From positions 1 to 35,108 of the IMG/VR virus record IMGVR_UViG_3300042545_001900: a DNA stretch of 35,108 nt; one strand, written 5' to 3'. The stretch comes from a virus. Under the pieces are notes generated by a model. It ran no database searches, was not told where the DNA came from, and saw only the letters and a list, made by a program, of their open reading frames with translations. Below are positions 1-35,108 of the stretch, piece after piece (position 1 is the first letter of the stretch; every line of letters begins with the position of its first letter). The position numbers and the translations under genes are program-made.

Positions 1-52
1 TGACGTTGTTCGACGACGTGATGGTGAGGGCTCGACGAAGCAGTGGGTACAT
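1..52 (-). CDS. Partial 5' end of the post-tape-measure tail gene (duplicate of the gene at 34319-35104)
   Basis: ATG at 52-50 overlaps the tape-measure stop (TGATG) and reads MYPLLRRALTIT before running off the contig end. It is the same start as the full gene beginning at 35104, except that codon 9 is CTC (Leu) here and ATC (Ile) there. It is not a second gene, only the repeated end of the assembly. Confidence 0.8.
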   Translation of the reverse strand, partial: MYPLLRRALTITSSNNV

Positions 53-56
53 CAGC
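1..56. repeat. Terminal direct repeat, left copy
   Basis: Positions 1-56 match 35053-35108 at 55 of 56 bases. The only difference is g at 28 against t at 35080. Because the minus-strand reading runs through both ends (tape measure stop, then ATG of the next tail gene), the repeat is best explained as the overlap of a circular or circularly permuted genome opened here. A true short terminal redundancy is less likely, since the join lies inside a gene overlap rather than near the terminase genes. Confidence 0.85.
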
Positions 57-1572
57 GCGTCCTGTTGTTCATGAGGCCACGGCGCTCGGCGTTTTTTCCG
101 GCGAGTGCAACCGCAGCGGCGCCCTCGTCACGGGACGGGGCGTAGACGACGGTGATTTGCGTCGGCCCAGCCTGAGCGCCTGTGTTGCCCGTGGACGTGC
201 GCGGAGACGCACCCCGCGCCGAACCACCGGAGTCACCGCCCATGAGCGCCCCGATGCCACCAGCGGCCCCGCCAAAGCCGACGCCTGCGCCGATGAGCAA
301 GGCACCAGCGCCGAATGATGCTGGTGCCAGCGCGGCTGTCAGTGGGCTGCTCAGCTCGAGAACGCCACGGCCGATGGCTTGGACTCCGTATCCAATGAGC
401 GCCTGCCCTGCCTGCGCCATGACGCTGATGCCGAAGCGCTCGAGCGCATGTTCCTGCCCGCTGATGAGGTCGGCAATGAGCTGCGTTGAAGCGCCGGCGA
501 TGATGCTGGCGCTCTGCTGCGCGTAGCCGGAGATTGCGCCGTAGAACTCCTGCGTACGGCGTTCGCGGACCTGGTACGAGTGGTCATCGCTTGCTTCTTC
601 AATGCGGCGTTGCTTCTCGCGTGCGGCGGCGAGGTCCTCCTGTATTTGCAGCTGACTCGCCGCGTCGCTCTCGTCGCGAGCGCGCTGCTCGCTCGAGGCG
701 GCCTCGTCGGCTGCGGCCCACGCTCGCTTGCGCTTCGCTGCACGTCGTGCACTCAGGTCGATGGCGGCCATGCCATCGGCGGTGTCGCCGACCGCTTCGG
801 GGGCCGCGCCGCCTCGCGACGACGTCGTGCTGCGCTGGCTGTCGCGGATTTGCGCCATCAGCGTGAGCTTCTCCATGAGCAGCTTGCGCTGTTCTTCGAG
901 CAGCCCGGACTCGGCGCGCGCCATCGCCGCCTGCTCCTTCGTCGTGCCAACGATTTCCGCGCGGCGCCGCAGCTGGTCGCGTGTGATTTCGAGCGTGCGC
1001 AGCTCGTCGGCGATGGCCTTGCGCGAGTCGGCGCGCGCCTGCTCAGGGTCCGCCTGCTTGCGCAGCTCGGCGACCTCAGCCCTCAGTGCGTCGGTCTTGC
1101 TCTTGGCCGCGTCGACGCCCGCGAACTTGAGCTTGATGTTGCGGTCCTCCTCGTCGTTCAGCTCCTTCCAGTACTGAGTGAGCCTGTCGACGACAGCGAT
1201 GCCGCCGACGAGCGCCGCAGCGAACGGGCCACCAGCACCGTACGCCGCCGCAATCTGGCCAGCGCCCGCGACGGCTTTGCCGACCTGTCCGCCCATGCCT
1301 TCCAGCGACGACGACACGAGCGAGATGGCCGCCGCTTGCTTGCCCAGTAGGTCGGGCAGCTTCGCAACGCGCTGCTGAAACGTCTCGACCTTCGGCGACG
1401 TCGCCGCAGCGGCCGCGCCCTGCTTCGTCAGCGCCGCCGTCGCGGTGTCCGTCGCCTTCGCGAGGGCGTTTTCCTGCCCTGCGAGCGTGGTCACCTCGGT
1501 GCGGATGCGCTGCAGCTCGGTGTTCGCCTGCGCGGCGTCGATGGCGATTCCGTAACGCATGTCCGTCGTCAT
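52..1572 (-). CDS. Tail tape measure protein (short)
   Basis: 506 aa. Tape measure proteins set tail length and are threaded through the tail tube. It shows the usual make-up: a long Ala/Gln/Glu/Arg-rich helical part with coiled-coil character (about residues 150-340), a Gly/Ala hydrophobic stretch near 90-125 and another near 385-445 (GIGALMGGDSGG region). It follows the frameshifted tail-assembly chaperone gene, with which it overlaps by ATGA, and precedes distal tail genes across the circle junction; this position is diagnostic. At roughly 0.15 nm per residue the length predicts a tail near 75 nm. An alternative start is Met5 (MRYGIAID). No lysozyme or peptidase domain is visible. Confidence 0.82.
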   Translation of the reverse strand: MTTDMRYGIAIDAAQANTELQRIRTEVTTLAGQENALAKATDTATAALTKQGAAAAATSPKVETFQQRVAKLPDLLGKQAAAISLVSSSLEGMGGQVGKAVAGAGQIAAAYGAGGPFAAALVGGIAVVDRLTQYWKELNDEEDRNIKLKFAGVDAAKSKTDALRAEVAELRKQADPEQARADSRKAIADELRTLEITRDQLRRRAEIVGTTKEQAAMARAESGLLEEQRKLLMEKLTLMAQIRDSQRSTTSSRGGAAPEAVGDTADGMAAIDLSARRAAKRKRAWAAADEAASSEQRARDESDAASQLQIQEDLAAAREKQRRIEEASDDHSYQVRERRTQEFYGAISGYAQQSASIIAGASTQLIADLISGQEHALERFGISVMAQAGQALIGYGVQAIGRGVLELSSPLTAALAPASFGAGALLIGAGVGFGGAAGGIGALMGGDSGGSARGASPRTSTGNTGAQAGPTQITVVYAPSRDEGAAAVALAGKNAERRGLMNNRTR

Positions 1573-2518
1573 CGTTGTTGCCTCGCTGCTGCTGCCGCTT
1601 CGGCTTTCGCGACGGCAGCGGCTTCTTCTTGCTCACGGCGGTATGCGACCGCGCTGTCCATGACCCACAGCGCCTCAAGGGCCGCGGGTGTCAATGCGTC
1701 GAGGGTGGCGACGCCGTCGGAGGGCACGCCGCCGTACAGGCGCCACAGGTCGAACACCGGCCCGAGGTCCGGGTTGCGTCGCAGGTGACGACGTGGGCAC
1801 GTGTCGGACTCCTCGCGCCGGTCGGCGTAGTAGGTCGACGCGGCGCCACCGTGGCACCCAAGGTTCCGCTGCCGATTCCGCGGGCATCGCTCGCAGACGA
1901 AGGCGCTCAGGTCGTCGGCAGACGCACGCCAGAGCGCCACGCTTTTCCCGAGGGAAGCCCCTGCAGGTAGAGTGCAGCAACAAGCAGCCACGGCGTCAGG
2001 CCCGCCGCGCGGAAGGCGTCGTACTCGAACACGTCCGGGTCGACCTCGATGCCGTCGGAGTACTCAAGCCCCTCGATGACATCGACGCAGTCGCCGATGA
2101 TGGCGTTCTCGGCCAGCTCGACGGCCTCACGGTCACCAGCGCTCAACGCCTGTGCCCACGCCGTGCGCAGCTCACGCATCTCGCGGGCCGACACGAAGCG
2201 CGGCTTGATGTGCACGTCGCCGAGGCCTTCAGGCTCGACGAACTCGCCGGGGTCCTGCGGCGCCGGCGACATCGCGGTGAGCGCAGCGGTTGCCCCCAGG
2301 CGCACGAGCGCCGGGTCTTCCCGTTCGACGGCCACGGTGATGGCAGCCGCACGCCGGCGCTCCTCGGCCCAGTCGATGTCTGGCGTCGACGGGATGCCGT
2401 GCTTCTCACGGAAGGCCACGTCGAGCTTCCATGCCTCGACGCGGTCGTTGTGTTGTTCGCGGAGCACGTCGACGAGGCGACGACGCGGCCCGACGGAGCC
2501 GGGGAGGACGACGAGCAT
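1569..2518 (-). CDS. Tail assembly chaperone, frameshifted G-T-type long product
   Basis: Produced if ribosomes slip -1 on GGGAAAA (1943-1949) while translating the 203-aa chaperone. The first 192 residues come from the upstream frame, then 124 residues from the second frame starting SVALWRASADD, about 316 aa in all, ending in an Ala/Glu/Gln-rich tail. The second-frame part has FVCERC, a following GCHGG and DTCP, a likely zinc-binding Cys/His set. The pair sits between tail tube and tape measure, exactly where lambda G/GT-type chaperones lie. The second frame has no well-placed start of its own near 1991, which favours frameshifting over an independent gene. Confidence 0.75.
1907..2518 (-). 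CDS. Tail assembly chaperone, short G-type product
   Basis: 203 aa, ATG at 2518 overlapping the tail-tube stop as TGATG. By position and frameshift architecture it is the abundant G-type chaperone that, with the extended form, keeps the tape measure protein soluble during tail assembly. The sequence is acidic and helical (for example VELAENAIIGDCVDVIEG) and has no catalytic motif. The last 11 residues after the slip site differ from the long form. The family is very divergent in sequence, so the call rests on order and on the slippery heptamer. Confidence 0.72.
   Translation of the reverse strand: MLVVLPGSVGPRRRLVDVLREQHNDRVEAWKLDVAFREKHGIPSTPDIDWAEERRRAAAITVAVEREDPALVRLGATAALTAMSPAPQDPGEFVEPEGLGDVHIKPRFVSAREMRELRTAWAQALSAGDREAVELAENAIIGDCVDVIEGLEYSDGIEVDPDVFEYDAFRAAGLTPWLLVAALYLQGLPSGKAWRSGVRLPTT
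1943..1949 (-). other. -1 ribosomal frameshift site GGGAAAA
   Basis: On the minus strand the zero frame reads TCG GGA AAA GCG, so the heptamer is G GGA AAA, a standard X XXY YYZ slip site close to lambda's GGGAAAG. A -1 slip gives GGG AAA AGC and enters the frame that stays open to 1569. The overlap of the two frames spans 1907-1991 and the heptamer lies inside it. Confidence 0.78.
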
Positions 2519-3741
2519 CAGAAGAGCCCCAGCGACGCGTTGCGCGTCGCGGTGAAGGTGAGGTTGACGCCGGCGACGCTGCCGACAGCGGCCGTTGCCG
2601 ACGACAGCGCGGCGTTCGGCAGGCGGACAGCCATCGCGGCGCCAGCAGCGCGACCGATGACGAGCAGCACATCGCGCTCAGCGCTCACAGCCATCGCGCC
2701 GAGGGTGTCGCCCATGATGGTGCGCAGCGTCTCGGTGCCGGTGTTGCGCTCGATGCCGCCACGCGCCTGCGGTTCGTTGCGGATGCTCGCCGTGAGCGTG
2801 AGCCCGCCGCGCTTGTCGGCTGCGATGCCGCCGAGGCGACCGTTCTTCGACGACGGCGTTGTGCGCGGCTCGTTGCCCGTGGCGATGTTCAACGAAAGGC
2901 TGTCGACGACGAACGCTTCGGAGCCGATGAACAGCTCAGCGTTGATGCCGACGAGCGGGTTGCCTGCGGCGGGGAACGTCGTCGTCGGCGACGCGGTGGC
3001 CTTGAAGCCGTCGACGTCGGTCGGCGAGAACGTGAACGTCGACGTCAGGCGGCCCGAGGTCGGCACCGCGAGGGCCATCGACACCGGGGCGCAGCCGACG
3101 AAATCAGCCTGCACATCGGGCAGCTCGGCGCGAAAGCCCACGTGTGTGTGGGTCGCGATACCAGGCGCCCAATCCCAACGGCAGGCACGGATGATGTTCG
3201 ACGACGCCGTCGGCGTGCCGGTATACGCGCGGTCAAACGTCGCCGTGAGCGACGCGACGCTGACGACGACGCGGATGCGCGGCCCGAGCGAGGTCTGAAA
3301 CAGGACCATCTCACCGACAACCGGGGCGGTGCCCACGAATACCAGCGTGGTCGTCGAGTGACCCGAGGCGGCGACGGTCGGCACAGCGCCCGTGGTCGTG
3401 ACGGGCAGGGCACCCATCATCGACGTCATCAGCTCGCCCTGCTCGAGCTTGTCGTGCCACGCAGCGCCAGCGACGGCGGCGCCCGTGTTGTTGTTGACGC
3501 CCTTCCACTCGAGCACCGGCACGACGTCGGCGAGGTCGAGCGGCCCATACAGGTGCGTGAAGCCGCGACCGTCGAGCGCCGCGATGTCGTTGCGCGAGAT
3601 GTCCTGCAGCTTGCGCGGCATGAGCGTTTCGCCACCGCCGACAACCTGAAGGCGCCGCGTCAGCGTCGGCATCGTGGTGAAGTCGTTGACGCTGCTGTGC
3701 AGGCCGCACTGCACGTCGAGGAATCGCAGGAGAGACGTCAT
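2518..3741 (-). CDS. Major tail tube protein
   Basis: 407 aa. Predicted to polymerise into the tail tube. It is rich in Thr, Val, Ala and Gly with alternating beta pattern and few helices, as expected for this fold. It lies directly between the tail-terminator candidate (ATGA overlap at 3738) and the chaperone pair (TGATG at 2518). The sequence near residues 60-90 (LYGPLDLADVVPVLEWKG) and the repeated beta segments later resemble large tail-tube proteins with an extra domain; at 407 aa it is longer than the lambda type. A decorating outer domain is possible. Confidence 0.7.
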   Translation of the reverse strand: MTSLLRFLDVQCGLHSSVNDFTTMPTLTRRLQVVGGGETLMPRKLQDISRNDIAALDGRGFTHLYGPLDLADVVPVLEWKGVNNNTGAAVAGAAWHDKLEQGELMTSMMGALPVTTTGAVPTVAASGHSTTTLVFVGTAPVVGEMVLFQTSLGPRIRVVVSVASLTATFDRAYTGTPTASSNIIRACRWDWAPGIATHTHVGFRAELPDVQADFVGCAPVSMALAVPTSGRLTSTFTFSPTDVDGFKATASPTTTFPAAGNPLVGINAELFIGSEAFVVDSLSLNIATGNEPRTTPSSKNGRLGGIAADKRGGLTLTASIRNEPQARGGIERNTGTETLRTIMGDTLGAMAVSAERDVLLVIGRAAGAAMAVRLPNAALSSATAAVGSVAGVNLTFTATRNASLGLF

Positions 3742-4187
3742 CGGATGTGCTCCACAGTCAAGGTGATGGTGAGGGTCACGCCGCTGCCGTCGGCTTCGAT
3801 GGCAGCGGGCAAGAGGTCAGGGCCGTAAGCGGTGACGTCGACGATGGGCGTGCCGGCCCAGAGTGCCGAGTCCAGCAGACGGGCTGTGAGGGCGTCGTAG
3901 TCGGCGCTGATGGCGTCCTCGAGGGCGGCGTCTTCAACGTCGGCCGGGTACGACACGACGAGGCGCAGCGTGTCCACGCGCCGGTTGCTCACAGCGCCGG
4001 GCGTGTACGGCCCACGGCCAGCCATCGCGTCGACCACGAAGTAGAAGCGCCGCGCGTCCCCTGGGCGGTCGCGGTCGCCCGTCTCGGGTGCCGCCGAGAA
4101 CGACGCAGGAAGGCCGCGCACGGTCGTGAGCCCGGTGGTGCCGCGCACGATGCCGGTCAGCGCTTTGCGCACAGCAGCGAGGGTCAC
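3738..4187 (-). CDS. Tail terminator / tail completion protein (putative)
   Basis: 149 aa from GTG at 4187, which overlaps the endolysin stop as GTGA. An upstream in-frame start at 4247 would lie well inside the endolysin gene and is not preferred. The small alpha/beta protein (DTLRLVVSYPADVEDAALE, then an ending of alternating hydrophobics, VTLTITLTVEHIR) fits tail-terminator proteins that cap the growing tail tube. The main support is position just before the tail-tube gene and size; no signature motif is visible, so the exact role is inferred. Confidence 0.5.
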   Translation of the reverse strand: MTLAAVRKALTGIVRGTTGLTTVRGLPASFSAAPETGDRDRPGDARRFYFVVDAMAGRGPYTPGAVSNRRVDTLRLVVSYPADVEDAALEDAISADYDALTARLLDSALWAGTPIVDVTAYGPDLLPAAIEADGSGVTLTITLTVEHIR

Positions 4188-4726
4188 GCGGCCCTCACAA
4201 GGGCACGCGCACTGCGCACCTCGTAGCGGCGGAGCGGTTTGCCCCACGCGGCCATGCCGGACATCGTCCGCAGGTCGAGGGAGCCGAGGCCGCCCGTCGC
4301 TGGGTCGCAGTACGTGATGAGGTCGTCAGCGATGCCGATGGCCAGCACGAAGTGGTCGCCGTCGATGTCGCCGCCTGCGCGGTCGCTGTCGTGGTCGACG
4401 TGCAGGATGGCCACGCCGTCGGCGAGGCCTGCGACGATATGGGCGCGGACGGCCTGCGCGCCCTGCACCGATGCGACTGGGTCACTGGCCGCGATGCCGA
4501 GGGCCTTCGCCAGCACCGGCTGCACAATGGACGCTCGCAGGAATGCGCCCTTGGTGGCGTTGCCGACATCGACGACCTCTGACGGCGTGGCCTCGGCGTC
4601 GACGCCAAGGGAGCGCAACGCCTGCGCGTAGCAGGTGGCGAGGCAGCCAGCGGCGGCGATGGACGTCGTCGAGGTGCCGAGCTTCTTCTTCGCCCATCGC
4701 GGGTCTGCTTGTCTCAGGACTTCCAC
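4184..4726 (-). CDS. C39-like cysteine peptidase, probable endolysin
   Basis: 180 aa, GTG start at 4726. The N-terminus RQADPRWAKKKLGTS followed by GCLATC matches the start of Peptidase_C39_2-type papain-fold enzymes, with Cys28 as nucleophile. His125 in GDHFVLAIG and Asp141 in YCDPATG complete the expected triad. Such enzymes cut peptide bonds, and next to a holin candidate the likely substrate is the peptide of peptidoglycan. No signal peptide is visible, so export would need the holin. It is a single domain without a recognisable cell-wall-binding part. A virion-associated or processing peptidase is the alternative. Confidence 0.68.
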   Translation of the reverse strand: MEVLRQADPRWAKKKLGTSTTSIAAAGCLATCYAQALRSLGVDAEATPSEVVDVGNATKGAFLRASIVQPVLAKALGIAASDPVASVQGAQAVRAHIVAGLADGVAILHVDHDSDRAGGDIDGDHFVLAIGIADDLITYCDPATGGLGSLDLRTMSGMAAWGKPLRRYEVRSARALVRAA

Positions 4727-4845
4727 GGCTGCACCTCGATGACTGCTTCGTTGGCGACGACGGCGACCACGCGGGCGACCGCCTCAGAGGGAGCGAGCAC
4801 GCGCCTCGTGCGCTTGCTCGCGTAGGTGATGAGCCACCAGCTCAC
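4714..4845 (-). CDS. 43-aa protein of the lysis cassette, unknown
   Basis: GTG at 4845 overlaps the holin-candidate stop (GTGA) and the stop at 4714 lies 13 nt inside the endolysin gene. The product starts MSWWLITYASKRTRRVL and ends VIEVQPWKS. It has no membrane segment or lipobox long enough to be a spanin part. Translational coupling on both sides and the intact frame support a real gene; function is unknown. It may modulate holin timing, but nothing in the sequence proves this. Confidence 0.55.
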   Translation of the reverse strand: MSWWLITYASKRTRRVLAPSEAVARVVAVVANEAVIEVQPWKS

Positions 4846-5246
4846 GGGTTCGTCTTGGGCGGGTTGCGCAGCGCCTCGAGGCCGGCGGCGACGGCTTCGC
4901 CTTTGTCGGCGCGCTCGTGCAGCCGGAAGATGATGGCCTCCGCGTTCTTCGGGCGGTCAGCCTTGGGCATCGCCTCAAGCGCCAGAGCTCGCGCGCGGCT
5001 GCTCTTGCTGATGCTCGCCCCGACGGCGGCGAAGGCTCCCGCGATGCGCACGAACAGCCACGCCGCAGCAGGCGCCACGCCGTACAGCACGGGTGACACC
5101 CACTCAGGAGCGCCCGGCAACGCCGGCAGCTGGCCAGCGAGCGACGCCGACGTGAGCAGCACACCAGTTGCACCAGCGCCGACGGCGCCAGCCTTCGACG
5201 AGGCAGCCATGAGGAGAGTGACGACGATGGAGAACAAGCGGTTCAT
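4842..5246 (-). CDS. Holin candidate (two hydrophobic segments)
   Basis: 134 aa from ATG at 5246, overlapping the phospholipase stop as ATGA. The in-frame start at 5312 would sit inside the upstream gene and is not used. One hydrophobic stretch lies near residues 4-38 (LFSIVVTLLMAASS, then a Gly/Ala-rich part) and another near 48-82 (VLYGVAPAAAWLFVRIAGA). A charged C-terminal half (about 83-134) looks cytoplasmic. Size, topology and place next to a peptidoglycan peptidase fit a holin, which would form the inner-membrane hole at lysis. Holins share little sequence, so this is a context call. Confidence 0.58.
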   Translation of the reverse strand: MNRLFSIVVTLLMAASSKAGAVGAGATGVLLTSASLAGQLPALPGAPEWVSPVLYGVAPAAAWLFVRIAGAFAAVGASISKSSRARALALEAMPKADRPKNAEAIIFRLHERADKGEAVAAGLEALRNPPKTNP

Positions 5247-6079
5247 GTGTGCACCTTCAGCGCCGCGATGTCGTTCGAGCGGGACATGACAGCGTCGTAG
5301 CCAGCGCGCCAACGAGCACGAATCTCGTCGACGGTGAGGTCAAAGTTGAAGCCACTGCCAAGTGCGGGCAGGTCGATGACGAGGCCGTCCTTGCGCGTGC
5401 TCTTCAGCCGCGACGCCGCCCATGTCGCCGCGCGGAACACGGCGAAGGCTTGGCCGATGTTGTCGCCGTGGCGCACGCGCACGAGGTCGTTGCCGCCCTT
5501 GAGGCGCAGCGCGATGCGCGGGGCTTCCTCGTCGTCGAAGACGTCGTCGCAGGTGTTGTCGGTGATGCCGCCGTCGGAATGCAGGCGGATGTCGGGCGAC
5601 AGCGAGGTGCCGAGCGACGGAATGGCCACGGTCGGAGCGATGCCGGGGATGGCCGACGTTGCACGTGCTGCCTCGCGCACTTTGACTTCGGGCGTCAGCC
5701 ACGACGACAGGTAACGCGGGCCGCCGGTGTCGAGGTTCGTCGCGACGATGCACAGCGGCGTGTGCGATTCGCGGAAGGTGCGGCCAGCGCCCAGCAGCTT
5801 GTCGATGGCCTTCGGGATGACCTCCCACGCGCAGAGCCCGCCGTCGCCCATGCGGAACGGGCTGATGTCGAGGACGCGGCTGTCCTGCAGCATGTCCTCG
5901 ATGAGCGCTTGCGTGCGCGCAGCGGCGACGCCGAAGGCCCGTGTGATGGCGACGAGGCCACCGGCAGAGACGCCCGACACGCCAGCGAAGTCGACGAGGC
6001 TCGACAACGCAGCGTCTGCACCAGCGAGCGTGGCGACGTGCGATGCACCACCGGGGTAGCAGACGTGTGCGCGGGTCAT
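5243..6079 (-). CDS. Patatin-like phospholipase
   Basis: 278 aa. Patatin-family enzymes are lipid acyl hydrolases using a Ser-Asp dyad. The nucleophile elbow is G36-V-S38-A-G40 (FAGVSGVSAGGLVA), the partner Asp is D169 in SDGGITDN, and the segment VREAARATSAIPGIAP is the usual conserved stretch between them. The oxyanion-loop equivalent is YPGGAS near residues 8-13. No signal peptide or transmembrane segment is visible. It is the first gene of a coupled set with holin and endolysin candidates (ATGA overlap at 5243), suggesting a lysis role such as membrane phospholipid breakdown. A virion or effector role cannot be excluded. The family call is firm, the role is inferred. Confidence 0.85.
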   Translation of the reverse strand: MTRAHVCYPGGASHVATLAGADAALSSLVDFAGVSGVSAGGLVAITRAFGVAAARTQALIEDMLQDSRVLDISPFRMGDGGLCAWEVIPKAIDKLLGAGRTFRESHTPLCIVATNLDTGGPRYLSSWLTPEVKVREAARATSAIPGIAPTVAIPSLGTSLSPDIRLHSDGGITDNTCDDVFDDEEAPRIALRLKGGNDLVRVRHGDNIGQAFAVFRAATWAASRLKSTRKDGLVIDLPALGSGFNFDLTVDEIRARWRAGYDAVMSRSNDIAALKVHT

Positions 6080-6124
6080 GGAGTCACCGAGCCGCGCACG
6101 CCGTGAGACGTGCGCAGCAGTTGT

Positions 6125-6307
6125 TCAGGCGGAGAGCACGAGAGGGCTGTTGACGCTGTTGAGCGCCGCGATCTCGGGGCTGCACATGAAGCCGAAGACG
6201 TCGCCGCACGTGACCTGCTGCGGGTCCGAGCTGCCGAGCTGCACGCGAATGTTTGCGTAGCCGTCGTAGGGGGTGATTTCGATAACAGTGAAGGTGAGCG
6301 GTGCCAT
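6125..6307 (-). CDS. 60-aa protein, unknown
   Basis: Starts MAPLTFTVIEITPYD with a strong ribosome site (GAGGAG five bases upstream of ATG at 6307). The sequence is mostly beta-like with two cysteines (VTCGDVFGFMC) and shows no known motif. It lies between the 700-aa beta-rich structural protein and the phospholipase gene, with a 45-nt gap before the latter. It could be a small virion protein or a lysis accessory; neither is supported beyond position. Confidence 0.6.
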   Translation of the reverse strand: MAPLTFTVIEITPYDGYANIRVQLGSSDPQQVTCGDVFGFMCSPEIAALNSVNSPLVLSA

Positions 6308-6323
6308 GTCGTCTCCTCGTTGT

Positions 6324-8426
6324 TCAGGGCGCGGTGTAACCGAGCGCGTTGACTCTCACGGTGCCGGCTGCTGACAGCGCGACGTTGAGAGCGGTGTTCG
6401 CCGTCGTCGGGATGCCTGTTGGCAACGGGACGTAGCGGCTCGAAGTAGGCAGCATCGTGAACTGCAGACGGACCGTGGTGCCGTCCTTGACGATGACGTC
6501 GACGGCGGATGCGCCGGTGTTGGTCATCTCGATCATCGTCAGATGGCGCTTAAGGCCGAGGCCCGCCGCTGTCTGCACGGCGACGTCGGCCGTCGTGGTC
6601 AGCGCGAGAGTGTTCGCCCACTCGGCCTCAGGGATCGCGTAAGGCTTGGTGACTTTGACGCCAATCATCGTCGCGAGGTCGTTGACCGCGTCGCCAGCGG
6701 CGTTGACCGCAGTCGGGTTTGCGCTTCGCGCGACGCCGCCAGTGGTCACAGGGTTGCCGGCGACGCCGTCGTTGGCGACGGTGCCGGCCACAGCCGTCGA
6801 CGCCAGCGTCGTCGCCACAGTGTTCTGTATGGTCGTCGGCACGGCTGCAGCACTGTCGCCCGACGGGCGCGGGGTCAGCTCCACACGCTGCGACATGTCG
6901 ACAACGCGAACGAACGAGATGCGCGTGCAGGTGCGCTTGATGACGGCGCCACCACAGTTCACGCTGCCGAAGTCAGCAATGACGCTGCGTTGACCATTGA
7001 ACGGAAGCACGAGCGCCAACGCCGCAGCGTTGACGTTCGCCACCTTCCACGCGCCGTCGACACCAACAGGTGCGCCGGTGCCGTCGACACGCAGACCAAC
7101 CACCTCGACCATGTCGCCAATGCTCAGGCTCGACCAGCTTGCGTTGCCGGTGAGCGTGAGTTCGCGGGTGCCGTCGACGCGGGTCACGAGCACAGCCGAC
7201 TGCGCGACGACGACGTTGGCGCCGAGGGCCGACGGAAGGTTGCCGCCGTCGACGCGCGCGACATAGCCGCCATAGCTGGTGATGGTCGGCGTGGTGGCGC
7301 CCACGACAACCGTGAAGGTGTTGGCGTTGACGATGCTGGCGACCGCAGTCGCTGCTGTGACGTTGGGAAAGTCCGTCTGGTTGCGGACGCCGTAGATGGT
7401 GACGAGGTCACCCAGCGCAAGTCCATGCGGGTCAGCGGTGATGAACGTCGCCGTCGTCGTGCCCGTCTTCGCGGCACTAACGATTTGCGCTGCGGGTACC
7501 GTCAGCGACTTGCTGTTGTTCGCGCGGAAGCGCAGGCGGTAGCGCGATGACTTCGACGGCGCGATCTGCGAGCGCACCAGGCGGCTCGATGCTTGTGCCG
7601 AGGTGTCGACGGGGGCGTCTGACCACTGCACGCGGTCGGCGGACACGATGAAGCGATATTCTGTCGACGGCGAGAAAACGAACGTGTCCTTGAGGCTGAC
7701 GGGCTGCACCGACGCGCGGGTGCCGACGGTTACGCTATGCTGTCCGGCGATGGCACCGCTCGGCAGCGAGTTACCGGCTTCGCTGCGCACGTACAGCGAC
7801 GCCTGCGTCGCTGACGCGTTTTCGAAGATCTGTGCGACGCCGTTCTTCGCGCGTCCAAAGCGCTCACGGAAGAAGACCCTGCCCTTGGCGCCGGCTGGGT
7901 TGGTGATGGTCAGCGAGGGGATCGTGCCGCCCGGGCCTGCGGTGCAGGTGAACTGCGTCGGCGTCGGGATCGATGCGACGACGAGTGCTGGGTAGTTGGC
8001 GCGGGAGTCCGAGCACCCGAAGACGCCGACAGCCTTTCCGACGACGAGGCGGTGGGGGAGCACGGTGTCGATGGTGAGCGTTGTCGTCGTCTGCGAGATG
8101 CTTGCGATGTCGATATCGTCGACGTCGGCGAGCGGCGCGTCAGGGTCGATAAGCTCGACGCTCAGCTCTTGCCCTAGCGTGTTTTGGGACATCGACAGGC
8201 CAACAGCGATATCGACAGGGATATCGAAGAACGACGTCGTCTCAACCTCGGTCTGCGTTCCTGCGGCCAGCGGGCTCTTGCTGATGACGAGGTAGCTCGC
8301 GCCAGCAGTGTTGCCGTCGACGAAGACAAGGTCGCCCGGGTCGCGCGTCAGTGACCAGCGCGTGCCTGGCGCAGTCGGGTCGAAAGACTCGAAGGCTTCG
8401 CGGAAGAGGATGGCGTCGTTGCTCAC
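6324..8426 (-). CDS. Large beta-rich structural protein with repeated domains
   Basis: 700 aa from GTG at 8426 with GAGG upstream. Two stretches share a pattern: PHRLVVGKAVGVFG near residue 125 and PHGLALGDLVTIYG near 330, each followed by a spacer and a TQFTCT or NTFTVV strand. This HGL..GD type repeat is common in large phage virion proteins. The rest is Thr/Val/Ala-rich beta sequence. No catalytic motif or collagen-like repeats are present. It follows the connector genes and precedes the lysis cassette, so it may be a head fibre, a neck whisker or a tail-surface protein. A virion role is likely; the exact site is not shown. Confidence 0.6.
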   Translation of the reverse strand: MSNDAILFREAFESFDPTAPGTRWSLTRDPGDLVFVDGNTAGASYLVISKSPLAAGTQTEVETTSFFDIPVDIAVGLSMSQNTLGQELSVELIDPDAPLADVDDIDIASISQTTTTLTIDTVLPHRLVVGKAVGVFGCSDSRANYPALVVASIPTPTQFTCTAGPGGTIPSLTITNPAGAKGRVFFRERFGRAKNGVAQIFENASATQASLYVRSEAGNSLPSGAIAGQHSVTVGTRASVQPVSLKDTFVFSPSTEYRFIVSADRVQWSDAPVDTSAQASSRLVRSQIAPSKSSRYRLRFRANNSKSLTVPAAQIVSAAKTGTTTATFITADPHGLALGDLVTIYGVRNQTDFPNVTAATAVASIVNANTFTVVVGATTPTITSYGGYVARVDGGNLPSALGANVVVAQSAVLVTRVDGTRELTLTGNASWSSLSIGDMVEVVGLRVDGTGAPVGVDGAWKVANVNAAALALVLPFNGQRSVIADFGSVNCGGAVIKRTCTRISFVRVVDMSQRVELTPRPSGDSAAAVPTTIQNTVATTLASTAVAGTVANDGVAGNPVTTGGVARSANPTAVNAAGDAVNDLATMIGVKVTKPYAIPEAEWANTLALTTTADVAVQTAAGLGLKRHLTMIEMTNTGASAVDVIVKDGTTVRLQFTMLPTSSRYVPLPTGIPTTANTALNVALSAAGTVRVNALGYTAP

Positions 8427-8447
8427 AGTGACCTCGTGGGAGTGGTG

Positions 8448-9353
8448 CTATCGGCGCCCAAACGAGTGGCGCGCGCGGCGCTGGTCGGCGCTTGGTTCAA
8501 GGGGGATGGACGCCGTCGTCTGCGGCTCGACGTGCCAGTCGAGGCGCGCCACGGTGTTGTCGAGCAGGCGGTCGAACTCTTCCTGCCAGCGCTCGGCGTA
8601 CGCGGCCGCGTCGACTTCGCGACGCATGCGCGCGACGTGCAACATGCAGGCGATGGCCAGCAGCGGGCGCAGCGGCTCGGCGTCGACGATGTCCTCGGGC
8701 CACGTGTTTCGACGCAGCACACGCGGAAGCACGATGTGTTCCCACGCGGCTTTGACGACGCCGTGAAGGTTGATGTCCTGCCGCGAGTGCAGGCTCTTGA
8801 TTTCGGGGTACGCCTCGACCAGCTGTGACGGCGTCAGCGGGATGACCGCGTGTCGGCGCACGACGCGGAAAGCCTCGGTCCACGACACGAGCACGCCGCC
8901 GACGGTCGCGCGAAACTGGACGATGCCAGGGCCAACATCGTCGGTCTGCGCCGTTGTCAGCGTCGCCGTGACGGCCCAGCCAACGAGCAGCGCCGAAGCG
9001 CTCACATCGGCCGGCAGTGGGGCTTCAAGGTAGACGCGGGTTGCGTCCTTGGCCTTGACGGCGACAACGAACGTGGTCGCGGTGTCGACGAGGAGGTAGC
9101 TGCGTCCGACAACGACGCTTGCGGTTGAAGCGAAGGCAAGCTCGGCGGCGCCTTCTTCGGCGAGCGCGGTGACCGCGATGCTCAGGCTGTCCACGGTGGC
9201 CGATGACCACCCGGTGTCCTCATCGGGCCACGTCGGCGCAGCGGACGAAGCAGCGCGGAACTCAGGCCCAACAGGAGGCAGCAGACGACGAGCGCCGACG
9301 TCGACGCTCGGGTAGCTCTGGATGACCGCCGCTGTGGCGCGCAGGACGTTCAC
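8448..9353 (-). CDS. Head-tail connector-type protein (putative)
   Basis: 301 aa, GTG at 9353 with GAGG eight bases upstream, ending in TAG at 8448. The N-terminal two thirds (about 40-170) is beta-rich with Ala/Val/Thr. The C-terminal third (PSQLVEAYPEIKSLHSRQ onward) is helical and charged, like small head-tail adaptor proteins that carry a helical bundle. It follows the major capsid, 152-aa and decoration genes, where adaptor and stopper proteins usually lie. The fused beta part is unusual for an adaptor and may be a surface domain. Function is inferred from order and helix pattern only. Confidence 0.45.
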   Translation of the reverse strand: MNVLRATAAVIQSYPSVDVGARRLLPPVGPEFRAASSAAPTWPDEDTGWSSATVDSLSIAVTALAEEGAAELAFASTASVVVGRSYLLVDTATTFVVAVKAKDATRVYLEAPLPADVSASALLVGWAVTATLTTAQTDDVGPGIVQFRATVGGVLVSWTEAFRVVRRHAVIPLTPSQLVEAYPEIKSLHSRQDINLHGVVKAAWEHIVLPRVLRRNTWPEDIVDAEPLRPLLAIACMLHVARMRREVDAAAYAERWQEEFDRLLDNTVARLDWHVEPQTTASIPLEPSADQRRARHSFGRR

Positions 9354-9409
9354 GTTGTGCCTCAGTCATCCAGAGCAAACGCCCGCGGCTCACGCTCGCG
9401 GGGAGGTCT

Positions 9410-9892
9410 TCAGCCAACGCGACGCAGGCGCAGCGTGCCGTCACGCACAGCGACGACGTGGCCGCTGGTGCCGACGTCAACGAGCACGCTCACCTTGTCG
9501 CCGACAGCCAGCGAGACGCCTGCAGCGACGGCGCTGGCCATCGAGGAGCGGGCCGCAGTGGCGGGCTCGAGGTCACGCGAGATGGCGCCGACGCCGGTGC
9601 CGTTCTTCCCGATGCGCAGAATCTTGACGCCGGCGTTGGTGCCCTGGGTGTCACCAGGCACGAACTCGATGTCGTAGACGCCTGCGGCCATCGGCGTGGT
9701 GATGGTGAGCTCACCGGTTGCCGGTGCCCACACGAACGCGCCCGGCAGCGTGTTCTTCGCCTGAACGAAGAGCGCGCCCTGCAGGCGCTGCGGGGTGCCA
9801 GCGGCGGCGACGGTGATGGTGATGCCGGTGTTGTCGCGAACCTGTGCGGCGAACTCGGCGACGAAGGCTCCGAGGTTGTTTCCTGCGGTCAT
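9410..9892 (-). CDS. C1q/TNF-like jelly-roll virion protein (decoration or fibre)
   Basis: 160 aa, ATG at 9892 overlapping the preceding 50-aa gene as ATGA. After a short helical N-terminus the sequence is beta: GVYDIEFVPGD, then VKILRIGKNG, then LAVGDKVSVLVDVG and a final DGTLRLRRVG. This order of strands, with an NG turn and a closing hydrophobic strand, resembles the C1q/TNF-like trimeric jelly roll used in capsid decoration and fibre tips. The gene lies just after the capsid gene group, favouring a capsid decoration role. No search was possible, so the fold call is moderate. Confidence 0.5.
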   Translation of the reverse strand: MTAGNNLGAFVAEFAAQVRDNTGITITVAAAGTPQRLQGALFVQAKNTLPGAFVWAPATGELTITTPMAAGVYDIEFVPGDTQGTNAGVKILRIGKNGTGVGAISRDLEPATAARSSMASAVAAGVSLAVGDKVSVLVDVGTSGHVVAVRDGTLRLRRVG

Positions 9893-10041
9893 TTGTTGCC
9901 CTTCTTCTGCTCACGCTGTTCGCGGTCGACGCGGCGGGCAGACTCTTCAGCGATGCGGCGCGCCGACTCCGAGGACATCGACGGGTTGGAATTCTTGATG
10001 CGCCGGGCCAGCAGGTCCGGGTCGAGGTCGCGCTTGTTCAT
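9889..10041 (-). CDS. 50-aa basic helical protein, unknown
   Basis: ATG at 10041 overlaps the 152-aa gene stop (ATGA) and its own stop overlaps the next ATG (9892), so it is coupled on both sides. The product is charged (MNKRDLDPDLLARRIKNS, ending REQKKGNK) and predicted helical. It could be a minor head protein or a nucleic-acid-binding accessory. No homology is recognised. Confidence 0.6.
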   Translation of the reverse strand: MNKRDLDPDLLARRIKNSNPSMSSESARRIAEESARRVDREQREQKKGNK

Positions 10042-10496
10042 CGGGCACCTTTGATGGGCGCAGCGGTCGACGCCGTCGCCTGCTTCATGAGGCCACCCAG
10101 CTGAGTGGCAAGGCTGTTGGTCGCCAGCTCAAGGGCGCGGTTGCTGGCCTCATCGGCCAGTGCCTTCTGCTCAGCGATTTTGGCCGCGCGGATGGACATC
10201 CACGCAGGGCTCGGCATCTGCCACTCGCCGTCTTGCGTGCGCAGCTTCTTGTCGAGCGGGTCCTGGTCGCTCCACTCGGCGTCAGGAGCCTCACAAAGCA
10301 GGAAGGTCTGCACCTTCTTGCCGTTGATGACGCTGACCTTCTCGAGCATCCGCTCGATGGCCTGGCGCTGCCCGGTCGGCGTGCCGTCGCGGGTGTACCC
10401 AAGGTCGCGCACCTCGCGGACGCCCTCGTTAAGGAGGCACAGGAACTTGAGAATGCGACCGGTACGAGGGTTGGCGCGCTGCATGCGGATGTCCAC
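10038..10496 (-). CDS. 152-aa protein downstream of major capsid gene, unknown
   Basis: GTG at 10496 or ATG at 10484 are both possible; neither has a clear ribosome site. The product is helical, with KFLCLLNEGVREVRDLGYT near the start and a long Ala-rich helix at the end. It follows the hairpin behind the capsid gene and couples to the 50-aa gene by ATGA. Position fits a head completion or assembly protein. No motif identifies it. Confidence 0.6.
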   Translation of the reverse strand: MDIRMQRANPRTGRILKFLCLLNEGVREVRDLGYTRDGTPTGQRQAIERMLEKVSVINGKKVQTFLLCEAPDAEWSDQDPLDKKLRTQDGEWQMPSPAWMSIRAAKIAEQKALADEASNRALELATNSLATQLGGLMKQATASTAAPIKGAR

Positions 10497-10528
10497 GAGG
10501 AAAGGGCGCCGTCGTCGTCGACGGCGCC
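10497..10528 (-). terminator. Hairpin terminator or attenuator behind the major capsid gene
   Basis: On the minus strand a perfect 10-bp stem GGCGCCGTCG / CGACGGCGCC (10528-10519 and 10514-10505) with a 4-nt loop is followed by CTTTCCTC. It starts 8 nt after the capsid stop. The following tract is only moderately T-rich, so partial termination is more likely than complete. This would raise capsid and scaffold transcripts relative to downstream genes. Confidence 0.6.
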
Positions 10529-10535
10529 GTGTTGG

Positions 10536-11540
10536 TCAGGTCTTGCGGTAGAGCACGCGCACGGCGTGCAGGTCGGTGTGCTCGCCGACGACCCACTCCC
10601 AGCGTGAGGGCACGGAGAGGATGTCGCTGCGCGCGTCGCGCTGGAACTCGACCGATGGCGCGTGTCCCTCGCAGAACTCAGCGAAGCCGCGCTGTGAGCC
10701 GGGCGCGCCAGTCTCGCCGCGGCCGACGAGGATGAGCATGCCGTTGATGTCGGTTGCGTCGGTGACCATCGCGACGCTGTCTGCGGCGTAGATGGCGGTG
10801 CCGGCGATGCCGCCACGGAGGCCGGTGCGGCTCGTGTCAGGCGGGAGGTTGAAGATGCTCAGGTCGGTCTGCGGGTTCGCCCACAGGCCCGCGAGGGCGG
10901 CGCCCGTGCCGCTGGCGAGCTGCGCGCGGATGTGACCCACGCCGATTTCGTCGGCGATGAGCACCATTTCCTCGTGTGCAGGCTTGCCGCTGACGGTCGA
11001 CGTGGTGTCGCCGTTGAGCAGCTTCGTCTGCGCATCGAGGATGGTCGCGACACTGAGCGTCTGGTTGGTGGTGCCGCTGGTGCGCGAGATGCCGCTGGCG
11101 AGGGCGCCGATGGCAGCCTCAGCGGCGCGCAGGTGCGCATCGAGCGACAAAGTCACCGCATCCGCGATGATGGGCAGCGACTCGGGCGAGCCGCTCGCGA
11201 TGAGCGCGATGACCTGGTCACGGGTCGCACCAGGCACGCGACGGCGGATGGCCTTGATGGTGAGTTCGATGAGCTGCACGTAGCCGACCGGGGTCAGCTC
11301 GATGGGCGACAGGTACGGCATCTGCGCCGAGTCGCCAGGCGCCGCGCCTTCGATGTCGGGGTACGCGGCAGGGATGGCGTCTTGCCGGGGGATGCTGCGC
11401 TTAAGCGAAGCGTCGCCGTCGATGTTGCTGCGGTTGAGGAACGGCAGCATCACGTACTTGCGGAACAGCGGCGCAAGGACGTTGCCAAGAATCTCGGTCA
11501 TGAGGTGCGACTGGACTGCCGCAACGTTGGTGACGGTCAT
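10536..11540 (-). CDS. Major capsid protein (putative, HK97-like)
   Basis: 334 aa. The size, the gene order (portal, MuF-like, scaffold, this gene) and a terminator hairpin right after it fit the major capsid protein. Residues 1-60 form a helical N-arm region with a loop. The middle (TIKAIRRRVPGATRDQV, then AEAAIGALASGI) is alternately helical and loop, and the end (SRWEWVVGEHTDLHAVRVLYRKT) is the typical beta closing strand of HK97-type proteins. The start is ATG at 11540 with an AGGT site, 38 nt after the scaffold stop. No delta domain is visible, consistent with a separate scaffold. Confidence 0.68.
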   Translation of the reverse strand: MTVTNVAAVQSHLMTEILGNVLAPLFRKYVMLPFLNRSNIDGDASLKRSIPRQDAIPAAYPDIEGAAPGDSAQMPYLSPIELTPVGYVQLIELTIKAIRRRVPGATRDQVIALIASGSPESLPIIADAVTLSLDAHLRAAEAAIGALASGISRTSGTTNQTLSVATILDAQTKLLNGDTTSTVSGKPAHEEMVLIADEIGVGHIRAQLASGTGAALAGLWANPQTDLSIFNLPPDTSRTGLRGGIAGTAIYAADSVAMVTDATDINGMLILVGRGETGAPGSQRGFAEFCEGHAPSVEFQRDARSDILSVPSRWEWVVGEHTDLHAVRVLYRKT

Positions 11541-11578
11541 TTGCTACCTGCACGTCGTCGACGACGACATGGTCTCAC

Positions 11579-12190
11579 TCAGCCGAGCGAGGACTTGCGC
11601 GGGCTGCCTGTGAGCAGACCGGAGATGAACTTGGTCAGGCCGTTCGGGTCGCGCGCTTTGGCGTCGGCCATGGCCTTTGGGTCGGTGAGCGCAGCAGCGA
11701 AGTCGATGGCACTCGACGACGGCGGCCCGCCTGCGGGCTTCGGCGTGGCGACGACCTTCGGCGGCCTTGCGGCCGACGCAGCAGCGTCACGCTTGAAGCG
11801 CGCGAGCAGCGCGGCCTTGCGGGCGATGTCGGGCTCTCCGTCGATGAGCGCCTTGTCGGCGTCGTCGAGGTCGGCAGCTTCGGCAGCGATGCGCGCCGTT
11901 TCGGCCTTCTCGTGGGCTTTCCAGCGGTCTGCGGCGGTTTGCAGCTCGGGCGGGATGACCGGGGCGGCCGGCGTACCTGGCGCATCGGCAGGCTTGGCCT
12001 TCGCGGCAGCGTCTGCTTCGCGCTTGGCCTTCGCCTCAGCGCGCGCAGCGGTGATGCTGACCAACGCAGCAGCAGCCCCGGAGGGCTTCGCTGGCGCGGC
12101 GGGAGGGGTAGCGGCCGGCTCAGCTGCCGGAGACGCAGCAGCGGGCGCCACAGGCGCAACGGCTGGGGTGGACATGGGGGCGTCGCTCAC
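11579..12190 (-). CDS. Scaffold protein (putative)
   Basis: 203 aa, very rich in Ala, Pro, Lys and Glu. Residues 1-45 are Pro/Ala low complexity, 45-150 are charged helices (for example KALIDGEPDIARKAALL), and the C-terminus (LTKFISGLLTGSPRKSSLG) is a short hydrophobic-basic tail. This is the usual form of phage scaffolds, and the gene lies just before the major capsid gene. GTG at 12190 overlaps the 51-aa gene stop (GTGA). No serine-protease triad is visible, so it is not a protease-scaffold fusion. Confidence 0.65.
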   Translation of the reverse strand: MSDAPMSTPAVAPVAPAAASPAAEPAATPPAAPAKPSGAAAALVSITAARAEAKAKREADAAAKAKPADAPGTPAAPVIPPELQTAADRWKAHEKAETARIAAEAADLDDADKALIDGEPDIARKAALLARFKRDAAASAARPPKVVATPKPAGGPPSSSAIDFAAALTDPKAMADAKARDPNGLTKFISGLLTGSPRKSSLG

Positions 12191-12342
12191 GCGGCCACCG
12201 GGGCGGCATCGCCAGAGGCGGCTTCCTCGAAGGTCGCGATTTCCTGCAGCAGCCCGGAAAACAGCGTCGTCGCCTCTTCAGCGAGAGCAGGGTCGAGGGC
12301 GTCGAGCTTCGCGATGAACGCGTTGATGGCGTCTTGGTCCAT
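12187..12342 (-). CDS. 51-aa acidic protein heading the capsid unit
   Basis: ATG at 12342 and TGA at 12187. The product starts MDQDAINAFIAKLDALD and is acidic and helical. The start codon lies 7 nt after a -10-like TACAAT (12350-12355), so the transcript may be leaderless; no ribosome site is present. It couples to the scaffold by GTGA. It may help scaffold or capsid assembly, but no family is recognised. Confidence 0.58.
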   Translation of the reverse strand: MDQDAINAFIAKLDALDPALAEEATTLFSGLLQEIATFEEAASGDAAPVAA

Positions 12343-12349
12343 GCGCGGA

Positions 12350-12402
12350 ATTGTATCGGCCGACGACGTCGTCAGGCCGCTACGCGCAGAAATGCGCGCA
12401 CC
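12350..12402 (-). promoter_or_regulatory. Late promoter for scaffold-capsid unit with upstream palindromic element
   Basis: A -10-like TACAAT is at 12355-12350. Exactly 27 bp upstream begins a 20-bp element (12383-12402) identical to 17151-17170. On the plus strand it is CGCGCAGAAATGCGCGCACC, a 6-bp inverted repeat around GAAA. No good -35 hexamer lies 16-18 bp from the -10 box, which suggests activator dependence. The palindrome centre is near -48 if transcription starts at the ATG. A 12-bp palindrome GACGACGTCGTC (12362-12373) lies between. Confidence 0.55.
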
Positions 12403-12414
12403 GCGTCGAGAGAA

Positions 12415-12915
12415 TCAGCGAGCCTTGAGCCGAGGCTTGCGCTTCACCATCTGCCGACGGATGGCGGCATCACCGCGAGGGCTCACGCCGAACCACTCAC
12501 GCGCGGGGTTGTCACCGGCGCCGTCCTGGTGCCACTGCCCGAGCAGGTTGTGCGCAGGCCCCCGGCCGAGCTTCTTCGCCTTCTGACGACGACGCTTCTG
12601 TGCCGGCGGACGCACCACGCGGCTTGTGCCGGTGCCAAGGCCGATGACCACGCCGTTGTCGCTGCGCTCGACGACCTTGACCGAGCCGAGCATGCCGCCG
12701 CTCAGCAGCATGTCGACGGGCGACGCCGAGCGCCCGAGCTTCTGCAGCGTGCGCAGGTAGCTGTCGGAGTACTTCGCGAAGGGCTTGTCGTGGATGTCGA
12801 GGCCCGCTTCGCAGCGCTCGCGGATGTGGCCGATGACGAGCGCTGCCAACAGCTCGGCGACGGCAGCGGTGTCGACGACGAACGCGGGCGGCGGGGGCGA
12901 CTTCGTGATGGTCAC
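12415..12915 (-). CDS. gpG-like virion morphogenesis / tail completion protein
   Basis: 166 aa from GTG at 12915, overlapping the MuF-like gene stop (GTGA). The pattern IRERCEAGLDIHDKPFAKYS, then DMLLSGGMLGSV, and a later HNLLGQWHQDG with EWFGVSP matches the phage virion morphogenesis family (Mu gpG and relatives), which act at head-tail joining. The C-terminus is very basic (MVKRKPRLKAR). Its place before the scaffold is early for a tail completion protein but is seen in Mu-like gene orders with MuF homologues. Confidence 0.6.
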   Translation of the reverse strand: MTITKSPPPPAFVVDTAAVAELLAALVIGHIRERCEAGLDIHDKPFAKYSDSYLRTLQKLGRSASPVDMLLSGGMLGSVKVVERSDNGVVIGLGTGTSRVVRPPAQKRRRQKAKKLGRGPAHNLLGQWHQDGAGDNPAREWFGVSPRGDAAIRRQMVKRKPRLKAR

Positions 12916-13697
12916 TCAATCACCTTCAGCCCGCGGGCGACGGCCTCGTCGCGGGTCATCGGCTGGAGGTTGTGCCGGCAGTTGTACCCGCCAAGGTAGA
13001 CGCTCACGGGCTTCGGCTGATGCGCTCCGTTGTCGAGGCGGTTGAGCGCATCGAGCGTGTAGACCTGCCCCGTCAGGCGCGTGTGGTGCTCACGGCAGAA
13101 GGGCCGCGCCATGCTGTCGATGGGGCCGCCGTAGCCGTACACGATGTCGACGCCGTTCGCGCGTGCGGCCATCTCGCTGTCGAGCAGCGTTATCTGTCGG
13201 CCCGCGGCCATTGCCATGCTGTCGACGGCGCTCGCGGCCTGCGCACGGGTCGACCCGAACACACGCGCGACCTCGTCGACGAGGCCCGTCACGTCGGCGC
13301 TCGTGGCCAGCGTGATGCGTGCAGCGCGGGCGACTGCTTCGTCGGCGGCGGCGAACATCTCGGACAGCTCGCGCATGCGGTCATCGACGATGACGCGCAG
13401 CAGCGTTGCCGTCTGCGGTGCGAACGTCATCTGCGGCGTGGCACTGGCCATCGCGGCAGCGGCGGCAGCGTTGGCGCCCAGCTCGAGTACCTGCTGCCGC
13501 ACCTCGCTGATGGCGCGGCGCACCTGCTGCACGACGGCGCGGTTGTTCTGCAGCGACAGTACGTCGCTCGCCAGCCTCGACGACCCCGGTTGTGTGTCCA
13601 GGCGCCGAAGCAGGCGCTGCACCTCGCGCTCGGCGGCGGAGAGCACCTGCTTCAGGCGCGCGATGGCCTCGTCGGCCTGCTCACTCCCCTGCGGCAT
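12912..13697 (-). CDS. Minor head protein, MuF/SPP1 gp7-like
   Basis: 261 aa. The N-terminal 200 residues are mostly helical (VLSAAEREVQRLLRRLD, then NNRAVVQQVRRAISEVRQQV). The C-terminal 65 residues carry the MuF-type core: YGGPIDSMARPFCREHHTR, then PVSVYLGGYNCRHNLQPM, with conserved Cys/His positions. MuF proteins are minor capsid components ejected or retained with DNA. ATG at 13697 overlaps the portal gene by 17 nt, as usual for portal-MuF pairs. No toxin domain is fused at the end, so this is the plain form. Confidence 0.72.
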   Translation of the reverse strand: MPQGSEQADEAIARLKQVLSAAEREVQRLLRRLDTQPGSSRLASDVLSLQNNRAVVQQVRRAISEVRQQVLELGANAAAAAAMASATPQMTFAPQTATLLRVIVDDRMRELSEMFAAADEAVARAARITLATSADVTGLVDEVARVFGSTRAQAASAVDSMAMAAGRQITLLDSEMAARANGVDIVYGYGGPIDSMARPFCREHHTRLTGQVYTLDALNRLDNGAHQPKPVSVYLGGYNCRHNLQPMTRDEAVARGLKVIE

Positions 13698-15234
13698 CGG
13701 GCACCTCGGGCGGCGTCATCAGCGCGCTGGCCAACGCCTCAGCGGGCGAGGGCTGCAACGGCGCTGCAGGTGATGCGCGCATGCGGGCGACGTCGGAGAA
13801 ACCAGCCTCGACGGCCTTCGCGACGCTGGCGTGCCGGCCGACCTCGACGGCGTACTCGGCGGGGCTGATGATGCCTTCCTGCAGGTCCGTCAGCGCGCGC
13901 TGCTGCTTGGCCGTGGGGTCTTCGAAGACGACGGACGGGGCAAGCTCGGTGCGAGGGCGAACGTCGGGCCCGAACTTCGGCACCACCGGGTCGAAGTTGT
14001 CGGCGACGTCGATCAGCACGCGGCACAAGCGCTCATCGAAGCGGCGCATGGCTTCGCGTGCTTCGCGCAGCGTGAGCTCATGCGGGAACTTCGCCACCAG
14101 GCGCGCAATGCCGCTTTCTGCTGGGCCGGGCTTGTCGGTGTACTCGTTGGGGTCGTTGCCGCGAGCGACGCCGACGGCGCGTTGCTTCTCGTCGACGATG
14201 TTTTGCAGCGCGTCGAACGCGGGCGCTGCGGTGACGAAGCCCGTCGAGCCACCGGTGCGCAGCTTGATGATGCTGTCGGGCCCGATGGGCTGCTCAACTT
14301 CGTCGTACGTGTCGTCGGCGACGAAGCGGTTGCTGTGGCCTTGCAGGTCGGCGACGTACTCGAGGTTCGACCGGCTCGTGTTGAGCTGGTCGGCCACGGC
14401 GTAGCTGTCGGCCTCGCACGCGGGCCAGTACCCACCGTCGGGCGGCTCAAGACGCAGAGCGACGACGGGCAGGAGGTCGCCGGCGTACTCCTCCCACGCA
14501 ATGCCGTCGTCGTCGCCGGCCCACATCGCGGTCTGCCACGCGCCCCACGACGTGACGATGCCGGCGTCCTCGGTGAAGTCGCGTTTGAAGCACAGCCATC
14601 GCGGGTCGCTGTCGTTCTCAGCGGCCTGTCGGAGCGCACAGAAGATGACGGCCTCATCCTCGCCCGGATAGCTCGGGTGGCAGATGACGACGACGTCGTG
14701 CGGCCAGTAGTGGCGCAGCAGTGGGCGCCCATCTTCGTCGCCGATGGGCGGCAGGTAGCCGACATGCACGACGGCAGCCTTGATGCCGGTGCGCGCGCGA
14801 CGCTCGGCCTCGGGCGCCACTTCGCTGATGCGGCTCGCTTCGACGAGAGCGTCGTACGCCTTCGTCAGCGTCGGGTCCTCGATGGGCTTGCGCTGCCGGT
14901 CGACGAGGAAACGCTGCGGCTCTTGCTGGTAGCAGCCGGCGTCCTTGCGTGCCCACTGCCGGATGTAGGGCAGCGGCGCGTTGGGCATGTACTGCGCGCT
15001 CAGCGGGTACCGGCGGCGCAGTTCGGCGTTGATGACGGCCTTCTGATTGCCGAGGTACCGGATGGCGAACGCCCGCGAGTCCGCAGCGTGTCCAGGCGGA
15101 CGCAGGCGCGAGTCCGCAGCGAACAGGTCCTTGACCGTCGTCGACGGCCACAGCTCAGCAATCGAGGTGCTGCGGTTGGCGCCGGCGCGAACCAGAGCGA
15201 GCAGGGCGGGCGTTTGCGGGGCGAACAGGTCCAC
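13681..15234 (-). CDS. Portal protein
   Basis: 517 aa, GTG at 15234, 3 nt after the TerL stop. The portal forms the dodecameric ring at the capsid vertex. Supporting features are its length, its order between TerL and the MuF-like gene, and the mixed alpha/beta sequence with a long helix near residues 395-450 (ELTLREAREAMRRFDERL), as in the stem and crown of portals. The C-terminus is Ala/Pro-rich and probably disordered. The sequence resembles portals with a DUF4055-like body (SYAVADQLNTSRSNLEY), but this subfamily call is tentative. Confidence 0.72.
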   Translation of the reverse strand: MDLFAPQTPALLALVRAGANRSTSIAELWPSTTVKDLFAADSRLRPPGHAADSRAFAIRYLGNQKAVINAELRRRYPLSAQYMPNAPLPYIRQWARKDAGCYQQEPQRFLVDRQRKPIEDPTLTKAYDALVEASRISEVAPEAERRARTGIKAAVVHVGYLPPIGDEDGRPLLRHYWPHDVVVICHPSYPGEDEAVIFCALRQAAENDSDPRWLCFKRDFTEDAGIVTSWGAWQTAMWAGDDDGIAWEEYAGDLLPVVALRLEPPDGGYWPACEADSYAVADQLNTSRSNLEYVADLQGHSNRFVADDTYDEVEQPIGPDSIIKLRTGGSTGFVTAAPAFDALQNIVDEKQRAVGVARGNDPNEYTDKPGPAESGIARLVAKFPHELTLREAREAMRRFDERLCRVLIDVADNFDPVVPKFGPDVRPRTELAPSVVFEDPTAKQQRALTDLQEGIISPAEYAVEVGRHASVAKAVEAGFSDVARMRASPAAPLQPSPAEALASALMTPPEVPDAAGE

Positions 15235-15237
15235 GGG

Positions 15238-16584
15238 TCACCTCAAGACGTCGTCGTCGATTTCAGGGCGGTTTGCTTTCGGTTGCTCGGCCACGTTGGG
15301 CCGGTAGCGAAACGTCGGCGTCCACCACCAGACGCCGTAGCCGATGGCGTCGTTCGGGCCGCTCAGGTCGTTCTTCGGGTCCTTCTCCTTCTTCGGAGCG
15401 CCCGCCTTGTCGCGGCCCTGCTGTGTGACGGCGCGCGCGAGGAATGGGCACCGCTTCTCGTCGATGGTGAGCGACAGCGGTCGCTTGGCGAAGGCGAGGT
15501 TCAACGAGAAGACGCGGTCTTCGACGTCGGGGTTGCTCGTCGGGTACAGCGGGCGAAAGCCGTGCGACGTGAGCACCGACGCGTGCGAGGCGACGACGCC
15601 ACGGTTGCGGCCGCTGGCGTCGCAGGGGGCCTTGATGCGCATGCGCTTGACGTCCTCGGCGGTGACGAGGCGGCCGTTGCGGCGCGTGAGGAAGTCCGCG
15701 AGGGCAGACAATGCGCGCACGCACTGCTGGTCGGTGTCGACGTCGTAGCCGATGACTTCCTGCGCGACGTGAAAGCGATCGCCCACTGCATCGTGGACGT
15801 GCTCGACGATGAACCAGCACTGCGCGCCGACGTTGAAGTCGCACCACAGCTCGATGCTGCACGCTTCACGCTCGCCAACGCAGCGCGCGAAGTTGGCCTT
15901 GCGGTCGAAGCGCCGGTAGACGAGGCCGCCTTTGCTTTGGCGCTTGCCGTCGAGCTTCTCGGCCTGTTCAGCCTCGTCGAGAATCTCGCGCATGCCCTCG
16001 ATGTAGTCGGCCTTCAAGTTGTGGCGGTTGCCCATCGTGGGCAGCGGGATGCACCTGGTGCCGGGCTTCGGTTCCTTGAGCACGAGGTCGTACGCAGGGC
16101 CAAAGCCTTCAGGCGTGCCGCCCAGCACGAGCTGGCAGACGTTGCCCTTCGTGATGCGCGCGCGCACGGTCTTGAGCGCCTGCGGGTTGCACAGCTCCCA
16201 CTCGTCGACGACGGCCGCGCTGCCGGTGAGCCCCTCGGCGCTACGCGGGTGGTCGAGCGACCGGCAGATGATGCGGCACTTGCGGCGCTTAAACAGCGTC
16301 GCGACCTTCTTCTGCGCGTGCCACCGGAAGCGGATGCGCATGAACTCACACAGCTCGCGCAACGTCTCGACGAACACCTGCTCAACCATCGGCCACGTTG
16401 GTGCGCCGAACACGACAGGCGTCGGCCAGTTGCGGCGTGCGAGGTCGACCGCCTTCGCCGCGAGGCCGAACGTCTTGCCGCCTCGATAGCCGCCCTCAAG
16501 CACGATGACCTTGCTGTCGACGTCGGAGACGGCGTCGAACTGCCCAGCGTTCAGCTCTTGAAAGCAGACGACAGGCTCGCTCAT
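15238..16584 (-). CDS. terL: Terminase large subunit
   Basis: 448 aa. The motor that packages DNA: an ATPase and a nuclease domain. Walker A is GGYRGGKT (31-38), Walker B is AAVVDEWE (123-130, with Asp127 and Glu128), the coupling motif is LGGTPEG (154-160), and the nuclease domain opens with WCDFNVGAQ (Asp249) and ends near GPNDAIGYGVWW (about 412-423). ATG at 16584 overlaps the small-subunit stop (ATGA). Packaging mode (cos or pac) is not clear from the sequence; the circular assembly could fit either. Confidence 0.9.
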   Translation of the reverse strand: MSEPVVCFQELNAGQFDAVSDVDSKVIVLEGGYRGGKTFGLAAKAVDLARRNWPTPVVFGAPTWPMVEQVFVETLRELCEFMRIRFRWHAQKKVATLFKRRKCRIICRSLDHPRSAEGLTGSAAVVDEWELCNPQALKTVRARITKGNVCQLVLGGTPEGFGPAYDLVLKEPKPGTRCIPLPTMGNRHNLKADYIEGMREILDEAEQAEKLDGKRQSKGGLVYRRFDRKANFARCVGEREACSIELWCDFNVGAQCWFIVEHVHDAVGDRFHVAQEVIGYDVDTDQQCVRALSALADFLTRRNGRLVTAEDVKRMRIKAPCDASGRNRGVVASHASVLTSHGFRPLYPTSNPDVEDRVFSLNLAFAKRPLSLTIDEKRCPFLARAVTQQGRDKAGAPKKEKDPKNDLSGPNDAIGYGVWWWTPTFRYRPNVAEQPKANRPEIDDDVLR

Positions 16585-17111
16585 GGCGACGCCTCAATGC
16601 GCGGCTTCCATCCGGGCACATCGGTGTCGTCGCCGGCGTCGCCGCCCTCGTCATCGCCGGGCTTCTTCGACGTGCGGCCGTAGCGCTCGGGGTCCTTCGC
16701 CGCGAGCAACGCGAGGATGGCCGCGCGGTCGCCTTCGAAGGCTTCCTCGGTGAGCAACGCCTCGAGCTCTTCGACGGTCGCCGATGCCGGCACCTCAAGC
16801 CGCGGCTTCTTCGGCGGTGCGCCGACGCCCCACTTTGTGAGGTACTCGACGGCCCACTGCGCGACCGCGTCGTCGGGGCTGGCGAGCATCTTCTTTACGC
16901 GCTCGCGGATGTCGGGGCCGAGGTCTTGCGCGAACGCGACGAGGTCACGGGCAGCTCGAGGCCGCCCGCCGGGGTTGCGTCGAGGGTCGGCGCCTTGCGC
17001 GAACGGCTTGCCCTCGGGGTGTGACTCGGCCGTCCACTGGTGACGGCGTGCGTCGGGCCCAGTGGCGAACGGCTTGCCCCCGGCTCGCGACGCCTTGCGC
17101 TTGTTCGTCAC
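16581..17111 (-). CDS. Terminase small subunit-like DNA-binding protein
   Basis: 176 aa from GTG at 17111. Upstream of TerL with ATGA overlap, the usual small-subunit place. Residues 20-55 have GKPFAQGADPRRNPGGRP, similar to DUF5681 N-terminal stretches of phage packaging-linked proteins. A helical middle (IRERVKKMLASPDDAVAQW) and RYGRTSKK near 140-155 are compatible with TerS. The C-terminus is acidic. It likely recognises the packaging site. The gene start is 6 nt after a -10-like TAGGAT, so its mRNA may be leaderless. Confidence 0.62.
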   Translation of the reverse strand: MTNKRKASRAGGKPFATGPDARRHQWTAESHPEGKPFAQGADPRRNPGGRPRAARDLVAFAQDLGPDIRERVKKMLASPDDAVAQWAVEYLTKWGVGAPPKKPRLEVPASATVEELEALLTEEAFEGDRAAILALLAAKDPERYGRTSKKPGDDEGGDAGDDTDVPGWKPRIEASP

Positions 17112-17431
17112 GCCTCAATCCTACGTTCTGGCGATTCGTCGACGTCTGAGCGCGCAGAAATGCGCGCACCCCGACGAGCTTCGCGGGCCATGGACACGAC
17201 GACGACGCCCCGGTTGTCGTGGCGCTCGCTTCCGGTGCGACGGAGGAATCCCCACGCCTCGGCCTGCGAGACGGCACGCCTGGTACTGCTGGCGCAGTCG
17301 TGGTTGAGCGCGGCCTGCAAGCCCTTCATGCCGCCGACAACGACGCCGTTCTCGTCGGCGAGGTCGAGGGCCGCGAGCACGGCATGCTGCACGTTGCGCG
17401 GGACATCACGAGCGAAGCGACGCGCGCTCAT
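17108..17431 (-). CDS. Small winged-helix-like protein, possible regulator
   Basis: 107 aa from ATG at 17431 (ATGA overlap with the upstream gene). The middle (GGMKGLQAALNHDCASSTRRAVS then QAEAWGFLRRTGSERHDN and RGVVVVSM) looks like a helix-turn-helix followed by a beta wing. Its place between early and packaging genes and right before the late promoter suggests a regulator of late transcription. This is inference; the HTH call is by pattern only. The last 25 codons overlap the late-promoter element, which may constrain them. Confidence 0.55.
   Translation of the reverse strand: MSARRFARDVPRNVQHAVLAALDLADENGVVVGGMKGLQAALNHDCASSTRRAVSQAEAWGFLRRTGSERHDNRGVVVVSMAREARRGARISARSDVDESPERRIEA
17118..17170 (-). 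promoter_or_regulatory. Late promoter for the packaging genes with the shared palindromic element
   Basis: The -10-like TAGGAT is at 17123-17118, 6 nt before the TerS GTG. 27 bp further upstream begins the same 20-bp element as before the scaffold unit (17151-17170), here with a 7-bp inverted repeat GCGCGCA-GAAA-TGCGCGC (17150-17167). The element lies inside the C-terminal codons of the preceding wHTH gene. Identical sequence and identical spacing at two late-gene starts argue for a common activator site. Confidence 0.58.
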
Positions 17432-17628
17432 GGTGCCACCTCGCCGAGCATGCGAGCGACGACGCGTTTCGCGTGCGCCTTGGCCCTGTCGCTGTGGTAG
17501 CCGGCAGCTGCGGCCGTCGCCTGCGCCACCCACTCAAGGTCATCACGGGTGAAAAGCTCCTTCGACACGAGCTTTCCGTTGTCGTCGGGCATGGTGAGGC
17601 GAAGGGGCTTGATGGTGGCCTTGCTCAT
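17428..17628 (-). CDS. 66-aa protein, unknown
   Basis: ATG at 17628 overlaps the upstream stop (ATGA), and its own stop overlaps the next ATG. The product (MSKATIKPLRLTMPDDN start, with a basic helix AKAHAKRVVARML near the end) has no recognised motif. It is coupled to both neighbours, which supports translation. Confidence 0.6.
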   Translation of the reverse strand: MSKATIKPLRLTMPDDNGKLVSKELFTRDDLEWVAQATAAAAGYHSDRAKAHAKRVVARMLGEVAP

Positions 17629-17641
17629 CCCTCACCGCCTT
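17623..17641. repeat. 19-bp direct repeat, copy 1
   Basis: GCTCATCCCTCACCGCCTT, identical to 17802-17820. It covers a stop/start junction (ATGA) and the last codons of the upstream gene, including its ribosome site. Confidence 0.75.
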
Positions 17642-17807
17642 GCTCAAGATGCTCAGTCATGGCCAGCAAGGTCGCGACGTACGACGGGTCGCGCGATGGG
17701 ACCTTGAGGGTGTCCCGCAGCACCTTGATGGCGCGGCGCAGCTTCTTCGTCTCGAGCTTCTCAACGTCGAGGAGAGCCTGCACGTAGGCCAGCGTAGGCC
17801 AGCTCAT
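17625..17807 (-). CDS. 60-aa helical protein flanked by direct repeats, unknown
   Basis: ATG at 17807, ATGA overlaps on both sides. Mostly helical and charged (DVEKLETKKLRRAIKVLRD), ending EQGGEG. The junctions at both ends carry an identical 19-bp sequence, so the gene may be a mobile cassette that entered by homologous recombination, or one end may have been copied. The upstream neighbour also ends in GGEG for the same reason. No function is recognised. Confidence 0.58.
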   Translation of the reverse strand: MSWPTLAYVQALLDVEKLETKKLRRAIKVLRDTLKVPSRDPSYVATLLAMTEHLEQGGEG

Positions 17808-17820
17808 CCCTCACCGCCTT
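17802..17820. repeat. 19-bp direct repeat, copy 2
   Basis: Second copy of the sequence at 17623-17641, at the equivalent stop/start junction on the other side of the 60-aa gene. The distance between copies is 179 bp. Confidence 0.75.
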
Positions 17821-18427
17821 CCACGTCGTTGGCGACAAGCACGACTACCGGCGTGCTGTCCGCCGTCGAGTTGCTAACGAGGTACGGCTTCTCGCCTTCC
17901 ACGTCGTCGCACCTGCCGACAGCGCCATCGTCAGCAGCGGCACCGCCGCCGACATCGAAACACCATGCTTCGAACGCAGGCGTGTCAGCGTCGACAAACG
18001 GCACTTCAAGCTCAACGGTTCCGCCGATTGCCGCGAGGGGAACCAGCTGCTTCAGGTCATCGACCGTCAGCGTGATGGTAGCGCTTCGCTGTCGCGTGCC
18101 CTCCAGCGCCTTGATGTGGGCGAGGTGTGCGGCCTCGCGTTCTTCAAGCTCCCTTTCGCGGCCCTTCAGCGCAGCCCAGCTCACGGCGTCACGTGATGCC
18201 TGGCCCTCCAGCTCCGCAATCCGCGCGCGTGCAGCGTCGAGGTCGGCGGCACGAGCCATGGATGACATCTGTGTGTGCTGCACCAATGCCAGCAGTGCGG
18301 CCTCACGCTCGGCGAGGAGGCGGGCGAGGGCCAGCGTCGTCGCGTCGTCGATGTGGTCGTCAGCGGGGTAGAAATGCAGACGCGCCGCCTGCTTCTGCTC
18401 TTCGGTCGGTTCGATGGTGTCGGTCAT
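17804..18427 (-). CDS. 207-aa coiled-coil protein, unknown
   Basis: ATG at 18427 overlaps the RusA stop (ATGA). Residues 25-115 form a long charged helix with heptad-like pattern (ALARLLAEREAALLALV, later GRERELEEREAAHLAHIK). The rest (about 120-207) is acidic with short beta stretches. A coiled-coil scaffold or a DNA-metabolism accessory is possible. No catalytic motif is seen. Confidence 0.6.
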   Translation of the reverse strand: MTDTIEPTEEQKQAARLHFYPADDHIDDATTLALARLLAEREAALLALVQHTQMSSMARAADLDAARARIAELEGQASRDAVSWAALKGRERELEEREAAHLAHIKALEGTRQRSATITLTVDDLKQLVPLAAIGGTVELEVPFVDADTPAFEAWCFDVGGGAAADDGAVGRCDDVEGEKPYLVSNSTADSTPVVVLVANDVEGGEG

Positions 18428-18885
18428 GCTGCCACCGCCTTCACGACGTCGATGGCCCCGACAGTGTCAATGATGACCGTGACACCCGGCGTCGAGGCGT
18501 AGCGCTTCGTCGTGGTGATGCCGACAATCTGCGAGTCGTCGACCCACGCCAGCCCGTTGAGCGCGTCGATGACGAGCTTCAGCAGGTTGTCGAGGTCCGG
18601 CTTGCTCGTGGGCAGCACCGATTCGCTGATGGCGGCCGTGCGCTTGCGCTGCGACCACGACGAGGGAATCGGCATGTCGAAGGCGACCGTGAGGTGGAGC
18701 GGCCCCGCAAGCGGCAAGCGAGGGCGCACGTCGTCAGGCATCGCCTCAAGCTGTGCAGCCGCGCGCCCTGCGAGCGTGTCTTCGGCTTTGCGCGTTGCAG
18801 AGGGCGTGTACACACGGCCGGTGCGCGTCGCGCGGCCCCGGCCCTTGGGTGTCGGCGTACCAGGCAGATAGAGTTCGATGGCCAT
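18424..18885 (-). CDS. rusA: RusA-family Holliday junction resolvase
   Basis: 153 aa from ATG at 18885 with AGGA seven bases upstream; the longer in-frame start at 18930 lacks this. RusA enzymes are dimeric metal-dependent endonucleases that cut four-way DNA junctions. The family motif is clear: KPDLDNLLKLVIDALNG (95-111) followed by WVDDSQI (114-120), giving the acidic metal ligands Asp97, Asp99 and Asp116/117; Asp70 is a further candidate. The N-terminus ELYLPGTPTPKGRGR fits the family opening. It probably resolves recombination or replication branches before packaging, working with SSB and the RecT-like protein. Confidence 0.88.
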   Translation of the reverse strand: MAIELYLPGTPTPKGRGRATRTGRVYTPSATRKAEDTLAGRAAAQLEAMPDDVRPRLPLAGPLHLTVAFDMPIPSSWSQRKRTAAISESVLPTSKPDLDNLLKLVIDALNGLAWVDDSQIVGITTTKRYASTPGVTVIIDTVGAIDVVKAVAA

Positions 18886-18935
18886 ATCGTTGTCCTCGTC
18901 GTAATCTGTACAGTTGATGTGGTCGGCCAATTAAT

Positions 18936-18980
18936 CGTCGCAACGCGACGGAAGCCCGACATGCAAATCTGCATGTCGGG
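18936..18980. promoter_or_regulatory. Two adjacent hairpins between SSB and RusA genes
   Basis: In the 106-nt gap 18886-18991 lie a perfect 11-bp inverted repeat CCCGACATGCA / TGCATGTCGGG with AATC loop (18955-18980) and a 6-bp hairpin CGTCGC-AAC-GCGACG (18936-18950). TTAATCGT occurs twice (18931-18938 and 18981-18988), flanking them. In the reading direction there is no long T-run, so these could be operators or a weak terminator. A -10-like TACAGAT lies nearer RusA, suggesting a possible internal promoter. Confidence 0.45.
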
Positions 18981-18991
18981 TTAATCGTACA

Positions 18992-19396
18992 CTAGAACGG
19001 CAGGTCGTCGTCGATGAAGCCGTCAGCAGCCGGGGGCGCGTCGTTGCCGCCACCTGCGGGCGGAGCGCTGCCAGCGCTTGCAGGCTTGCCGCCGACGAAC
19101 TGCACCGTGTTGGCGAGCAAGCTCCACGAGCGGCGCTTGGCGCCATCCTTGTCGGTCCAGTCCTCGACGCTGATGCGGCCTTGCACGAGCACCGTGCGGC
19201 CCTTGGCGAGGTGCTGCCCGCACAGCTCGCCGAGCTTGTCGAAGACGACCACGTCGAACCACGTGGTTTTCTCTGCGCCCTTGCGCTTCTCCGACGTCGC
19301 CACGCTGAACTTGCAGATGGCCATGCCTGCCTGCGTGTAGGAGACGGCCGGGTCTTTGCCGAGGTTGCCGAGGATGGTGATGGACTGAAAGCTCAC
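18992..19396 (-). CDS. ssb: Single-stranded DNA-binding protein
   Basis: 134 aa from GTG at 19396 (VSFQSITILGNLGKDP). Binds and protects single-stranded DNA during replication and recombination. An OB-fold spans about residues 1-103 with typical NLGKDP, FSVATSEK, WFDVVVFDKLGE, GRTVLVQGRI stretches. A Gly/Pro/Ala linker follows, and the last residues FIDDDLPF form the acidic tail that recruits partner proteins. The long upstream extension in frame (to 19618) is Arg-rich shadow sequence and is not used. Confidence 0.93.
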   Translation of the reverse strand: MSFQSITILGNLGKDPAVSYTQAGMAICKFSVATSEKRKGAEKTTWFDVVVFDKLGELCGQHLAKGRTVLVQGRISVEDWTDKDGAKRRSWSLLANTVQFVGGKPASAGSAPPAGGGNDAPPAADGFIDDDLPF

Positions 19397-19454
19397 GTGT
19401 CGTTCTCGTCGTCGTAGGCGGGCCGTCTCCGCGTTGTGGCTGGGCCTGATGCGC

Positions 19455-19637
19455 TCAGGCGGGCGTTGCTCGTCGCCGGTGCGCCGGCGGCCAGTGCACC
19501 TGCTCGCGGCAGCGCCACGGCGTGCGCTCCACCACGTCCGCGATGACCGCGAGCGTCTCGGCCTCGGTGAGCTCCACCGGCCCGCGGCGTCCGCGGCGCG
19601 ACCACTTCCCCAGGGCACTCGTCAGCGGGTCCGTCAT
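19455..19637 (-). CDS. 60-aa basic protein, unknown
   Basis: ATG at 19637 overlaps the upstream stop (ATGA). It starts MTDPLTSALGKWSRRGRRG and has a helix VELTEAETLAVIADVVE. The Arg-rich N-terminal part suggests nucleic-acid contact. There is a 58-nt gap to the SSB start with no clear gene. No family is recognised. Confidence 0.5.
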   Translation of the reverse strand: MTDPLTSALGKWSRRGRRGPVELTEAETLAVIADVVERTPWRCREQVHWPPAHRRRATPA

Positions 19638-19825
19638 CGGCCCCTCCGTGGCTTCTCGGGCAGGTGATGCGGCAGCACCTCGGTGCCGCTTGCGTCGACC
19701 TGTGGGCGCAGCCAGCGGCCGCACTCCGGGCAGCGCACGCGAGCGTGGTTGCCAAGCCGTGGCGGCCCCTCGGTCCGCTCCTTCGAGGCAGAGCACCAGT
19801 CCGGGCGGAACGTGATGATGCTCAT
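19634..19825 (-). CDS. 63-aa zinc-ribbon-like protein
   Basis: ATG at 19825 overlaps the preceding stop (ATGA). The product has DWCSASKE near the start and RVRCPECGRWLRP in the middle, then LPHHLPEKPRRGR. The CPEC pair with an upstream Cys and downstream His residues could bind one zinc. Such tiny proteins are common in phage early operons, but function is unknown. Confidence 0.55.
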   Translation of the reverse strand: MSIITFRPDWCSASKERTEGPPRLGNHARVRCPECGRWLRPQVDASGTEVLPHHLPEKPRRGR

Positions 19826-20034
19826 CGGGCACCCCACTTCGCCCGCGGCTTCGCCTTGCCCATGGCCGCGACCACCCGCTGGCGCCGGGCCAGTTCCTCG
19901 GGCGTTGCGCCGACAGGGGCCCACAGCGCACCAGAAGGCACACCGGCGGTGTTCTGTGCGCCTGTCGCCTCCGTGGGCGGGTCGACCCCTTCGCGGGGCT
20001 CTGCGGGCGTTTCAGGCGTCGGCTTGGTGGTCAT
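19822..20034 (-). CDS. 70-aa protein, unknown
   Basis: ATG at 20034 overlaps the helicase-gene stop (ATGA); the next gene overlaps its end in the same way. The N-terminal half is Pro/Thr/Glu-rich and likely disordered; the end has a helix PEELARRQRVVAAMGKAK and a basic tail. No motif identifies it. Confidence 0.52.
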   Translation of the reverse strand: MTTKPTPETPAEPREGVDPPTEATGAQNTAGVPSGALWAPVGATPEELARRQRVVAAMGKAKPRAKWGAR

Positions 20035-21791
20035 GCGCCACCCCACTCGACATCTTCGCCCCAGATTTCGGCGATGGTGAGTTGCACCGGACCCGTGTCC
20101 CTACCTTTGTCCCTACCTTGGTCATCGAGGTAGGGCCGTTTTTCCTCTGCAATATCAACGCTGTCCCTACCGTCCCTACCTGCCTTACCTATATTTGAGT
20201 CATGGGCGCGCGAGCGTACGTGGGCGAAAGAGGTTGGGCCGGTTAGGCCGGTAGGGACATCCCTGATTTCGCTCGCATTTTCTGTCCCTACCTTGTCCCT
20301 ACCTTGGGACAGAGGTTGGGCCACGACTGTCCGGTAATACCGGTATTCACGAGCCGTGCCAATGCGTTCCCGTCGACGTGCGGGAAGTCCATCTGACGCT
20401 ACACCTTCTCCGTAGCCCAGGCGAATAAAAACGTCCGCCAAACGCATCTGGTCAGCGCGCGTGGCCTTCGCCGGCTCGATGTGCAGGAAGTGCATGGCGT
20501 CGCGCGTGGTGAGGTACGCGCGGCCGGTGGCCCATTCCTCAAGCTCGGCCTCCCACGGGTCGGAGATGTAGCGCTCATCGGTCTCGGCCCGAGCCCGCTG
20601 CTCCTCCTCCTTGGTCAGCCACCACTGGTTGCGCACGTCCTCGAGGCCCGCGGCTTGCGCGACGATGGACGCCTTCGCTGCGTGGGCAGCTTCGCCCCAC
20701 AGCTGGTCCCGGTACTTGCGCAGCCGGTCGATGCGGATGGGCTGCGTGCAGCGGACAATCCAGTAGCGCCGCGCGCCGGTCGCATCGTCCAGGTACGCGC
20801 TGGCGTTGGTCGTGCCCGCGAACACGCAGCGTCGCGGCCAGTCGACGGGCTCGGCAGCGTAGGGCGGGCGGAACTTGTCGTTCTGCCGCGACGTGAAGGC
20901 CTTGAGCGCCGCCTTGTCGGCGCGCTTCCATTTGTCGAGCTCCGAGAACTCGACGATGAAGTGGCCAGCCAACGCCATGCAGGCGTCCTTGGTGTCGACG
21001 TCGATGGGCACGTTGTCGGAGAACCAGCTCGTCTTGCCGATGCCGCCAGCGAGCACGCGCAGCAGCGTCGACTTGCGGGCGCCCTGCTCGCCTTCAAGCA
21101 CGAGCATCGTGTCGACCTTGCAGCCGGGCTCAAGGGCTCTGGCCGCGGCCGAGATGAGGAAGCGCCGCGACACAGCGCGTGTGTGCTCGCCATCTTCGAC
21201 GCCAGCGCACGCCGTCAGGAACGTGTCGATGCGGTTCTTGCCGTCCCACTTCGCGGCGCAGCCTTCGATGTAGTCGGTGAGCACGTCGACGCTGTTGCGG
21301 GCCGCGATGGCCCCGAGCTTCGCGCCGACGGTCTTGCTGCCGACAGTCAGGCCGTGCGCGCGCTCGGTCCACTGTTGAACGTAGTGGATATCCTCGGGGC
21401 GCATCTCGCGCGGCCACCCGGTGCGGCCGTCGTCGTCGAAGTCGCCCGGCGGACGGCGCACCCACATCCACTTGACGCGAAAGGCGTCGAGCACCAGGGC
21501 GCCTTTGATTTCGTCGTCGTTGGCCAAGATGGTGAGGGTGTTGCCCTCGGTCGGCTTGAGGTCGCCGTTCTGGCTGTAGAGCAGGAACTCGCGCCAGGAC
21601 GTTTTCGTACGGGCACCGTGCGCATCGAGACGGGCGACCGCATCGGGGCCGCCGAGGTGCTGCTGCACACGAGCTGCCGCACGCTTGGCGCGACGCTCAA
21701 AGCCCACCAGTTCATGGGCGCGCATGTCGAGCACCTCGCCCAGCGGCACGAGGTCTTCGCCTTCGTCGATGTGGTCTTCAGTCTCAGACAC
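20031..21791 (-). CDS. VirE-family / superfamily 3-like replicative helicase
   Basis: 586 aa, GTG at 21791 with GAGG upstream. Walker A is GEQGARKST (234-242), Walker B is in GHFIVEFSELD (276-286), then GTTN (326-329) and DDATGARRYW (335-344), the set typical of virulence-associated E (PF05272) ATPases in phages, which act as replication helicases. The N-terminal 150 residues show no clear primase motif. The C-terminal tail (about 495-566) has repeated GRD units (QGRDKVGT, AGRDGRDS, QGRDKGRD) encoded by GTCCCTACC DNA repeats. The tail may therefore be shaped by a DNA signal, an origin within the initiator gene. Confidence 0.8.
   Translation of the reverse strand: MSETEDHIDEGEDLVPLGEVLDMRAHELVGFERRAKRAAARVQQHLGGPDAVARLDAHGARTKTSWREFLLYSQNGDLKPTEGNTLTILANDDEIKGALVLDAFRVKWMWVRRPPGDFDDDGRTGWPREMRPEDIHYVQQWTERAHGLTVGSKTVGAKLGAIAARNSVDVLTDYIEGCAAKWDGKNRIDTFLTACAGVEDGEHTRAVSRRFLISAAARALEPGCKVDTMLVLEGEQGARKSTLLRVLAGGIGKTSWFSDNVPIDVDTKDACMALAGHFIVEFSELDKWKRADKAALKAFTSRQNDKFRPPYAAEPVDWPRRCVFAGTTNASAYLDDATGARRYWIVRCTQPIRIDRLRKYRDQLWGEAAHAAKASIVAQAAGLEDVRNQWWLTKEEEQRARAETDERYISDPWEAELEEWATGRAYLTTRDAMHFLHIEPAKATRADQMRLADVFIRLGYGEGVASDGLPARRRERIGTAREYRYYRTVVAQPLSQGRDKVGTENASEIRDVPTGLTGPTSFAHVRSRAHDSNIGKAGRDGRDSVDIAEEKRPYLDDQGRDKGRDTGPVQLTIAEIWGEDVEWGGA
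20097..20305. repeat. Iteron array inside the helicase gene, candidate replication origin
   Basis: GTCCCTACC(TT) occurs six times on the plus strand in three close pairs: 20097 and 20109, 20163 and 20172, 20284 and 20295 (pair spacings 12, 9 and 11 bp). Inverted copies lie at 20128-20135 and 20250-20258, and a degenerate one at 20182-20190. T-rich and A+T-rich stretches are interspersed (TTTTTCCTCTGCAATATC near 20139, CTTACCTATATTTGAG near 20184). Position within the 3' part of the replication gene is as in lambda O. Confidence 0.62.
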
Positions 21792-21818
21792 GCATGGCCT
21801 CGGTCACTGCAGAGAGAA

Positions 21819-21838
21819 GCGGGCGCCGCAACGCCCGC
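21819..21838 (-). terminator. Hairpin with short pyrimidine tail before the helicase gene
   Basis: On the minus strand GCGGGCG-TTGCGG-CGCCCGC is followed by TTCTCTCT, in the 63-nt gap between the 81-aa gene and the helicase gene. It could be a weak terminator or attenuator. A 12-bp palindrome GTCGTCGACGAC (21842-21853) lies just before it. Confidence 0.42.
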
Positions 21839-21854
21839 GTTGTCGTCGACGACG

Positions 21855-22100
21855 TCAGGCCGCGAGGGCAGGGAAGGCCTGCGCAAAGAGGTCGCGGGCT
21901 GCGGCCTCGTCGTTGGAGCGGTTGATGACCGCGTGCTTCTTGCCGTCGACGCGCAGCGCGATGGTCACGCCGAACTTCACGCGCACGACGCTGTCGACGC
22001 GGACGTCGGCGTTGACCTTGTGGGCACGCTCAAGGCGCAGCCACTCGTCGACGAAAGCCGGCGGCAGCTCGGGGTCTCCGAGGGCGAGCTGCCGGGTCAT
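21855..22100 (-). CDS. 81-aa protein, unknown
   Basis: ATG at 22100 overlaps the upstream stop (ATGA). It has a helical start (PAFVDEWLRLERAHKV), a beta middle (VVRVKFGVTIALRVDGKKHAVI) and a helical end. This alpha-beta-alpha layout could be a small DNA-metabolism accessory protein. No motif is recognised. Confidence 0.58.
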   Translation of the reverse strand: MTRQLALGDPELPPAFVDEWLRLERAHKVNADVRVDSVVRVKFGVTIALRVDGKKHAVINRSNDEAAARDLFAQAFPALAA

Positions 22101-22558
22101 GCGGCCACCTCACGGCGTGCAGCTTCACGACGGCGCGTGCACTCGACTTTGCGGCAGGTGCGCATGTGCCCGTTGTCGTCGATGATGTTCGCGCGGCAGT
22201 AGGCGCAGCACTTCTTCGCGATAGGCTTGGCGATGGGCTTGAACGGGAACAGCTCGTCGTCGTAGCAGCGCACCGGCGCCGAGGGCTTCAGTGCGACGTC
22301 GTCGAACGCCACGACGTGGCCGCCGATGACGACGGGCTCGGGCCGTGTCGTCCGCAGCGTCGGCTTGCTGGCCTTTACCGGAGCAGCGGGGACGACGTCA
22401 TCGGGGATGAACTCGGCCGCTTCGGCCCGAAGGCGTCGGCCCTGGCACGGCACGTCAGCGATGCGGTCCATGTCGTCGCGGCAGGCAACAGCCTTGTCGA
22501 CGCCACACTCATAGCAGTGGCGGTAACGCCGCCAGTTCGGACGGTCCAACGTCGTCAT
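22097..22558 (-). CDS. 153-aa protein with two Cys clusters, probable zinc binder
   Basis: ATG at 22558, ATGA overlaps on both sides. The N-terminus has HCYECGVDKAVACRDD with a further DVPCQGR, and the C-terminus CCAYCRANIIDDNGHMRTC then KVECTRRREAARRE. These look like two separate zinc-binding modules joined by a Pro/Val-rich middle. The basic end suggests nucleic-acid binding. Function is unknown. Confidence 0.58.
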   Translation of the reverse strand: MTTLDRPNWRRYRHCYECGVDKAVACRDDMDRIADVPCQGRRLRAEAAEFIPDDVVPAAPVKASKPTLRTTRPEPVVIGGHVVAFDDVALKPSAPVRCYDDELFPFKPIAKPIAKKCCAYCRANIIDDNGHMRTCRKVECTRRREAARREVAA

Positions 22559-22893
22559 GCAGCCTCCAATGCGGCGCGCAGTGCGCGGTTTTGCTCGGTG
22601 ACGAACAGCAGGGCCTCGAGGGCGCGGAGGTAATCGGCGTCGACGATGACCGTCGGCCGCTGCTCCATGACCTCGGAGTGCAAGTCGTCGAACGATGTGG
22701 GCTCAGCCTCGGCCGGCTGCTCGTCGTCGACGGTGCCAAGGGGCTCACCGAACGACATGTCGCCTGCCTTGATGGCGCGCACGCGCTTCAGGCCGACCTT
22801 CAGCGTCCTGCAGATGCTCGCCTGCGAGGCGCCCTCGGCGAGCATGCGCGCGACTTCTTCGTTGATGCCTGGTGGCGGACGGCGACCTCTCAT
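22555..22893 (-). CDS. 112-aa helix-turn-helix protein
   Basis: ATG at 22893 (ATGA overlap). Residues 1-45 (RPPPGINEEVARMLAEGASQ then ICRTLKVGLKRVRAIKAG) match the recombinase/sigma-type helix-turn-helix that follows GR.P.. in resolvase-like proteins. The rest is acidic, with a final helix ADYLRALEALLFVTEQNRA. It may regulate the replication operon. There is no catalytic domain. Confidence 0.6.
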   Translation of the reverse strand: MRGRRPPPGINEEVARMLAEGASQASICRTLKVGLKRVRAIKAGDMSFGEPLGTVDDEQPAEAEPTSFDDLHSEVMEQRPTVIVDADYLRALEALLFVTEQNRALRAALEAA

Positions 22894-23660
22894 GGCTGCA
22901 CCGCCTTCCAGGTCGCGCAGTCGCCGAAGTGGCCGACGGTCGCCGTGCACTCGCCGCAGCGAACGACCGGCGTCGGCATGCCGGCGTGGTGGACGTCGAC
23001 GGGCTTCGTCTCGGTGTCGCCCTCGTCCTGCGCGGCCTTGAGCCAGCCGACGAACTGCTCCGTCAGGGCCCGGAAACCTTTGCCCTGGCGCATGGCAAGG
23101 GCATCGTTGTCGTCGATGCGGACCACGAGCAGCTTGCCGACCCGCGGGTCTTCGAGGCTGGTGTCAACGTTGGCGTAGACGACGCGCTCTGCGGCCTCGG
23201 TCGTGGCCTTCTCGATGGTGGCCAGCGCAAAGCCCAACTGGTCGCGCATGTGGGCCAGCTCGGCGCGGGCTTCGTCGCGCTCCGAGCGAAGGCGCTGCGT
23301 GCTCTTGAACAGCTCGATGGCCGACGTCGGCGACGCCGCTGCGGCCAGCTTCTCCGCCAACTCACCGCGCTCGGTCTGCGCTCGCTCGAGCATGGCGCCG
23401 AGACGCATCGTCTCGGCCATCAGGCAGCCGTTCGCCTCCTTGAGGTGCACGACATCGGCCGGGCCAGCGTTGGCCAGCTGGTGGCGCGTCTGCATGACCT
23501 CAAGCGCGAGGTCAGCGTTCTCGCGCGACAGGGTGGACGCCTCGAGGCGCAGCTTGTCCAGCTGGTGCAGGTGCTCGCTGGCAGCGGCCAGTGCTGCTGT
23601 CTCGGCGTCGTCGACGACGGCGCGCAGCATCTTGAAGTGGTTGGTGACTTTCTCAGACAC
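22890..23660 (-). CDS. 256-aa coiled-coil protein with C-terminal Cys motif
   Basis: GTG at 23660 with GGGAG six bases upstream. Residues 1-165 are one long charged helical region with heptads (DKLRLEASTLSRENADLAL, RSERDEARAELAHMRDQL). The C-terminal part (about 166-256) has short beta segments and VVRCGECTATVGHFGDC, a CxxC plus Cys/His set for zinc. It is the first gene after the attP region in the replication operon. No family is recognised; a DNA-binding or structural role is possible. Confidence 0.62.
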   Translation of the reverse strand: MSEKVTNHFKMLRAVVDDAETAALAAASEHLHQLDKLRLEASTLSRENADLALEVMQTRHQLANAGPADVVHLKEANGCLMAETMRLGAMLERAQTERGELAEKLAAAASPTSAIELFKSTQRLRSERDEARAELAHMRDQLGFALATIEKATTEAAERVVYANVDTSLEDPRVGKLLVVRIDDNDALAMRQGKGFRALTEQFVGWLKAAQDEGDTETKPVDVHHAGMPTPVVRCGECTATVGHFGDCATWKAVQP

Positions 23661-23766
23661 GTGCTTCTCCCTCGCCGGGGGCGCCGGCGCTGTTGTTGGC
23701 TTGAGCGGACAGGGGGAGGGCGCGCGCTGACGCGACGCCCCTGGTAGATGGGCGACGCGATGCGTC

Positions 23767-23783
23767 GGTCACATGGTGGTCAC
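23767..23783 (+). repeat. Candidate integrase arm-type site, left
   Basis: GGTCACATGGTGGTCAC, 15 of 17 identical to 23991-24007 in the same orientation. Internally it repeats GGTCAC. It lies about 50 bp from the attP core on the side away from the integrase gene. Arm-type sites flanking the core are normal for this integrase family, but binding is inferred. Confidence 0.42.
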
Positions 23784-23834
23784 ACGCGGAATCCGTCGCC
23801 GACGTGGGCGAGGCTGAAACGGCGTTGTGAAGAG

Positions 23835-23884
23835 CGCACCCGGACGGATTCGAACCGCCGACCCTCTGGTTCGAAGGCAGATGA
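23835..23884 (-). other. attP: attP core: 3' half of tRNA-Arg (anticodon TCG)
   Basis: The minus strand reads the anticodon loop CTTCGAA with part of the stem (CTG...CAG), a short variable region, a complete T arm (GGCGG-TTCGAAT-CCGTC) and the 3' acceptor strand CGGGTGC plus G, ending at 23835. There is no D arm, no 5' acceptor strand and no encoded CCA, so it is not a working tRNA gene. Phages that integrate in tRNA genes carry just such a 3' part to restore the host gene. The integrase gene ends 50 bp away. The flanks 23661-23834 and 23885-23933 hold no gene. Confidence 0.8.
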
Positions 23885-23933
23885 CGACAACACGCCACTT
23901 GCGGCGCTCGCGAAATACGCGTCACAGCTCGAC

Positions 23934-25058
23934 TCATGCGACACCGTCCGTCGACTTTGGCGCCGCTTGCGTCTTGTGCGTCTGTGGGTTGGTCATCTGG
24001 TGGTCACGAGCTGTGGAGATGCGGTCTAGGCCTGCGCGGAGGTCGTCCACGACGAGGTGGCCGTAGGTGTTGGCCGTGAGCACCGGGCTGCTGTGGCCGA
24101 GCACGCGCTGCACGATTGCCAGGCTGACGCCGGCCTGCAGCAGCAGGGTGGCGCAGGTGTCGCGCAGGTCGCGGAAGGTGATGGGGCGGGTGATGCCGAT
24201 GCGCGCCAGCACGAGCGCGATGTCGCGGGCCGTCTTCGCGTCCTCGCTACGCATCTCGCCAGTCGCGGGCGACGGGAACACCAGGGCGCTCTTGTGCGAA
24301 AGCAGCACAGCCGCAAGCAGCGGGCGCAGCTCGGGGTGCACCGGGATGACGCGGACCTTGCCGGTCTTCGCGCTCTTGCGCTTGTTGCTGGCGCGGACCG
24401 TGATGGTCCAGGCGGCGACGTCGACGGCTTCGCGGGTGAGCGCCCAGATTTCCCCGCGGCGCATCGCCGTGAAGATGGCCGTGGCGTAGATGGCGCGCTT
24501 GTGCAGGTCCTGCTCAGCAGCCAGCAGGCGGCGCACTTCGTCAAGCGACAGCGTCGTCAGCGCCTTCTGCGGCACCTTGCGCGGCTTGGTGGCCGACACA
24601 GCGGCCGCGCCGACGGCGACCACGCCGTGGTCCTTCGCCCAGGTGAGGACCGTGCGCAGCATGGTGCGCGCGTGGTTGACACTTCGGGGAGCGTAGCCCG
24701 CGACATCGAGGCGCGACAGCCAACGCTCGACCTCGACGCCGGTCAGCATGTCGACGCGGACAGCGCTGATGGTTGCGTCAATCATCCGGGTCTGCGCGCG
24801 GACCTTGGTGTAGCTCGCGAGACGGCGAGCAGGGCCGGCGAGGTACTTCTCGACGACGTCGCCGATGTTGAGCCCTTGCGGGTTCGGCGACTCAGGCGCC
24901 AGGCCCTTCTTGCGGCGGGCGACGTCGAGCTTGATTTCCGCGAGCATGCGCACGGCGTCCGTCTTTGACGGCGCAGTGATGACGGTGCGCGGACGCTGGC
25001 CGTGCTCGTCGTAGTAGTCGAGGCGATACTTGCCGCCCCCGAGGTCAACGACGCCCAT
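23934..25058 (-). CDS. int: Tyrosine-type site-specific integrase
   Basis: 374 aa. Catalyses recombination between attP and the host tRNA. Domains: a short N-terminal arm-binding part (1-55, beta-rich: YRLDYYDEHGQ), a SAM-like core-binding region (about 65-160), and the catalytic domain (170-345). Active-site residues: Arg200 in TAMRRGEI, Lys near 231-234 in the beta hairpin AKTGKVRVIPV, Arg299 in FRDLRDT, His322 in LGHSS and nucleophile Tyr332 in NTYGHL. Box II is unusual: the common HxxRH is here RxxRD (Arg296, Asp300). ATG at 25058 overlaps the preceding HTH gene (TGATG). Confidence 0.92.
   Translation of the reverse strand: MGVVDLGGGKYRLDYYDEHGQRPRTVITAPSKTDAVRMLAEIKLDVARRKKGLAPESPNPQGLNIGDVVEKYLAGPARRLASYTKVRAQTRMIDATISAVRVDMLTGVEVERWLSRLDVAGYAPRSVNHARTMLRTVLTWAKDHGVVAVGAAAVSATKPRKVPQKALTTLSLDEVRRLLAAEQDLHKRAIYATAIFTAMRRGEIWALTREAVDVAAWTITVRASNKRKSAKTGKVRVIPVHPELRPLLAAVLLSHKSALVFPSPATGEMRSEDAKTARDIALVLARIGITRPITFRDLRDTCATLLLQAGVSLAIVQRVLGHSSPVLTANTYGHLVVDDLRAGLDRISTARDHQMTNPQTHKTQAAPKSTDGVA
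23991..24007 (+). repeat. Candidate integrase arm-type site, right
   Basis: GGTCATCTGGTGGTCAC, matching 23767-23783 at 15 of 17 positions. It lies inside the last codons of the integrase gene, about 105 bp from the attP core. Confidence 0.42.
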
Positions 25059-25300
25059 CAGCGACGCCCCTTAAGCGGCAGGACCTTCGCGGTCGCGACC
25101 TCGCCCTTGATGATGCGTTCAATCTCTGCGCGCCGGAAGCGCAGCGACTCGATGCCGTCGACGATGCGGGCGGCAAAGTATGGCGTGTTCGGGTTCTTCG
25201 CCGCACGCTCGATGCTGCGTCGCCCGACGCCGACAAGGGCGGCCACTTCGGCGGCCGTCATCGTTGGCTTCTGCTCCTCGATGGCTTGCGTCGCGTTCAT
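25058..25300 (-). CDS. 80-aa HTH protein, possible excisionase or regulator
   Basis: ATG at 25300 (ATGA overlap with the upstream HTH gene). TMTAAEVAALVGVGRRSIER is a MerR/excisionase-like helix-turn-helix, then YFAARIVDGIESLRFRRAEI gives the wing and the following helix of HTH_17-type proteins. Directly upstream of the integrase in the same operon, it could be the recombination directionality factor; two candidates lie side by side and sequence does not decide. Confidence 0.62.
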   Translation of the reverse strand: MNATQAIEEQKPTMTAAEVAALVGVGRRSIERAAKNPNTPYFAARIVDGIESLRFRRAEIERIIKGEVATAKVLPLKGRR

Positions 25301-25521
25301 GGCTGCACCTTCACCTGCATCGCCGACTGCTCGCTGTGCCACTTGATGGAGGCGCGGCCGAAGTAGAGGTCACGGCCACCAGGCACCTTGACGGCGGGCA
25401 TGCCGCGCTTGACCCAGCGACGCACCGTCACCCGGTGCACCTTGAACAGGCGCACCATGTCCTCCATCTTCATCGTGTACTCGTCGCCTGCGGGTTCGGT
25501 TGTGGTCGTCGTCTCGGTCAT
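25297..25521 (-). CDS. 74-aa MerR/excisionase-like HTH protein
   Basis: ATG at 25521 is chosen because GAGGGG lies six bases upstream; a GTG at 25554 directly follows the RecT-like stop and would add a Thr-rich 11-residue piece. YTMKMEDMVRLFKVHRVTVR then RWVKRGMPAVKVPGGRDLYF is a clear winged HTH of the excisionase type (bind, then an arginine wing near GGRDLYF). It likely binds near attP or an operator. The Thr-run N-terminus is low complexity. Confidence 0.65.
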   Translation of the reverse strand: MTETTTTTEPAGDEYTMKMEDMVRLFKVHRVTVRRWVKRGMPAVKVPGGRDLYFGRASIKWHSEQSAMQVKVQP

Positions 25522-25554
25522 CGTGGTCCCCTCGCTCGTCGTGGTCGTCGTCAC

Positions 25555-26460
25555 TCAGGCCGCCTGCTGGCGCTTCAGCTGCGCTTCTTCGACACGGCGG
25601 ATGGTGCCGAGCACGCCTTCGCGCACCTCGTTGCTCGACGGCATCCACTCAGCGTCCGCGAGCTGCGCGGCCACCTTGTCGGAGAGGGCAACGAGCATCG
25701 CGCGCGTCTTCGCGCTGTTGCCGGCGACGTCACCGATGCGGTCATGCAGCTGAGCAAGACGCTCGCTGTCGGTCGCCTTCATGATGTCCTCAGCGAGGTC
25801 ATCGACGGCCGCGAGGAAGCGGGCGATTTCTTCCTTCTTCAACGCGTCGGCTTCCGACTTCGCCTTCGCCGCGTCGGCTTTGGCTTGCGCTTCGTCGACG
25901 ACGACAGCCTTCTCCGTGCGCTGCTCGTCGGCGATGCCTGTCAGCTCGTCAGGGTCGTAGGTGCCGACGGCGCCGTCCCACCCGACGGACTTGAGGCCCG
26001 CGGTGATGACGCGCGAGCGGAGCATGGCCTTCGGGTATTTCGCGAACATGCCGCCAGCGAGGCCAGCAGTCCGCACGTCCTCAGCGGTCCACGTCTCGGT
26101 GTGCTTGTCGCCGTTCGGGTGGACCAGCTCGAGCACCGCCTTCGTCGCGTCGAGGTGCACGAACGTGGCGCGGCCGCCGCTGGCCTTGAAGCGCGCCAGC
26201 TGGCTGTCGGCGTTCTCGGTGACCTTGCCCTTCACCATCGACAGCGAGCGAGCGGCGCGCATCGGCGTCATGCCCAGCTCGCGGCCGGTCATCACGATGG
26301 CCGCGAACTGTGGGCCGGTGCGGATGTGCTCGGGAAGAAACCCCGTGCGGACAAGCTGCTCGCCGAATGCGACGAGGTCAGCGAACGACACGCCATCGAG
26401 CACGTCGGTGCTGCGGGCGACTTCGGTGGACTGGCGAGTGACGAGTGCAGTGGTGTTCAT
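25555..26460 (-). CDS. RecT-family single-strand annealing protein
   Basis: 301 aa from ATG at 26460, 8 nt after the Gp157-like stop. It anneals complementary single strands in phage recombination. The family pattern is visible: LVRTGFLPEHIRTGPQF, then TGRELGMTPMRAARSLSMVK, the KGKVTENADSQLARFKASGG region, TETWTAEDVRTAGLAG and MLRSRVITAGLKSVGWDGAV before YDPDEL. The C-terminal 110 residues are helical and Ala/Glu/Lys-rich, longer than minimal RecT. No paired exonuclease is visible nearby; the RusA and SSB genes may be partners. Confidence 0.78.
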   Translation of the reverse strand: MNTTALVTRQSTEVARSTDVLDGVSFADLVAFGEQLVRTGFLPEHIRTGPQFAAIVMTGRELGMTPMRAARSLSMVKGKVTENADSQLARFKASGGRATFVHLDATKAVLELVHPNGDKHTETWTAEDVRTAGLAGGMFAKYPKAMLRSRVITAGLKSVGWDGAVGTYDPDELTGIADEQRTEKAVVVDEAQAKADAAKAKSEADALKKEEIARFLAAVDDLAEDIMKATDSERLAQLHDRIGDVAGNSAKTRAMLVALSDKVAAQLADAEWMPSSNEVREGVLGTIRRVEEAQLKRQQAA

Positions 26461-26468
26461 GGTGGACC

Positions 26469-27014
26469 TCAGCGGATTCGAAGGTGGGTGCCGCGCTCGC
26501 CGAGCGCTGCGAAAGGAAGGGACTCGCCGCGCTCGAGCACTTCGCGCACGGCCTGCTTGTTGATGGAGCGCTCGACGACGACGAGGTTCGGCCATCGCTG
26601 CTCAACAGACAGCGGGTCGACGCCGTCGTTCAGCACGACCGGAGCCTCACCACCGTTGGCTGCTACGGTGAGCCCGCTGAGCGGCGTGTCGATGCGCTTC
26701 ACGCCAGCCGCCTGCATCGCGACGAACAGCATCTCGCGCACCTTGGCGGCCCGCGCTGCACGCGAGCGGGCGAGGGCGGCGAGGCGGTCGGCTTCGACCT
26801 TGGCAACGTCGCTCAGGGCTTCCTGCTCGCGGATGACCGCGACGCAGCGCTCGGCCTTCGCCTTGAGGTCGCCGTCGAGGGCAAGCCACCAGCGTGTGAC
26901 AATGGCCGCGACCTCAGGGCTGCTCAGGTCTTGGCCGGCTTCTTCGGCCTCGGCCAGCAGCTGGTCGATGGCCTGGTACTCGCGGGTGATGCTGTAGAGG
27001 GTGGACACGCTCAT
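26469..27014 (-). CDS. Siphovirus Gp157-like protein
   Basis: 181 aa, ATG at 27014 (ATGA overlap). The pattern of Gp157 proteins is seen: a start with SITREYQAIDQLLAEAEE, a charged helical middle with VEADRLAALARSRAARAA, then KVREMLFVAMQAAGVKRID, and a beta end (LSGLTVAANGG, PNLVVVERSINKQAVREVL with ESLPFAAL). Gp157 genes are typically found next to recombination genes in siphoviruses; a role in host resistance to Sfi21-type phages was reported for one member. Role here is unproven. Confidence 0.78.
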   Translation of the reverse strand: MSVSTLYSITREYQAIDQLLAEAEEAGQDLSSPEVAAIVTRWWLALDGDLKAKAERCVAVIREQEALSDVAKVEADRLAALARSRAARAAKVREMLFVAMQAAGVKRIDTPLSGLTVAANGGEAPVVLNDGVDPLSVEQRWPNLVVVERSINKQAVREVLERGESLPFAALGERGTHLRIR

Positions 27015-27394
27015 GCGGCACCGCCCTTCGCCGCGCGCAGCTGGACGCGCAGGGCTTCCATCTGCTCGCAGAGGACTTTGTTGTCGATGCGGTACGACTC
27101 GTTCTGCGACTTCAGGAACTCGATCTGCTGATAGCGTGACGCAGCCAGCTTCTCGGCCTGCACCAGTGCATCCGCCAGTGCATTCAGCTCGTCGACGAAC
27201 GACGACAGGTCACGGAGCAGAGTCTGGTCTTCGGGTGCCCCGCCGTCACCGTGCACCACTCGTCCGGGTGATGCGGTGTCTTCCAGCCATGCGTCGTACT
27301 CGCGAGCGCTCTGGGTGACGCCACGCGCGTCCAGCTCCGTTTCCGGGTTGTACTCGCCGTCCCATGGCTTGCGGACCACATAGCGTTTGCTCAT
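27011..27394 (-). CDS. 127-aa protein with C-terminal coiled coil, unknown
   Basis: ATG at 27394 overlaps the Lar-like gene stop (ATGA). The first 60 residues are mixed and acidic (KPWDGEYNPETELDARG). Residues 65-122 form a continuous heptad helix (FVDELNALADALVQAEKL, YRIDNKVLCEQMEALRVQL). It is probably an oligomerising accessory of the early operon. No motif identifies it. Confidence 0.6.
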   Translation of the reverse strand: MSKRYVVRKPWDGEYNPETELDARGVTQSAREYDAWLEDTASPGRVVHGDGGAPEDQTLLRDLSSFVDELNALADALVQAEKLAASRYQQIEFLKSQNESYRIDNKVLCEQMEALRVQLRAAKGGAA

Positions 27395-27657
27395 GCGGCA
27401 CCCCCGGCCTGCACCATCGGGAACATGACCGCGTTGTGCTCCGACCACTGCTTGAAGCAGTCAGCCTCGGCGGCTTCGCGGGTCAGCTGGGCGGCGGCGC
27501 AGGTCACGCTTGCGGCGCGGCAGCCCTCGGTGTCGCACCACAGGACGGCGGCCCAATGCTGGCCGTCGAGCACGCGCCAGCTGTAGGACAGGACGCGGCC
27601 GGGACGGCAGCGAGGGCAGACGGCCGTCGATGGCCGTGCGTTGTTCTCATTGCTCAC
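27391..27657 (-). CDS. Lar-like zinc protein (putative)
   Basis: 88 aa from GTG at 27657 (GTGA overlap). VCPRCRPGRVL near residue 13 and WCDTEGCRAASV near 41 give two Cys pairs, followed by REAAEADCFKQWSEHNAVMF. The order CxxC, Cx4C, then Ala-rich helix with a Trp resembles restriction-alleviation Lar-like proteins of phages. A role against host restriction is possible but is inferred by pattern. Confidence 0.5.
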   Translation of the reverse strand: MSNENNARPSTAVCPRCRPGRVLSYSWRVLDGQHWAAVLWCDTEGCRAASVTCAAAQLTREAAEADCFKQWSEHNAVMFPMVQAGGAA

Positions 27658-28283
27658 AGTGCACCCCCAGCCGACAGCCCCTGACCAAAGGCCTCAGAGC
27701 GTCGAAAGTTGTCGCCTGAACCAATGTTCAGGTTAAGGATCAAGCGGTTGGCGCGGAATGCCTCGGCCCAGAGCGCCAGCACCTCGGGTGCGCCGTCGAT
27801 GGCCACGTCCGCGAGGTCGGCGTCGTAGCCGGTGCAGGACTCGTCGCAGCTCGGGTCGACCTCGTAGCGGTCGGGGCCCACCTCGATGAGTCCGCGGGTG
27901 CACAGGTAGCCGAGCGCCCGGAGCTGGTCCCCGGTGTGGTTGCCCTGGCGCCAGCGCTCGAGCCGGTCGCGCCGGTGCAGGGCGCCCGCACAGAGCACAG
28001 GCCACCAGCGGTCAGCGGAGCGCTCAGGCAGCGTGGTGGCCCACAGGTCGAGCACGCGCACACTGCGGATTGCTGCGGCCGTCGCGCGAATTGCACGCTG
28101 CAATGCGCGCGGATGCACCGGGCCGTCGAGCTCTACAGCGCGCAGCAGGCGCTCGGCGTGCGCGACCGCGGTGTCGCCGTGGTCGGGGTGGATGGGCAGC
28201 GCGTCTGCCGGCAGGAACGCCACGAGCAGCGTCTCGCTGATGAGGCGGCGGCACTCGCTGATGAGGTCGGTGCGGCTCAGCAT
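27654..28283 (-). CDS. 209-aa protein, unknown
   Basis: ATG at 28283 gives MLSRTDLISECRRLISE and overlaps the first operon gene by 7 nt; the longer frame to 28412 lies inside that gene and is rejected. Mostly helical: VAHAERLLRAVELDGPVH, then ALQRAIRATAAAIRSVRVLD. A loop DPSCDESCTGYD holds two cysteines, and the end NRLILNLNIGSGDNFRRSE is more beta-like. No family is recognised. Confidence 0.6.
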   Translation of the reverse strand: MLSRTDLISECRRLISETLLVAFLPADALPIHPDHGDTAVAHAERLLRAVELDGPVHPRALQRAIRATAAAIRSVRVLDLWATTLPERSADRWWPVLCAGALHRRDRLERWRQGNHTGDQLRALGYLCTRGLIEVGPDRYEVDPSCDESCTGYDADLADVAIDGAPEVLALWAEAFRANRLILNLNIGSGDNFRRSEAFGQGLSAGGAL

Positions 28284-28465
28284 GTGGCCACCTCCGCGCC
28301 CCAGCCGACCACCTCGTAGGCGAGGCGCTCGTATTCGGCCGCAGCGAACATCGCCGCGTCCAGGAAGGTCGGGAAGGCACGCGAAGCGCCGTCGAGGCAC
28401 CCCACGACCCACACGCCGTTTTCCCGCTTCAAGGTCACGCTCATGGCCACTTCTCCCTCGGGCAT
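28277..28465 (-). CDS. First gene of the leftward early operon, 62 aa, unknown
   Basis: ATG at 28465 (MPEGEVAMSVTL) has AAGGA eight bases upstream. ATG at 28444 has GGGAG and is a fair alternative. The protein is a small beta-then-helix unit (MSVTLKRENGVWVVGCLDGA then FPTFLDAAMFAAAEYERLAY). It starts about 113 nt after the likely transcription start of the leftward promoter. It may act early, for example in host takeover or as an anti-repressor; nothing in the sequence shows this. Confidence 0.6.
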   Translation of the reverse strand: MPEGEVAMSVTLKRENGVWVVGCLDGASRAFPTFLDAAMFAAAEYERLAYEVVGWGAEVATC

Positions 28466-28500
28466 GGTGCTGGTCCTTCGTTCAGGGGTCAACCAAAACT

Positions 28501-28582
28501 GCGAGCAATAACGAACACTTAGACGTGTTCGCAGTTGTTCGCAGACGCTCGCCAATGTTCGCGAACGCTCGCTATCGTTCGC
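28501..28582. promoter_or_regulatory. Array of GYTCGC units phased at 10 bp
   Basis: Six GYTCGC hexamers start at 28527, 28537, 28547, 28557, 28567 and 28577, exactly 10 bp apart. Two more in inverted orientation (GCGAGC at 28501-28506 and ACGAAC at 28511-28516) are also 10 bp apart. CGAACAC and GTGTTCG (28512-28518, 28525-28531) form a perfect dyad at the turn between the two sets, and GTTCGCGAAC (28557-28566) is a palindrome. The units lie on one face of the helix, just downstream of the leftward promoter start. Confidence 0.72.
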
Positions 28583-28674
28583 CTAGTTTAGGCGTCTTGC
28601 TATGACTCGTCAACTATGACGAACGCGCCTAAGTGACGCGCGTCACACCGGGTCTACGGCATGACGCCTAAGTG
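28516..28674. promoter_or_regulatory. Four copies of operator CGCCTAAGTG
   Basis: Copies are at 28626-28635 and 28665-28674 (plus strand, exact), 28588-28594 (inverted, core CGCCTAA) and 28516-28525 (inverted, 9 of 10). One overlaps the leftward -10 box and one lies just before the repressor gene's -10-like box. A 14-bp palindrome GTGACGCGCGTCAC (28633-28646) sits beside one copy. The likely ligand is the adjacent 87-aa HTH protein. Confidence 0.58.
28585..28613 (-). promoter_or_regulatory. Leftward early promoter
   Basis: On the minus strand TTGACG (28613-28608) and TAAACT (28590-28585) are separated by 17 bp, the only good -35/-10 pair seen in the control region. Transcription would start near 28578 and run into the early operon with a leader of about 113 nt. 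A CGCCTAA operator (28588-28594) overlaps the -10 box. Confidence 0.66.
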
Positions 28675-28680
28675 CGGCGC

Positions 28681-28686
28681 TACGAT
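28681..28686 (+). promoter_or_regulatory. -10-like box of the HTH repressor gene
   Basis: TACGAT lies 6 nt before the ATG at 28693, so the transcript would be leaderless or nearly so. No consensus -35 hexamer is seen at 16-18 bp; the CGCCTAAGTG operator occupies that interval. No ribosome site precedes the ATG. Confidence 0.45.
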
Positions 28687-28692
28687 CCGTGC

Positions 28693-28956
28693 ATGCTCGA
28701 CCACGTGCCGACACTTTCCGAGATTGAGCGCGAAGAGGGCGCACTGCGCCGATTGCGGTTGCTTGCGGCCCTCGAGGCCACCGGAGCGTCGCAGTCTGAC
28801 CTCGCTCGCAAGATGAACCTTGCGGGTGAGCGCACTGCTGTGACGACGGTGAATCGCTGGTGTCGAGGCAAGGCCGTCATGAGCGAAGCGACACTGCGCT
28901 ACGTGCTTACGGTTCTGGGTCTTGGGGCCGACTGGCAGCCACCGACGCCGCAATGA
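28693..28956 (+). CDS. 87-aa HTH repressor (lambda repressor-like fold)
   Basis: ATG at 28693 (MLDHVPTLSEIEREEGAL) is preferred to the GTG at 28672, which lies in the operator. LLAALEATGASQSDLARKM then VTTVNRWCRGKAVMSEATL match the XRE/lambda-type helix-turn-helix with Gln-Ser-Asp at the turn and the recognition helix near TTVNRW. There is no dimerisation or protease domain, so it is Cro-like in size. It is the only rightward gene at the divergent control region and likely represses the leftward promoter and itself, making it the best candidate lysogeny regulator. Confidence 0.72.
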   Translation: MLDHVPTLSEIEREEGALRRLRLLAALEATGASQSDLARKMNLAGERTAVTTVNRWCRGKAVMSEATLRYVLTVLGLGADWQPPTPQ

Positions 28957-28968
28957 CGTTGCAAAGCC

Positions 28969-29014
28969 GTTTTCCGGGCATCTATCCGGAGATTCCGGAT
29001 AGATGCCCCAAAAC
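28969..29014. repeat. Long inverted repeat after the repressor gene
   Basis: Arms GGGCATCTATCCGG (28976-28989) and CCGGATAGATGCCC (28995-29008) pair perfectly over 14 bp around AGATT. A further GTTTT/AAAAC pair extends the stem. There is no T-run after it on either strand, so it could terminate by a different route or be a protein-binding site. The gap 28957-29218 otherwise holds no gene. Confidence 0.6.
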
Positions 29015-29041
29015 GAAAAACCGCCGACTTTCGTCAGCGGT
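29009..29041 (-). terminator. Rho-independent terminator for leftward transcription
   Basis: On the minus strand ACCGC-TGAC-GAAA-GTCG-GCGGT (29041-29020, one internal mismatch) is followed by TTTTTCGTTTT. The GAAA tetraloop and T-run are classic. It would stop late leftward transcription, which ends at 29996, from running into the control region. Confidence 0.68.
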
Positions 29042-29206
29042 GAGGCCTCGCGGCAACAGGGGGGAGAAGTCTCCGCGAAGCCGGCGTCAGGCTACGCGCG
29101 TTCAGTGTGCAACGTCAACGCCAGACGCGACGGTGGCATTTTCCAGAAAAAACGTGGCGTGTTTCCGGTGTGTTACGCGCACGCTTTGCCGCAGTGCTGG
29201 TTCGGA

Positions 29207-29212
29207 TAGAGT
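29207..29212 (+). promoter_or_regulatory. -10-like box of the rightward moron cassette
   Basis: TAGAGT lies 6 nt before the GTG at 29219. Upstream TTGCCG is 15 bp away, a short but possible -35. The start codon would be the first or second base of the transcript. Confidence 0.42.
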
Positions 29213-29218
29213 GCCCAC

Positions 29219-29311
29219 GTGCGCCGTATCTCGTGGCAGCGGGCCGTCGTGGGCCTCGTCGTGACGCTGGTCGCCCTGGTGGCGGCCGGCGAGTTTTCTT
29301 TGTGGGGGTAG
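29219..29311 (+). CDS. 30-aa single-span membrane peptide
   Basis: GTG at 29219 and TAG at 29311, with the next gene's ATG 2 nt later. The peptide starts MRRISWQRAV and continues with about 18 hydrophobic residues (VVGLVVTLVALVAAG), ending EFSLWG. The basic start and single span predict an inner-membrane peptide with its C-terminus outside. It may be an accessory of the following pilin-like protein or a superinfection-exclusion peptide. It is short, so it could be a leader only. Confidence 0.45.
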   Translation: MRRISWQRAVVGLVVTLVALVAAGEFSLWG

Positions 29312-29313
29312 GA

Positions 29314-29733
29314 ATGTCGGAGCAGAAGAACGTGACGATGTGGACCATCGTCGGGGCGAACCTTGTCACAGCCGCCATCCTCGGCGCCGTTGCCTTCGCG
29401 ACGACGATACCGGGGCGGCTTGAAGCTTGGCGACTTGAGGACTGCGAGGCGCTGCAGGCGAAGGCTCGCGAGGAACTCAAAAAAATCTACATCGCCGAGT
29501 GGTCCTTCAAGTCCGACGGCGACGCCTACGGTGACCTCAAGAAAATCGGGTACACCCCAGACACGGCAGTGCCTTACGATTTTTCCATGGTGTTGACCGC
29601 TCCCGATGGCCCCTATGACCGCCCGGGGTTCATCGCGCGCGCCATCGGTCAGGGCGCCATGCAGCGTGACGAGTGGACGCTGACCGACGACGACAAGCTC
29701 ACAAACAAGTCGAACGCCTGCCGCAAGGAGTGA
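29314..29733 (+). CDS. Type IV pilin-like membrane protein lacking a prepilin site
   Basis: 139 aa; ATG at 29314 with a GGGGGTAGGA run upstream. Residues 8-32 are a hydrophobic helix ending ATTIPGRLEAW, the AIP position of pilins. Next, ALQAKAREELKKIYIAEWSF then GDAYGDLKKIGYTPD aligns with the alpha1-loop and globular start of deltaproteobacterial pilins (SEAKTNLKAIYTA..SY type). The end DEWTLTDDDKLTNKSNAC resembles the last beta strands and Cys. The GFTLIE cleavage motif is absent. It probably stays in the inner membrane and may block pilus assembly, or act as a decoy. Confidence 0.6.
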   Translation: MSEQKNVTMWTIVGANLVTAAILGAVAFATTIPGRLEAWRLEDCEALQAKAREELKKIYIAEWSFKSDGDAYGDLKKIGYTPDTAVPYDFSMVLTAPDGPYDRPGFIARAIGQGAMQRDEWTLTDDDKLTNKSNACRKE

Positions 29734-29735
29734 TC

Positions 29736-29999
29736 ATGAACCGCTTCGCCTTCGCCTTCGCCTTCGCCCTGGCTGCTTGTGGCCCCGAGCTTGTCGAGGA
29801 GTCGCCAGCGCTCGGCGCTTGCGCAGTGTCATGCTTCGGAGACGGCGGCGAAAGCAGATGGACGGAAGATGCGACAGCATCGCCCGCCAAGACCTGCTGC
29901 GACTGTCGCCGCAGCGTTGCTGAGAACGCCGCAGAAGTGTGCGACGGCCCTGTTTCCGACGGAGCAGAGGACCAATGCGGCGAGTGCAACGACCTCTAG
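29736..29999 (+). CDS. Cys-rich outer-membrane-type lipoprotein
   Basis: 87 aa; ATG at 29736 with AAGGAG upstream. The signal peptide MNRFAFAFAFALAAC ends in a lipobox LAAC (Cys15), so a mature lipoprotein is anchored after cleavage. The mature part has nine further cysteines (GACAVSCFGDGG, KTCCDCRRS, EVCDG, QCGECNDL) and is acidic. Small Cys-rich lipoproteins of this kind are common in myxobacteria. Phage lipoproteins often block receptors after infection, which is a possible role. Its stop overlaps tail to tail with the minus-strand gene at 29996. Confidence 0.65.
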   Translation: MNRFAFAFAFALAACGPELVEESPALGACAVSCFGDGGESRWTEDATASPAKTCCDCRRSVAENAAEVCDGPVSDGAEDQCGECNDL

Positions 30000-30658
30000 C
30001 CAGGGAACGTGAGGCCGTGGCGACGCTTGACGACGACGGCGAACATCAGGCTGTGGACCTCAAGCGTCCGCGTGCCTGACAGCCGCTGCCATGACATCTC
30101 GATGTCGTTGGCTTCAGGCACGAACGGGAACAGCGTCGTCTCGGGATACTGCGTCGACGTCGTTGTGTTGATGGCGCGGTCGATGACTGTCGTCGTGCCA
30201 TTGCTGCGGTTCTTCACCTGAATGCGGAACACCGACGACGTGCCAGCGCTGGCCGTGCCTCGCCAAAAGAGCCCGAGCTGTGACAGCGGCGCGGTGCCGT
30301 CGGGATAGCGGCGGTGAGGGCGGTTCCAGATGCGCCACGGCGTCGCTGCTGCCGTGTCGGCGATGGCGCTCCACGGGTTGGTGGGCTGCACACCGGCACC
30401 GCTTCGGCCCTGCCACCAGGCGACCGGAAGCAGCAGGCACGGGCCGAACGGTGGCCCCGACATATCGATGCCGACGAGGCCTTGCGGGTTGCTCGGCACC
30501 GCCGCCAGCTCGCCGTCGACGGCAGACGCGCCGTGCAGCATCTCCCACAGATGCCGGTCGCGGCCTGCGAGGGACTGCGCGATTTCGCTGTAAGCGCCCG
30601 CGTGCGCGGAAGACATCGACGGCGGACGCGCGAACGGGAAGTAGATTCTCGACGTCAT
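29996..30658 (-). CDS. Last gene of the tail operon, 220 aa, unknown structural
   Basis: ATG at 30658 overlaps the upstream stop (ATGA). The sequence is Trp- and Pro-rich and beta-like (LFWRGTASAGTSSVFRIQV, TQYPETTLFPFVPEAND, TRTLEVHSLMFAVVVK). It is the final gene in the tail module, where receptor-binding or tail-tip proteins are common, but no receptor-binding motif is seen. It converges on the lipoprotein gene. Confidence 0.52.
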   Translation of the reverse strand: MTSRIYFPFARPPSMSSAHAGAYSEIAQSLAGRDRHLWEMLHGASAVDGELAAVPSNPQGLVGIDMSGPPFGPCLLLPVAWWQGRSGAGVQPTNPWSAIADTAAATPWRIWNRPHRRYPDGTAPLSQLGLFWRGTASAGTSSVFRIQVKNRSNGTTTVIDRAINTTTSTQYPETTLFPFVPEANDIEMSWQRLSGTRTLEVHSLMFAVVVKRRHGLTFPG

Positions 30659-32055
30659 TCTTCAATCCAGACTGCCGCCGTGAGCAGGCAGTAGTTGAGG
30701 GGGTCGAAGATGCCAGCGGCCTGCGACAGAAACACCCGTAGGCGAGCGACGGAGCTGTCCCGAGGAAACGCGAGCCCGGTGCCCTGGGCGATACCGAGGA
30801 AGGTTGCGCCGGTGAGCGCTGTGGGTGTCACCAGGGCCGACGCCGCGGAGCCCTCAATCTGCGTCTGCGCTCGCACGTTGGTGAAGCCCACGGCGCTCGA
30901 CTGGCCGACGAGCACCGCCCACCGCATCGTGCCTGACGGGACGTCGGGACATTGAGAGCGCCCGCTGCCGAGCTCTACGGATGCCGACGACGTGGCATAC
31001 GGCGCGAAAGCCTGACGTGCTGCCACGCTCGCAGGTGTCGCCGGGTCGACGAGGTAGCCGCCGTTCGACTTGATGCCGCCGTAGTTGTGCGATGCCACAG
31101 GGATTTTCGGAAGGGGCTCGTTGGCGAAGGTGCGACGCGTGAAGGCCCGGAAGCGGTCGCGTGACGGCGACGACAGCGCGCTTTCGGTGTGCGTGTATGT
31201 CGCGTTCCCGAAGGCGGGCGCGCCCGTGACGGACTCAGCGAGGCCGTTGAGATTCGCATCGAGTCGCGAGGTGTGAAACCCGGTGATGGCCTCCTCAACC
31301 GCGAAGATGCTGTCGTCCATCTGCTGGAAGAACAACGCCTGCGACGCCGTCGGCGCCTGCACAGGGGCTTCGTTGGTCGCGCCGTGCTGGTAAACCTGCG
31401 TCGACGTCGCGCCACGGGCGAAGCGCACGGTGACCGACTCGAGGATTGCCGTCTCATCATACGCAACGCCGTCAACGACATATGTCGCTGATGCTTGGCC
31501 AAGGTCGAGGACCAGCAATGCAAGGCCAGCAGCACAACCGCGAAACCGAGCGCGACACTCCAGGCGATTGCCACCACTCCCAGCTGCGCCGCCCGTGCCC
31601 GGCCCCTGAGCCGTAATTGCCGCCGTCAATGAGTCCCCGACCGCGACCGTGTAGTTCGTTGGCGACGACAGCCTGCACACTGGCGCGAAAACCCCGAGGT
31701 CGACCGCGACACGACGGAAGACGACATCGACGTCGACGTCTTCTTCGCCGGGAGGGATGTACACGAGCCACGGGAACAGCAGGCGGTTGGCGTCGCGCCC
31801 TCCGTTCTTGGAGTTTCCTGCGTCGAGCTTGAGGTCTTTGCGCACCAGCTGGTTGACGGGCGGAATGCCTAACGGGCACCCGCGACCCGGTCCGCTGTGG
31901 TCGATGGAGTTGGCCACGGTCTTGTCCGTGATGCGCTCCAGCATCGCCGCGGCGTCGCCCTGGACGTTCTTCAGCGTCGACGTCAGCGTGACGGCGCCGG
32001 TGTCGACCTCGTAGAGACTGGCGCCCTGAAACGTTGCATTTTTGACGATTGCCAT
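30655..32055 (-). CDS. Tail structural protein, 466 aa, unknown
   Basis: ATG at 32055 overlaps the preceding stop (TGATG); the GTG at 32064 adds only three residues. The protein is largely beta with Ala/Thr/Val, and has a region PWLVYIPPGEEDVDVDVVFR then an internal hydrophobic strand FRGCAAGLALLVLDLG. Its place after a large tail-tip type protein suggests a baseplate or fibre role. No enzymatic motif is seen. Confidence 0.55.
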   Translation of the reverse strand: MAIVKNATFQGASLYEVDTGAVTLTSTLKNVQGDAAAMLERITDKTVANSIDHSGPGRGCPLGIPPVNQLVRKDLKLDAGNSKNGGRDANRLLFPWLVYIPPGEEDVDVDVVFRRVAVDLGVFAPVCRLSSPTNYTVAVGDSLTAAITAQGPGTGGAAGSGGNRLECRARFRGCAAGLALLVLDLGQASATYVVDGVAYDETAILESVTVRFARGATSTQVYQHGATNEAPVQAPTASQALFFQQMDDSIFAVEEAITGFHTSRLDANLNGLAESVTGAPAFGNATYTHTESALSSPSRDRFRAFTRRTFANEPLPKIPVASHNYGGIKSNGGYLVDPATPASVAARQAFAPYATSSASVELGSGRSQCPDVPSGTMRWAVLVGQSSAVGFTNVRAQTQIEGSAASALVTPTALTGATFLGIAQGTGLAFPRDSSVARLRVFLSQAAGIFDPLNYCLLTAAVWIEE

Positions 32056-34355
32056 CAGCGCCACCTTGACGGCGATGAGCCGCCATCGTTGTACGTGTAG
32101 TCGGACGGCGAGAAGCCATCCGCCGAAGCTCCACCCGACGACGTCGCCAGCATCAGCACCCAGCCAGCAGTGAGCGGGGTGGAGCCGCCGAGGTCGTTGA
32201 CGACCATGGTCAACGACGTCGAAATGCTCACGACCTCAAGCCCGAGGCCGACCGTGATGTTGTTGACGGGGTCGTAGACCCTGAGCAAGTCGCCGGGACG
32301 GAAAGAGGATGTCGGGGTTGTTGGCGACGAAATCCCGAAGGCCGTCGTCGACAACGCCACAGTGCCGGCGGAGTAGCCGCTTACGACGGCGAACGGCGCG
32401 AAGTGGAAGAGCCGCTCAGCGACGAGCACCGTCAGGTCGACCGTCATCGACTGCCAGTCAGGCTGTCGCTCGACGATGACGCCTTGAGCTTCAGCGAGTG
32501 ACGCGCCACGGAAGTCAGACACCGACGGCATCGCAAATGCCACGAAGTCGCCGAGTTGCCGGTCGAGGTGCTTTGCCGACGCCGTGAACGTGAGCAGCAG
32601 CGAGCCACCGCGGCTGTCGAGCATCAGCCGGCGAAACGCAGGCAGCAGGGAGTCGAATGCCATCGCCTCGCGCGTCAGCGTGCCGTCACCCGTCGTCGCC
32701 ACCGGGGTCACGACGATGTCGCGCGACTCGACGACAAGCGTGTTCTCGGTGTCGCCGTAGGTTGCAGCAATCTCCTCGTCGATGATGTCGATGCTTGCTT
32801 CGCTTTCGCCGTCGACGGGGTCGTAGTTGCACTCAACACGAACGCGGCTGTAGATGGCGCCCTCGTCGACAGTCGTCTCAATGTCGCCAATGACGTCCGC
32901 CTCCGCGATGGTGGCCGATGCGCCCACACGCTGGTCGAGCAACGGCGTGAACACAAGCTCGCCAGCAGCGTTGAAGATGGCCGCCGTGTTCGTCGCGCGG
33001 CAGAAGTCGCGCAGCAGCTCGCCCACGGGGATTTCCTCGTCGATGACCCATGTCCACGGAATGGGCGACGTCGCGGCGAGTGCGCTGCCTACGTCGATTT
33101 CACTTGCATCGATGCCGGCGCCGAAGCGCAGCGTTGGCCCGCCTTGTACGTCCGCCTCAATGCCGGGCAGGACGTCGTAGACGCCGTTCGCGCCGTCGCC
33201 CAGGCGTGAGGTGAGCGCCTGCAGCAGCAGCAGCGAAGGCGTGTCGCCATCGAGCACCGCGATGTGTTTCGCGTGCGTGACGGTCGGCCGTCCCTCATCG
33301 GCGACGTCGAACAGCCCGAGGTAGCCGAACAGGTTCGGCCCGTCGGTGCGCCCTGTTGCGCGCACGATGACGTTGAAGCCTGTCGGCGGGAGGTCGAGCA
33401 CTTCGGCGAGGTCGTGGACGTGCGGGCCGTTGTAGCTCTGCACCACGCCGTTCACCGTGACGCCGACGTCGCCGCCGTCGGTGCGGAACATCACCTGTGT
33501 CGTGCGCGTGCCAAGCGGGAACTGCGAGGCAGAGCCGGCTGGCAGCGTGAACGTCACGCCGTCGTAAGCCGTCGTGGACTGCGCAGCGAACGGCCGACCG
33601 AAGGTGTTTTCAATCTCGCGAATGCCCGTGCCGAGCTTGCGCCGAGCGATTTCGTCGCTCAGGTGTGAGCAGCGCAGCTCCCACCGGCCGCGGCCCTTGT
33701 CGATGGGGCCAGCCTCGAGGCGGAACGTCGCAAGGCTCTCACTGCCGAACAGCACATCGGGCGCGCCGTCGTCGTCGAGAAACTGCACCGTCAGGCGAAC
33801 GCGTCGCCCGAGCCACGACGGCGGCACGAGGTACACACCGTTGCCCGTCTCCGCCCCACCTCGATGCGCTTGTGCCTTGCTGCCCCATGCGCCGCGCGTG
33901 CAGCCCGTCAGCGTCGTCGCTGTCTTGCCGGTGTACTGGATGGTTTCGCTGCCGACGTAGACGACGCCCGACGACGGCAGGGGCGTGGTGTCAAACACTG
34001 GCAGCGTCGTCGCCGTCTTGCTCACGAGTGCGGTGACGAACGTCGACCGGAACGACCGCACGGAGAACAGCGACCGCAGCAGGTTGTTCCTGTCCTGCAC
34101 GACGATGGTCGCCCCACCGCCGACCTGCATGCGCTGCTGTCGGTCCAGGATGGTCCGCGACTCCTCGACGGAGACGAGCAGGCCACGGCCATCGAGGCGA
34201 GGCGAGGCGGGTGCGCCACCTGCCATCGACCCGGTGAAATCCAGCGGCACGCCGTCGATGCTGACGACGACAACGGCCGACTTCGACGACAGCGAGGTGA
34301 GGCGCGAGGTCAGGAGGCTCAAGGCGTCACCCACTTTTCGAAGGACATCGGCCAC
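32055..34355 (-). CDS. Tail-tip / baseplate hub-like protein, 766 aa
   Basis: GTG at 34355 overlaps the upstream gene by 37 nt. A TTG at 34322 would give a TTGA overlap in keeping with the rest of the genome, so the start is uncertain. The sequence starts after about 20 residues with SAVVVVSIDGVPLDF and VSVEESRTILDRQQRM, then RVRLTVQFLDDDG and WTWVIDEEIPVGELLRDFC. This layout, with many beta strands, is like tail hub proteins that dock the fibre and tube. The C-terminus (SRWR) couples to the next gene by TGATG. It is the largest tail gene after the tape measure. Confidence 0.58.
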   Translation of the reverse strand: MADVLRKVGDALSLLTSRLTSLSSKSAVVVVSIDGVPLDFTGSMAGGAPASPRLDGRGLLVSVEESRTILDRQQRMQVGGGATIVVQDRNNLLRSLFSVRSFRSTFVTALVSKTATTLPVFDTTPLPSSGVVYVGSETIQYTGKTATTLTGCTRGAWGSKAQAHRGGAETGNGVYLVPPSWLGRRVRLTVQFLDDDGAPDVLFGSESLATFRLEAGPIDKGRGRWELRCSHLSDEIARRKLGTGIREIENTFGRPFAAQSTTAYDGVTFTLPAGSASQFPLGTRTTQVMFRTDGGDVGVTVNGVVQSYNGPHVHDLAEVLDLPPTGFNVIVRATGRTDGPNLFGYLGLFDVADEGRPTVTHAKHIAVLDGDTPSLLLLQALTSRLGDGANGVYDVLPGIEADVQGGPTLRFGAGIDASEIDVGSALAATSPIPWTWVIDEEIPVGELLRDFCRATNTAAIFNAAGELVFTPLLDQRVGASATIAEADVIGDIETTVDEGAIYSRVRVECNYDPVDGESEASIDIIDEEIAATYGDTENTLVVESRDIVVTPVATTGDGTLTREAMAFDSLLPAFRRLMLDSRGGSLLLTFTASAKHLDRQLGDFVAFAMPSVSDFRGASLAEAQGVIVERQPDWQSMTVDLTVLVAERLFHFAPFAVVSGYSAGTVALSTTAFGISSPTTPTSSFRPGDLLRVYDPVNNITVGLGLEVVSISTSLTMVVNDLGGSTPLTAGWVLMLATSSGGASADGFSPSDYTYNDGGSSPSRWR

Positions 34356-35104
34356 GAGTAGATCGGCGTCCCCGGCCCGAGTCGAGTGGGGCCGACGCTC
34401 TGCCGCGTGGCGAGGTCAGCCACCCACTGTCCAGGCAAGTCGGTGACCGCGAAGGTGGTCGGGTCGATGCGCGCGAGCTCGAGCACCGGAGCGCTGCGAA
34501 TTCGCCGCCAGAAAGCCTCCCACGTGGCGTTGGGGTCCGTCGGATTCGCCTCCTGCCACACACGCCGTCGAGCGACGTAGGCCACCGCCCAGCGGTAACG
34601 CTCCCACGCGTCGGACTGCGCGCCCGCCGACAGCGCGCCACCACGGGAAGGCGCTTCGCCGAACACTTCGCCGGTGAAGTCGGGCTCGTCGGTGGTGAGC
34701 ATGTCGTTGCTCACCCAGATGCCCGACGGCGACAGCGTGGACACCTTCGGGGCGGTCGTCGTCGCGTCTGTGACGTTTGCGAAACCGATGGCGTGCAGGG
34801 GGAACGTGGTCGCGACGTCGGCGCCGTCGATGCGGAAAGCGTCGGCCCCTGTGAGTCGGGTGATGGTGACGACGCCCGTCGGCAATGCAGCGAGCACGGA
34901 CACCGACAGCGTGACGCTGTACGTGTTGACGCTGGCGGTCGCCGCCTCGAGGGCGGTGAGCACGGCGGCAAGCAGGCCCCCTGTGCCGCGCAGGAAGTAA
35001 ACCCCCGGGGCGACGACCGCGCTGCCCGTGGTGGCTCCCTCGCGGAAGCGGATGACGTTGTTCGACGACGTGATGGTGATGGCTCGACGAAGCAGTGGGT
35101 ACAT
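34319..35104 (-). CDS. Distal tail-type protein, 261 aa
   Basis: ATG at 35104 directly follows the tape-measure stop across the circle junction (TGATG, as at 52). The order tape measure then this gene is that of distal tail (Dit-like) proteins, which form the ring between tube and hub. The first half is beta (NVIRFREGATTGSAVVAPG, NTYSVTLSVSVLAALPTG), and the second half is mixed with a helix DAWERYRWAVAYVARRRVW. The call rests on position; sequence similarity is not clear. Confidence 0.48.
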   Translation of the reverse strand: MYPLLRRAITITSSNNVIRFREGATTGSAVVAPGVYFLRGTGGLLAAVLTALEAATASVNTYSVTLSVSVLAALPTGVVTITRLTGADAFRIDGADVATTFPLHAIGFANVTDATTTAPKVSTLSPSGIWVSNDMLTTDEPDFTGEVFGEAPSRGGALSAGAQSDAWERYRWAVAYVARRRVWQEANPTDPNATWEAFWRRIRSAPVLELARIDPTTFAVTDLPGQWVADLATRQSVGPTRLGPGTPIYSWPMSFEKWVTP

Positions 35105-35108
35105 CAGC
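35053..35108. repeat. Terminal direct repeat, right copy
   Basis: Matches 1-56 at 55 of 56 positions (t at 35080 against g at 28). It holds the start of the distal tail gene. See the left copy. Confidence 0.85.

Follow-up and report, generated by a model that had tools for sequence, protein, structure and literature searches.

A phased, operator-like GYTCGC array at the predicted start of the leftward early operon in an uncharacterised high-GC temperate phage

Introduction

What might a row of near-identical hexamers, repeated every 10 bp beside a predicted early promoter, do for the phage that carries it? We asked this of an array in the IMG/VR virus record IMGVR_UViG_3300042545_001900, all of which was analysed as the window (35,108 bases, 67.5% GC). 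Head-to-tail wHTH filament operators are known from few systems. If the reading preferred below is true, an uncharacterised high-GC temperate phage would join them, and the regularity of the array, with its conserved hexamer and exact spacing, would suit measurements of cooperativity and of the effect of phasing.

Organisation and statistics of the array

Reading of both strands across 28440–28700 placed six exact GYTCGC hexamers on the plus strand, at 28527, 28537, 28547, 28557, 28567 and 28577 (span 28527–28582), and an inverted pair on the minus strand, consisting of an exact GCTCGC at 28501–28506 and, 10 bp away, GTTCGT at 28511–28516, which carries one mismatch. The first-pass annotation had described eight GYTCGC-type hexamers, two in one orientation and six in the other, each 10 bp apart. 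That layout stands with seven exact copies rather than eight, and the spacing is exactly 10 bp inside each orientation group; the two groups, however, face one another across a dyad with an inner centre-to-centre gap of 16 bp, so the eight sites do not form one unbroken 10-bp ladder.

The regularity is far from random. Scored over six copies and six columns at lags of 7–30, the array contains 2 mismatches, whereas the minimum was 5 in 60 Markov-resampled genomes and also 5 in the window minus the array. An origin by chance is excluded by this difference between 2 mismatches and the 5 of the best random sequence. The array is also unique within the window, with a chain score of 28 against 15 for the next-best 3-site chain. 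The 4-bp linkers (AGTT, AGAC, CAAT, GAAC, TATC, CTAG, AGTT and TATT) all differ from one another on the plus side, and 22 of their 32 positions are A or T (69%), compared with 32.5% in the window (p = 3e-5) and 42% in the adjacent intergenic stretch (p = 0.002). Because the linkers are AT-rich yet unlike in sequence, recent tandem duplication does not account for the array; a constant hexamer joined to linkers that are constrained in composition alone is a pattern that fits a protein-binding array. The array is thus a genuine, strongly non-random, operator-like element inside a phage control region. It is known in kind and unusual in its regularity, and the mechanism proposed for it below is probable.

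The geometry is less strict than had been claimed. A spacing of 10.0 bp is not exactly one helical turn, since relaxed B-DNA repeats every 10.5 bp, and at that repeat the six plus-strand sites drift by about 86 degrees. The idea that all contacts lie on one DNA face therefore holds roughly, unless the bound DNA is slightly overwound.

Position of the array in the leader and immunity region

The promoter scan returned a sole promoter-like site in 28200–29200, the predicted leftward early promoter TTGACG-17-TAAACT (28585–28613, minus strand, reading from 28613 to 28585); shuffled sequences give 0.1. This site backs the earlier placement of the array just downstream of a leftward promoter start. 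Transcription would begin at about 28578, within the last array hexamer, and with that start the array spans about -4 to +78 and takes up most of a leader of about 113 nt. Comparison of the leader with known RNA families gave chance-level matches only. The first gene of the leftward operon encodes 62 aa (28277–28465, minus strand) from an ATG preceded by GAAGGA. A TTG open reading frame, which shares its frame with this gene, crosses part of the array, but a coding role was rejected because the ATG at 28465 is preceded by an SD and the 10-bp period is not a triplet one.

The operon runs through small unknown proteins, a Gp157-like protein, a RecT-like protein and two HTH_17 proteins to a tyrosine integrase (23934–25058, minus strand). 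TGTCCCTACCTT-type repeats occur elsewhere in the window, at 20096–20123, 20163–20180 and 20283–20306, clustered around the end of the helicase gene. The genes examined are all leftward, save one uncertain plus-strand open reading frame and the gene of an 87-aa HTH_3 protein (28693–28956, plus strand), which diverges from the leftward early operon. The HTH_3 protein is a putative repressor, matching PHROG 2328 'transcriptional repressor' with an E-value of 6.5e-6, and its gene is probably leaderless. Centromere and iteron sites, too, can consist of small phased repeat arrays, and on that precedent the present array might serve replication or partition, in an iteron-like or parS-like manner, with its promoter position incidental. 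We regard this as highly improbable: the phage has an integrase gene, the scanned proteins yielded no recognised partition gene, and both the position and the start of the array coincide with the promoter.

Two exact CGCCTAAGTG sites lie on the plus strand upstream of the repressor gene, at 28626–28635 and 28665–28674, the latter upstream of TACGAT (28681–28686, plus strand), a -10-like hexamer of that gene read by eye. A one-mismatch copy, CGTCTAAGTG (28516–28525, minus strand), sits at the centre of the array dyad, so that the claimed separation of the array from the CGCCTAAGTG operators does not hold. Two perfect palindromes, TCGTCA-ACTA-TGACGA over the -35 (28607–28622) and GTGACGCGCGTCAC (28633–28646), are possible further operators. 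Together, the CGCCTAAGTG sites, the array and the palindromes mark an immunity region in which two or more classes of site occur.

The CGCCTAAGTG-like site inside the dyad would suit an arrangement in which the 87-aa HTH_3 protein, the immunity regulator of this phage, binds the array with adjacent hexamers paired as half-sites; a CII-like activator might do the same. Direct-repeat operators also serve CII-type and OmpR-type regulators, lambda CII reads TTGC-N6-TTGC on one face and so offers a precedent, and several prophages carry phased GTTGCC arrays at the 5' end of an XRE-type gene. Set against this, the 87-aa protein already has good candidate operators in the CGCCTAAGTG sites, HTH_3 repressors are usually dimers on palindromes, and no CII-like gene was recognised among the scanned proteins. 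We judge this arrangement unlikely.

An RNA hairpin within the array

The dyad that the first-pass annotation had placed where the orientation turns was located at 28499–28544, with 20-nt arms that are 80% complementary and a 6-nt loop. When transcribed leftward, it would fold, at -23 to -24 kcal/mol (z -4.2), into an RNA hairpin that is followed by UUUUGGUU, and it ranks second in stability among 33 hairpin-plus-T4 candidates in the window. Since so strong a hairpin precedes UUUUGGUU, a leader terminator is possible. The inverted copies could then act as an attenuator, folding into an intrinsic terminator or an anti-SD control element, with the repeats working as RNA or as alternative pairing partners; the linker positions of the arms, 6 of 8 of which are also complementary, agree with such pairing. 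The attenuator would nevertheless account for just four of the eight repeats, and a strict 10-nt period is meaningless in RNA. The U residues behind the hairpin form a short, interrupted run, and a simple scan did not call a terminator at this place; inverted copies of a DNA site would in any case give a hairpin. On balance, control by the hairpin is improbable as the purpose of the array.

Candidate binding proteins and a proposed mechanism

Two small proteins of the leftward operon are candidate binders. The leading one is an HTH_17/BldC-like wHTH protein of 85 aa (25297–25554, minus strand), and the second is an HTH_17/excisionase-like wHTH protein of 80 aa (about 25058–25300, minus strand), encoded directly before the integrase. 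Both match the PHROG 'excisionase and transcriptional regulator' (E 1e-5 and 8e-7). The 85-aa protein has a weak match to NCBIfam HTH_BldC (E 2.6e-4), whose 20.8 bits fall well under the curated cut-off of 77; the 80-aa protein has a weak match to TIGR01764 excise (E 0.005), likewise under its curated cut-off. BldC structures appear among the weak PDB matches; single-sequence structure models of both candidates reached a pLDDT of 56–58, too low a quality for use. These two are likelier to bind the array than the 87-aa HTH_3 protein, and we favour them because their superfamily includes known binders of direct repeats one turn apart.

We propose that the array is an operator for head-to-tail oligomers of a small wHTH protein made from the early operon, which would repress that same operon; in our judgement this has about an even chance of being right. 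The array would act as a multi-site operator where the leftward early transcription unit begins. Its binder would be a small monomeric wHTH protein of that unit, for which the two BldC/Xis-like HTH_17 products of the genes just before the integrase are the likeliest candidates. One hexamer would be bound per turn, with GYTCGC contacted in the major groove and the AT-rich linker in the minor groove; the phased AT-rich linkers fit this model because the wing would be expected to read minor-groove shape, as in BldC. The bound protein would then polymerise head-to-tail along the array, and the resulting filament, covering about -4 to +78, would block initiation or early elongation and probably bend the DNA. 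The early (recombination/integration) genes would thereby come under a delayed and cooperative feedback, distinct from the control exerted by a CI-type repressor at the CGCCTAAGTG sites. We infer binding, oligomerisation, repression and the identity of the binder by analogy with other proteins of this superfamily.

The regulatory reading of the first-pass annotation is thus supported in part: the phasing is beyond chance, the array begins at the predicted promoter start, and the operon contains two wHTH genes whose products could plausibly form filaments. Its strict one-face claim is weakened, and further points tell against a filament operator: the candidates' profile scores lie below curated cut-offs, the likely attP is without matching sites, the exact 10.0-bp spacing and the inverted pair depart from Apl, and regulators of the CII and OmpR types use direct-repeat operators too.

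A bolder version of the filament model, which we consider quite unlikely, would make the locus a new type of autoregulatory wHTH operator. Here, an exact 10.0-bp bidirectional array would be nucleated at a dyad that holds an immunity-repressor site; growth of a filament of the early operon's BldC/Xis-like protein would compete with the repressor or be capped by it, and the same dyad would double as an RNA terminator hairpin.

Relatives, motif controls and other arrays

No close relatives were found when phages, plasmids, IMG/VR and GTDB genomes were searched at the DNA and protein levels, with RecT, the integrase, HTH proteins, the repressor and early proteins as queries. The nearest RecT relatives (L066–L068 and L023, 50–68%) had no GYTCGC array in the stretches covered, and their regulatory regions are not homologous to the present one. 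Four GYTCGC copies at 10 bp occurred in 18 viral contigs, mostly as perfect tandem repeats, whereas the composition-matched control hexamer GYTGCC, searched in the same form, occurred in 39. GYTCGC was accordingly rejected as a recurrent viral array motif, and because the control hexamer is commoner, the GYTCGC array matches are no evidence for a shared regulator.

Other arrays were observed in the course of these searches. Several related prophages have an XRE-type gene whose 5' end carries GTTGCC four times, at an exact spacing of 10 bp and with variable linkers (for example L045:9131–9166), and these arrays resemble TTGC-N6-TTGC; the 10-bp spacing was part of the search pattern that yielded these loci (L028–L030, L040, L042–L046, L049, L052, L058, L059 and L061). 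In a virus of 36% GC, six GTTCGC units at 10 bp precede the ATG of a 136-aa gene by about 30 bp (L011:8597–8656 and L019). A similar array is found between terminator-like and promoter-like sequences at L008:131–166.

Comparison with known systems

The lambda CII site also has direct repeats 10 bp apart, but it consists of two repeats that flank a -35 and serve an activator. PHO boxes, bound by PhoB or PhoP, resemble the array in having a conserved core plus four variable bases per turn, arranged head-to-tail. The likeness invites the thought that a host OmpR/PhoB-type response regulator, such as actinobacterial PhoP, uses the array and so ties phage induction to host physiology: PHO units comprise seven conserved and four less conserved bases, with the core GTTCACC in S. 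coelicolor (PMC4415409), against six plus four here with GTTCGC. The unit here is nevertheless a 10-nt GYTCGC unit and not an 11-nt one, its core differs from the GTTCACC of Streptomyces, and eight units would be many, PHO boxes usually having fewer. We therefore hold use by a host regulator to be very unlikely.

BldC offers a closer parallel in mechanism. It binds as a head-to-tail wHTH filament, as proposed here, and its operators at Streptomyces whiI and smeA-ssfA share with the array an AT-rich character, a specific base pair per repeat and a variable number of repeats (PMC5859096). BldC operators, however, have 9-bp repeats with the consensus AATTXXXXC, recognised by indirect readout of an AT-rich minor groove (PMC5859096), unlike the 10-bp repeats and strongly conserved GC-rich hexamer of the array, and the HTH_BldC score given above does not place the 85-aa protein in that family. 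RdfS, of the same superfamily, forms filaments as well, through head-to-tail oligomers on direct repeats one turn apart (PMC11963761).

The remaining comparison, with Apl of coliphage 186 and P2-like Cox, involves the attachment site. Beside the integrase gene, next to its stop, lies the likely attP (23835–23902, minus strand), a tRNA-like sequence whose 3' half is good and whose 5' half is degenerate; it scores 21.3 bits, below the gathering score of 29. It contains an anticodon loop CTTCGAA (Arg, TCG, by eye), and its 35-nt core had no exact match among GTDB representatives. No GYTCGC chain rises above background in it, the best 3-site chain being at the 78th percentile of the genome. Between pR and pL, Apl has seven 6-bp operators that are 10–11 bp apart, and it has five more at attP (PMC7498355). 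As the likely attP here is without the same sites, we do not class the array with the Apl/RDF operators and propose only a shared way of working. The array further differs from the Apl operators, which are 10–11 bp apart and run in one direction, in its exact 10.0-bp spacing and two inverted copies, and from 186 in that the promoters are divergent, not face-to-face, with the array downstream of the start. For 186, the reason for early-promoter repression by RDF-like proteins is described as poorly understood (PMC7498355). What the array shares with the Apl and Cox systems is a set of 6-bp direct repeats about one turn apart in the early, lysis-lysogeny promoter region, together with the presence in the early operon of small HTH proteins that are RDF-like, here at scores below curated cut-offs: Apl is itself such an early-operon product, and the candidate binders of the array are likewise wHTH proteins of the early operon.
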